A stretch of 47,101 bases of DNA from Candidatus Methylobacter titanis. GTDB taxonomy: Bacteria; Pseudomonadota; Gammaproteobacteria; Methylococcales; Methylomonadaceae. Location of the stretch: the NCBI GenBank assembly GCA_029946125.1, contig JAQSDX010000028.1:1-47101 (forward strand). Reading direction: 5' to 3'. This document shows positions 1 to 47,101 of this stretch, piece by piece. A program made the position numbers and the translations under genes. Positions within the stretch are counted from its first letter, which is position 1. Every line of letters begins with the position of its first letter. The notes beneath the pieces are model-generated. The model saw only the letters and a program-made list of their open reading frames with translations. It had not been told where the DNA came from and did no database searches.

Positions 1-3
1 CTA

Positions 4-31
4 GGAGAGCATGCAAAACCGGGGGAGACAG
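4..31. repeat. Left terminal inverted repeat of the ISKra4-type element
   Basis: Begins GGAGAGCATGCAAAACCGGG and pairs with 2873-2900 at 27 of 28 positions. The only difference is at the 25th base. The transposase stop codon follows immediately at 32-34. Confidence 0.9.
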
Positions 32-1447
32 CTAAGCCACCTTTTTGAGTTTTTCATCATTCGCCGCACGAAAGCCGGGATACCAGTTTCGAAACATTTG
101 TTCCAATTCGCCGTTGAGTACCCGTGTTCGCATCTGTAAGAGTAAATGTGCGCCCTTGGGACTCCACTGCATTTGTTGCCGCTTGGTAAAGCGCTTGGCG
201 ACGACGTAGTTCACCGCAGATTCGACAAAGCCCGTGCTAATTCTGTCTCCCTGGCGATAGCGCTCGCCGTAGTTGGGGATGAATGCTTGATTGTTGGCAA
301 TGTACCTGTGGAATTCTTCAACCGCTCGCAACAGCTTGCGTGTTGTCGCGTCTTTATTCCCCTCATCTGCGGCGGCGTCCAGATCCATCTCCAGGGTTTC
401 CAGGTGCTGGAGTGCCTCGTAGGTATTACCATGCCACAGATACCACTTGATGCTTTCGAGCACTTTCAATGTGGGCTCTCTCAATTCGTACTGTTGATCT
501 TCATCGTCGAATGTCATCGGCAAGCCTTTGGCGGTCTGGTTAAGCACGGTCAAACGCATCGTGACATGGAACCAATCCAGCAGGTGTTCGGCTTCCGGGT
601 TGAGATAGAGCTGCAGGTTGCGCACGGTGTCGCCGCCATCGGAGAAAAAAGTGATTTGCTGATTCAGTTGCATGCCCTGGCCCTTGAGCACCTCGAAGAG
701 TCGTCGTTTGGGCTTGTCGTCATAGGATTGTACAAGACCAAAGCACTTGCTGGTACCTTCTTCGGGAATAGACTTGCCCACGATCACTTCAAAATGAGTC
801 TTCTTGTCATCCCACTTTCGAACGTAACCGCCATCAATTCCGACGGTAATGGGCGCTGGTGGTCGCGGCAATGCGGCCCACTCCCTCTGGCATCCGTCGA
901 TAAAGGAAAACTGTTCTTCGCCAAGCCCGGCTTCAGCTCGTTTCGCCACGCGCTGTAGATGATTGCGTACACTGGTGGCGTGAATGTGGGTTTCGATGGG
1001 CAATACGTCTTCGAATAGCTGTGCCGCAAGGTTAAAAGACACCAATGACGCCCATTTCGTCTCCAGATACAGCCGCTCGGGCTAGCAGTGCTCTGTGAGC
1101 AGATCAGTAAGAGGACTGAACGTATGGGTCTCATGTGGCTGACAAGCACACTGGAACCAGCGCGGACTGGGAAATTCCAGGTTCCCAAACAGCGTGCGGA
1201 ATACTACGGGATGCTGGTCTTTATGCCGAAACGCCTGAGCACATTCAGGACACCTCTGCCGAACCGCTAGGTAAGCCGCCAGTTGCTGCTCAACGACCTG
1301 TTTTTGCAGGGTCGCGAGTAGTGCCTTAGCTTCAGTCAAGCTGATACCAATCTCTTCCAGCCCTTCTGTTTCGCGTTCCAGGCAGGCTAGCTCCTGAATA
1401 TCCTCACCCGTTTCAGTCTGGGTGACCAATTGGATTTTAAATTTCAT
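32..1447 (-). pseudogene. ISKra4-family transposase split by an in-frame amber codon
   Basis: The N-terminal piece (1447 down to 1085, 121 codons) and the C-terminal piece (1081 down to 32) are in the same frame and separated only by one TAG at 1082-1084. The join reads LLTEHC-stop-PERLYLETKW, where intact relatives continue without a break (typically LLPERTTPELLYLE). Read through, the protein would be about 470 residues, the usual size for the family. The N-terminal part has a CPEC zinc-knuckle-like pair and CACQPHETHTFSP. The C-terminal part has VGIDGGYVR, FFSDGGDTVR and LLDWFHVTMR, the acidic and histidine motifs of the DDE catalytic core. An AAGGAGAGG ribosome site precedes the ATG at 1447. 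A TTG at 1045 is the first possible restart. It is either a fresh nonsense mutant or an amber read-through gene; I favour mutation. Confidence 0.85.
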
Positions 1448-1459
1448 GGACCTCTCCTT

Positions 1460-2089
1460 TCAGTATGAGAATAGCCAATCGCGGTCGCCCTTCGTGTATT
1501 GCCGTAAGCGGGCATTGACTTCACGACGGGAAAACACATCCGGATCAAACGGCTGATCCTCTTCAGACCCTTCGTACTCCGGATCGTTCTCATCGTCAAA
1601 GTCGTCATCTATCCTGTTGTCACCAAACACAGACCGGTATTTCAGTTCTTGCCGCATCTGCATATAAACTTGCGCACTGCCGAAGTCTTCCGGCGGTGCT
1701 GCATGTTTGCCATCAATGCAGACGGGGTAGGTTTTCTTGGGATCAAGCGGTAGGCGTTTTTCAATACGAACTTCATGCAGCCATTCATCGCCGAAATCGT
1801 ATTCATAGAAAAACCGCTCGCGTGTCCGAAAATCAAAAGCGGAAAGAGGCAGCTTCTCTGGGTTGTCGGAGAAACATATCCCGCTATCATGGTAAATACC
1901 AAAGTCCTGTCCATGAATGTGGAACCGATTCAGATGGACATCACTCCAGCCCATCGCGATCTGAATGGTGTAGTGGAGATCGGCAATCGTGCTGTCGCTA
2001 CGGACGAGCAAACGCCGCCACACCATGGGACTAATCCCCTGGAGCCACACTTTCAGTTGATAAATAGGGGCTGGTTTGAGTTCTGACAT
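1460..2089 (-). CDS. Plasmid pRiA4b ORF-3-like protein (IS passenger gene)
   Basis: A 209-residue protein of the pRiA4b ORF-3 family (PF07929), a soluble fold often found beside transposases and recombinases and of no settled biochemical function. The family signature is visible: YQLKVWLQGISPMVWRRLLV at the N-terminus, then TIADLHYTIQIAMGWSDVHL and RFHIHGQDFG, and EYDFGDEWLHEVRIEKRLPL in the middle, followed by an acidic tail (DDDFDDENDPEYEGSEEDQP). I chose the ATG at 2089 because it begins the conserved domain and has AAGGG just upstream. A longer frame starts at 2137 but would overlap the recombinase. It begins 7 bases after the recombinase stop and ends 12 bases before the transposase start, so the three are co-transcribed. 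Confidence 0.8.
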   Translation of the reverse strand: MSELKPAPIYQLKVWLQGISPMVWRRLLVRSDSTIADLHYTIQIAMGWSDVHLNRFHIHGQDFGIYHDSGICFSDNPEKLPLSAFDFRTRERFFYEYDFGDEWLHEVRIEKRLPLDPKKTYPVCIDGKHAAPPEDFGSAQVYMQMRQELKYRSVFGDNRIDDDFDDENDPEYEGSEEDQPFDPDVFSRREVNARLRQYTKGDRDWLFSY

Positions 2090-2096
2090 AATCCCT

Positions 2097-2675
2097 TTAT
2101 TTTGGCCCTGTCCAACCCACTCTGGCAAGACTATCAATCAAGGTGCTGCGAGGAATGCCAAATGTCCGGCAGACTGACGCCTTACTGGTACCGCTTTCGA
2201 GGGCCGCAAGCACGGATTCCAATTTTTCGCCATCCAAAGCGCGTGGCCGACCGCTATGCCGTCCTCGGCGTTTAGCCGCACTAATACCCGCTTTGACCCG
2301 TTCTTGAATGAGCGCCCGCTCATATTGGGCGAGCGCCCCAAAGAGCTGGAACAGCAACTCACCATGCGGTGTGGTAGTATCCATTTGCTCGGTCAGAGAG
2401 CGAAAAGCGACGCCTTTCTCCTTTAAGCCAGTGACAATAGTTAGCAGGTGCGATAAGGAGCGGCCCAGACGATCAAGTTTCCAAACCACCAAACAGTCAT
2501 CGGACCGAACAAACTCAAGCGCCTTGGCGAGACCGAGTCTATCATCCCGCGCACCACTGGCTTTATCTTCGAACAAATGCCGTTCATCAACCCCAGCCGC
2601 AAGCAATGCGTCGCGTTGGAGATCAGTGGTTTGACGATCCGATTCGGACGAGACGCGCATGTAGCCGATCAGCAT
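2097..2675 (-). CDS. Serine recombinase of the resolvase/invertase family (IS passenger gene)
   Basis: A 192-residue small serine recombinase. The N-terminal catalytic domain starts MLIGYMRVSSESDRQTTDLQ, in which the serine after the RV is the expected nucleophile. It continues with VVWKLDRLGRSLSHLL, supplying the catalytic arginines, and FQLFGALAQYERALIQERV, the dimer-forming helix E. The C-terminal 45 residues form a helix-turn-helix DNA-binding domain (SVCRTFGIPRSTLIDSL). The family resolves cointegrates or inverts DNA through a phosphoserine intermediate. The start at 2675 fits the conserved MLIGYxRVS opening; an in-frame start at 2708 adds eleven unlikely residues. Its sites of action would be expected in the roughly 200 bases between this gene and the right inverted repeat. 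Confidence 0.85.
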   Translation of the reverse strand: MLIGYMRVSSESDRQTTDLQRDALLAAGVDERHLFEDKASGARDDRLGLAKALEFVRSDDCLVVWKLDRLGRSLSHLLTIVTGLKEKGVAFRSLTEQMDTTTPHGELLFQLFGALAQYERALIQERVKAGISAAKRRGRHSGRPRALDGEKLESVLAALESGTSKASVCRTFGIPRSTLIDSLARVGWTGPK

Positions 2676-2872
2676 GTACGGAAAACTCCATAGGAAATAT
2701 TTCCGCATAGTGTAAAGGGTCAGATTAAATCCGACAATAGTTTTCGTACATTATTTGAGGTGGAGACAGGGGCAGATCAGATATTTTTTTGAGGTTTATC
2801 GGCTTAACGGAAGACTAAGCGGAAAACACTTGTTTTCCGTCACCTCAAAGATCAATGATAAAATCGGTTTGA
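2676..2872. promoter_or_regulatory. Non-coding right arm of the IS: probable promoter and candidate recombinase site
   Basis: About 200 bases between the recombinase start and the right inverted repeat. It contains a perfect 8-bp inverted repeat at 2820-2839 (CGGAAAAC, loop ACTT, GTTTTCCG). No canonical promoter is clear to me. By analogy with resolvase-carrying elements, the recombinase's target site could lie here, but this is inference only. Confidence 0.35.
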
Positions 2873-2900
2873 CTGCCTCCCCCGGTTTTGCATGCTCTCC
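2873..2900. repeat. Right terminal inverted repeat of the ISKra4-type element
   Basis: Reverse complement of the left end with one mismatch. Outside it, 2901-2903 reads CTA, the same three bases found outside the left repeat at 1-3. Confidence 0.9.
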
Positions 2901-2903
2901 CTA

Positions 2904-3497
2904 TTGATACACAATTCAGTTCATAGGATGTTGGCTCTTGGAAGCCCGAGCTATGTCTATTAGACTAGCCAATGCATAGTTGTAGAAGATAATAAAGTTG
3001 GGATTGAGGAGCAGGAATGAAAGCATCCCAGTATGTGTGAAATGGTGAATCATGCCGAGCCGGAATAACATTTGACTATATATCTCAGCCTCCTAAACTA
3101 CTCGCTCACTTTGCCAGCATTGCCAAAATCAAACGTTATCAGTATTCAAAATAATTATTGCCCCCGTCTCACCTTCGGGTTTGGGTCGTAAGAAGCCGAT
3201 CAGCTCACCGCATTGCGTCAATTCGGGCGCCAAGCTTTCATTTGCAATTAAAGTAAGCCCAACCGATTTCAAACGCGAGTCGTTACATAGTAGATCCCGA
3301 AATTCGGACAATAGTTTAAGCTATGCTCTGCCAAAAAATGAGAAGCTATAAATGAGCGAAAGTAACTAAAATTATAAAACAAAGCAGGAAAGGGCAAAAA
3401 ACATCCACTAAGGAGCGGAAGCTGTATCTCCGTTTTGTTATATTGATGGCTGAATAATTACAAAACATCTTGCTTTTCACCTTTCACTTATTAACAT
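2904..3497. other. Intergenic stretch with no recognisable gene
   Basis: Nearly 600 bases between the IS and the exporter genes. The only open frame of note, 3129-3311 on the minus strand (60 codons, TTG start, no ribosome site), has no motif I recognise and is more likely chance or a gene remnant. The sequence just before 3498 is AT-rich and probably carries the promoter of the next operon. Confidence 0.5.
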
Positions 3498-4160
3498 ATG
3501 CCTCCTATCATTCGATTCAATCAAGTATCGGTCACTGCCCACGAAAAAACACTGCTCGCCAATATCAGCTTTAGGCTTTTTGCCGGAGAAAAAGCGGTGT
3601 TATGCGGTAAATCCGGATCAGGTAAAAGTAGCGTATTGAGAACCCTACTGGGACTCCATCCTCTAAAATCAGGCACGGTTTATTTTCAGGAAAATCCTCT
3701 AACGCCGGAATCTGTGCAAAGCATTCGAAGCTGCACGGCTTACATTGGACAAGAACCGATATTGGGTGCAGAAAACGTGCGGGAAGCACTGTTACTGCCT
3801 TTTCAATTTAAAATACATCGCGGTCATCAACCTACGGAAGCTCAATTGATTGAGGTATTGCAACGACTGCAACTGCCTGAGAATATTTTAGACCAAGACA
3901 GCAACCGTATTTCCGGCGGCGAAAAACAGCGGATTGCGCTAGCTCGCGGGATGTTGTTGGGCAAAAAACTGTATCTGCTCGACGAGGTGACCAGCGCACT
4001 GGATGCGGACAGCAAACAAGTGGTGTTCGATGTATTTTCCGATCCGCAACTGACCGTTCTATCAGTAGCGCACGACCCCGAGTGGCTTGAACGCTGTGAT
4101 ATTATTTTTGAACTCGAAGCGGGTCGATTGACCGAGGTAAGGCGACATGGAAACACTTGA
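3498..4160 (+). CDS. fetA: ABC transporter ATP-binding protein, FetA/YbbL type
   Basis: A 220-residue ABC ATPase with Walker A GKSGSGKSS at about residues 37-45, a Q-loop around YIGQEP, the signature SGGEKQ at 139-144 followed by RIALARG, Walker B LYLLDEVTSALD with the catalytic Glu at about 163, and the H-loop histidine in SVAHDPEWLERC. It overlaps the downstream permease gene by 14 bases. That permease belongs to the UPF0014/FetB family, which identifies the pair. In Escherichia coli FetAB (YbbLM) is linked to iron export and peroxide resistance. Substrate here is inferred from the family only. The protein works on the cytoplasmic face of the inner membrane. No strong ribosome site precedes the ATG. 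Confidence 0.85.
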   Translation: MPPIIRFNQVSVTAHEKTLLANISFRLFAGEKAVLCGKSGSGKSSVLRTLLGLHPLKSGTVYFQENPLTPESVQSIRSCTAYIGQEPILGAENVREALLLPFQFKIHRGHQPTEAQLIEVLQRLQLPENILDQDSNRISGGEKQRIALARGMLLGKKLYLLDEVTSALDADSKQVVFDVFSDPQLTVLSVAHDPEWLERCDIIFELEAGRLTEVRRHGNT

Positions 4161-4947
4161 TATTAAGTTGCCGCAGATGGCTCTGCTTTACGGCCTCTGT
4201 TTGCTGCCCTGGTTATTGCTCTGGCTAATCGGTCTGCGCTTGAGTCGGGATATTGGTGTCGGCATCCTGCGCATGAGTATCCAGTTAGCGCTGGTCGGCA
4301 TTTATCTAAAAACGTTATTCGATCTCAACAATCCCTGGCTCAACGGCTTATGGATATTGGTGATGCTGATAGTTGCCGATTTCAGTATTCTGCGCCGCGC
4401 CGGGCTGAAAGTACGTTATTTTGTCCTGGCCACCTTTATCGCGATTGCCTCCAGCATACTACTGTCCACCGCCTATCTGATGATTCTGGTCATCCAGCCG
4501 GCACACTTTTACGATGCCCGTTATATCGTGCCATTGGCCGGTATGATTCTCGGCAACTGCCTACAAGCAAACGTGATCGCCTTGGAGCGTTTCTATTCGG
4601 CGTTACGCAAAAACGAGAACGAATACACCACTTTTTTAATGCTGGGTGCGACACGCTGGGAAGCCGTGCGTCCGTATTTTCGTGAAGCCGTCAAAGCCGC
4701 GATCAATCCGACTATCGCCAGCATGGCAACAATGGGGCTGGTATCCCTTCCGGGCATGATGACAGGGCAAATTCTGGGTGGCAGCGAACCGTGGCTGGCA
4801 GTTAAATACCAAATCGCTATCATGATCTGCATTTTCACCAGCTCCACCCTTGCCAGCATTATCAACTTGAAACTCAGCCTGAAAATTGCGTTCAACGCGT
4901 TTGATGTATTTCGGGACGAAGTGATTGAGAAAAAGAATATCCGGTAA
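4147..4947 (+). CDS. fetB: ABC transporter permease, FetB/YbbM (UPF0014) type
   Basis: A 266-residue inner-membrane protein with about seven hydrophobic segments, starting with LLYGLCLLPWLLLWLIGL. Family hallmarks are visible: RMSIQLALVGIYL near residue 42, PLAGMILGNCLQANVIALER in the middle, LGATRWEAVRPYFREAVKAA, and the very conserved SMATMGLVSLPGMMTGQILG, the cytoplasmic coupling region that contacts the ATPase. It begins inside the end of fetA, so the two are translationally coupled and should be made in fixed ratio. Family knowledge points to export of iron or another metal. The gene runs convergently into the BASS transporter gene, with about 59 bases between their ends. Confidence 0.87.
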   Translation: METLDIKLPQMALLYGLCLLPWLLLWLIGLRLSRDIGVGILRMSIQLALVGIYLKTLFDLNNPWLNGLWILVMLIVADFSILRRAGLKVRYFVLATFIAIASSILLSTAYLMILVIQPAHFYDARYIVPLAGMILGNCLQANVIALERFYSALRKNENEYTTFLMLGATRWEAVRPYFREAVKAAINPTIASMATMGLVSLPGMMTGQILGGSEPWLAVKYQIAIMICIFTSSTLASIINLKLSLKIAFNAFDVFRDEVIEKKNIR

Positions 4948-5006
4948 AAAGAATGTCCAACTGTCGGACGATGTAACCTTAGTACAAGGCGGCGCACTTT
5001 AAATAA

Positions 5007-5963
5007 CTACCTTCTTCGCCCCCAAACCCCTGCCAATGCGCTACCGATCAGGCAATGAAATACGGCTGAGATCGCAGCGGGAACCGGAGCCATAGCCATG
5101 CTGGCGAAATGCGTTTTAGCTAAAGCCGCGCCAAGTCCGCTATTTTGCATACCGACTTCTATCGACACGGTGCGGCTTTCTGCCTTGCCGTAACCCAGCC
5201 ATTTCATCACCAGATAACCCAAGGAAAAACCGGTGGCATGAAGTAAAAAAACCGACGCGAATAATTTCGGCCCCGCCAAACTAATCGCTGCTTTGTTACC
5301 CGCCATAATACTGCCAACCACCAACACAATAACGATCACGCTGACTACAGGGCCGACCACATGTACAACAGCACGTACGGCGTGACGTTTGTGCTGCTGG
5401 ATACGATCCAATGCGGTGTTGATTAACAATCCGGCTAATAAGGGGATCAATACCACCACAAGCATTGAACGAAACAAGCCCCAACCATCAATCGGCAAAT
5501 AAGCGCCTGCCAACCATTGCGTCAACAATGGCGTCATCACTACGGCGGCCAGCGTTGAACACAGTGTCAACAGTACGCTCAACGCTACATTGGCACGAGC
5601 CAGGTAACAAATCACATTGGATGCGGTGCCGCCGGGACAGGAACCGACCAGGATCAAGCCTATCGCCAAGCCCGCTTCCAGATCCAGAACTCTTGCCCAA
5701 AAGTAGGCTGCCAAAGGCATGATGGCAAACTGCATAAAAACGCCAATGGCAATAATCTTTGGCGTCCGTAAAACGGCTGAAAAATCAGCAAACCGTAGGG
5801 TCAGTCCCATGCCCAACATGATGACGCCGAGCCCGACAGCAATATAAGGCTGGAACCATAGCCACGCCTCCGGTTGCCACCATGCCCACAAACAGCCGGT
5901 TACTATCCACAATGGAAACCACTCGGCTATTTTTATGCAGTTCCGTTGCCAAACTTTTAACAT
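5007..5963 (-). CDS. Bile acid:sodium symporter (BASS) family transporter
   Basis: A 318-residue membrane protein of the SBF/BASS family (PF01758) with about nine or ten hydrophobic helices. Recognisable motifs are LGMGLTLRFADFSAVL near residue 50, the sodium-site region VGSCPGGTASNVICYLARAN near residue 107, and the second crossover motif SIEVGMQNSGLGAALA near residue 270. Bacterial members move organic anions such as pantoate, 2-keto acids or bile-acid-like compounds with sodium, so the real substrate cannot be read from sequence. It may form a unit with the two genes downstream on the same strand only if transcription starts further up; there are about 40 bases to the MfnE-like gene, whose stop lies just upstream. 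It could therefore be the last gene of a pabB-kinase-transporter operon. Confidence 0.85.
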   Translation of the reverse strand: MLKVWQRNCIKIAEWFPLWIVTGCLWAWWQPEAWLWFQPYIAVGLGVIMLGMGLTLRFADFSAVLRTPKIIAIGVFMQFAIMPLAAYFWARVLDLEAGLAIGLILVGSCPGGTASNVICYLARANVALSVLLTLCSTLAAVVMTPLLTQWLAGAYLPIDGWGLFRSMLVVVLIPLLAGLLINTALDRIQQHKRHAVRAVVHVVGPVVSVIVIVLVVGSIMAGNKAAISLAGPKLFASVFLLHATGFSLGYLVMKWLGYGKAESRTVSIEVGMQNSGLGAALAKTHFASMAMAPVPAAISAVFHCLIGSALAGVWGRRR

Positions 5964-6003
5964 GGTGATGATCCTTTATTGCTGTGGGTGATGGGTGAGT
6001 GAG

Positions 6004-6564
6004 TCATTTAACCCAGTTTTTCGCGTTAATAATGCATGTTTTAAAGACGGCTTTCGCGACAAAATCGCAAAAGGCTTCATCGATGATGTGTTGTTCCGCC
6101 AGTTGCTGCAAGCTAAGTTCGGCATCAATGACGGCTGACTTTATCAGGATAAGTTCGGTTGCCGAAAGTGTCTGACCCAGCCATGCCGCCAAACTATCTG
6201 AGCTTATATCCCAGGATGCCGCTATACCTGCATTATCGAGCTCACTAATATCCGGTGACCAAATGACGGTTTTGTTCCGGTTCACCGGGTGTTTAATTGC
6301 AGCGATATTTTCAACAACAGCGAAATTGGGTTTAAGCCCATTAAACATCAAGGCCATTTGCTGCATGGCTAAAAGCGCCATGCGGTGCGCGGTATTATCG
6401 TTGAATTGCCACTGTTGTTGGGCCAGCCTGACCTGATCGGCAAACGCGCCGCCACCGGGAACAATAACGACTGCCCTGCCATGATAGTTTTTCTCTACTA
6501 CATTCAAGCAGTTAATTAAAGCATCCGAGCGGGACAGACTGCCTCCGAGTTTGATAACGATCAT
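6004..6564 (-). CDS. Small amino-acid-kinase-fold protein, MfnE-like
   Basis: A 186-residue protein of the aspartate/glutamate/uridylate kinase fold. It starts MIVIKLGGSLSRSDAL, the phosphate-binding lysine-glycine loop, followed by VIVPGGGAFADQVR (residues 34-46), DNTAHRMALLAMQQMALM (57-74) and a C-terminal ELILIKSAVID nucleotide loop. The AH-x-MA-x-x-AM pattern is what I associate with MfnE, the kinase that phosphorylates aminomethylfuranmethanol phosphate in methanofuran synthesis, and with its homologues in methylotrophs that carry tetrahydromethanopterin/methanofuran-linked C1 transfer. It lies 23 bases downstream of pabB, whose product feeds the aminobenzoate part of methanopterin, which supports this reading. 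Direct proof of substrate is absent; a generic uridylate-kinase-like enzyme is the alternative. Confidence 0.65.
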   Translation of the reverse strand: MIVIKLGGSLSRSDALINCLNVVEKNYHGRAVVIVPGGGAFADQVRLAQQQWQFNDNTAHRMALLAMQQMALMFNGLKPNFAVVENIAAIKHPVNRNKTVIWSPDISELDNAGIAASWDISSDSLAAWLGQTLSATELILIKSAVIDAELSLQQLAEQHIIDEAFCDFVAKAVFKTCIINAKNWVK

Positions 6565-6587
6565 GTTACGTCCGCTTAAATGTGAAG

Positions 6588-7967
6588 TTAACTTTGCGTA
6601 AATTGCTGCAATAAATCAAGCATGGCTGCTGCCTTGTCAAAACTCTCCTGATACTCGTCTTCTGCTACGGAATCATTGACGATACCGCCGCCTGCCCAGA
6701 AACGAATCGTGTTTTTCGAATGCACCAGGGTTCTAATCGCAATATTCGTGTCCATATTGCCGTTAAAGCCGATGTAGCCGATAGCCCCGCAATAAACACC
6801 GCGCCGGTTGGGTTCGAGTTCTTCTATAATTTCCATGGCCCTGATTTTAGGCGCACCGGTAATCGATCCGCCCGGAAAACAGCTTTTTAACAAATCCAGG
6901 GCGTGCTGATTTTCCGCCAATAGGCCGGTTACGGTGCTGACCAGATGATGTACGGTGGCATAACTTTCCACATCGAATAACATCGGCACTTTGACCGAAC
7001 CGCTCTTGCAGGTTTTACTGATGTCATTTCTGAGCAAATCGACAATCATCAGATTTTCCGCCCGGTCTTTGTTGCTGGCTTCCAGGTTTTTTATCTGCTG
7101 CTGATCTTCTGCGTAATCAAGTTTCCTTGGCCGCGTACCTTTAATGGGCTTGGTCTCGACCACACCATCAGTCAGTTTTAAAAAACGCTCCGGAGATGAA
7201 CATAAAATCTGCACTTCGGGCAAATTAAGATAGCAACTGAACGGCGCAGCATTCAATTTACGCAAGGTTTGATAAGCCGTCCACGGATCGCCCTCGCAGT
7301 CGGCTACAAACCGTTGCGCCAGATTCACCTGATAACAATCGCCTTCCCTGAGATAATGCTTGATCCGGTTAAAGGCATCAACATAGGCTTCTTTGTCCAT
7401 ATTGGACTTAATTTTACCGACGACTTTGAACATAGGCTCATCCGACCTTACCGGTAATTGGCTGAATTTCTGGATCAAGTCTTGCCATTTTTGCTGTTCG
7501 CACTGCCCTACCAGATAACTTTTTTGCAGGGTGTGATCGATAATCACTGCCCACGAGTAGATCCCTACCGCCATTTCGGCAATATGTTCTGCATCTGCCG
7601 CAGTTTTAGGCAATGCTTCCAATCGACGGGCCAAATCATAGGAAAAATAGCCAATGGCTCCGCCGTTAAACGGCAAATCATCATTCGACGTAAGGTCTGG
7701 AAACTGAGCAAGCTGTTGTTTAACTAAATCAAACGGATTTTCAGTCGATGTGAGTGTCAGGTCAGCACTGGTAATCTCGGTTATCTCACCCTGTGTGACC
7801 AAGGTACACACTGGCTCAGCCGCGATAATATCGTATCGCCCCTGATGGCTGCCGGGAAAGCCGCTATCCAGAAAAACGGCCCACGCTTTATCTGCATAAA
7901 CGGAAAACAGTTGTGCACTGTCAGTAAAATAGGGGAGAGGTGTGATACGTTGATTCGGTGACGGCAT
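6588..7967 (-). CDS. pabB: Aminodeoxychorismate synthase component I
   Basis: With PabA glutaminase, this enzyme turns chorismate into 4-amino-4-deoxychorismate, the route to p-aminobenzoate for folate and tetrahydromethanopterin. The diagnostic TKPIKGTRPR carries the lysine that separates PabB from anthranilate synthase TrpE, which has PIAGT. Other chorismate-enzyme motifs are IVDLLRNDISKTCKSGSV, VSTVTGLL, CFPGGSITGAPKIRAMEIIE and GVYCGAIGYIGFNGNMDTNI. I start it at the ATG at 7967 (459 residues, similar to the 453 of E. coli PabB) because homology to E. coli begins at ITPLPYFTDS. The frame is open to a TTG at 8066, adding 33 residues without family resemblance. Neither start has a strong ribosome site. 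It is followed by the MfnE-like kinase. Confidence 0.9.
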   Translation of the reverse strand: MPSPNQRITPLPYFTDSAQLFSVYADKAWAVFLDSGFPGSHQGRYDIIAAEPVCTLVTQGEITEITSADLTLTSTENPFDLVKQQLAQFPDLTSNDDLPFNGGAIGYFSYDLARRLEALPKTAADAEHIAEMAVGIYSWAVIIDHTLQKSYLVGQCEQQKWQDLIQKFSQLPVRSDEPMFKVVGKIKSNMDKEAYVDAFNRIKHYLREGDCYQVNLAQRFVADCEGDPWTAYQTLRKLNAAPFSCYLNLPEVQILCSSPERFLKLTDGVVETKPIKGTRPRKLDYAEDQQQIKNLEASNKDRAENLMIVDLLRNDISKTCKSGSVKVPMLFDVESYATVHHLVSTVTGLLAENQHALDLLKSCFPGGSITGAPKIRAMEIIEELEPNRRGVYCGAIGYIGFNGNMDTNIAIRTLVHSKNTIRFWAGGGIVNDSVAEDEYQESFDKAAAMLDLLQQFTQS

Positions 7968-8121
7968 TTTATGAGGGGTTTTGTGTTCAATTGATGTTGC
8001 ATACTGTCCACGAGAAGCATGAAAAAACTTTAGGTTCAACAGGTGCGTGAAATGCGTGGAGTACAAAGTCGGAGCTATGGGTTTGGCTTAACGTATCCTC
8101 GACACACGTCATTTGTATCTA

Positions 8122-8143
8122 AGGAGCCGCTAAAGCTGCTCCT
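8122..8143. repeat. REP-like inverted repeat
   Basis: AGGAGC and GCTCCT arms enclose CGCTAAAGCT. On the minus strand it resembles the common bacterial intergenic repeat whose core reads TAGGAGCGGCTTTAGCC. It sits between the propeller gene stop and pabB and could act as a transcription end for the former, though no T-run follows on that strand. Confidence 0.45.
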
Positions 8144-8173
8144 ATATTTTTCATGCTTTGCGTGGATAGAACG

Positions 8174-9133
8174 TCATTTACCGATAAACTGTCCGAAAGC
8201 ACGACTGCCTTCTCCGGTTTCAATGGTAGCTATCACTTTCAGGGTTTTGGCATCGATCACCGAAACATTGCTGTCAAACCAGTTAGCCACATAGACATGC
8301 CGATCATCAGGATGAGTATTAATGCCTTCAGGTTTGTCGCCAACGGTAATCTGAGCTATTTCCTTTAAGGTTTCTATGTCAATAACGGAAACCGAACCGT
8401 CATTCTGATTAGTCACCAACAGCCGACTATCATTAAGCGCCAGCGTTGTTGCATAAGGCAACATATGGACCTTTATGGTAGCAATGGGCTGCATCCGCGC
8501 TGTTTCTACAACGGTTACGTCATCACTTTTTACGTTGGCAACATAAATGCGCTCACCTCTGGCATCAATGGTAAGTCCAAACGGATGAGTCCCAACTGGC
8601 ACGGTTTTTTTAACGGTAAGTGTATTCAGATCGATTTTTGAAACTGAATTACTAATTCGGTTAGCGACATATAACCAGCGGTTATCAGGACTGACAATTA
8701 AACCAGATGGTGATTCACCAACAGCTATGGTTTTAATTAACTGTAGGCTTTTCGCATCAATAACCGAGACCGTATTTTCATACCAGTCTGCTACATAAAT
8801 ACGCTCACCCTCCGCACCAACAGCAATGCCGAGTACGCCGTCATTGACAATAACGGTGGCAATCGCTTCGCGTTTTTTGGTATCTACAACAGCAAAACCT
8901 TTAGCCTCCGGCGTACTGACGTAAACTTTACTGCCATCAGGAGCAACAGCAACCCCAGCGGGTTTACCGGCAACAGCAATCGTATCGACTACTTTGCCCG
9001 TTGCTGTATCGATAACAGATACGCTATCGTCTAATTGATTGCTGATGTAAGCAAAAGGCTGCGCTGCAAGCGGTGTAGATAAAAAAGCTGTAGCGATGCA
9101 AATCGCTACAGCCTTATAGCTCACTAGGAACAT
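8174..9133 (-). CDS. Periplasmic YVTN-repeat beta-propeller protein
   Basis: A 319-residue protein with a 24-residue signal peptide (hydrophobic AVAICIATAFLSTPLAA) and about seven 42-residue repeats. Each repeat carries YVAN/YVSN-type strands followed by SVSVIDxxTLKVIxTIxVG, the YVTN seven-bladed propeller. The repeats run from about residue 27 to 314. Such propellers often accompany PQQ-alcohol-dehydrogenase and cytochrome systems, where they may be scaffolds, but no enzymatic residue is evident. It starts only two bases after the stop of the MxaD-like gene, so the two must be made together, and both are exported. This suggests a joint role in periplasmic methanol oxidation or its assembly. 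That role is inferred from context. Confidence 0.85.
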   Translation of the reverse strand: MFLVSYKAVAICIATAFLSTPLAAQPFAYISNQLDDSVSVIDTATGKVVDTIAVAGKPAGVAVAPDGSKVYVSTPEAKGFAVVDTKKREAIATVIVNDGVLGIAVGAEGERIYVADWYENTVSVIDAKSLQLIKTIAVGESPSGLIVSPDNRWLYVANRISNSVSKIDLNTLTVKKTVPVGTHPFGLTIDARGERIYVANVKSDDVTVVETARMQPIATIKVHMLPYATTLALNDSRLLVTNQNDGSVSVIDIETLKEIAQITVGDKPEGINTHPDDRHVYVANWFDSNVSVIDAKTLKVIATIETGEGSRAFGQFIGK

Positions 9134-9135
9134 GC

Positions 9136-9699
9136 TTACTTTTCAGCTAAAGCTTTCAGATGAATTAATCCGGCTTCCAGAACGGCTTTTACTGCGTTAT
9201 TAGCAGCTTCGTCGTTCATTTCTTCCGGTGGATTATTGTTCATGTAGGCGCGGTAGTAAGCCGCTTTCCAATCAACCTCAGTACTACCACCTTTTTCAGT
9301 TAAGTCAATGCTTGCTGAATAGTCAGTTACCGGTAAAGCGGGAACTTCTTCTTCTGCGCCGGCATGAGTAATCTTTTTACTTGAACTCATTTCAGTAATT
9401 TTATAAGTATAAGACAGCTTCTTGTCGTCATACTTTTTTAATTCTTCAGTAATCGTGTTGCCATCTTTTAAGGTTAAAACACGCGTCGCACCTTGGGTAT
9501 TGCCACCCTGAATGCTGGTGTTAACAATATCAGGATGCCAGGACATATCACCAAAGTCTTTGATAAGAGCCCAAACTTTTGCAGCAGGTGCATTGATGGT
9601 GATTTTCTCAGCGGTTTTTTGACGCACAGGACCATGAGCGCTGGCTACTGAAGTAAAAAAGAACAGTAAAACTGAAACAAATAAAGCAATTTTTTTCAT
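9136..9699 (-). CDS. mxaD: MxaD-like periplasmic SRPBCC (START-fold) protein
   Basis: A 187-residue protein with a clear signal peptide (MKKIALFVSVLLFFFTSVASA, then HGPVRQ). The rest is a polyketide-cyclase/START-type domain: KITINAPAAKVWALIKDFGD, WHPDIVNTSIQGG, GATRVLTLKDG and DYSASIDLTEKGGSTEVDWK. This matches the MxaD type, a periplasmic protein that in Methylobacterium enhances electron transfer between methanol dehydrogenase and cytochrome cL. It is not inside a visible mxa cluster here. GGAAGG lies upstream of the ATG, and a perfect TATAAT is found on this strand at 9740-9745, although no good -35 is present. The next gene, a secreted propeller, follows after 2 bases. Other secreted SRPBCC lipid-binding proteins are an alternative. 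Confidence 0.68.
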   Translation of the reverse strand: MKKIALFVSVLLFFFTSVASAHGPVRQKTAEKITINAPAAKVWALIKDFGDMSWHPDIVNTSIQGGNTQGATRVLTLKDGNTITEELKKYDDKKLSYTYKITEMSSSKKITHAGAEEEVPALPVTDYSASIDLTEKGGSTEVDWKAAYYRAYMNNNPPEEMNDEAANNAVKAVLEAGLIHLKALAEK

Positions 9700-9911
9700 A
9701 TTAACTTACCTTCCGGGAACATAAAAATCTAAAACTCACATTATATGACAACCAAGCGCTGCAAGCATCAGCTTAAGCTAATTTAAAACATAATAGGAAT
9801 AATATGTTTAAAAACAAGCCCAATATATTGTCAACTATTTACCGACTCAATCAGTCAATAGATATTCGGTAATTGCAGTTGCATTTACAGGTCTAATTTA
9901 AATAAGCCATC

Positions 9912-11078
9912 TTAATTCAAGCACTTGTTTTCAATAATAGCCAGTTTGTCAGATTGAATTCCCAGTAATAATTCGCCTTTTAACAAACCGACCAACTCCC
10001 TTCCGGCCATGTTAAAACGCCAACCATGCAATAATGGACACTCATTACCGTCATTAAACAGCAGCTCTTCCAGATCTTTACGTGTCGCAAGAATAACGGG
10101 GTTTAATGCGTTTTCTTCAGCGCGTATTCTAACCAGTGCCGTTAAAATATCCAGTACCGCTTCTTGTTGCTGAGTTTTTTTTACAGGTCGTCCATTTTCA
10201 TTTAAAGGTATCGGCGCGCGGTTCTTGGCAGCCATAATTAAGTCGCACAGTTCTGTGCCATAACGATTAGCCGTACGTTCATTAATGCCTCGAACATTGG
10301 CCAATTCGCTCACTGTTTCCGGTTGCAGCTTGGCTAAATCGAACAGCATCTCATCACGCAACAGCCAACTCTTGGGGCGATCTTCAGATCGCGCAGTATT
10401 TTCCCGCCATTCGGCCAAGGTTTGAACAATCGACAGTTGTTTTCCTGTTAGCTTGTTTTTACCTTTGATTTTTAACCAGGCTTTTTCAGGCCTTACCTCA
10501 TAAAGATCGGGATTAGACAACTCAGCAAAATCACGCTCCAGCCAATCGCCCCGTCCCAATTCGGCTAATTTCTGCAACATCATTTGATAAATCTTGCATA
10601 AATAAATGACATCATCCGCAGCATATTGAATTTCTGCATCTATCAATGGCCGCTTGCTCCAATCAGCCCGAGTATGGGCCTTGTTTAAATTCACATTTAA
10701 TAAACTGGAAACCAGCATCGCGTATCCCGGATTCTCCTGAAAACCCAGCAACGGCGCAGCAATTTGGGTATCAAAAATCGGTTCGGGTAATTTTCCGGTT
10801 AATTGATAAAATATCTCCAAATCCTGGCGACAGGAATGAAATACTTTTACGATGGATGGGCTGTATAAAACTTCAAAAAGGATATCCAGAGATGGTAATG
10901 CTATGGGGTCAATGCATGCCACCCATTCCGGCGTAGCTATTTGTAGCAGACAAAATTTTGGGTAATAGGTTTTTTCCCGTAAAAACTCGGTATCAAGAGC
11001 TAACCAAGATTCTTTTTTTATCTGTTCACACAGCTTCGCCAGCTGATCAGGAGTATTTATATATTGTATATTTGTCAT
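9912..11078 (-). CDS. rnd: Ribonuclease D
   Basis: A 388-residue 3'-5' exoribonuclease that trims tRNA precursors and other small RNAs. The DEDDy exonuclease domain occupies about residues 1-200: WLALDTEFLREKTYYPKFCL (Exo I Asp and Glu), VFHSCRQDLEIFYQL (Exo II), and EIQYAADDVIYLCKIYQMM (Exo III with its tyrosine and aspartate). An HRDC domain follows at about 205-290, including REDMLFDLAKLQPETVSELA-like spacing (here RDEMLFDLAKLQPETVSEL). The length is close to the E. coli enzyme of about 375. It stands alone with gaps on both sides, so it is probably monocistronic. Confidence 0.93.
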   Translation of the reverse strand: MTNIQYINTPDQLAKLCEQIKKESWLALDTEFLREKTYYPKFCLLQIATPEWVACIDPIALPSLDILFEVLYSPSIVKVFHSCRQDLEIFYQLTGKLPEPIFDTQIAAPLLGFQENPGYAMLVSSLLNVNLNKAHTRADWSKRPLIDAEIQYAADDVIYLCKIYQMMLQKLAELGRGDWLERDFAELSNPDLYEVRPEKAWLKIKGKNKLTGKQLSIVQTLAEWRENTARSEDRPKSWLLRDEMLFDLAKLQPETVSELANVRGINERTANRYGTELCDLIMAAKNRAPIPLNENGRPVKKTQQQEAVLDILTALVRIRAEENALNPVILATRKDLEELLFNDGNECPLLHGWRFNMAGRELVGLLKGELLLGIQSDKLAIIENKCLN

Positions 11079-11686
11079 AGTGTTAAACGAGCAGTCGTTA
11101 AATTAAGTGTAAAACTCATGTGTCTTACCCTTCATAGTGGTTTTTCATGTTAATGATAAGGTTTTATTTGTTGTCTCCCATTACATAGGCGAGTTTATAT
11201 TATTCCAGCTAGCACTGATCAACAGGACCGTTCCCTGCTGATTTTGCGAACAGTCCGATAAAGCTGCCATTATTGATCCCGGAGGTGATATGGGTAGAGC
11301 GATATTATTAAGGTGGACGAAGACATACTGGACGTTTTTCACTGTCCTGAATATACACGAGGATATATGGTTTTTTGTTCGCCGCAATACCAAACTGGCC
11401 ATCGTCGACAGCGTGTTATTTAAAGCCTCAATCGGTCGAACCGATTTGCCAAAAGGATGTCAATACCCTGATTAATGCAATCAAAATAATCTATCGATTG
11501 CATTGACAGATAGGAGATAAAGCACCAAAAGTAGGCGCTTTTAGGCAATAAAGGAGCAACGTAACAGTGTACAGAGAAGAACTTGTGTTACTCCCGACAC
11601 GGCCCAATAGCTACTTTTGGTGAAGAAATGCTTAATAATGCCTACGTCGGTCGGTAACATTTAACCTTTGAATCCGTTCGATCGAA
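11079..11686. other. Long intergenic stretch with a MITE-like inverted-repeat unit
   Basis: About 600 bases with no supportable gene; short frames at 11181-11402 and 11290-11475 lack ribosome sites and motifs. The only clear structure is the 100-base unit at 11523-11622 described separately. Confidence 0.5.
11523..11622. repeat. MITE-like or RNA-like 100-base unit with 12-bp perfect inverted ends
   Basis: CACCAAAAGTAG (11523-11534) and its exact reverse complement (11611-11622) enclose 76 bases. Inside, GTAACA (11561-11566) pairs with TGTTAC (11586-11591). AAG is found just outside both ends and might be a 3-base target duplication. It could be a small non-autonomous element or a structured RNA. 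Confidence 0.5.
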
Positions 11687-12214
11687 TTAACTGCTACTGA
11701 CTCGCTCGGAGCCGCTATTGCCGGACGAGCGAACACGCTGTTTTCCTCGCCGACATTGGTTTTTATCACGTTTTTTATTACGTGCTTTTACCCGCCTTAT
11801 GTCCAATTTATGTTGTTTAATTTCCACTGATTTTAAATGCAGAAAAATATCCTGAGGCATTTCATCCGGCAACTCAACAAGCGTATAGTCACCTTGTATA
11901 TTAATATTATTAATATTATTTTTGTCGACTCCAGACTCATCAATTAACACTTTTTTAAGCTCTTCCGAGTTAATCTGATGTTTACACCCCACACCCAAGC
12001 GATAGCGAACCATTTTAATACCCGGTTGGGCAACCACCGTCCCTGCGGTCCTTACATTCATGGGTTGTTCTACCTCCACCCCTGGGGTCATAACGCCTGC
12101 TCTGATCTCCATGGATGGAGAAAATGCCGCAAGACTGTCGGGAACAGTCACGGCCATGCTGTCTTTATGATTGCTATTTATTTGTTTCACGATCTTGACG
12201 ACCTGTAACCGCAC
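11687..12214 (-). CDS. Stand-alone DbpA-type RNA-binding domain protein
   Basis: The segment at about residues 69-144 (VRYRLGVGCKHQ, then LKKVLIDESGVDKNNI, YTLVELPDEMPQDIFLHL, KLDIRRVKA) matches the DbpA/CsdA C-terminal RNA-binding fold (PF03880). In the helicase DbpA this domain recognises 23S rRNA hairpin 92; here there is no DEAD-box helicase attached. A strongly basic tail follows (RNKKRDKNQCRRGKQRVR). The N-terminal 65 residues look unstructured. The GTG start at 12214 lies 9 bases after the surA stop, in the lptD-surA operon. No good ribosome site is visible, and starts at 12157 or 12112 are possible. An accessory RNA-binding protein is the safest description. Confidence 0.65.
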   Translation of the reverse strand: MRLQVVKIVKQINSNHKDSMAVTVPDSLAAFSPSMEIRAGVMTPGVEVEQPMNVRTAGTVVAQPGIKMVRYRLGVGCKHQINSEELKKVLIDESGVDKNNINNINIQGDYTLVELPDEMPQDIFLHLKSVEIKQHKLDIRRVKARNKKRDKNQCRRGKQRVRSSGNSGSERVSSS

Positions 12215-12223
12215 TAAACTGTT

Positions 12224-13510
12224 TCAAAGTCTATCCTGATAAATTTCCACAAAAGCCTCGTCACGCAATCGGCGAACCCAAAGCTCTGTTTCTTCTTCGA
12301 TTTTTCGCTTACGAATAGCCTCTCTGACTAAGTTCTTTTTAAACTCATTACTATCGTCCTTATTTTCCCGGCCTAAGACTTGAATGATATGCCAGCCAAA
12401 TTGCGTCTGTACCGGCTCACTCACTTCATTAATGCCGAGATTTACCATGGCTTCTTCAAATGGCTTAACCAAGTCACCAGGACCTACCCAGTCAAGTGAA
12501 CCGCCTTTTAATGCCGAACCTTTATCATCTGAATGCGCCCGCGCCAAGGCGGCAAAATCATCACCATCAGCAATGCGAACTTTTAATGCCAACAAGCGTT
12601 TTTTGGCCTCGGCATCATCAATCAACTCATTAGTTTTAATTAAAATATGCCGAACTTTAGTTTTGATAATCATGTGATTATCCATGCCTTTCAACTGCAA
12701 CATTTTAATGATATGAAAGCCGCTCGGACTGCGTATAGGGTCAGACACATCGCCTTGCTTCATTTCCCTGATTTCATTAACAAACAAGGTTGGTATTTCA
12801 CTCATGGTACGCCAACCCAGATCACCACCTTTTAGGGCATTTGCGTCTTCTGAATCACTTATTGCCGTTTGGCTGAAATCTTGTCCTGCCCGCAGTTTGT
12901 TAACCAGATCATCGGCTTTGCTCATTGCACGCTGTACCTCTGTCGATGACGCACCTTCTTTAACTGCAATCAATATATGGCCTAAATGATACTGCGTAGA
13001 CTCTTCGCCAATTTTATCCTGGGTTTCCAAATAGTGCTCAACCTCGCGGTCAGTCACCTTAATACGTCCGCCTATCTCTCTGCCGCGTAATTGATTAATA
13101 ACGATTTCGTTGCGCATATTATCCAAAAAACTTTGATAACTAATGCCCTGCCCTTCCAGTTCTGCCCTGAATTGTTCAACATCCATATTATTTCTTCGGG
13201 CTATATCTGCAGTCGAACTGTTAAGCATTTCTTCGCTGACGGTAATCCCGGCCTTTTCCGCCAGTTGCCGCTGGAGTTTATCCACAATCATTTTTTCCAG
13301 TACTTGTTTACGCAGTATGTACGCAGGCGGAATCGCGGCCTTACTCTGCTGTATTCTTTGCTCAATAACCGTAACTTCTTTTTGTAATTCCCGCTCAAGA
13401 ATAACGTCATCTTCAACCACAGCGATAATGGTATCGAGAACTTCGGCGTGCACTAAAAAGTTGCCAAACAATAAATTACACAGCAGCACTGCAACAATAG
13501 TTCTTTTCAT
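12224..13510 (-). CDS. surA: Periplasmic chaperone and peptidyl-prolyl isomerase SurA
   Basis: SurA escorts outer-membrane proteins, LptD among them, to the BAM complex. From the ATG at 13510 the protein has 428 residues, the same length as E. coli SurA. It has a signal peptide (MKRTIVAVLLCNLLFGNFLV, cleavage after VHA), a helical N-domain, two parvulin domains (about 175-280 with YHLGHILIAV and GGDLGWR; about 285-385 with KVRHILIKTN and GGSLDWVGPGDLV) and a C-terminal helix. An upstream in-frame ATG at 13528 overlaps the lptD stop as ATGA, so it could be used for coupling, adding six residues. Position directly after lptD is the classical gammaproteobacterial order. The usual next gene pdxA is absent, replaced by an RNA-binding domain gene. 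Confidence 0.94.
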   Translation of the reverse strand: MKRTIVAVLLCNLLFGNFLVHAEVLDTIIAVVEDDVILERELQKEVTVIEQRIQQSKAAIPPAYILRKQVLEKMIVDKLQRQLAEKAGITVSEEMLNSSTADIARRNNMDVEQFRAELEGQGISYQSFLDNMRNEIVINQLRGREIGGRIKVTDREVEHYLETQDKIGEESTQYHLGHILIAVKEGASSTEVQRAMSKADDLVNKLRAGQDFSQTAISDSEDANALKGGDLGWRTMSEIPTLFVNEIREMKQGDVSDPIRSPSGFHIIKMLQLKGMDNHMIIKTKVRHILIKTNELIDDAEAKKRLLALKVRIADGDDFAALARAHSDDKGSALKGGSLDWVGPGDLVKPFEEAMVNLGINEVSEPVQTQFGWHIIQVLGRENKDDSNEFKKNLVREAIRKRKIEEETELWVRRLRDEAFVEIYQDRL

Positions 13511-13524
13511 GTTTTCTTGTTTGA

Positions 13525-16356
13525 TCATTCTTGAGGTTTCCGATAACCATAAATTTGATTTTCAAAAAACTGATCCAGTTTTTCGCCAATACCCGTCAAT
13601 CCTTTAAGTTCTATCTGAAAAAACACCCCTGTCTGACTTATGCCGGTAGCGTCGACAATAGGTAAGGCGTCAGGAGTATTTGGATTTTGATTAAGATTTA
13701 TACTATTAATCCAACGTCGCCCAATAACACGAAAACGCCAACAACAATTTTCTTTTTCCAAGCCAAAAAAACTTTCCTGGGTAGAATTGTTCAGCAATGA
13801 ATACGTCCAACGTCCAACCACAGACCAATTATCATAAACCGGCCAGTGGAAGGAAGCATCGCTTTGAATAATATCATAAAGTCTCTTCCCCGATAAATCA
13901 GGGATAACCGTATTCTTTCTATAACGATAGCCAAGATTAACAATCTCACCCGGCTCATTAACATAATGCAAGCCAGCGTTATATCTAACGATATCATTAA
14001 GATGAGAATCCCATTGTACTCCAGAACTCACTGAAACATGATCAGTCAGTCCAGCATTCAACTCAGCTACCAAAGGCGATAATTGGTTGGTTTCTATAGG
14101 GTAACCAGGCAAAGTCACTTTTCTATCCTGAAAATAAATAATCTGACCCACACTGAGTTTTAGCTTTTCCTTGCCAGATGTAGCATCAACCAAACGTGTG
14201 GTTAAGGCTGCTGTAAGCTGATTGGCATCCTGTACCCTATCTGTGCCGCTAAAGCGGTTTTCCAAGAACATGCTATTAAATGAAAAATCAGTCAATGCCG
14301 TATCAAATATCGGAATGTCGTTCTGATCTGCGTTGGGAATATATAAATAAAACAATCGGGGTTCAAGGGTATGCAGATAAGATCTATTAAAAAAATTCAC
14401 GTCCTTTTCTGTATACAAACCGCTATCGGCAGAAAAAATCGGCAGAGTTCTTGACAGGCTGTCCGTGGCTAATACGCCACCTTTAGGATTGTTTAGCGCA
14501 TACTGGGTATGTTGCAAGGACAATTTTGGCGTTAAAAAAGCACTGGCCGTTTGCAACGGAAAACTGACTGACGGCTTAACATTGGCTCGCTGTCCATTGA
14601 TGACAGAGTCATGTTGAAAATACACATATTCGGCATCCATCAAGGTATTCAATGGCATAAAATCGAATGAGTGATTTAAATTCAGATTAACTTGCGGCAA
14701 TCTCCGATAGGGTAAGCGCTCATTGGTTATCGCTTTATCAATCGATTGATAATTATCAACATGGCCTCTTAAAGAAACCCCCTCGTTTGCATAACCCAAG
14801 TTAGCCTGGCTTACAAGATAACTGTTGTACGTCGAGGTACTAAGAGCATTACCCAAATCAGAGAAATACTCTTTATCCGATACATAATTCAAATCAAAAT
14901 TTGAATTAATATGTGGGGTAAATTGAGTATTATTTTTAAGTGCTGCAAAATACCTGGAATTGTCGCGAAGACTGTCATTAGGCATGAATTCCAGATCCGT
15001 CGTCCCAGCGGTCATCTCTGTCAAATAACGGAAACCCCCGCCCAGTATGGCGCCTCTATTTGCCAGATATCGCGGCCGTAAAGTTGCATCGAAATTAGGC
15101 GCTATATTCCAGTAATACGGCGTTTCCAGCCTAAATCCGCCCCGTTGCGTGTTGCCAAATGAAGGCGCAAGAAAACCGGAAAGTCGTCTGTCATCTATCG
15201 GAAAAGAAAGATAAGGCGAATAAAATACAGGCGTACCTTTAAATTCAAGCCAAGCATTTTTAGCCGCGCCTTGACCGGTCGTTTTATTCAGTTTCAGCTC
15301 AGCCGCATGCACGACCCAATCCTGATTGCCGGGTCGGCAGCTGGTATAAGCAACACCTTTATATCGAGTTAAGGAGCGACTTTCCTTATAAATTGTTTTG
15401 GCCCGGCCTCTGAGCGGCGTAGACGGGGAAATAAACAAAGCCTCCCTTAATCTAGCCTGATCGGACGCCAAGTTAAGGGAGGCTGATTCACTGTGCAAGG
15501 CCAATTCATCTTCACTGTAATAGACGCTACCCTGTAAATCCAATGTCTCCGAAATAGTGTCGTAACTCGCTTTATTGGAAACCGATCGCTGATCCGCGCG
15601 GGTCATTTCAACATTACCGACATAACTGTAAATTTCATTGTCGAATATTTCTGCATAATCAGAATTAATATCCAACGGCGACACATTTCTCAAATCCTTT
15701 TCAGGTACAAAACCCGGTTTCCCACCACCAGGCGCTGTACAGTTTAGCCAAGGATCATATTTCAGTTGCGACTTAAGATTGTTAAAGGTTTGCTCTTCAT
15801 TATGATCAAACGCCGGAGTGAGCAAACTTATACCCTGCTCATAGGTTTCAACAGGTCGCGCCTGTGCCTTAGGATCGGTACCGACCAGCTTACAATCCCA
15901 GTTTTTACCCTCGGTATTAGCATCGCAACTCCAGCCTGGACGATTGGATTCAGTTTGAAGCAGTTTTTTTGAATCAGGCGTGACAGGTAGCAGATTAACT
16001 GGCTTGGACTCTGCGCTAACTTGCCGGGTGTCTTTATCGGTCTCAATACTCTCGGAGCGTTTGGGAGCGCTGGGTTCAAGCTCTGCACTCTCAACTGGAA
16101 CGGACTTGGATTCAACGTTTACCGGCTCTGCCACAATCGGCTGAGTCGTTGTAATAGCCTCAGGCTGCACGTCTTTAACCGGTTCAACCTGATCAGGAAT
16201 TTTTGCCGTACTGGTTTTATTTGCAGGTTTTTTTTCACCTACACAAACCCACTCTTTGGTATCCTTACTTTGCACGCAATTCCAGAGCGCCTCATTGGCA
16301 ACGCTGACCGGTGTATAAATAGAAGGTAAAAAAAGCAAAAATAAACGACGGCGCAT
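13525..16356 (-). CDS. lptD: LPS-assembly protein LptD (outer-membrane translocon)
   Basis: LptD forms with LptE the outer-membrane barrel that inserts lipopolysaccharide into the outer leaflet. At 943 residues it is longer than the E. coli protein (784). The extra length is an N-terminal Pro/Glu-rich linker (about 45-135) carrying W-x-C pairs: LWNCVQSKDTKEWVCVG, WSCDANTEGKNWDCKLVG and WLNCTAPGG. The beta-jellyroll lies at about 225-350, with YSYVGNVEMTRADQ and ARTIYKES-like text (AKTIYKESRSLTRYKGVAYT). The C-terminal barrel ends after the conserved ENCCWRFRVIGRRW cysteine pair needed for disulfide rearrangement. I prefer the ATG at 16356 before RRRLFLLFLPSIYTPVSVA (signal peptide) to the TTG at 16368. 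It is divergent from amgK across about 100 bases. Confidence 0.94.
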   Translation of the reverse strand: MRRRLFLLFLPSIYTPVSVANEALWNCVQSKDTKEWVCVGEKKPANKTSTAKIPDQVEPVKDVQPEAITTTQPIVAEPVNVESKSVPVESAELEPSAPKRSESIETDKDTRQVSAESKPVNLLPVTPDSKKLLQTESNRPGWSCDANTEGKNWDCKLVGTDPKAQARPVETYEQGISLLTPAFDHNEEQTFNNLKSQLKYDPWLNCTAPGGGKPGFVPEKDLRNVSPLDINSDYAEIFDNEIYSYVGNVEMTRADQRSVSNKASYDTISETLDLQGSVYYSEDELALHSESASLNLASDQARLREALFISPSTPLRGRAKTIYKESRSLTRYKGVAYTSCRPGNQDWVVHAAELKLNKTTGQGAAKNAWLEFKGTPVFYSPYLSFPIDDRRLSGFLAPSFGNTQRGGFRLETPYYWNIAPNFDATLRPRYLANRGAILGGGFRYLTEMTAGTTDLEFMPNDSLRDNSRYFAALKNNTQFTPHINSNFDLNYVSDKEYFSDLGNALSTSTYNSYLVSQANLGYANEGVSLRGHVDNYQSIDKAITNERLPYRRLPQVNLNLNHSFDFMPLNTLMDAEYVYFQHDSVINGQRANVKPSVSFPLQTASAFLTPKLSLQHTQYALNNPKGGVLATDSLSRTLPIFSADSGLYTEKDVNFFNRSYLHTLEPRLFYLYIPNADQNDIPIFDTALTDFSFNSMFLENRFSGTDRVQDANQLTAALTTRLVDATSGKEKLKLSVGQIIYFQDRKVTLPGYPIETNQLSPLVAELNAGLTDHVSVSSGVQWDSHLNDIVRYNAGLHYVNEPGEIVNLGYRYRKNTVIPDLSGKRLYDIIQSDASFHWPVYDNWSVVGRWTYSLLNNSTQESFFGLEKENCCWRFRVIGRRWINSINLNQNPNTPDALPIVDATGISQTGVFFQIELKGLTGIGEKLDQFFENQIYGYRKPQE

Positions 16357-16461
16357 AGGTAATATCAAGTTTAGTAGCGTAATGGATCATAAATCGAATA
16401 GAATGCCGGACGCTTATTTTACCTTACTACTACAGCATTATACTAATCTATCCTAAACATC

Positions 16462-17460
16462 ATGATGCCTGAAGATTTAAGATCAATATCGATGTTTGAC
16501 TGGCTTGAGCATGATTTATTGCTCACCATCACCCATTGCGAAATCGCTTCCAGCGATGCCAGCTTCCGGCGTTACTTTCGGGTAAAAACCCCGGACGGAC
16601 AATTCATTATTATGGACGCCCCGCCAAGCAAGGAAAACATTGAACCTTTTATTAGAATTGCCGGACTGCTGACGCAGTCTCAGGTCAACGTCCCGATCAT
16701 ATTCCATCAAAACCTGACTGACGGCTTTTTACTGCTGGAAGACTTCGGTAGCCAATGTTTTCTGGATCAACTTAATGCGAGCACTTCGACCGATCTATAT
16801 CAAAGCGCTTTCGACAGTTTATTCAAACTGCAAACCCAAACGCCCGTACAACACGCCGGACTGCCCGACTATGACCAGGCGCTGCTGCGCAGAGAACTGG
16901 CTATTTTTGACGAATGGTTTTTAGGTCGATTTCTGGATATTCAAATCCCCTCAGCTACTTGGGAGAACGTCAACGCCTTGCTCACGGCATCAGCCCTGGA
17001 GCAACCAAGAACCTGCGTACACCGGGATTATCATTCCCGCAATCTGATGGTTTTAAACTACGATTCACCCGGAGTCATCGACTTTCAGGATGCCGTCATC
17101 GGCCCGATTACCTACGACTTGGTATCGTTATTGCGTGATTGTTATATCGCCTGGCCTGAACAACAGCTTGAACAATGGCGATTCAACTACTTTGAGCGAC
17201 TCCTGCAGACAGGACTGATTCATTGTAGCGAAGCCCAGTTTAACCGCTGGTTTGACCTGATGGGACTCCAACGCCATCTTAAAGCCATCGGCATTTTTTC
17301 TCGTTTGCACTTAAGAGACGGCAAGTCCAACTATTTGGGCGACATACCGCGCACGCTGAACTACGTCACTACCGTGTGCGCGACTTACCCTGAGCTTGCC
17401 GAATTTAACCACTTTCTGCATGCCCATGTATTACCTATATTGAGCGAAGTCGAAATATGA
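16462..17460 (+). CDS. amgK: MurNAc/GlcNAc anomeric kinase AmgK
   Basis: AmgK phosphorylates N-acetylmuramate at C1 in the peptidoglycan recycling route that bypasses de novo synthesis and gives partial fosfomycin tolerance in Pseudomonas. This 332-residue protein has the aminoglycoside-phosphotransferase fold: [12 protein letters not shown] near the start (typical of AmgK), [11 protein letters not shown] hinge, catalytic loop [12 protein letters not shown] (HRD at about 187-189, Asn 194) and the metal-binding [20 protein letters not shown] (about 205-224). The final four bases overlap the murU start (ATGA), so the two recycling enzymes are coupled. Start is uncertain among ATGs at 16462, 16465 and 16492; none has a strong ribosome site. 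The 93-base gap to lptD holds both divergent promoters. Confidence 0.9.
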
Positions 17461-18137
17461 AGGCCATGATTTTAGCGGCAGGGCGCGGCGAAAGAATGCG
17501 GCCATTAACCGACCACACGCCCAAACCTTTACTGCAAGCCGCCGGCAAACCGCTGATCGAACATACCATTAAACAACTGGTTGCCGCCGGTTTTAATGAT
17601 ATAGTCATCAATCATGCCCACCTAGGCTTACAAATAGAAGAACGGTTAGGCAACGGCAATCAGTTTGGCGCCAGCATAAATTATTCACCGGAAGGCGAAC
17701 ACGCATTGGAAACGGCGGGCGGCATCATTAACGCCTTGCCTTTATTAGGTAACGGGGTATTTTTGGTCGTCAATGGCGATATCGCCACAGACTTTGATTT
17801 TTCCGAACTCAAAAACCTGACGGTCGATTTGGCTCATCTAGTTCTGGTCGATAATCCAGCACATCACCCAGAAGGCGATTTCAGCCTGGATGATACCGGA
17901 TCTGTCGTGTCAAACAGCAGCGAACCCCTAACCTTTAGCGGAATCGGACTGTATCGCTCCGAGCTATTTAGTCACATAGCCACAGGTCCCAGTAAACTAG
18001 GACCTGTGTTACGACTGGCAATAGCAAAGGGCCGGGTTTCAGGGCAAAAAACAAACGGCTTCTGGATGGACATAGGCACACCGGAACGTTTGCAAGAACT
18101 GGATTTTTATTACACACAACAAAGGAAACGATCATGA
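17457..18137 (+). CDS. murU: MurNAc-1-phosphate uridylyltransferase MurU
   Basis: MurU makes UDP-MurNAc from MurNAc-1-phosphate and UTP, completing the AmgK bypass. It is 226 residues long. The nucleotidyltransferase signature is [20 protein letters not shown] with [16 protein letters not shown] after it; metal and sugar binding motifs are [42 protein letters not shown] and [15 protein letters not shown]. Its ATG overlaps the amgK stop, and its own stop overlaps the dodecin start at 18134-18137, so three genes are chained. RfbA/GlmU-type glucose-1-phosphate transferases are relatives, but the small size and pairing with amgK make MurU clear. Confidence 0.92.
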
Positions 18138-18343
18138 CCGAACATGTTTACAAAAAAATAGAACTCACCGGCTCATCAACCATTAGTATTCAGGACGCTA
18201 TCGAAAATGCGGTAAGCAAAGCAGCCGAAACCATCACAAACATGCGCTGGCTTGAAGTTATCGAAACCCGTGGACACATAGAAAACGGCAAAGTCGCACA
18301 CTGGCAAGTCACCATTAAAATCGGCTTTGCTCTGATCGAATAA
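18134..18343 (+). CDS. Dodecin (flavin storage protein)
   Basis: A 69-residue dodecin that assembles into hollow dodecamers binding riboflavin or FMN pairs, buffering free flavin. The full family pattern is visible: [60 protein letters not shown]. Trp39 in the MRWLEV segment is the flavin-stacking residue. AAGGAA lies six bases before the ATG, and the start overlaps the murU stop. No obvious link to murein recycling is known, so co-transcription may simply be convenience. Confidence 0.93.
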
Positions 18344-18369
18344 AAATAGTGTCATTGAGGTGACTGCTA

Positions 18370-18993
18370 ATGAATAAACCAACCGAAAAAAGCCCAAATA
18401 CCGTATGGCACCGTGCCACCGTCACCCGGCAACGGCGCCAACAAAAAAACACGCATAAATCGGTGGTTCTTTGGTTTACCGGCCTATCCGGCTCCGGTAA
18501 ATCAACACTGGCCCATGCCGTAGAAGAACACTTGCATCAAAATGGTTTACATACCTTTGTCCTGGACGGCGATAATGTGCGCCACGGCTTGTGCAGCGAC
18601 TTGGGCTTTAGCGATAAAGACCGCAAAGAAAATATCCGCCGCATCAGTGAAACGGCAAAGCTTCTGCTTGAAGCTGGCGTGATAACGCTTACTGCATTTA
18701 TATCACCCTTTAAAGCAGAGCGCGCCATAGCAAGAAGCCTGATGCCGCATGGCGATTTTATCGAAATTTATTGCTACTGCCCGTTACCGATTTGCGAGCA
18801 ACGGGATGTTAAAGGACTTTATAAAAAAGCGCGGCAAGGCGAAATAAAAGACTTTACCGGCATTTCTTCGCCTTACGAAGAACCTGAAAACCCGGAGTTA
18901 AAAATCGATACCAGCCAACTTTCGCTCGAACAGAGCATACAGCAAGTCATGTCGCTATTACGCGCTCGAAACATCTTATCCGTTCAGGAATAA
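18370..18993 (+). CDS. cysC: Adenylyl-sulfate (APS) kinase
   Basis: CysC phosphorylates adenosine 5'-phosphosulfate to PAPS for sulfate reduction or sulfation. This 207-residue protein has a P-loop GLSGSGKST at about 38-46, the APS-binding [74 protein letters not shown] and [18 protein letters not shown], all standard. GAGGTG sits upstream of the ATG. It is unusual for not being next to cysDN; instead it lies between dodecin and a DHH phosphoesterase, 4 bases before the latter. A DHH enzyme of the NrnA/pAp-phosphatase group would deal with the pAp left after PAPS use, which could explain the pairing, but this is an inference. Confidence 0.93.
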
Positions 18994-18997
18994 GCGC

Positions 18998-19969
18998 ATG
19001 CATTTCGATGTTTTCAATGGCGACGCTGACGGTATTTGTGCACTGATTCAACTGCGCCTCGATCAACCGCTGGCATCAAAACTCATTACCGGCATTAAAC
19101 GCGACATCCAACTACTCGATAAATTTACCGCAAGCTCAGGCGACTACGTCACCGTGCTGGATATTTCCCTGCAACAAAACAGCGCTCGGGTTAATGCGTT
19201 TTTAAACAACGGGGCGCATATTTTTTATGTAGATCACCACCAGTCGGGCGACATTCAAAAGCATCCCCATCTAAAAACGCTGATTAATACCGACAGCGCC
19301 GTCTGTACCAGCCTGCTAATCAATCAGCACCTAAAAGGGAAATACCCGTTGTGGGCGATAACAGCCGCCTTTGGCGACAACCTGAACCACAGCGCCGAAC
19401 AATTGGCCGCCACCCTAAACCTAAATCCAGCAAAGCTCGACATCCTGAAAAACCTAGGTATTTATATTAATTATAACGGTTACGGCAGCTGCATGGCTGA
19501 CCTGCATTTTGCGCCGGATAAACTGTATCTGGAAATGGCCGATTTCCAATCGCCTTTTGACTTTATCAGCGACAATCCGCACCTCTTTGCTCAACTGCAA
19601 CAGGGCTACCAAGAAGACATGACTAATGCCAGGAGCATTCATCCTGAATACCAAAGCGATGCGGTCGCTGTATTCATCCTGCCTGACACTCTCTGGGCAA
19701 GACGCGTTAACGGCGCATTCGGCAATGATTTAGCCAACCTAAATCCTGCCAAAGCCCATGCCGTGATCACTTATAACCAGGACAATAGTTATCAAGTTGG
19801 CGTCAGAGCGCCAGCATGTTACAAAAATCAGCCCAATAAAGCCGGCGCTGACGAACTATGTTCCAACTTTCCAAGCGGCGGCGGACGCAAAGCTGCTGCC
19901 GGCATCAATCATTTACCTTCCGATCAGCTTAATGTTTTCATTCAAAAGTTTGAGAAATTTTATTCCTGA
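18998..19969 (+). CDS. DHH/DHHA1-family phosphoesterase
   Basis: A 323-residue protein of the DHH phosphoesterase superfamily. N-terminal motif I is MHFDVFNGDADGICALIQLR, motif II VTVLDISLQQN, and motif III FYVDHHQSGDI with the DHH triad (about residues 77-81). A metal-ligand region ITAAFGDNL follows, and the C-terminal end FPSGGGRKAAAGINHLP is the glycine-rich DHHA1 substrate loop. Relatives include nano-RNase/pAp phosphatase NrnA and RecJ; the length near 320 fits NrnA. The AGGA box sits 9 bases before the ATG, and it starts 4 bases after cysC. A pAp phosphatase acting after PAPS-using reactions would fit the neighbour; the substrate is not shown by the sequence. Confidence 0.8.
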   Translation: MHFDVFNGDADGICALIQLRLDQPLASKLITGIKRDIQLLDKFTASSGDYVTVLDISLQQNSARVNAFLNNGAHIFYVDHHQSGDIQKHPHLKTLINTDSAVCTSLLINQHLKGKYPLWAITAAFGDNLNHSAEQLAATLNLNPAKLDILKNLGIYINYNGYGSCMADLHFAPDKLYLEMADFQSPFDFISDNPHLFAQLQQGYQEDMTNARSIHPEYQSDAVAVFILPDTLWARRVNGAFGNDLANLNPAKAHAVITYNQDNSYQVGVRAPACYKNQPNKAGADELCSNFPSGGGRKAAAGINHLPSDQLNVFIQKFEKFYS

Positions 19970-20016
19970 GTAGCTGATACAATAAAACGCCAACCAGACC
20001 GCCGGAATCAACACGC

Positions 20017-23000
20017 ATGAACTCATTGACCCATACAACCCGCGCAGATTCATCCATCCCCAACCGACTGGAAAAACTGCAATACATTAACCTGCAACTG
20101 GCAGCGCTGGGTCAACCAACCTGTGCCGTAGAAAACGACCCGCAATATCTTAAAATTGCCGATGGTTTGTTAAAGAACTATTCCCAGCAACGTCGCCTGC
20201 TGGCACTGACCAACTACCGCTGTCCGGCCGACCGACGCATACAGGATTTCCTTAACCATTACTTGACTGAAAACGGCGTATCCGTTGATCAGAATGCATC
20301 CATCAGTTTGCCGGGTGAAACCTTTGTGCTGGAACAGAAAGGACTGGCAAGGGAACTATCCCTGCCCTTCCAACACAACGAATTTCATTCGGCTTATATC
20401 GACTCTTACCGGATACAGCAAGGGGTGCTGCATAATCCGCAAAATGACCGGCGCACCACCAAAGGCGTGTTCCATATTGCCGCCGGTGGGCTTCCGGTTC
20501 CGGCTGATAAAAACGAAGTGCCGGTCGCGACTTACGCGGCGCTGCTCCGCGAAGCACTTTCGCCTCCGGCCGACCTTTTGAACCTGCCTTTTACCAGCGC
20601 CCAACAAAACAGCGCAAAACTCTGGGTGTCGTCGCTGATGCGGCCTATCGTGTGCCCGGAAATTTCCGATACTATGTCGGTCAAAACTATGGAAGTCCGT
20701 TTTTTTGCACCCGGCGGACTGGTCGCCAACCTGGATTTTGTTGAATCCATTTTCGGCAATGCAGGCAACCCGTTTCTGCCCGAGAACGATGCTGCATTAG
20801 ATAACGCTCATTGGACCGGACATACCGGCTGCATTATTCTGGCGCCGCATCTGGTTCATTGCCGCAAACAAGCGCTGGGACTGCCGCATGTTGATGATGC
20901 CACCGAGCGCCAGCGTAAAGACGGCATGTGCTGGGAGCATGAAAATGATCTGTACAATAACGGCCAGCCGTTTAAACTGGTCTGCCGCAACATACAGGGC
21001 GTGATTGTCACTATCATTGCCGATAACTATTTCGGCTACAGCAAAAAGGAAATCAAATCCCAGATCAGTTATTCGGCTAATTTATACGGCGGCTGTGAAG
21101 AAGAACATTCAGGAGGTGCGCTGGCTTTCCCTAGAGTCATCCTTGGGGAAATCTTTTTACCGCATAGTTCCTTTATCGGCGAACAGTATTCTTTCGATAA
21201 AGTTTGTCGGCAACTGGCGGCTGTCATAGAGACTAATGAACAAGGCTACGCTATTGATAAGAACCATGCCGACATCATTTACATCCCCAATTCGGCAAAG
21301 ATCAACATTCAACTACAGCAAATCAGCTGGACGCATAACAGGCAGCCGCAAACACTTAAACTGCTATTCAACCACACTTATGTGTATCCCAATGGCTTTA
21401 AAGTCCACATGGAACGTCACCCTAATGCGCCCAGCTGGCGTTTGATCGGCACCCATCAGGAAGGCACTTTTTGTCATAAACCGAGTACGGTATCCGGAGG
21501 TGGCAAGTCGGAAATCTCAAAATCCATTGCTGGAGCGACTATTTTTGGCGCCGTCTTTATCGATAATTTCGACAAAGACATGGCGATAGTCACCCAACTA
21601 TTCGAATACGATTACTCCTCCCGATTTCGAGATCCGGCACTGCATGGTCTTGATCAACGTCGCTTACTCAGCAGCGAACGCAGCCTGGGTTCGGTAATCA
21701 AGCTATTGACGCCATCGGTAAGCCAATATTCGGATGTTTATAACCGATGGCTGGAGGAAATTCCCCGGCATATTCTGGCTGTGGTACTGATGATTAAACG
21801 TTTTTACAAGGAAGAATGGCAGTCAGACTGGATGAAATATTTCTCCGTTGATATGGTCAACAGCCATCCTGGCAACGAACTGAAATTTCAAGACCGTAAA
21901 CTGATTGCCAGCTATCTGCGCGTAGGTTTTGATGAAAAAGGTGCTTGGCGGGTATTCAAACTGCGCCAGGATTTTATCGCCTCGGCCAAAGTCCAGATGG
22001 AAGATGATATTTCCGCATCCACCGTGGTGCCTGTCCGTTATTTAACCGGACTTAATCCCGACTATAAAAACCCCAGCGTTAAACTGGTCGAAAACTGCGA
22101 ACAAAGCTTCTTTCAGCGTCCTGATGATGCGATTCATCGGGGTACCGATTTACAGACCGAACTGGATTTTTCGGGTACCGATAACTTCATCTCCAATTTT
22201 CAAGCGCTAACCCCGGAAGACGCCCGCGAATTTATCGAAGATGTTATTCACTTCGACAAATTCAGCGCACCGATGCAAAACGTCATCACCCAGGCCGCAA
22301 AAGGCAAAGCAGGCGAGTACTTCGTATCCTCGGCGCATCCTCGTCTGGTTGACGGCAAACCCAGTCTCAATGTCCGCTACCTGCAACTGCGTCCAGACAT
22401 TGCCGACCCAAAAGCACGTTATATTGCCGAGCAATCCACCCGTTTAGCACGGGGTCTTAATGCCGATCAAACCGTTTATTTTCCGGTTAATTCGGTATTG
22501 ACTGGACGGCGCAATAATCCTGCCGACCTGGAGGCGGGCATCCGGCCGCTGGCTATCTATAATCCAATTCATTACCAGGAATTGCCTGAGCTGTTTATGG
22601 ATTTTATTTGCAGCCTGACCGGAAAATCGCCCTCTACAACCGGCGCGGGCTCCGAAGGCGCATTGACCAAAGGCCCGTTCAATGCCGTATCTGCGACCGC
22701 CGACCTGAACACCGCACTGGTTTCATTTATGCTGTGCGGCTACGACGGCTTTTCTACAGCGGCGGGATTCATCGGTTCACAGCGTCGAATTGATCATGAC
22801 ATCAGCTTGCTGATTCCGGAAATCTGGTCACGCTTGCCGGTAGCCGAGCGCGACCCGCAGTATTTGATTAAACAGGGACAATTGGAAAAACTGGAAGATT
22901 TTGAATACGAGGGTCGCACTGTTTTCCAAAGCCGTCTGGGTTACCGTATTACCGAACGCTTTGTGCATACCAATTTCGGCAAAATGTTCGATTACCCAAC

Positions 23001-23556
23001 CGCAGTATTCGACGAAGCCATGTTGAAACCGGAAACACAAGATCTGCCGAGCTATGTTGACGGTATCGACAATGTTTTTGAGGCGCAGCAACGGGTAGCG
23101 CAACTGTATTTTCAGGACGGCTCCATTGATGACGCCTGTCCGTCTTTAAAAGCACTGCTGCACATCATGGCTCACGGTCATTATGCCGGCAAAACCATCA
23201 GCGACCCGGATATTCGCACCCTGTTTACCCGCGACTATTTACTACAAAGCGACTGGTATCAACAACGCCTTGAGATTAAACAGCAACGCGACAGCAAACT
23301 GTGGCAACAACACCAGACTTATATCCAGCAACAATTGAGGGCAACGGAACAGAACGATTCATCACAGGCTGCCCTTGCCTGTGTCCCTTCGGACGCTTTG
23401 CGTGCCAATCCGCTCCTGACGGATTGGTCGACCGTTCGCGCCGAGTTAAATCAAAAACTCGAAGCGGCAGAACGGATGCTGGCCGAGATCAACGATCCGG
23501 CTTATCTGCAACAGCTACAAGGAACTTTAGGGGCGGATTGGGTGCATCATTCGTAG
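20017..23556 (+). CDS. Very large protein, probable pyrophosphate-type PEP carboxykinase
   Basis: This 1179-residue cytoplasmic protein has no signal peptide or membrane segment. Its length fits the pyrophosphate-dependent PEP carboxykinases (EC 4.1.1.38, about 1100-1200 residues) described in Entamoeba and Propionibacterium. The region YGGCEEEHSGGALAFPRVIL (about 354-373) resembles the GYGGNSLLGKKCFALRIA substrate segment of GTP-type PEPCK. KPSTVSGGGKSEISKS (about 488-503) stands where the PEPCK P-loop lies, and GAVFIDNFDKDMAIV (about 511-525) where kinase motif 2 lies. A C-terminal segment GAGSEGALTKGPFNAVSATA (about 881-900) is strikingly conserved-looking. The enzyme would interconvert oxaloacetate and PEP with PPi. 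Identification rests on recall of motifs and length. It is the last of the amgK-murU-dodecin-cysC-DHH run, 47 bases after the DHH gene. Confidence 0.6.
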   Translation: MNSLTHTTRADSSIPNRLEKLQYINLQLAALGQPTCAVENDPQYLKIADGLLKNYSQQRRLLALTNYRCPADRRIQDFLNHYLTENGVSVDQNASISLPGETFVLEQKGLARELSLPFQHNEFHSAYIDSYRIQQGVLHNPQNDRRTTKGVFHIAAGGLPVPADKNEVPVATYAALLREALSPPADLLNLPFTSAQQNSAKLWVSSLMRPIVCPEISDTMSVKTMEVRFFAPGGLVANLDFVESIFGNAGNPFLPENDAALDNAHWTGHTGCIILAPHLVHCRKQALGLPHVDDATERQRKDGMCWEHENDLYNNGQPFKLVCRNIQGVIVTIIADNYFGYSKKEIKSQISYSANLYGGCEEEHSGGALAFPRVILGEIFLPHSSFIGEQYSFDKVCRQLAAVIETNEQGYAIDKNHADIIYIPNSAKINIQLQQISWTHNRQPQTLKLLFNHTYVYPNGFKVHMERHPNAPSWRLIGTHQEGTFCHKPSTVSGGGKSEISKSIAGATIFGAVFIDNFDKDMAIVTQLFEYDYSSRFRDPALHGLDQRRLLSSERSLGSVIKLLTPSVSQYSDVYNRWLEEIPRHILAVVLMIKRFYKEEWQSDWMKYFSVDMVNSHPGNELKFQDRKLIASYLRVGFDEKGAWRVFKLRQDFIASAKVQMEDDISASTVVPVRYLTGLNPDYKNPSVKLVENCEQSFFQRPDDAIHRGTDLQTELDFSGTDNFISNFQALTPEDAREFIEDVIHFDKFSAPMQNVITQAAKGKAGEYFVSSAHPRLVDGKPSLNVRYLQLRPDIADPKARYIAEQSTRLARGLNADQTVYFPVNSVLTGRRNNPADLEAGIRPLAIYNPIHYQELPELFMDFICSLTGKSPSTTGAGSEGALTKGPFNAVSATADLNTALVSFMLCGYDGFSTAAGFIGSQRRIDHDISLLIPEIWSRLPVAERDPQYLIKQGQLEKLEDFEYEGRTVFQSRLGYRITERFVHTNFGKMFDYPTAVFDEAMLKPETQDLPSYVDGIDNVFEAQQRVAQLYFQDGSIDDACPSLKALLHIMAHGHYAGKTISDPDIRTLFTRDYLLQSDWYQQRLEIKQQRDSKLWQQHQTYIQQQLRATEQNDSSQAALACVPSDALRANPLLTDWSTVRAELNQKLEAAERMLAEINDPAYLQQLQGTLGADWVHHS

Positions 23557-23610
23557 GTAAGAGAATAAGCCGGTTTTGAGCGACACCAGAAACGACTGTT
23601 TCCGGGAATT

Positions 23611-23676
23611 ACCACGAAGAACACGAAGTTCTCAACATATTGTTATTTGCTTTATGTCCTTCGTGTCTTCTGCGGT
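23611..23676. repeat. Inverted pair of a dispersed CCACGAAGACACGAA-type repeat
   Basis: The left arm 23611-23628 (ACCACGAAGAACACGAAG) and right arm 23659-23676 (CTTCGTGTCTTCTGCGGT) are inverted copies of one unit, 30 bases apart, just downstream of the large PEPCK-like gene. Single copies recur at 25527-25545 and 32575-32587. It may serve as a transcription end or be a selfish palindromic repeat. Confidence 0.6.
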
Positions 23677-23747
23677 AAATAATGCCTATCTACTGGGATA
23701 GAAAACCAAGGGCCGAAGCAAAAAACAAGCGACTTAAACTTCAGTTT

Positions 23748-24122
23748 TCAGGACGTAACAAGACTTTCCGTAATAAACCGAACCAGTTGTTCATGTCCGT
23801 TATTTTCAATATCTGCATAGCGCAGTCCAATTTTGCACTGATCGCTGGACATACGCCGAGAAAAAACCACATGGCACCGTGCGACTATCTTGGATAACGA
23901 CTCATCATTAGACAGATTCAGCTCGACAAACACGGATACCGGTCTGCCGTCACGGACAAAACTCCCTCCCGGCGTAATCATGTTCCGTTGTCTGATATTA
24001 CACGCTACACTTAGTCCGCCCTTGGATACATCTATCACAACCACCTTAATGCACACGCCATCCCCGATAGTAACCATGGCGGAAATCTGTACAGGAATCC
24101 TTTGATAAAACCTACGCTCCAT
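23748..24122 (-). CDS. PilZ-domain protein
   Basis: A single-domain PilZ protein of about 124 residues, a likely cyclic-di-GMP receptor. The two binding motifs are visible: RRFYQR (the RxxxR-type box) near the start and DVSKGGLSV (the D/NxSxxG box) about 30 residues later. The strand order SKIVARCHVVFSRR and CKIGLRYADI then completes the barrel. I start it at the ATG at 24122 (MERRFYQRIPV), the usual PilZ opening; a GTG at 24134 would add four residues. Downstream partners are unknown because neighbouring genes are metabolic. It is followed on the same strand by no close gene. Confidence 0.85.
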   Translation of the reverse strand: MERRFYQRIPVQISAMVTIGDGVCIKVVVIDVSKGGLSVACNIRQRNMITPGGSFVRDGRPVSVFVELNLSNDESLSKIVARCHVVFSRRMSSDQCKIGLRYADIENNGHEQLVRFITESLVTS

Positions 24123-24250
24123 AACTATCCACACTTAACTCTTATCAAAATTACTTAAAAATTTCAGTTTAAAAAATTATTCCGCTGTAATTTAAGCAGT
24201 TTTCACCACGCAGCCATAATTTTATGGTTCACCGTGCTTTTGCCTAACAA

Positions 24251-25471
24251 TCAAATAATCGGTTCGCCTTTGGCTAGCTTCGGTAAATTGCCTTCCAAAC
24301 CCATCGCACTGCGCATCACTTTATTTTTAGCGGGTAAAATCCGCTCGGCTAAGCCCAGTCCAAAGTTGCGTAAGAACTTGACCGGCAACGCCTGATTGCT
24401 GAACACTCGGTAAAAAACATCCATGACCGTCATCATTTTCAGGTTTTCATTGCGGCGCATTTTTTCGTAACGCCTTAAAACCGTCAAATCACCCAACTCA
24501 AGACCTTGCTTATGAGCCTCAATGAGAACCTCACCCAAGGCCGCCGCATCCAACAAACCGATATTAACACCCTGCCCTGCCAACGGATTAATCATATGCG
24601 CCGCATCACCTACCAGAGCTACGCCGGGTTTAACATAGCTTTGCGCATGTTGACGTTTCAACGGAAAACTCGCCGTTCCCAAGATAGCATTAACCTTGCC
24701 CAGACAATCAGGAAACGTTGCTGTCAATTCGCGTAGCAAATCATCCTTAGGCAATGCTTTCAACCGGCTTATCTCATCCGGAGAGTTATACCAGACTATT
24801 GATCCGTAATGCCCGGTTAACGGCAAAAATGCCTGCGGCCCGCTAGGAACAAAGCGCTGCCAAGTTATATCCTGCTGCCCGTAATCGGTTGCGATATAAA
24901 TCACCAGCGCATGCTGCTTATAATCCCAACTGCTTACGCCCAAACCCACTGTTTGCCTAACTCTGGATTGACCGCCATCTGCGGCAACCAACAATTTTGC
25001 CGACAAAATACGGCCATCAGCCAATTCCACTACGGTCAGGTTTCCAGCAGAATAGTTGATTTTATCAATGGTAGCCGGGCACATCAGTTCGATATTGGCA
25101 AAATCGTGTAAGCGCTCCAATAACGCCAGTTGAGTCACCCTGTTTTCAACGATATAACCCAATTCGGAATAATGAATATCATCGCTGCAAAATTCGGTAT
25201 CCCCTGCGGTTTCCCAGACGCGCATCCTGCGAAATGGACAAAGCCTGCGCTTGACCACACCATTCCAGGCACCTACAGTTTCAAGGATATTTTTTGACGC
25301 AATACTCAGCGCAGAAACCCGTAAATCATGCGGCTGATCGGCAGAAAAAGCTTGCGGAGGAACACTTTCTATCACCGCCACTTTCAATGAGCTTCCGCCA
25401 AGACTACAGGCAACGGCAGCGCCAACCATGCCCCCGCCAACAATTACAACATCAAAATTTTCTTTCATCAT
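24251..25471 (-). CDS. ubiF: Ubiquinone hydroxylase, UbiF type (UbiH/Coq6 family)
   Basis: A 406-residue FAD monooxygenase of aerobic ubiquinone synthesis. The Rossmann motif VVIVGGGMVGAAVACSL is at about 8-24, the second motif VAADGGQSRVRQTVGLGV in the middle, and the FAD/ribityl motif GVALVGDAAHMINPLAGQGV near residue 285. It resembles E. coli UbiF more than UbiH: TWQRFVPSGPQAFLPL followed by VWYNSP matches UbiF TWQQFTPDGPRAFLPL and VWYDSP, and the end VKFLRNFGLGLAERI matches RFMRNLGLMAAER. UbiF hydroxylates C6 of the demethoxyubiquinone ring. UbiM-like broad hydroxylases are an alternative. Confidence 0.82.
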   Translation of the reverse strand: MMKENFDVVIVGGGMVGAAVACSLGGSSLKVAVIESVPPQAFSADQPHDLRVSALSIASKNILETVGAWNGVVKRRLCPFRRMRVWETAGDTEFCSDDIHYSELGYIVENRVTQLALLERLHDFANIELMCPATIDKINYSAGNLTVVELADGRILSAKLLVAADGGQSRVRQTVGLGVSSWDYKQHALVIYIATDYGQQDITWQRFVPSGPQAFLPLTGHYGSIVWYNSPDEISRLKALPKDDLLRELTATFPDCLGKVNAILGTASFPLKRQHAQSYVKPGVALVGDAAHMINPLAGQGVNIGLLDAAALGEVLIEAHKQGLELGDLTVLRRYEKMRRNENLKMMTVMDVFYRVFSNQALPVKFLRNFGLGLAERILPAKNKVMRSAMGLEGNLPKLAKGEPII

Positions 25472-25842
25472 TAACCAGTCAACATATGAATTTACTTAAC
25501 GCTAGAGTAAGCAGATTGATTATTAAACCACGAAGACACGAAAAACCCAGGTAAAATCGGTAACTATTCAGCCTTATTCCTCGCTTCATTTAGTTTTGTA
25601 GCCCCGCTTGAACCCCAAAAATCACCGTCAGCATAATTCAAAGCATGCTTTTGCACTTTCAGCCGTGTTATTAAACAGCGGAACGAGCGTCGACACGAGT
25701 GAATAAACTGAATATTCTATTTCATTAAAACAACCGAAATAAACACCGCATCTGTATAAATCGTCAATAAAAGACCTCTGCCAATCTCATAATTATGAAC
25801 AGTAACCAACACTGTTTACTAGTGCTGGCGACAAAAGACTAC
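25472..25842. other. Intergenic stretch between ubiF and the gltB promoter
   Basis: About 370 bases without a gene. It contains one copy of the dispersed repeat (25527-25545, ACCACGAAGACACGAAAAA) and AT-rich text that likely carries the ubiF promoter on the minus strand. Nothing else is clear. Confidence 0.5.
25527..25545. repeat. Single copy of the dispersed CCACGAAGACACGAA repeat
   Basis: ACCACGAAGACACGAAAAA, closely matching the arms at 23611-23676 and, in reverse, 32575-32587. It lies upstream of ubiF and the gltB leader. Confidence 0.55.
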
Positions 25843-25871
25843 GTGACAGAATTATCTGTCATCCGTATAAT
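25843..25871 (+). promoter_or_regulatory. Strong sigma70-like promoter of gltBD
   Basis: GTGACA (25843-25848; consensus TTGACA), a 17-base spacer, and a perfect TATAAT (25866-25871). Transcription would start near 25878, giving a leader of about 108 bases before the gltB ATG. This is the best promoter match I found in the window. Confidence 0.75.
25844..25861. promoter_or_regulatory. Palindromic operator candidate over the gltB -35 region
   Basis: TGACAGAATTATCTGTCA is a perfect inverted repeat of TGACAGA and TCTGTCA around ATTA. It covers the -35 box and most of the spacer, where a bound repressor would block RNA polymerase. The regulator is unknown. Confidence 0.6.
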
Positions 25872-25883
25872 TAGACAATTTTG

Positions 25884-25925
25884 CCGCCCCTGCGACGGCT
25901 GATGCGAGCATCAAAACAGGTGCGG
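25884..25925 (+). promoter_or_regulatory. Structured 5' leader element of gltBD
   Basis: CCGCCCCTG (25884-25892) can pair with CAGGTGCGG (25917-25925) at eight of nine positions. The enclosed bases contain a 5-bp hairpin TGATG-CGAG-CATCA (25900-25913). It begins about six bases after the predicted transcription start and ends five bases before a terminator-like hairpin, a layout like a sensing domain plus expression platform. It does not match the glnA or downstream-peptide glutamine motifs as I remember them. Confidence 0.55.
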
Positions 25926-25929
25926 AACG

Positions 25930-25963
25930 AGGGTTATTAACGTAAAAAAATAATAACCCTTTT
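25930..25963 (+). terminator. Terminator-like hairpin in the gltB leader
   Basis: AGGGTTATTA (25930-25939) and TAATAACCCT (25951-25960) form a perfect 10-bp stem with an 11-base loop, followed by TTT and a T-rich stretch. It lies about 22 bases upstream of the gltB ATG and downstream of the promoter, so it can only act on gltBD transcripts: attenuation or translation control. Confidence 0.55.
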
Positions 25964-25985
25964 GTAATATTTTTCAGAGGTGACA

Positions 25986-28900
25986 ATGAGTCAAAGTACG
26001 CTACCGACCAGACAGGGTTTATATGATCCACGCAATGAACATGATGCATGCGGCGTGGGTTTTATCGTTCATATAAAGGGTCAAAAAAGCCATGAAATCG
26101 TACGTCAGGGCTTGGAATTACTGACCAACCTGACCCACCGTGGCGCGGTCGGCGCAGATATCCATGCGGGCGATGGTGCTGGTATTTTACTTCAAATCCC
26201 CGATACTTTTTTCCGTGCAGAGTGCGTCAAACTAAGCATCTCCCTGCCGAAAGTCGGAGATTATGCGGTTGGCATGATATTTTTGCCTAGCGACGCCGCC
26301 AATCGAGCCACTTGCGAGAAACTGTTAACCGACATTATTGTTCGTGAAAATGCCGTAGTGTTAGGTTGGCGCGATGTACCTGTCGACAACCAAACCCTGG
26401 GTGAATCGGTAAAACTGGTTGAACCGTTTATACGGCAGATTTTTATCGGTCGCGGATCAGATTGCTCTAATCAAGACGCTTTCGAGCGCAAGTTGTTTGT
26501 CATTCGCAAGCAAGTTGAAAACACCGTGCGTGATTTAAAGCTAGATCATGGCCACGCTTTTTATATTCCGTCGTTATCGTCACGTACCATAGTTTACAAA
26601 GGCATGTTGCTGGCAGATCAGGTCGGAGCTTTTTATCCGGATTTGAACGACGAGCGCATGGACAGTGCTCTGGCCTTGGTGCATCAACGTTTTTCCACCA
26701 ACACCTTCCCAACCTGGGATTTAGCGCATCCTTTCCGGCTGATCGCCCATAACGGTGAAATCAACACCTTGCGCGGCAATGTTAACGGCATGGCGGCGCG
26801 GCGTCATTCCATCGCGTCCAAAGTATTGGGCGACGATATGCACAAACTGTGGCCGCTGATCGACGAACAGCAATCTGATTCGGCCTGTTTCGACAATGCA
26901 CTGGAATTATTATTGGCGGGCGGTTATACACTGGCCCACGCGATGATGTTGCTGATCCCCGAAGCATGGTCCGGCAACGTGTTAATGGACGAAAAACTGC
27001 GTGCATTTTATGAATATAATGCTGCCTTAATGGAACCCTGGGACGGCCCTGCGGCCATCGCCTTTACCGATGGCCGTCAAATCGGCGCAACCCTGGATCG
27101 CAACGGCTTGCGTCCTGCGCGCTATCTGGTTACCGATGACGATTTCGTCATTATGGCATCAGAAATGGGCGTACTCGAAATTCCTCAGCACAAAATCATC
27201 AAAAAATGGCGCTTGCAACCGGGAAAAATGCTGTTGATCGACACCGAGCAAGGCCGGATTATCGACGATGCGGAATTGAAAGCCAATTTAGCCGCTTGCC
27301 ACCCTTATGCCGAGTGGCTAAGTAAAACACAAATTATGCTCGCCGATCTGCCTGCTGAAATTTCTGCAATGGCACCCGATGCGCATACCCTACTGGATAG
27401 ACAACAAGCTTTCGGTTATACCCGTGAAGATATTGAATTTATCCTGAAACCGATGGCAAAAACCGGACAGGAATCGATCAGCTCAATGGGTATTGATGCT
27501 GCACTGGCGGTATTATCGGAGCGTTCGCGCTTACTGTACGATTATTTCAAACAAGGTTTTGCCCAAGTCACCAACCCGGCCATAGACCCTATCCGCGAAG
27601 AATTGGTCATGTCTTTGGTTTCACTGATCGGCCCACGCCCAAATTTATTGGGCCTGGACGAAGGCGGAACCCACATGCGCCTGGAAGTGGAACAGCCTAT
27701 CTTGAGCAACCAGGATTTAGAAAAAATTCGCCGTATCGAAACGCGTACCGGCGGAGTATTCAAGACTAAAACCCTGACGTTTTGTTATCCTTCCGATTTG
27801 GGAGCAAACGGCATGGAAGCGGCACTGGATAACCTGTGTCTTGCGGCAAAACAGGCTGTTGAAGAAGGTAATAATATTCTGGCACTGTCCGACCGCAACC
27901 TGGATATTGCCCATATCGCGATACCTGCCCTGCTCGCGACTTCTGCCGTGCATCACTACCTGACCCGCGAAGGTCTACGCACTAAAGTAGGCTTGGTTAT
28001 TGAAACCGGCGAAGCACGCGAAGTTCATCATTTTGCGTTGCTGGCGGCTTACGGAGCGGAAGCGGTTAACCCTTATCTGGCGTTTGACACGCTCTCCGGT
28101 TTATGTGAAAACATTCCTGACCTAACCGAGTATGAAGCACACAAACGCTATACCAAGGCGATCTCCAAAGGTCTGCTCAAAGTCATGTCCAAAATGGGTA
28201 TTTCGACTTACCAGTCTTATTGCGGCGCGCAAATTTTTAATGCGCTCGGTTTAGCAGAACCCTTTCTGGATCGCTATTTCACCGGAACAACCAGCACTAT
28301 CGAAGGCGTCGACTTAGCCCAAATCAGCGAAGAAACCGCTCGCCGCCACCGGATTGCTTTCGGCAATGCCCCGTTATACCGCGAAGCACTAGATGTTGGC
28401 GGCGAATATGCCTATCGCGTACGCGGCGAAGCGCATACCTGGACACCTGAAACCATCAGCACCTTGCAACACGCGACGCGCAGCAACAGCTACGAAAAAT
28501 ATGCTGAATTCGCTCGCCTGATTGATGAGCAAGGCGAATCCTTGCTGACCTTGCGCGGCTTAATGTCATTCAAGGAAGATGCGACCCCGGTGCCATTGGA
28601 TGAAGTGGAATCGGCTGCGGACATCGTCAAACGTTTTGCAACGGGAGCTATGTCGTTCGGTTCAATTTCCTACGAAGCGCATACTAATCTGGCTATTGCG
28701 ATGAACCGCATCGGGGGCAAATCCAATACCGGCGAAGGCGGAGAACTTCCTGAACGCTTCAAGCCGCTGCCCAACGGAGATTCGATGCGTTCGGCGATTA
28801 AACAGGTCGCATCCGGCCGTTTTGGTGTGACCACCGAATATCTGGTCAATGCCGACGACATTCAGATAAAAGTTAGCCAGGGCGCAAAACCCGGCGAAGG

Positions 28901-30605
28901 CGGACAACTGCCAGGCCATAAAGTTGATGCCGTTATCGCCAAAGTGCGTCACTCCACGCGAGGCGTAGGCTTAATATCGCCGCCGCCGCACCATGATATT
29001 TATTCGATTGAAGATTTGGCTCAGCTGATTCACGATTTAAAGAACGTTAATCCCGAAGCGCGGATCAGCGTTAAGCTGGTATCGGAAGTCGGCGTCGGCA
29101 CCGTTGCTGCAGGTGTTTCCAAAGCCCATGCCGATCATGTCACCATTTCCGGTTTTGACGGCGGCACCGGCGCAAGCCCAATGACCTCAATCAAACACGC
29201 CGGTTTGCCGTGGGAAATCGGTCTTGCCGAAACCCATCAAACTTTGGTGCTCAACAAACTGCGCGGACGTATCGCCGTCCAAGTCGATGGCGGTTTGCGT
29301 ACCGGGCGTGACGTCATCATCGGCGCATTATTAGGTGCGGATGAATTCGGCTTTGCCACTGCGCCATTGATCGTGTCGGGTTGCTTAATGATGCGCAAAT
29401 GCCATCTGAATACCTGTCCGGTCGGTGTGGCGACGCAAGACCCTGAGCTGCGCAAACGTTTTACCGGACAACCGGAGCATGTGGTCAATTATTTCTTCAT
29501 GGTTGCAGAAGATGTGCGCCAATGGATGGCAAAACTGGGTTTCCGCACCGTTAATGAAATGATTGGGCGCTCGGACAAACTCGATATGCAGCGCTCACTG
29601 AATCATTGGAAAACGCAAGGCCTCGACTTTAGCCGGGTTTTCTATAAACCTGCAGTGGATCCTGGCACTATTCTTTATAACCACGAACGCCAGGATCACG
29701 GCTTGACTCAAGCGCTGGATCACAGTTTGATTGCGGCAGCCCAACCGGCGCTGGAAAATGGGCAACCGGTGGTTATCAACACGCCTATCCGCAACATTAA
29801 CCGAACTTTCGGTGCCATGCTGTCTGGCGAAGTCGCCAAACGTTATGGTCATAAAGGCTTGCCTGCCGACACCATATCAATTCATGTCAAAGGCACTGCA
29901 GGTCAAAGTTTTGGCGCATTTTTAGCGCAAGGCATCAGCATCGACCTTGAAGGCGATGGTAATGATTATGTAGGCAAAGGCATGAGTGGTGGACGTATCG
30001 CTATCTACCAACCCAAAGACTGCCCTATTACGCCGGCTGAAAACATTATCGTCGGCAACACCGTATTGTATGGCGCGGTCAGTGGCGAGTGTTATTTCAG
30101 CGGTATTGCCGGTGAACGTTTTGCGGTGCGCAATTCAGGTGCCGTCGCTGTCGTCGAAGGCGTGGGCGATCATGGCTGCGAATACATGACCGGCGGCGTA
30201 ATAGTCGTACTCGGACAAACCGGCCGTAATTTTGCAGCCGGCATGTCAGGCGGTGTGGCTTATGTACTGGATGAACAAGGCGACTTTGAAAAGCGTTGCA
30301 ATATGGCGATGGTGGAACTCGAACCTATCCCCGTAGAAGATGACACGCTGGAAGCTTTCGCACATCAAGGCGGCGATATGGAAACCCACGGACGTGTCCA
30401 CCTTATGTCCGATATGACCCGTCATGATGCACAACGCTTAAAGCATTTAATTGAAAACCATAAGCGCTATACCAACAGCGCAAGAGCGCTGCACATTTTG
30501 GATAACTGGCAGGATTATTTGCCACGTTTTGTTAAAGTCATGCCGGTCGATTACCGCGAAGCACTCAAACAAATTCAGGCTGAACAAGCTACTGCGTCCT
30601 GCTAA
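25986..30605 (+). CDS. gltB: Glutamate synthase (NADPH) large subunit
   Basis: The 1539-residue alpha subunit makes two glutamates from glutamine and 2-oxoglutarate. Order of domains: a class II glutamine amidotransferase whose nucleophile is Cys22 ([14 protein letters not shown]; a propeptide of 21 residues would be removed), a central domain, an FMN-binding TIM barrel from about residue 850 with [13 protein letters not shown] and [18 protein letters not shown], the 3Fe-4S cysteines in [18 protein letters not shown], and the C-terminal GXGXG beta-helix ([23 protein letters not shown]). AGAGGTG precedes the ATG at 25986; a GTG at 25980 is in frame but lacks spacing. It is expressed from the promoter-leader described at 25843-25963, and gltD follows after 83 bases. 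Confidence 0.96.
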
Positions 30606-30610
30606 ACGCT

Positions 30611-30635
30611 CCTCGCCTACGTCCTGTAGGCGAGG
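30611..30635 (+). other. Intercistronic hairpin between gltB and gltD
   Basis: CCTCGCCTAC, loop GTCCT, GTAGGCGAGG: a perfect 10-bp stem with no T-run, six bases after the gltB stop. It may protect the gltB message from 3' exonucleases or set the ratio of the subunits. The gene order does not suggest a real stop. Confidence 0.6.
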
Positions 30636-30688
30636 CAGTTGCGGCCGCATAATCATTGCGACACTATTAAAGTAGAAGGTATTTAAAG

Positions 30689-32131
30689 ATGGGTAAACCA
30701 ACCGGGTTTATGGAACTAGAACGCACTGAACGGCACACTGCATTGCCGAGTGATCGTATCCAGCATTATCGCGAATTTACACTATCCCCCAGCGATACCG
30801 AATTGGCTGAGCAGGGTTCAAGATGTATGGATTGCGGCATTCCTTTTTGCCATCAAGGCTGCCCTGTCAATAATATTATCCCCGACTGGAATGACAGTGT
30901 TTATCAAGGGGATTGGCAACAGGCGTTGGAAACTTTACACAGCACCAACAATTTTCCCGAGTTTACCGGACGTATCTGCCCTGCGCCCTGCGAGGCCGCT
31001 TGCACGCTCAATCTACAGGATCAGCCGGTAACCATTAAATCGATAGAATGCGCCATTATCGACAAAGGCTGGACAATGGGCTGGGTAAAACCGCAAATCC
31101 CGAAAAAGCACACCGGCAAGCGCGTAGCAGTAATTGGTTCGGGGCCTTCGGGATTAGCCTGCGCTCAACAGCTGGCACGCGCCGGGCATGAAGTCGTGGT
31201 CTATGAAAAGAACGACCGTATCGGCGGTTTATTGCGCTATGGCATTCCCGATTTCAAGATGGAAAAAGTACATATCGATCGACGCATTGCGCAAATGCAG
31301 GCTGAGGGCGTCAGCTTTAGACCCAACAGCCATATTGGTACAGACATTTCCGCACAAAAAATACTCGCCGACTACGATGCCGTAGTTTTAGCGGTAGGCT
31401 CCGAACAGCCGCGAGACCTGGAAGTTACAGGGCGCAATGATTATCAAGGCGTTTATTTTGCGATGGATTTTTTGCGCCAGCAAAACAAACGTAACGCAGG
31501 CGACACCATAGCCGAGGATATTGCCATTACCGCGACCGACAAGCATGTCGTAGTCATCGGCGGCGGGGATACCGGTTCCGATTGCATCGGCACATCGATT
31601 CGTCAGGGTGCAGCTTCCGTGGTGCAACTAGAAATCATGCCGCAACCGCCTGAAAAAGAAAATAAATCGCTGACCTGGCCGCTGTGGCCTAACAAGTTGC
31701 GCACCACGTCTTCACATAATGAAGGCATCAAAAAGCGTTACTGGAGTGTAAACACCAAAAGTGTTACCGGAAAAGAGGGGAAAATAACTCATCTGAACGC
31801 GGTAGAAGTGGAGTGGAAACAAGAAAACGGTCAGTGGAAAATGAGCGAGAAGCCCGACAGCGCTTTCACCCTGGACGCGGACATTGTGCTGATAGCCACG
31901 GGTTTTGTTCACCCCGTACACGAAGGCTTATTGCAGGAACTTGGCGTTGAACTCGAGCGTAACAACATCAAAGCCACTGATAAACAGTACCGCACCTCAA
32001 TCGACAAAGTATTCGCCGCAGGTGACGGCCGACGTGGACAATCGTTGGTAGTATGGGCGATACGTGAAGGCAGACAAGCTGCCAGAGCAGTCGACGAGTT
32101 CCTGATGGGAACATCGGAACTGCCGAGGTAA
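30689..32131 (+). CDS. gltD: Glutamate synthase (NADPH) small subunit
   Basis: The 480-residue beta subunit takes electrons from NADPH and passes them to GltB. The N-terminal segment has two 4Fe-4S cysteine groups: [19 protein letters not shown] and [17 protein letters not shown]. An FAD Rossmann site follows at [20 protein letters not shown] and [13 protein letters not shown], then an NADPH site [15 protein letters not shown], then the FAD-closing [25 protein letters not shown] lies nine bases before the ATG. The gene is 83 bases after gltB and separated from it by a hairpin. A perfect 13-bp inverted repeat follows its stop. Confidence 0.96.
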
Positions 32132-32146
32132 TGATTTAGCTGTTAG

Positions 32147-32186
32147 CTGTTTTGTGGGATTGACTGTAGACGCTCCCACAAAACAG
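32147..32186. repeat. Perfect 13-bp inverted repeat after gltD
   Basis: CTGTTTTGTGGGA (32147-32159) and TCCCACAAAACAG (32174-32186) with a 14-base loop, starting 16 bases after the gltD stop. It lies between convergent genes. There is no immediate T-run, so it may be an end signal only with help, or a REP-like element. Confidence 0.6.
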
Positions 32187-32191
32187 TCCGC

Positions 32192-32377
32192 TTAAAGTGC
32201 TTTAGATTTTATTTTTGAACACCGTTTACACTGATAAACGGTGATTAGTTTGCCTTGTTTAACATCAAACTGCTGTTCATTTAAGACTTCCCATTTATGA
32301 AAACCGCTACGGCATAAGGTATTGCCTTTATGCCGTTGTGACAGCTTGGGTCGTTTGAATTGAACTACCTCCCCCAT
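32192..32377 (-). CDS. Small conserved zinc-binding-type protein
   Basis: A 61-residue basic protein with one cysteine and one histidine in the first half (LCRSGFHKW; Cys22, His27) and a CxxC pair at the end (YQCKRCSKIK; Cys50, Cys53), a possible CHCC zinc site. The middle reads FDVKQGKLITVYQC. A GGAGG box 6 bases before the ATG at 32377 makes this start secure, whereas a longer frame begins at 32407. I recognise similar short proteins beginning MGEIVQFKRP from other gammaproteobacteria but know no function. Its upstream region contains two inverted repeats (32406-32460, 32471-32487). Confidence 0.75.
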   Translation of the reverse strand: MGEVVQFKRPKLSQRHKGNTLCRSGFHKWEVLNEQQFDVKQGKLITVYQCKRCSKIKSKAL

Positions 32378-32405
32378 GATTTTCCTCCAGGCCAAAGTTA
32401 CGACC

Positions 32406-32460
32406 AAAGCCAGCTTTGGACTCCAAAACTATCTATCTGCCGGAGTTCAAAGCTGGCTTT
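32406..32460. repeat. Large inverted repeat upstream of the small zinc protein
   Basis: AAAGCCAGCTTTGGACTCC (32406-32424) pairs with 32442-32460 at 18 of 19 bases with a 17-base loop. Each arm is itself nearly self-complementary (AAAGC-CA-GCTTT). It could cruciform, or form a hairpin in the 5' region of the minus-strand gene that begins at 32377. Confidence 0.6.
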
Positions 32461-32470
32461 GAAGTTTAAA

Positions 32471-32487
32471 CGTCACAACCTGTGACG
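32471..32487. promoter_or_regulatory. Short perfect inverted repeat, operator candidate
   Basis: CGTCACA-ACC-TGTGACG, a 7-bp perfect dyad about 100 bases upstream of the small zinc gene and downstream of the TetR gene stop. It is the reverse half-site order of a CRP box, so not a plain CRP site. Function unknown. Confidence 0.35.
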
Positions 32488-32574
32488 TACTAACGTACTC
32501 GCGCATTTTCCGAAAGCAGATGAACGAGTGCCGTCGAGGATAAGCAGTTGCATTTTTTAGATAACTACAAAAAA

Positions 32575-32587
32575 TTCGTGTCTTCGT
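32575..32587. repeat. Fragment of the dispersed CCACGAAGACACGAA repeat, reverse orientation
   Basis: TTCGTGTCTTCGT is the exact complement of ACGAAGACACGAA found at 23611-23676 (inexact) and 25527-25545. It lies just downstream of the TetR gene. Confidence 0.5.
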
Positions 32588-32605
32588 AACAACGCATCAA
32601 CCAGC

Positions 32606-33205
32606 TCATTTCTTAGCAAGAGCATTCCACGCCGCAAGCCAAGCTTGCGACTGATAAAAGTCTGCTTTCCTGTCAAGAAAACCTGTCAATACCAGTCGCA
32701 AGGTGTTATCAATAATACCGAAGAACTCGGCGTAGCCCAACTGCGGACTAATATTACGCATCTCCCCTTCCTTAATGCCGACTTCAATGATACTGATGAT
32801 TTTCTTGAAAGCTGCAGATTCATGTAACGGCTTTGCTTCGGGCAAAAATTCATTGACGTTCAAAACCAACAAAAACCGCGACACATCGGGCGCGTCATCG
32901 GTTAATTTGAACAACAAATCGACAATACTGCGTAATTGCTCGGATGATTTTTCGTTGGTGCGCCTTATGTCATCAATGGAGATGCTTAAACTGTCGAATA
33001 TATTTGCATGCAACTGCACTGCAATCATTTGTTTGGTTTTAAAATGCTGATAGATTATGCCGGTGGTCTTTAGTCCGGCCGCCTCTTTAATATCGATTAA
33101 CGATGTATTGAAATAACCTTTTTCGGTAAATAATTTCAAAGCCGCCAACAATATTTTATCCTGCACTTCAGATTGAGTCTGAATATCTTCTATTTCCTGA
33201 TCCAT
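32606..33205 (-). CDS. TetR-family transcriptional regulator
   Basis: A 199-residue regulator. The N-terminal helix-turn-helix domain is typical: DKILLAALKLFTEKGYFNTS, LIDIKEAAGLKTTGIIYQHF, KTKQMIAVQLHANIFDSL. The C-terminal ligand domain is divergent and rich in hydrophobic residues, as usual. It is probably the last gene after pgsA but separated by 81 bases, which contain a near-palindrome at 33264-33280 likely to be its own operator. Targets are unknown; no transporter or enzyme gene is divergently placed, so the regulated gene may be elsewhere. Confidence 0.88.
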   Translation of the reverse strand: MDQEIEDIQTQSEVQDKILLAALKLFTEKGYFNTSLIDIKEAAGLKTTGIIYQHFKTKQMIAVQLHANIFDSLSISIDDIRRTNEKSSEQLRSIVDLLFKLTDDAPDVSRFLLVLNVNEFLPEAKPLHESAAFKKIISIIEVGIKEGEMRNISPQLGYAEFFGIIDNTLRLVLTGFLDRKADFYQSQAWLAAWNALAKK

Positions 33206-33263
33206 GTTCTTCTTTCACAGCTGATTCAATGCGCTGTATTGTGTGTTATTGAAAATCCAAGCA

Positions 33264-33280
33264 GTCTACAAGTTATAGAC
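33264..33280. promoter_or_regulatory. Near-perfect palindrome, candidate TetR operator
   Basis: GTCTACAAGTTATAGAC is symmetric about its central G except for one base pair. It sits 59 bases upstream of the TetR start and just after the pgsA stop, a sensible place for autoregulation. Confidence 0.4.
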
Positions 33281-33286
33281 CCAATT

Positions 33287-33847
33287 CTATTTTGCGGTCA
33301 ATACCGCTAGTGCTGCCCTTAAGTAATTAATCATCGACCATAATGTCAATATCGCCGCAATATACAACAAGCCGTAGCCGCAATAATTTATGGGTATACC
33401 CAGTAAATCTTCGCGATATAACAACATGCCAATTGCCAGCATTTGCGCCGTAGTTTTCCATTTTCCTAATTGGGAGACTTTAACCTGCGCCCGCTGTCCG
33501 ATTTCTGCCATCCATTCTCGCAACGAAGCAATAGTGATTTCCCTGCCGATAATGATAGCGGCAGGAATAGCCAAATAAGGACTGGCTTGCTGCTGGACGA
33601 TCAACACCAAAATCATGGCCACCATCAATTTATCCGCCACGGGATCTAAAAAAGCGCCAAACGGCGTCTCCAATTGCATCTTTCTAGCAAGATAGCCGTC
33701 CAGCCAATCGGTAATCCCTGCCGCTAAAAAAATCAGCATGCAGGCAACATTGGAATATTCCCAAGGCAAGTAAAAAACCACGGTTAATAAAGGAATTAAC
33801 GCAATTCTTAACAGCGTAAGATTTGTAGGTAAGTTAAATTCAATCAT
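33287..33847 (-). CDS. pgsA: CDP-diacylglycerol--glycerol-3-phosphate phosphatidyltransferase
   Basis: PgsA makes phosphatidylglycerol phosphate, the committed step to phosphatidylglycerol and cardiolipin. The 186-residue inner-membrane protein has about six hydrophobic segments and the CDP-alcohol transferase motif: TDWLDGYLARKMQLETPFGA and FLDPVADKLMVA supply the D-x2-DG-x2-AR-x8-G-x3-D-x3-D aspartates. It begins inside the end of uvrC (8-base overlap), the familiar uvrC-pgsA arrangement in gammaproteobacteria. Confidence 0.94.
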   Translation of the reverse strand: MIEFNLPTNLTLLRIALIPLLTVVFYLPWEYSNVACMLIFLAAGITDWLDGYLARKMQLETPFGAFLDPVADKLMVAMILVLIVQQQASPYLAIPAAIIIGREITIASLREWMAEIGQRAQVKVSQLGKWKTTAQMLAIGMLLYREDLLGIPINYCGYGLLYIAAILTLWSMINYLRAALAVLTAK

Positions 33848-35678
33848 CTTGATGATGAAATAGCTCGTATATCCGTTGTGCTAAAGAACGACTTATGCCG
33901 TTTACACTGCAAAGGGCATCCACGCTAGCTTGTGAAATACCTTGCAGCCCCCCAAATTGTTTCAATAAAATCTGTCGCCGTTTAGGCCCCAATCCTGGAA
34001 TGGCTTCCATAGCCGATTGTTTTTTAGCCTTGCCTCGACGTTGCCTGTGTCCTGTTATTGCAAACCGGTGCGCTTCATCACGAATATGTTGAATCAACAA
34101 CAGACCGCTAGCGCCAGGCTTTATATCTATCGGCTGAGCCTCATCCACCAGAATCAGCTTTTCCATGCCGGGTTTTCTATCCGGCCCTTTAGAAACACCG
34201 ACTATCATAACATTATTTATGTCTAATTCCGCCAGTGCCTTTTGCGCTTCATGAACCTGACCTTTGCCGCCGTCGATGAGCAATATATCCGGAGCTGTAT
34301 GTTCTCCCTGTTTGAGCCGCTTAAAACGCCTGAATACCGCTTGGTGTATAGCTGCATAATCATCGCCGCCGGTTATGCCTTCGATATTAAAGCGGCGATA
34401 AGCCGATTTTACCGGCCCTTCCCGGTCAAAAACAACGCAGGACGCAACCGTCTGCTCGCCCTGAGTGTGACTAATATCAAAGCATTCCAGGCGTTTCGGC
34501 AGTTCCTTGCAGCCCAATTCTTGCTGCAAACTGAGGAACCGGGCATAAATACCCTGTTTATCGGACAACTTGCTCAACAGGGAATTTTGGGCGTTGGTAC
34601 AGGCCATTTGCAGCCATTTTAAGCGCTCGCCCCTGACATTATGGGAAATGGTCACCGCATGTTTCGACTGCGTCGCCAACACCTCCATCAATAAATCGAC
34701 TTCTTCCGGTTGATGACTGACGATCAATTCATCCGGCGTTTGTTTATCTAAGTAATATTGCGGAATAAACGCCTGGACGATAGCGGCCGGATCATATTCA
34801 CCGGTTATCTTGGGATAAAAAACCTTGTTGCCCAGATGCTGTCCGTTGCGGATAAAAAATACCTGTACACAGGCCACGCCGGCTTTGGTCGCGCATGCAA
34901 TAATATCAACATCGCCGCGTTCACCCTGTACAAACTGTTTTTCCAGCACCGAGCGCAATTTTGCAATCTGATCTCTGAAACCGGCGGCCTGTTCATATTC
35001 CAGACTAACCGCCGCCTGCTCCATCTTAACAATCAACCGGTCAATCAACAGACCGCTCTTACCTTCCAGAAACAGCACCGTGCTGCCAACATCCTGCGCA
35101 TAGCTGGCTTTATCGATTAGACCGACGCACGGCGCAGTACAGCGGCCTATCTGGTGTTGTAAACAAGGCCGGGAACGATTGTTAAAAACTGAATCCTCGC
35201 ATTGTCTGATCGGAAAAATCCGTTGCAGCAATTTCAGACTTTCCTTGATGGCGCCGATACCCGGATAAGGACCGAAATACTGACCCTTACGCTTTTTTGC
35301 ACCGCGGTGCAGAGTGATCTGAGGGAAATCCTGATCCGTAGACAGGAAAATATAAGGATAGGACCTATCGTCTCTTAAACAGATATTGTATCGGGGTTTG
35401 TGACGTTTTATTTGCTGGCATTCGAGCAACAATGCCTCACCTTCGGTATGCGTTACCGTAACTTCAATGGCCGCAATCTTGGCGACCATCGTCTGTTGCT
35501 TAGTCGAGGCGGTTTGCTTTTTAAAGTAACTGGAAACCCGGTTTTTAAGGTTTTTAGCTTTGCCGATATAAATAATCTCGCCCTGGTCATTCAGCATCTT
35601 GTAAATGCCGGGGCGCGTGGTCAGATTTTTTAAAAACGCTGTTACGTCAAACTGGTTTTCTGATGAATCGGGACTCAC
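33840..35678 (-). CDS. uvrC: Excinuclease ABC subunit C
   Basis: UvrC makes both incisions during nucleotide excision repair. The 612-residue protein has a GIY-YIG nuclease at the start (RPGIYKMLNDQGEIIYIGKA, then KNLKNRVSSYF), a four-cysteine site (CLQHQIGRCTAPCVG), a UVR UvrB-binding motif around 205-240 (EYEQAAGFRDQIAKLRSVLE), an RNase H-like endonuclease half with CFDISHTQGEQ and LIDGGKGQ, and C-terminal helix-hairpin-helices (AIPGLGPKRRQILLKQFGGL, SVNGISRSLAQRIYE). Length is the same as E. coli UvrC. In this window uvrC-pgsA lies directly after parE on the same strand. Confidence 0.95.
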   Translation of the reverse strand: MSPDSSENQFDVTAFLKNLTTRPGIYKMLNDQGEIIYIGKAKNLKNRVSSYFKKQTASTKQQTMVAKIAAIEVTVTHTEGEALLLECQQIKRHKPRYNICLRDDRSYPYIFLSTDQDFPQITLHRGAKKRKGQYFGPYPGIGAIKESLKLLQRIFPIRQCEDSVFNNRSRPCLQHQIGRCTAPCVGLIDKASYAQDVGSTVLFLEGKSGLLIDRLIVKMEQAAVSLEYEQAAGFRDQIAKLRSVLEKQFVQGERGDVDIIACATKAGVACVQVFFIRNGQHLGNKVFYPKITGEYDPAAIVQAFIPQYYLDKQTPDELIVSHQPEEVDLLMEVLATQSKHAVTISHNVRGERLKWLQMACTNAQNSLLSKLSDKQGIYARFLSLQQELGCKELPKRLECFDISHTQGEQTVASCVVFDREGPVKSAYRRFNIEGITGGDDYAAIHQAVFRRFKRLKQGEHTAPDILLIDGGKGQVHEAQKALAELDINNVMIVGVSKGPDRKPGMEKLILVDEAQPIDIKPGASGLLLIQHIRDEAHRFAITGHRQRRGKAKKQSAMEAIPGLGPKRRQILLKQFGGLQGISQASVDALCSVNGISRSLAQRIYELFHHQDD

Positions 35679-35726
35679 GCTTTATCCTGGTAACATAAAA
35701 CATTGCAATGCTTTCATTATCTTACA

Positions 35727-37619
35727 TTACGCTATATCCGCCAAATTGCCCTTGGTTTCCAGCCACACTTTCCGGTCTTGCGAACGTTTTTTAGCCAGCA
35801 ACAAATCCAGCTGACCGCTGGTGTCATCATTTTCCTCAACCGTTAACTGCACCAGTCTGCGGGTGTCCGGATTCATCGTGGTTTCCCTCAGCTGGCTGGG
35901 GTTCATCTCGCCCAGGCCTTTAAAGCGTTGGACATTGATTTGGCCTTTGAGTTTTTCGGCGGCAATGCGATCCAGCACGCCGAGTCTTTCGGCTTCATCC
36001 AGCGCATAAAACACCCGCTTGCCGACATCGATACGATATAACGGCGGCATCGCGACAAAGACGTGACCGGCAACAACCAGCGCATTGAAATGCTGATAAA
36101 ACAACGCGCAGATCAGGGTCGCAATATGGTTGCCGTCGGAATCGGCATCGGCCAGGATACACACCTTGCCGTAGCGCAGGTTCTGCAAATCGCTGGAACC
36201 CGGCTCTATGCCTAAGGCCACCGCAATATCGTGGACTTCCTGCGACGCCATCACCTGAGCGGACTCCACTTCCCAGGTATTTAAAATCTTGCCGCGTAAC
36301 GGCATAATCGCCTGAAAATCACGCTCCCGCGCCTGTTTGGCCGAACCGCCGGCAGAATCCCCTTCGACCAGGAACAACTCAGTTCGGGATAAGTCCTGCG
36401 CCGAACAGTCGGCCAATTTTCCCGGCAATGCGGGGCCTGAGGTGACTTTTTTGCGAATGATTTTTTTATTGGAGCGCAGCCGCTTTTGCGCGCTGGAAAT
36501 GATGATTTCGGCTATTTTCTCGCCTTCGGCAGGATTCTGATTTAACCACAGACTGAAGCCGTCTTTAGCGACGCCGGACACAAAAGCCACGCATTCGCGG
36601 GAGCTGAGTCGCTCCTTGGTTTGCCCTGAAAACTGGGGATCTTCCAATTTTACCGACAGCACAAAATGGCAGTTTTCCCAGACATCTTCCGGGGCGACTT
36701 TAACGCCGCGCGGCAGGATATTTCGGATGTCACAAAACTCGCGCATCGCTTCGGTCAGACCTGCCCTCAAACCGTTGACGTGGGTTCCGCCTTGCGCAGT
36801 TGGTACCAGGTTAACGTAACTTTCGGCCAGCACTTCCGCAGGATTTTCAATCGCCCAGACGATGCCCCATTCAACCGCTTCATGGTTAGCAGCCATGTTG
36901 CCCATAAAAGGCTGCTCCGGACTATAGTCAATATCGCCGATGCGGTCGAGCAAATATTCCTTGAGACCATCCTGATAACACCAGAAATACTCTTCATCGG
37001 TTTGATCGACTTTCAACGATATTTTCAAGCCCGGACATAAAACCGCCTTGGCGCGCAACACATGTTTAAGCTTTAAAACCGATATTTTATTGGAATCGAA
37101 ATATTTTTCATTCGGCCAAAACCGGATAGACGTTCCGGTATTATTTTTGCCGACTGTTCCGGTCTCCGCCAATTCAGTTTGTTTTTCGCCATCGGCATAG
37201 TCCATTCGATAAATCTTGCCATTCCTTTTGACTTCTATTTCCAGTTTTGCCGACAATGCATTAACGACAGAGACGCCCACCCCATGCAAACCGCCGGAAA
37301 ACTGGTAATTCTTATTGGAAAACTTGCCGCCCGCATGCAGCTGGGTCAAAATCACCTCGACGCCAGGAATGCCTTGTTCGGGATGTATATCGACAGGCAT
37401 ACCCCGGCCATTATCAGTGACCTGCACCGAGCCGTCTTTATACAAGACCACATCGATGGACGTAGCATGACCGGCCATTGCCTCATCGACACTGTTATCA
37501 ACGACTTCCTGCACCAAATGGTTAGGTCGGGTAGTGTCCGTGTACATGCCGGGGCGCTTTCTCACCGGTTCCAGTCCGCTTAAAACTTCAATGGCCGACG
37601 CGTTATATTCGTTACTCAT
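35727..37619 (-). CDS. parE: DNA topoisomerase IV subunit B
   Basis: ParE is the ATPase subunit of topoisomerase IV, which decatenates daughter chromosomes. From the ATG at 37619 it has 630 residues, the length of E. coli ParE; the lack of the large GyrB insert separates it from GyrB. The GHKL ATP site shows as VQEVVDNSVDEAMAGH, VTDNGRGMPVDIHPEQGIPG and GGLHGVGVSVVNALS; the Toprim domain contains LFLVEGDSAGGSAKQARER and ILADADSDGNHI, and a conserved C-terminus RFKGLGEMNPSQLRETTMNP. GGGAA lies 5 bases upstream of the ATG; a TTG at 37628 is less likely. Divergent from xseB. parC is not in the window. Confidence 0.95.
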   Translation of the reverse strand: MSNEYNASAIEVLSGLEPVRKRPGMYTDTTRPNHLVQEVVDNSVDEAMAGHATSIDVVLYKDGSVQVTDNGRGMPVDIHPEQGIPGVEVILTQLHAGGKFSNKNYQFSGGLHGVGVSVVNALSAKLEIEVKRNGKIYRMDYADGEKQTELAETGTVGKNNTGTSIRFWPNEKYFDSNKISVLKLKHVLRAKAVLCPGLKISLKVDQTDEEYFWCYQDGLKEYLLDRIGDIDYSPEQPFMGNMAANHEAVEWGIVWAIENPAEVLAESYVNLVPTAQGGTHVNGLRAGLTEAMREFCDIRNILPRGVKVAPEDVWENCHFVLSVKLEDPQFSGQTKERLSSRECVAFVSGVAKDGFSLWLNQNPAEGEKIAEIIISSAQKRLRSNKKIIRKKVTSGPALPGKLADCSAQDLSRTELFLVEGDSAGGSAKQARERDFQAIMPLRGKILNTWEVESAQVMASQEVHDIAVALGIEPGSSDLQNLRYGKVCILADADSDGNHIATLICALFYQHFNALVVAGHVFVAMPPLYRIDVGKRVFYALDEAERLGVLDRIAAEKLKGQINVQRFKGLGEMNPSQLRETTMNPDTRRLVQLTVEENDDTSGQLDLLLAKKRSQDRKVWLETKGNLADIA

Positions 37620-37666
37620 ACTTCCCAATCACTCACAATTCAATTTCATATATAATACGGAGGCGC

Positions 37667-37709
37667 AAGGTACCAGGTACAAGGCGAAAAACCTTGCACC
37701 TTGTACCTT
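37667..37709. repeat. 18-bp inverted repeat between parE and xseB
   Basis: AAGGTACCAGGTACAAGG (37667-37684) and CCTTGCACCTTGTACCTT (37692-37709), 16 of 18 paired, loop CGAAAAA. It lies in the divergent promoter region, so it would be in the 5' leader of xseB or act at DNA level. It resembles widely scattered AGGTACAAGGTGCAAGG repeats. Confidence 0.6.
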
Positions 37710-37755
37710 TAACCTCGCATCTTTACTATCGTATCATTAAAAATATTTTTATCTC

Positions 37756-37989
37756 ATGCCGAAAAAGAAAACCACGACTTTATTTGAAGACTCCCTCGTT
37801 GAACTTGAACAATTGGTTAACCAGCTTGAACAAGGCGAACTTTCGCTGGAAGAATCATTAAAGTCATTTGAACGCGGGGTTAACCTGACCCGGACCTGCC
37901 AAAAAGCCCTGCAGGAAGCAGAGCAGAAAGTTCAAATTCTACTTGAAAAAAACGGCACTCAAACCCTGGAGCCATTTACCGATGAGTAA
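37756..37989 (+). CDS. xseB: Exodeoxyribonuclease VII small subunit
   Basis: A 77-residue helical protein that multiplies around XseA to form exonuclease VII, which degrades single-stranded DNA. The family pattern is complete: [40 protein letters not shown] and [18 protein letters not shown]. Its stop codon overlaps the ispA start by 8 bases, the usual xseB-ispA linkage. xseA is not in the window. Confidence 0.93.
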
Positions 37990-38878
37990 TGCGTTAAAAG
38001 ACTATCTTGATTTTTGTCAAACCCGCGTGGAAAAAGCTTTAGAGGCTCGTCTTCCCAGTGCAACCATACTGCCGCAAAAGCTGCATCGCGCGATGCGCTA
38101 CAGCGTGCTGGATGGCGGCAAACGCATGCGCCCCATGCTGACCTATTGCACCGGAAAAACGCTGGGCATTGCCCCGGAAGCATTGGACGGCCCGGCTTGC
38201 GCTGTCGAATTCATCCACGTTTATTCGTTGATTCATGACGATCTTCCGGCGATGGACGATGATGATCTCAGACGCGGAAAAGCCACCTGCCATATCGCTT
38301 TTGATGAAGCCACCGCTATTTTGACCGGCGATGCGCTGCAAGCTTTGGCTTTTGAAATACTGGCCAATGATCCCAGCATCACTGCAACTGCTGAAGGCCG
38401 TTTGAAAATGATTGCCGCTTTAACCAAAGCCAGCGGCTCCCAGGGCATGGTAGGCGGTCAAGCCATCGATCTGGAATCCGTAGGAACCAGCTTGACGCTG
38501 CCTGAACTTGAAAACATGCATATCCACAAAACCGGCGCGTTGATTCGCGCCAGCGTCAACATGGCTACGCTGGCGAAAGCCGATATAGATCCCAATATTG
38601 CCAAAAAACTGGACAACTATGCCAAATGCATAGGTCTGTCGTTTCAGGTTAAGGATGATATTCTCGACGAAGAAAGCGATACCGCAACCTTGGGCAAAAC
38701 CCAGGGCAAAGATCAGGATAACAACAAACCCACCTACCCTGCCCTGTTGGGTCTGGCCGGGGCCAAACAAAAAGCGCAGGAACTGCATGAGCAAGCACTG
38801 GAAAACCTGAGTATTTTCGGCAGCGAAGCTGATTTATTGCGCGATTTATCGCTTTATATTATTCAGCGGGATCACTAG
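37982..38878 (+). CDS. ispA: Farnesyl diphosphate synthase
   Basis: IspA condenses two isopentenyl diphosphates onto dimethylallyl diphosphate. From ATG 37982 it has 298 residues, against 299 in E. coli; a longer frame from 37943 lies inside xseB and is rejected. Motifs: [14 protein letters not shown], first aspartate-rich motif [31 protein letters not shown] and second aspartate-rich motif [20 protein letters not shown]. The aromatic/chain-length region before the first motif ([11 protein letters not shown]) is that of short-chain bacterial synthases. dxs, which often follows, is absent: the next plus-strand sequence is non-coding. Confidence 0.95.
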
Positions 38879-38988
38879 GAGGCTATCCGAAAACCATAGG
38901 ATTAATTGAAATCTCTTCTTCACCACAATACCGAGCAGCTGAATGATTTCTTTAAGGATTGAGTGGTGGCGTTGAATGCACATCAAAC

Positions 38989-39018
38989 AACACAAATCTG
39001 TCGAAGCAGATTTGTGTT
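38989..39018. terminator. Hairpin between convergent ispA and HD-GYP genes
   Basis: AACACAAATCTG and CAGATTTGTGTT form a perfect 12-bp stem with a 6-base loop TCGAAG. On the minus strand it is followed by the T-rich TTGTTTG, so it is the likely end of the HD-GYP gene; on the plus strand it may also stop ispA transcripts. Confidence 0.6.
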
Positions 39019-39049
39019 TAAGTGCATAGCAGAATAAACCTTAGATAAA

Positions 39050-39985
39050 TTATTTAACGTCCAGGCAAATTTTAATAATAAGATTGTTACCGTAATTTTT
39101 TGCTAATTTAGTGACGTTATCAATTATTGATTGATCCACTACACAATTTCTAATATAAAGCTGTCCCCCAAAATAGATTCTATCCACTTTCATACCGACT
39201 TTCAGTTGTGGCAATGCAATTTCAACAATCGAAATGGGTTTTATATGTTTATTTTGGCTATTCATGACAAAACCTTTACGCCATCGTTCTGTAGCCACAG
39301 CGAGCAGTTTCGATTTAGCCAGTGCCTCTTTGAGCTCCTCAACAGTTGCACCTTTGAGTACATTAGCAAAAATATCGACAATATCAGGGTCATAACAACT
39401 TTCTTTCCGAATCATTAATTGACTGAGTGCAGCGTCAGCGTACATGACCTTACCGGTCATTGAACCCTCAAGATACTCGATATAGTCACTGACCACACTG
39501 AGAATACGCGATCCTAATGGAATGTTTTGTTGTTCCAAACCATCGGGAAAGCCTTGACCATTATAATGTTCATATTGATGCCGGATTAAAGTAGTCGCCC
39601 CTGCAAACTGTGTCAAACCAAGCAATAAAACTTCACTTTCAACTGAATGACCTAAATAGCGGTATTTGTCGACAACAGACATTGAATAGAAAGGTTTAGT
39701 CAGTAATTTATCCGGCAAAGTTATCTTACCGATTTGCATCAGGAATGCGGCATAAAAAATATCTTTCTTCTCTTCTGAGCTCATATCCAAGGCACAGGAA
39801 ATCAGCAAGGCTTTTTCAGCGATATATTTTGACCGGCCGCTTTTAATACCTGGGTGCGTTTCGACAATACGTGAGAGTGCCCTGACGAAATCAATATCTT
39901 GTTTTTTTATACGCTCATCGGCATGCTCAAGAGACTGGATCGTAGCCTTAAACCGTTCAATATACTTCTCAACTTTATTTTCCAT
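39050..39985 (-). CDS. Degenerate HD-GYP domain protein
   Basis: A 311-residue protein, HD-GYP-like by its second half. The metal-binding HD pair of the usual HDIGK is replaced by MQ (AAFLMQIGKITLPDKLL, about 79-95), while GK and the LPD follow as usual. LGHSVESEVLLL retains one histidine. The GYP segment reads RHQYEHYNGQGFPDGLEQQN (about 135-154), where the canonical HHE becomes QYE, D becomes N and the Y of GYP becomes F. Such loss of most metal ligands suggests it no longer cleaves cyclic-di-GMP and may be a receptor or adaptor. There is no receiver or membrane segment. It stands alone with a hairpin after its stop. Confidence 0.72.
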   Translation of the reverse strand: MENKVEKYIERFKATIQSLEHADERIKKQDIDFVRALSRIVETHPGIKSGRSKYIAEKALLISCALDMSSEEKKDIFYAAFLMQIGKITLPDKLLTKPFYSMSVVDKYRYLGHSVESEVLLLGLTQFAGATTLIRHQYEHYNGQGFPDGLEQQNIPLGSRILSVVSDYIEYLEGSMTGKVMYADAALSQLMIRKESCYDPDIVDIFANVLKGATVEELKEALAKSKLLAVATERWRKGFVMNSQNKHIKPISIVEIALPQLKVGMKVDRIYFGGQLYIRNCVVDQSIIDNVTKLAKNYGNNLIIKICLDVK

Positions 39986-40249
39986 TTGTTTATTTTGTTT
40001 GATGATTCATTGATGACAACTCATATCAGATTCACAATACCATGAACTCCGCAAGTTCCATCCAGGCTAAGCGCTACGGTTGTTTACAATGCATTTGTGA
40101 CCACGAATCGAGGCGCAACGGACTTTGACTGCATTCCACGTAGCACGTGGGAATGCGACAAACCGGATAGGAACACATTGTTGTTGTCAACAAGGCAAAA
40201 TACAAGACCTGGAATCTTTTTACATTTTCTAAAGCGCCCAGCGATAAAG
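39986..40249. other. Non-coding gap with a palindromic hairpin
   Basis: 264 bases between the HD-GYP and CAP genes. A stem GCATTCCACG (40131-40140) and CGTGGGAATGC (40146-40156) with one bulge and a 5-base loop resembles widespread GCATTCCCACG-type intergenic repeats. It may end the CAP gene transcript. The surrounding sequence holds nothing else I recognise. Confidence 0.5.
40131..40156. repeat. GCATTCC-type intergenic hairpin
   Basis: Ten paired bases plus a one-base bulge around loop TAGCA. Located about 90 bases beyond the stop of the CAP-domain gene. Similar in type to GCATTCCCACG repeats scattered in many gammaproteobacteria. Confidence 0.5.
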
Positions 40250-40822
40250 TTAAAACATATTTTCCGTGACATAAATTTCGGATCCGGAAATAGCGACCCC
40301 AATGCCTTGTTGGTCATATTTCGGCGACAGGATATTTTTTCGATGCGGCGGACTTTCCATCCAACCCTGCACGGTCGATTGCACAATTTCTTCCTGAGTT
40401 TTCCAAAGATATTCTTTTTTTACCATGACCCCATTTTGTGTCGTCGTAACGACCTTATCGTAAAGATGATTCATAAATATATTTTCACTCGGACCGATTG
40501 CCCAAGCATTAGGGGCGTATTGCTTTTTCTTGTTCCATCCCAGATTTTTAGCTCGCTCGACGGGATCTTCCCCCTGCAAATTCGTGTGACTAAAAAAATG
40601 ATAGCTCGCCATGTCGCTGCTATGCTTGCGGGCGATGTCGGCGAGTTGCTCATCCCTATCCAATTGGGATAATCCGTGATTTTGTCGCACCCGGTTTATT
40701 TGTTGATGAATTTGGCGTTCAAGATCAGCAGCCGTTATCTCCGGCGGCGCGCCAGCATCGGCGACTCCCGGATAATGAGCAAGGCCGAGGCAAAAAATGA
40801 GCATGGATAAAATTCGTTTCAT
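40250..40822 (-). CDS. Secreted CAP (SCP/PR-1) domain protein
   Basis: A 190-residue exported protein: signal peptide MKRILSMLIFCLGLAHYPGV, cleaved near VADA-GAPP. The CAP domain follows (about 35-190): QIHQQINRVRQNHGLSQLDR, LADIARKHSSDMASYHFFSH, the SHTN and SENIF motifs (IGPSENIFMN) and a GWMESPPHRKNIL motif with catalytic-pocket-type histidine and glutamate, then GIGVAISGSEIYVTENMF. Bacterial CAP proteins are secreted; enzymatic function is unsettled, with lipid or calcium binding suggested. I start it at 40822, the beginning of the signal peptide. The frame is open to 40933 but adds 37 residues, a Met-Arg-rich stretch unlike a protein start. Confidence 0.85.
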   Translation of the reverse strand: MKRILSMLIFCLGLAHYPGVADAGAPPEITAADLERQIHQQINRVRQNHGLSQLDRDEQLADIARKHSSDMASYHFFSHTNLQGEDPVERAKNLGWNKKKQYAPNAWAIGPSENIFMNHLYDKVVTTTQNGVMVKKEYLWKTQEEIVQSTVQGWMESPPHRKNILSPKYDQQGIGVAISGSEIYVTENMF

Positions 40823-40902
40823 AATGTTGATACAGGAATAGTGGTGTAAATAAGGAACAACGTAGCGAGGCATTCGGTATTTGAAAAAAAGCAAAAAAGT
40901 TC

Positions 40903-40935
40903 GTAGGATGCGGTGAGGTACGAACCGCATCAATC
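40903..40935. repeat. REP sequence A, at the RAYT stop codon
   Basis: GTAGGATGCGGTGAGGTACG and on to 40935, with arms GATGCGGT (40907-40914) and ACCGCATC (40924-40931). It ends about four bases from the RAYT stop at 40939. Confidence 0.8.
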
Positions 40936-40938
40936 GCG

Positions 40939-41472
40939 TTATTCACCGGTCGAAACATTCGATAGATCAATGTTTCCACACCAATGTTTTTGATAGATTC
41001 CTCGTTTAAGGTAAGCATGAAAACTGGAGTGAGGCCAATCCGCTGCTTGCCGAACCCAACCATGTTTCACCGGATTCCAATGGATATAATCGATATGGCG
41101 ATGAAAATCGGCTTCGTCTCGAATCTGGTGTTCCCAAAAGCGGCGTTGCCACAACCCACGCTCTCCTCGTTTTTGTCGGCTTTGTGAAATTCGTTCCCCC
41201 TTTTCGATAGTGCGAGAGAAGGTTGCTTTAATGAGACCCCATCGTACAGAAAAATCGGTATCATTTGGCGGCAAAGTCCATATGCAATGCAGATGGTCCG
41301 GCAAAATCACCACCGCATCAATTCTAAACGGATGTCGGGTTTTAACCGTCTCAAAAGCGTTACGCAGACAATCGATATTTTCCACCAAAAGCCGATTTCC
41401 TTTTCGTTCAGCCAAGTTTACGGTGAAAAACCATGTAGCTCCTGGCATATAAATGCGACGGTAATTAGTCAT
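40939..41472 (-). CDS. REP-associated tyrosine transposase (RAYT)
   Basis: A 177-residue Y1 HUH transposase of the IS200-related RAYT group, domesticated enzymes that recognise and cut REP palindromes. The family opening YRRIYMPGATWFFTVNLAER is exact in style. The HUH metal motif is LPDHLHCIWTLP, and the catalytic tyrosine region is HIDYIHWNPVKHGWV, with WPHSSFHAYLKRGIY closing. No partner gene exists; the substrates should be REPs lying on both sides at 40903-40935, 41573-41585, 41621-41655 and 41672-41700. Confidence 0.92.
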   Translation of the reverse strand: MTNYRRIYMPGATWFFTVNLAERKGNRLLVENIDCLRNAFETVKTRHPFRIDAVVILPDHLHCIWTLPPNDTDFSVRWGLIKATFSRTIEKGERISQSRQKRGERGLWQRRFWEHQIRDEADFHRHIDYIHWNPVKHGWVRQAADWPHSSFHAYLKRGIYQKHWCGNIDLSNVSTGE

Positions 41473-41511
41473 TGTTCATCTTCAAAGGCGAGGAATTATT
41501 TACGTGAATTA

Positions 41512-41585
41512 TGCGGTTTGTACCTCGGCAATAGCTCCCTGCATTGCTCTACCGCCTGCATCCATGCAGTCGTCACCGCATCCTA
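41512..41585. repeat. REP sequence B, interrupted
   Basis: TATGCGGTTTGTACCTC at 41508-41525 looks like one half and TCACCGCATCCTA (41573-41585) the other half of a reversed REP, with about 45 foreign bases between them. The insert contains the palindrome CTGCATCCATGCAG (41556-41569). Confidence 0.5.
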
Positions 41586-41620
41586 AAAATTTTCTCATTA
41601 AAACATTATATGGCAAGACA

Positions 41621-41700
41621 GTAGGATGTGGTGAACGCAGTGAACCGCATCAATCGAGGAACTACGCGAACGGTGCGGTTCGTTCCTCACCGCACCCTAC
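41621..41700. repeat. REP pair C and D in inverted orientation (BIME)
   Basis: C, 41621-41655, begins GTAGGATGTGGTGAACGCAG and ends CCGCATCAATC; D, 41672-41700, is the opposite orientation, ending CACCGCACCCTAC. They form a bacterial interspersed mosaic element between the RAYT and nuclease genes, typical of RAYT activity. Confidence 0.78.
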
Positions 41701-41708
41701 GGCCCTTT

Positions 41709-42539
41709 TTATATCTTCTGATTGAAATGAGCGTGTTGAGAGACATTGTGTTTTTCATATATTTTCTTTAGTTCTTCAACAGGTATCGCCGGCTTTTTCT
41801 GATGTGCCATTGCGTGGCAGTTTGGACAAAGCGGTATAAGATCTCTTAATGGGTCAACTTCATGTACATGGGATTTAGTAGAAATATCTACTCTATGATG
41901 TACATGGATATATTCTTTTCCTATATCTCCATATTTATTTTTGAATTCTATGCCACAAACAAAACATTTAGCGCCAAAATGTTCAATACACTTTTGACGC
42001 GCAAATGGGTTTCTTTCAATGGCTGTTGAGGTTACAGAAAACCGAGAGCCTTCTTTGTATATTGCTTCTTCTGCTTTTTCAGATTTTGTGCAGGCGGCAA
42101 GTGTCCAACGAATATTCTGTCCAGGAGCAACCGCTGAACCAGAACTATTCCATAAGCTCTCAGGATTTATGCTCGTTAAACAAGCAGACCTTTGGTGAGC
42201 ATAACCATTGATTTCACCACTTTCTTGTTCAAATATGTACGGACCAGTGACCTCAAAAACGCAAACTCTTTTACCGTTTGCATTTACTATAACTAAGTCT
42301 CCTTCCCTCATTTTATTGTAAATATTCCAAAGGCTCGGACCACCTAAGTGTGCATTATCTATATGTGGGTATGATTTTTTAATTAATGAAGAAATTTCTG
42401 ATTGGTTGGATATATTTAATTTACTTAAATTTCCTATTTTACTCCAGCCTATTGCAATGCGATTTGATCGCTTCATTTCATCTATTGCCTCATCAGCTTC
42501 TTCGTGATCGTGATGTGCAATTAACCGCCATATATTCAT
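41709..42539 (-). CDS. PUA/EVE-like plus HNH nuclease, possible modification-dependent restriction enzyme
   Basis: A 276-residue two-part protein. The N-terminal 150 residues (MNIWRLIAHHDHEEADEAI, RIAIGWSKIGNLSK, MREGDLVIVNANGKRVCVFE) look like the EVE/PUA-type base-reading domain found in type IV restriction systems. The C-terminal part is a classical HNH nuclease: CFVCGI (Cys192, Cys195), IHVHHRVDIS (His214, His215), VDPLRDLIPLCPNCHAMAHQ (Cys238, Cys241). The pairing suggests cutting of DNA with modified bases, for phage defence. The gene is visibly more AT-rich than its neighbours, which with the adjacent RAYT/REP region implies transfer. A plain HNH protein with an unrelated N-domain is possible. 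Confidence 0.78.
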   Translation of the reverse strand: MNIWRLIAHHDHEEADEAIDEMKRSNRIAIGWSKIGNLSKLNISNQSEISSLIKKSYPHIDNAHLGGPSLWNIYNKMREGDLVIVNANGKRVCVFEVTGPYIFEQESGEINGYAHQRSACLTSINPESLWNSSGSAVAPGQNIRWTLAACTKSEKAEEAIYKEGSRFSVTSTAIERNPFARQKCIEHFGAKCFVCGIEFKNKYGDIGKEYIHVHHRVDISTKSHVHEVDPLRDLIPLCPNCHAMAHQKKPAIPVEELKKIYEKHNVSQHAHFNQKI

Positions 42540-42712
42540 AACTAATTCCTAATAATACCTAATGTGAAATATACGACATCGATTGCCTTACAAAAAATCT
42601 AATTCGTCGTATATTCTTCATGAATTCATCCAATCGATTGTTTTTATTGGGTCGCGTATAAACCTAAAGAGACGTGACGCACAAACAAATACGGCACTCA
42701 AGCCGTTATAAA

Positions 42713-45700
42713 TCACCCTCTCTCATCCCAAGCCTTATCCATCCGCTTTACGGAAACCGGGTAAGCGGCTTTAAGCTGCTGGGCGAACAGCGATACTCTG
42801 AATTCCTCCAGCATCCAGCGGAACGGATCTTGTTCCGGAATAACCTTATCTTTTTTGGCTTTCTTCTCCACGTCCTTCCAATACCGAATCGCATAACGGC
42901 TGACTTCCTGGATTTTTTGCAGATTATTATCCCGCTTATCCAGACGGTATTGTATGGCCTTCAAATAGCGCGGGATGGCTTTGAGCTGTTGGTAAGGCGT
43001 GTTGCGGATAAATCCGGCATAAATCATCAAGTCCAGCTGTTCGTTAATATCCTTAGCCAGCGGGTCATTGGCATTCAGACGGCTCAGTTGGTTTTTGATC
43101 GCGCCGTAAAGCTCCATAATTTCCAGCGCTATTTTCCCGGCTTCATTGGCGGCGCCGATCAGACCCGCTTTGTTGGCTTGCAAGGTTTGCTCGAAGGCTT
43201 GCTGGGTGCGAATGGTTTGGCCTTCAATAAATACGCCGTACAGCACTAAATAAAGCAGGTCGTCTTTATACGATACGTTCGCGTCTTCGCCGATAAGCGG
43301 ATGCTTCGGCAAGCGGTTATAGGTCAGTTCTGCGGCCGCCGACTTCGGCATGTTTTTGGTTACATAGGTGCATTCCTTGCGCAGTTGCAGCTGAAACAGG
43401 CGCATTAATCCGGCCTGATGCTGTAGCGCGGCTTTTTGCTCGGTGTCGAAAATGCGCACGCCGACCGAATCGCCTTCATCGATGATCGCGGGGTAGCCGA
43501 CAAAAGCTTGTTCATTCTGGATAAACCGGTAAGTCTCCGGCAGGTCGTCGAAGGCCCAGCCGATGCAGCCGGTGTAGTTCAGCTCGTCGGCGGCAATCTG
43601 GTCGAAGCTGTCCCCGGCTTTGGCGGTATGCTTGAGCTGCAATTTTTTCAGGTCGCGGCCGTAATCCAGCAGCTGGCCTTGATCGTCTATGACCCTGAAA
43701 TTCATCCTCAAATGATCGGTCAGGGCTTCAGTATTCCAGGCGTTTAACGGAATCGCCTCGCCAGTCAGTTTTCTTAAGCGGTTGCCCAACCATTCCTGTA
43801 ACGCGCCTTTAAAATCCGGCTCGATTTCAAGACACTGTTTGACTTTTTCAGGCACGGGCACAAAATGTTTCCTGATATTTTTGGGCAGGGATTTAATCAG
43901 CGCGATACATTTCTCTTCCAGCAGTCCTGGCACCAGCCAGTCGAAGGACGTTTGCGAAACCTGATTCAATTGATGCACCGGGATGATCGCGGTAACGCCA
44001 TCTTCATCATGGCCGGGTTCAAAGCGGTATTGCAACGGGATGGTCAGGTTGCCGACCTTCTTGCTGTCCGGGAAATCCCATTCGTTGACATAGTCTTCCT
44101 CATGCTCACGCGTCAAATCCTCCTTGGTTAGAAACAGGATTTTGGGATTGGCGCGTTCCACTGTTTTACGCCAGGTATCCAGAGCAACGCCGCTGACAAT
44201 CTCGGGCGGCAGTTTGCTATCGTAGAATTCATAAAGCCATTGCTCGTCCTCGACCAGATCGACCCGGCGGCCTTTATGCTGAATCATGCCCACTTCTTCG
44301 AGCAGTTTCTGGTTGGCGACATAAAACGGCGCATTGCTGTGGTAATCATGATCGACCAGCGCTGAGCGGATAAAAATCTCCCTGGCGGCTTTTGGGTCTA
44401 CATGGTCATAGGGAATCTTGCGCCCGGTTTGCAGCGTCAAGCCGTACAGCAAAGTGCGTTGAGACACCATGCAACGCGCGCCTTTCTTTGACCAATGCGG
44501 ATCGTAATAGTTGTGTTTGGCCAAATGTTCGGCGCATTGCTCTATCCATTCCGGCTCGATTCTGGCGACATTGCGCGCATAAACCTTGCTGGTTTCGACC
44601 TGCTCCGCCGCCATGATCCATTTAGGTTTGAGCTTATGCAGGCCGGAACCGGGGAATATGAAGAATTTAAGGCCGCGCGCGCCGAGGTATTCGTATTGCT
44701 CATGGCGAAAGCCGATATTGGATAACAAGCCCGGCAACAGGGCGCGATGGATTTTTTCATACCCCGGATCATCGGTGTTCGGGTGCATTTTTAAATCGCC
44801 TTTAACCACCTGCATGATTTGCGCGTGGATGTCGAACCACTCGCGCATTCTCATATAAGACAGGAAATTATCGGTGCAGTATTTGCGCAGTTTACTGTTG
44901 GACAGGTGTTTTTTCTGTTCCTCGTAGGTATTCCAGATAGTTAAAATGGTTAAAAAATCGGACTCGGGATGACGGAACGCCAAGTGTTTGGCATCGGCCT
45001 GCTGCATTTTATCGGCGGGTTTTTCCCTCGGGTCTTGCACGCTCAACGCGGAAACGATAATCGCGACTTCGGTCAGGCAATGCTCATGCGCGGCCGCGAT
45101 CAGCATTCGGGCAAGCTTGGGATCGGTCGGGAATTTAGCCAGCTGTTTGCCGACTTCGGTCAGCTTGCCCGCTTTATCCAACGCATTGACTTCATGCAGC
45201 ACGGTTTTGCCGTCGCGGATCATTTTATCTTCGGGGGGCTCCAGAAACGGAAAGTCTTCAATATCGCCAAGCTTTAACGACATCATCTGCAAAATAACCG
45301 CAGACAAATTGGTGCGCATGATTTCCGGCTCGGTAAACTCAGGCCGCGCCAGATAATCGTCGTGCGAATACAGCCGAATGCAGATGCCCTCGGCAACCCG
45401 ACCGCAGCGCCCCGCTCTTTGATTGGCGGAAGATTGCGAGATGCGCTCGATCGGCAAACGCTGGATTTTGCTGCGATGGCTGTAGCGGCTGATCCGCGCG
45501 TGACCGGTGTCGATCACGCAACGAATGCCCGGCACCGTCAATGACGTTTCCGCAACATTCGTCGCCAGCACGATGCGCAGCTTGCCGCCTTTGGGATTGA
45601 ATACCCGCTCTTGTTCGCTGACGCTGAGTTTTGAATACAGCGGCAAAATTTCATATTGAGTCGGATGATGCTTTTTCAGCGAATCGGTCGTTTCCCTGAT

Positions 45701-46609
45701 TTCGCGCTCGCCGCTGAGAAAAATCAGAATATCGCCGCGCAAATCGCGATACAGCTCATCAACGGCATCCAATATCGCGTTTTGCAATTCATCGCCGGTT
45801 TCGTCTGTTGCTTTTTCGCCGTCTGCTTCCTCCTTCGGAACGATAGGCCGGTAACGCATGTCGACAGGGTATGTCCGCCCCGACACTTCGATAATCGGTG
45901 CGTTATTAAAATGCGTGGAAAAACGCTGGGTGTCGATGGTTGCCGAGGTGATGATCAGCTTTAAATCGGGGCGTTTGGGCAGCAGCCACTTCATGTACCC
46001 GATCAGGAAATCGATGTTCAAGCTGCGCTCATGCGCCTCATCGATGATGATGGTGTCGTATTGGTTTAAATAAGGATCGTTTTGCGACTCGGCCAGCAAA
46101 ATACCGTCAGTCATCAGTTTAATTAACGATTCGGCGTGGGTTTTATCGTTAAAACGGATTTTGTAACCGACCGATTTGCCCATCGGTTCGCCGAGTTCTT
46201 CGGCGATGCGGTCGGCGACAGTACGCGCGGCAATCCGTCTAGGCTGAGTATGACCGATAAAACCTGCCGCACCTCGGCCTATCGACAGGCAAATTTTGGG
46301 CAATTGGGTGGTCTTACCGGAACCGGTTTCGCCGCACAGTATCACCACCTGATGCTCTTGTATCAGCTTGGCGATGTCATCTTTTTTGCCGGTAACCGGC
46401 AAATCAGGAAAGGTAAGCACCGGAAAACTGGCAAGGCGCTTGTTCCTGGCGGTGATTGATCTTTCAATCTTACTTGCCAGCACATTTAATTCTTCAATTG
46501 AATATTTGCTGCGGCAGCGGTCTAACTGCCGTTTTAATAGAGGCCTGTCCTGGTTAAGACACTGCGCTAACTGATGGGTGAGTTGCTTGATAAGATCGGG
46601 GTTGGACAT
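42713..46609 (-). CDS. hrpA: ATP-dependent RNA helicase HrpA
   Basis: A 1298-residue DEAH-box helicase, the size of E. coli HrpA, which acts on RNA and rescues stalled ribosomes. Walker A is CGETGSGKTTQ at about 92-102; motif II TIIIDEAHERSLNIDF at about 188; motif III LIITSATIDTQRFS; motif VI SQSSANQRAGRCGRVAEG. Then come the HA2 and OB-fold regions and the long HrpA-only C-terminal domain ending RMDKAWDERG. It begins at ATG 46609 with the family-style MSNPDLIKQLTHQLAQCLNQ. No operon partner on either side. Confidence 0.95.
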   Translation of the reverse strand: MSNPDLIKQLTHQLAQCLNQDRPLLKRQLDRCRSKYSIEELNVLASKIERSITARNKRLASFPVLTFPDLPVTGKKDDIAKLIQEHQVVILCGETGSGKTTQLPKICLSIGRGAAGFIGHTQPRRIAARTVADRIAEELGEPMGKSVGYKIRFNDKTHAESLIKLMTDGILLAESQNDPYLNQYDTIIIDEAHERSLNIDFLIGYMKWLLPKRPDLKLIITSATIDTQRFSTHFNNAPIIEVSGRTYPVDMRYRPIVPKEEADGEKATDETGDELQNAILDAVDELYRDLRGDILIFLSGEREIRETTDSLKKHHPTQYEILPLYSKLSVSEQERVFNPKGGKLRIVLATNVAETSLTVPGIRCVIDTGHARISRYSHRSKIQRLPIERISQSSANQRAGRCGRVAEGICIRLYSHDDYLARPEFTEPEIMRTNLSAVILQMMSLKLGDIEDFPFLEPPEDKMIRDGKTVLHEVNALDKAGKLTEVGKQLAKFPTDPKLARMLIAAAHEHCLTEVAIIVSALSVQDPREKPADKMQQADAKHLAFRHPESDFLTILTIWNTYEEQKKHLSNSKLRKYCTDNFLSYMRMREWFDIHAQIMQVVKGDLKMHPNTDDPGYEKIHRALLPGLLSNIGFRHEQYEYLGARGLKFFIFPGSGLHKLKPKWIMAAEQVETSKVYARNVARIEPEWIEQCAEHLAKHNYYDPHWSKKGARCMVSQRTLLYGLTLQTGRKIPYDHVDPKAAREIFIRSALVDHDYHSNAPFYVANQKLLEEVGMIQHKGRRVDLVEDEQWLYEFYDSKLPPEIVSGVALDTWRKTVERANPKILFLTKEDLTREHEEDYVNEWDFPDSKKVGNLTIPLQYRFEPGHDEDGVTAIIPVHQLNQVSQTSFDWLVPGLLEEKCIALIKSLPKNIRKHFVPVPEKVKQCLEIEPDFKGALQEWLGNRLRKLTGEAIPLNAWNTEALTDHLRMNFRVIDDQGQLLDYGRDLKKLQLKHTAKAGDSFDQIAADELNYTGCIGWAFDDLPETYRFIQNEQAFVGYPAIIDEGDSVGVRIFDTEQKAALQHQAGLMRLFQLQLRKECTYVTKNMPKSAAAELTYNRLPKHPLIGEDANVSYKDDLLYLVLYGVFIEGQTIRTQQAFEQTLQANKAGLIGAANEAGKIALEIMELYGAIKNQLSRLNANDPLAKDINEQLDLMIYAGFIRNTPYQQLKAIPRYLKAIQYRLDKRDNNLQKIQEVSRYAIRYWKDVEKKAKKDKVIPEQDPFRWMLEEFRVSLFAQQLKAAYPVSVKRMDKAWDERG

Positions 46610-47101
46610 TAAAAACAGCCGGATAAAATAAGGCCATTATACGTTAATTTATCTGTTTTTAACTTTATCAGACCCTTAGCTTTATTCAGGCTTATTTAAA
46701 GTATCTAAAAAATCAATCAACCAAGGTTCATGGAAATAACGTGTTATCAGCTAAACCCCCAGTACCAGGCCGTATTTTGTTTGTACTGGAAGCTTCGGTA
46801 TTCCGCCGCTACATCATCTGAATGAGTGCTTATAGGTTCTTATACTAATTGCGTACCCCCCTGGACTATTGATATTTTAAATGCGGAGAAGAGAACTCAA
46901 TAATTACTTACTGATGTTACGCATTGCCCACGAAAACCGCAAAAAGAGGGTTTGATAATGGATAACGCTCCTTCACTGAATGACCGCGACGGATGTGAGT
47001 AGGGCTTGCCGTGCGCGCCTTAGCAATGAGTATGAAATAACGTAAACTGGTTTTTTAAACCATGAAGGATTGAAGTCTTCAGCCTTTTATGGACATTGCT
47101 T
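46610..47101. other. Upstream region of hrpA, no gene recognised
   Basis: Nearly 500 bases to the window's end with only very short frames. It contains small inverted repeats at 46759-46789 (CCAGTAC and GTACTGG) and 47048-47062 (TGGTTT and AAACCA). The text around 46850-46930 (GCGTACCCCCCTGGAC, then TGATGTTACGCATTG) could be the edge of an unrecognised element continuing beyond the window; I cannot confirm it. Confidence 0.4.

Follow-up and report, generated by a model that had tools for sequence, protein, structure and literature searches.

A candidate structured leader RNA of the glutamate synthase operon in Methylobacter and related methane-oxidizing bacteria

Among the regulatory RNAs found in the leaders of nitrogen genes are the glutamine riboswitches glnA RNA and Downstream-peptide (Rfam families RF01739 and RF01704, respectively); these are cyanobacterial or marine, and their junction architecture is different from that of the leader described here. 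The paper on another such element, the gltD motif (SRC-18-1), is reportedly by Brewer et al. (2021). The gltD motif of Selenomonadales/Veillonellales is an unvalidated riboswitch candidate of unknown ligand that immediately precedes a glutamate synthase gene; a promoter often stands before it, and a hairpin after it is described as covering the ribosome binding site (PMC8632094). The glnA RNA occurs before glutamate synthase genes as well (PMC2864571).

The leader considered here precedes gltB in a 47,101-nt stretch of contig JAQSDX010000028.1 from Candidatus Methylobacter titanis, the whole of which we call the window (Table 1). The identities of both GltB and GltD were confirmed by NCBIfam, gltD being the second gene of the operon, and the closest relatives of the source genome are Methylobacter, Methyloglobulus, Crenothrix and further Methylococcales. 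A first-pass annotation of this DNA had described a promoter, an outer stem holding a smaller hairpin, and a second stem followed by a weak T-run, all in a gltBD context, and these observations proved real as described: GTGACA (25843-25848) and TATAAT (25866-25871) are separated by 17 nt, the outer stem (P1) has 8 pairs and one mismatch (CCGCCCCTG/CAGGTGCGG), the second stem (T1) is a perfect 10-bp helix (AGGGTTATTA/TAATAACCCT), and the T-run in the tail TTTTGTAATATTTTT is indeed weak. Counting from the end of the promoter at 25871, transcription is predicted to start at ~25876-25880, which would give a leader of ~108 nt. The list of open reading frames starts gltB at a GTG at 25980; we took the ATG at 25986 as the start codon because it is the one that relatives share. 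Both stems are present in the minimum-energy fold of the window leader, in which the small stem drawn at the site of the inner hairpin (P2) differs from GATG-CGAG-CATC. The energy of this fold is -27.5, and 12 of 200 shuffles were equally good; a second run of 100 shuffles gave a z-score of -2.16, and the mean over 70 leaders was only -0.75. Set against the earlier caution that the stems might be due to chance, the window leader as a whole did better than most shuffles (z-score -1.61 in the run of 200), and none of 300 shuffles equalled T1 in stability; conservation is the stronger evidence.

Table 1. Features of the gltBD leader region, with positions in the window
Feature	Position	Strand	Evidence
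Sigma-70-type promoter GTGACA-17-TATAAT	25843..25871	+	sequence; 11/12 consensus matches
Predicted structured 5' leader RNA of gltB	25878..25985	+	covariance models R1/R2 match 25874-25985
Conserved GTTTTGC block, ATTTTGCC in the window	25878..25885	+	overlaps start of P1 5' strand
P1 helix, 5' strand CCGCCCCTG	25884..25892	+	own-vs-swapped 0/5000; contrasts first of 122 window pairs
P1-loop segment, GCCTYTGA in many relatives, complementary to SD; degenerate in the window	25894..25905	+	4 contiguous pairs in the window
P2, small hairpin GATG-CGAG-CATC within P1 loop	25901..25912	+	own-vs-swapped 0/5000; contrasts not significant
Possible 12-codon upstream ORF MRASKQVRNEGY	25902..25940	+	no evident SD
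P1 helix, 3' strand CAGGTGCGG	25917..25925	+	own-vs-swapped, contrasts, model-fitted alignment
T1 hairpin, 5' arm AGGGTTATTA	25930..25939	+	hairpin z -3.62; GAGGGTT strongly conserved except g22
T1 hairpin, 3' arm TAATAACCCT	25951..25960	+	hairpin z; conserved AACCCTT
T-rich tail TTTTGTAATATTTTT, weak U-tract	25960..25974	+	tail scores
Shine-Dalgarno (SD) AGAGG of gltB	25976..25980	+	sequence; strongly conserved among relatives
gltB, glutamate synthase large subunit	25986..30605	+	NF008730 1768 bits (cut-off 1047); four Pfam GOGAT domains
gltD, glutamate synthase small subunit	30689..32131	+	TIGR01317 712 bits (cut-off 448)

DNA-level matches to positions 25800-26000 (201 nt) were found in 55 of 201 genomes and 12 of 29 genera of the family, and 21 of the best 30 matches started between query bases 30 and 36, shortly before the -35 element. 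For the 1545-residue type of GltB we gathered 78 upstream regions (67 + 11), of which 73 were aligned; left out were three with a distant GltB (G043, G005 and G019), G114, and G085, which is identical to G112. Three more (G108, G178 and G166), whose 5' half was not alignable, were omitted from the pairing tests, leaving 70 leaders. Most of the 73 share one order of elements, namely GTGACA-TATAAT, (G/A)TTTTGC, a variable P1 and P2, GAGGGTT...AACCCTT, AGAGGTGACA and ATG, and the conserved block spans from just upstream of the -35 element through this ATG. Leaders of genus g22 and some of g13 deviate from this order (genera are numbered, g1 being that of the window), and the exceptions to the conservation of the promoter, which is kept in most aligned relatives, are likewise among g13.

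A covariance model (R1) built from 19 same-genus leaders scored 108.9 bits on the window leader (E 7e-27) and, at E ≤ 0.01, matched 60 of the 237 genomes searched in the family, with a single match per genome and every match at most 2 nt from a gltB start; 49 of these were placed by coordinates and the other 11 were read, each adjoining an ATGA(A/G)TCAA gltB start. Among 311 genomes of the order, R1 had matches at E ≤ 0.05 in 63, every one of which belongs to the window's family; the coordinates place 61 of these matches at gltB, and the remaining two are weak (G140, of 36 bases, and G208). Among 369 genomes of the class, a broader model (R2) had a match at E ≤ 0.05 in one, that of the window itself. 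Both of these searches ran Infernal with stricter filters, which lose weak matches. On a set of 51 loci R2 gave 25 matches at E ≤ 5, all within 24 loci that carry the gltB type of the family, and none at that threshold in the distant-gltB loci (L080-L086, L088-L093, L095, L096, L099, L100, L105, L108, L109, L118, L121, L124, L136 and L166-L168). As far as searches of this sensitivity can tell, the RNA belongs to one gene and one family. That it also precedes other genes was rejected, as R2 found no second copy in the window's own genome below E = 1 (there was one weak match at E 1.96) and matched family genomes carry one match each.

Many genera of the family had, among the matches listed, no 1545-residue GltB, with ~33% identity in ORFs of ~1830 residues or 46-49% identity in ORFs of ~1531 residues; the glutamate synthase of these genera seems to be of another type.

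No Rfam 15 family reached its gathering score in the window, and in 20 relatives the two matches at E ≤ 1 (AaHKsRNA41 and IS009) were both far below gathering. The leader resembles glnA RNA and Downstream-peptide in being a nitrogen-gene leader, but unlike them it has no Rfam match, positions 25800-26010 giving none to Rfam 15 at E ≤ 10; this agrees with the first-pass annotation, which had seen no likeness to known glutamine RNAs. Membership in any Rfam 15 family, the glutamine riboswitches included, was therefore rejected at gathering and relaxed thresholds. A literature search covering titles and the beginnings of abstracts in PMC returned no description of a gltB leader RNA in methanotrophs among the matches listed. 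The closest published kind among the searchable papers appears to be the gltD motif, which we set beside our leader by description only: both precede a glutamate synthase gene, but the gltD motif stands before gltD in Selenomonadales/Veillonellales, whereas the window leader stands before gltB, with gltD second, in methane-oxidizing Gammaproteobacteria (PMC8632094). The leader RNA was thus found neither in Rfam nor in the searched literature, and it has moderate covariation support.

Across the 70 leaders, P1 strands paired better with their own partners than with permuted ones (-10.34 versus -8.93 kcal/mol; 0/5000 permutations), as they did within g1 alone (1/5000) and within g13 alone (61/5000); a control pairing using a promoter segment gave 3145/5000. 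Because kinship can inflate this kind of result, we ran disjoint contrasts between closest relatives, and here P1 had a mean gain of 0.63 kcal/mol (17 positive, 8 negative; Wilcoxon p 0.01, sign test p 0.054), larger than that of all 121 background window pairs, which exclude windows near P1 itself (maximum 0.48). Examples include CTGCACTT/AAGTGCAG in G007, GCTC/GAGC in G200 and other g13 genomes, and CGTACC/GGTACG in several g1 genomes. A model-fitted alignment of 63 rows (A2; 63 matches from 65 chosen sources), which leans towards structure, had two-sided changes in 18 of 21 pairs, with 113 cells versus 49 in shuffled alignments (0/500). The signal was weaker in a plain MAFFT alignment within the genus (5 pairs, 13 cells versus 5.1; 3/500), and per-column covariation under a self-written, R-scape-like tree-based null found no pair at E < 1 in alignments of 22, 31 and 62 rows (lowest ~2.9). 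Because this per-column test found no significant pair, an outcome that speaks against the structure, we regard structural support as only moderate: P1 is supported at the level of the helix, and its individual pairs are not each proven. The first-pass annotation had held that a lack of compensatory changes in the stems among relatives would speak against its reading. Such changes are present in P1 by the swapped-strand, contrast and alignment tests, so this lack was not borne out for the outer stem; the covariation it had proposed to look for was found for P1 as a helix, but not as significant single columns. For P2 the own-versus-swapped test gave 0/5000 but the contrast p was 0.13, and its support is below that of P1.

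The arms of T1 are conserved as letters, and because of this T1 can barely covary. It has no two-sided changes within the genus, and its own-versus-swapped result was not significant (566/5000), though its contrast p was 0.04. Over 70 leaders its mean z-score was -1.4, other genera being less stable than the window. Mean tail scores were -3.2 to -3.8 in g1, g5, g10, g13 and g23 and weak in g18, g22, g26 and g28 (means -0.9 to -2.1), with -3.83 in g1 versus -1.87 in g18; a small number of rows from g13 and g22 score 0 because no CCC or TCC was found in them as a starting point. The hairpin is kept and the U-tract gone in all seven leaders of the Methyloglobulus-like g18, g26 likewise retains T1 without a T-run, and g22 leaders are without T1. 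With TTTTGTAATATT behind it, T1 might terminate transcription weakly in g1, g5, g10, g13 and g23; a terminator scan limited to loops of 3-8 did not call T1, whose loop is 11. The word terminator does not fit the family as a whole, because g18 and g26 keep the hairpin without a T-run; in these genera T1 would have a role other than termination, unless the T-run is a later gain of some members of the family. What holds of the first-pass interpretation, a folded sensor followed by a terminator, is a conserved, structured gltBD leader without an Rfam match; its terminator half would not extend to g18, and as a whole it is partly supported. Two other pairings were tried and found unsupported: an antiterminator formed between the P1 loop and the 5' arm of T1 (own-versus-permuted 3823/5000, z 0.30) and a helix between the 5' strand of P1 and the 3' arm of T1 (4235/5000).

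In the minimum-energy folds of g22 leaders (L054, L059 and L149), the GTTTTGCC block has a potential pairing partner downstream, a GGCATGA-like segment, and these leaders are possibly a rearranged version of the leader.

The P1 loop frequently reads GCCTYTGA, which is complementary to the SD region TTAGAGGT. Against dinucleotide shuffles this complementarity had a mean z-score of 1.36 (z > 1 in 45 of 70 leaders), compared with -0.24 to 0.41 for five control pairings and 0.30 for the purine-rich T1 arm used as a control. Helices of at least 7 bp were found in 33 of 70 leaders versus 17.9 expected and of at least 8 bp in 20 of 70 versus 7.2 expected, and three of seven g18 leaders have a 10-bp helix; pairing is weak in g2, g8, g10 and g28, and the window's species retains just four contiguous pairs. 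Loop and SD showed no covariation (own-versus-permuted 651/5000; contrast p 0.68). The SD region hardly varies among leaders, and g1 loops paired with most foreign SD regions equally well or better than with their own, those of g18 giving -10.2 versus -8.5. There was no significant correlation between T1 stability and loop-SD strength, and so no trade-off, among the leaders compared. In part of the family, these complementary segments could form an H-type pseudoknot that hides the SD. This would be a likeness to the SD-pairing NAD+-II/pnuC riboswitch, in which a loop is able to pair with a downstream purine-rich ribosome site (PMC8632094), but that riboswitch belongs to another gene, and in our leaders only some members of the family have the pairing, which shows no covariation.

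We favor, with confidence a little better than even, the explanation that the gltBD mRNA carries a structured leader which is specific to this lineage and acts in cis, through T1, SD pairing or both. Transcription is predicted to start just before the conserved (G/A)UUUUGC block, and the RNA folds, with moderate covariation support, into P1 with P2 in its loop, followed a few nucleotides later by T1, a U-rich stretch and the gltB SD. The leader may regulate gltBD by alternating between an open conformation and one or both of two repressed ones. In one of these, T1 would be a weak intrinsic terminator in members that retain the U-tract, the window's species included; in the other the P1 loop (GCCUYUGA) would pair with the SD region UUAGAGGU in an H-type pseudoknot, with which P2 would compete. 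Whether T1, SD pairing or both are used probably differs between genera, and, judging from the gene alone, the signal could be glutamine, 2-oxoglutarate, glutamate or a nitrogen-responsive protein. We word this mechanism conditionally because the SD is so nearly invariant, loop-SD covariation was unseen and the window keeps four pairs. Glutamate synthase is a main entry of ammonium into cell material, and nitrogen supply strongly affects methane oxidizers. If our explanation is true, the gltBD leader would be an added layer of control over nitrogen assimilation in Methylobacter, Crenothrix and their relatives, which are important methane consumers, and would add another lineage with an RNA-controlled glutamate synthase to those of the gltD motif and glnA RNAs; several such lineages would make the ligand question testable by comparison.

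A special case of this explanation is a metabolite riboswitch proper, with P1/P2 binding glutamine, 2-oxoglutarate or glutamate and coupled to T1 or SD pairing. The conserved blocks next to a variable yet pairing stem, the association with gltB only and the loop-SD complementarity all point this way, and the gltD motif is a precedent for such candidates at glutamate synthase genes (PMC8632094). However, the best-conserved letters are those of GTTTTGC close to the 5' end, of both T1 arms and of the SD, which do not suggest an evident binding pocket, the loop of P1 varies and is short, and in the family the element precedes one gene only at E ≤ 0.01, and we consider a riboswitch possible but doubtful. 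Bolder, and in our view unlikely, is a new family-confined riboswitch class that serves GOGAT, has glutamine or 2-oxoglutarate as its ligand and has swapped one expression platform for another from genus to genus, g18 having an SD-sequestering pseudoknot without a U-tract, the window's species a hairpin-terminator with a lost anti-SD, and most other members of the genus both.

Alternatively, an RNA-binding regulator might recognize T1 (GAGGGUU...AACCC) or the GUUUUGC block. Such a protein would suit T1 arms that are kept as letters beyond what pairing needs, even in g18 where the U-tract is missing, but the lack of a second copy of the element in the window's own genome below E = 1 speaks against it, and we do not think it probable.

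Control mostly at the DNA level, by a promoter with operator sites and with largely incidental stems, would account for a promoter conserved along with the leader and for the absence of significant per-column covariation. It also draws on an inverted repeat, TGACAG-N6-CTGTCA, over the -35 region, which is perfect in 8 of 22 g1 genomes. We nevertheless regard it as quite unlikely, as DNA sites leave unexplained both the P1 pairing tests and the T1 z-score, and as conservation extends to the start codon. The repeat itself (TGACAGAATTATCTGTCA at 25844-25861) overlaps the -35 element and spacer of the gltB promoter, has no more than a single mismatch in 13 of the 22 genomes of the genus and looks like an operator by its letters; given its place in the promoter, a DNA-binding repressor may act too.

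The least probable of these explanations is leader-peptide control, by which the upstream ORF MRASKQVRNEGY begins in P2 and stops in T1, and the position of the ribosome sets the stems. Many g1, g13 and g23 leaders have a similar peptide in the same frame with a nearby stop, and dN/dS in this frame was 0.53 versus 0.72 and 1.24 in the other frames (20 g1 leaders, without G144 and G202), 0.58 versus 0.78 and 1.00 (all 22 g1 leaders) and 0.56 versus 0.73 and 0.83 (13 g13 leaders), but column shuffles were as low in 5 of 60 and g18 had no coding-like signal (dN/dS 1.04). A short leader ORF, here overlapping the stems, is also a likeness to leader-peptide attenuators such as the uORF of the ilvB-II motif (PMC10272879); the start codon here, however, is poorly conserved and lacks an evident SD. 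An ATG stands at the ORF site in 15 of 22 g1, 6 of 21 g13 and 2 of 3 g23 leaders and in none of seven each in g18 and g22, and we rank this explanation as very doubtful because the ATG is absent from 7 of 22 same-genus leaders, in-frame stops interrupt the ORF in G144, G186 and G192, where P1 still pairs, and no SD is evident before it.

Two further features of the region were noted. Synonymous-codon conservation in gltB codons 1-36 (25986-26093) had 12-codon means of 0.81-0.87, versus 0.55-0.80 downstream (30 genomes). A palindrome, TTGTAAAACAA (GTGTTGTAAAACAACAC in G142), is present in 7 of 24 g13 gltB-upstream regions (L142, L154, L160, L163, L164, L165 and L205) and in none of 22 in g1.
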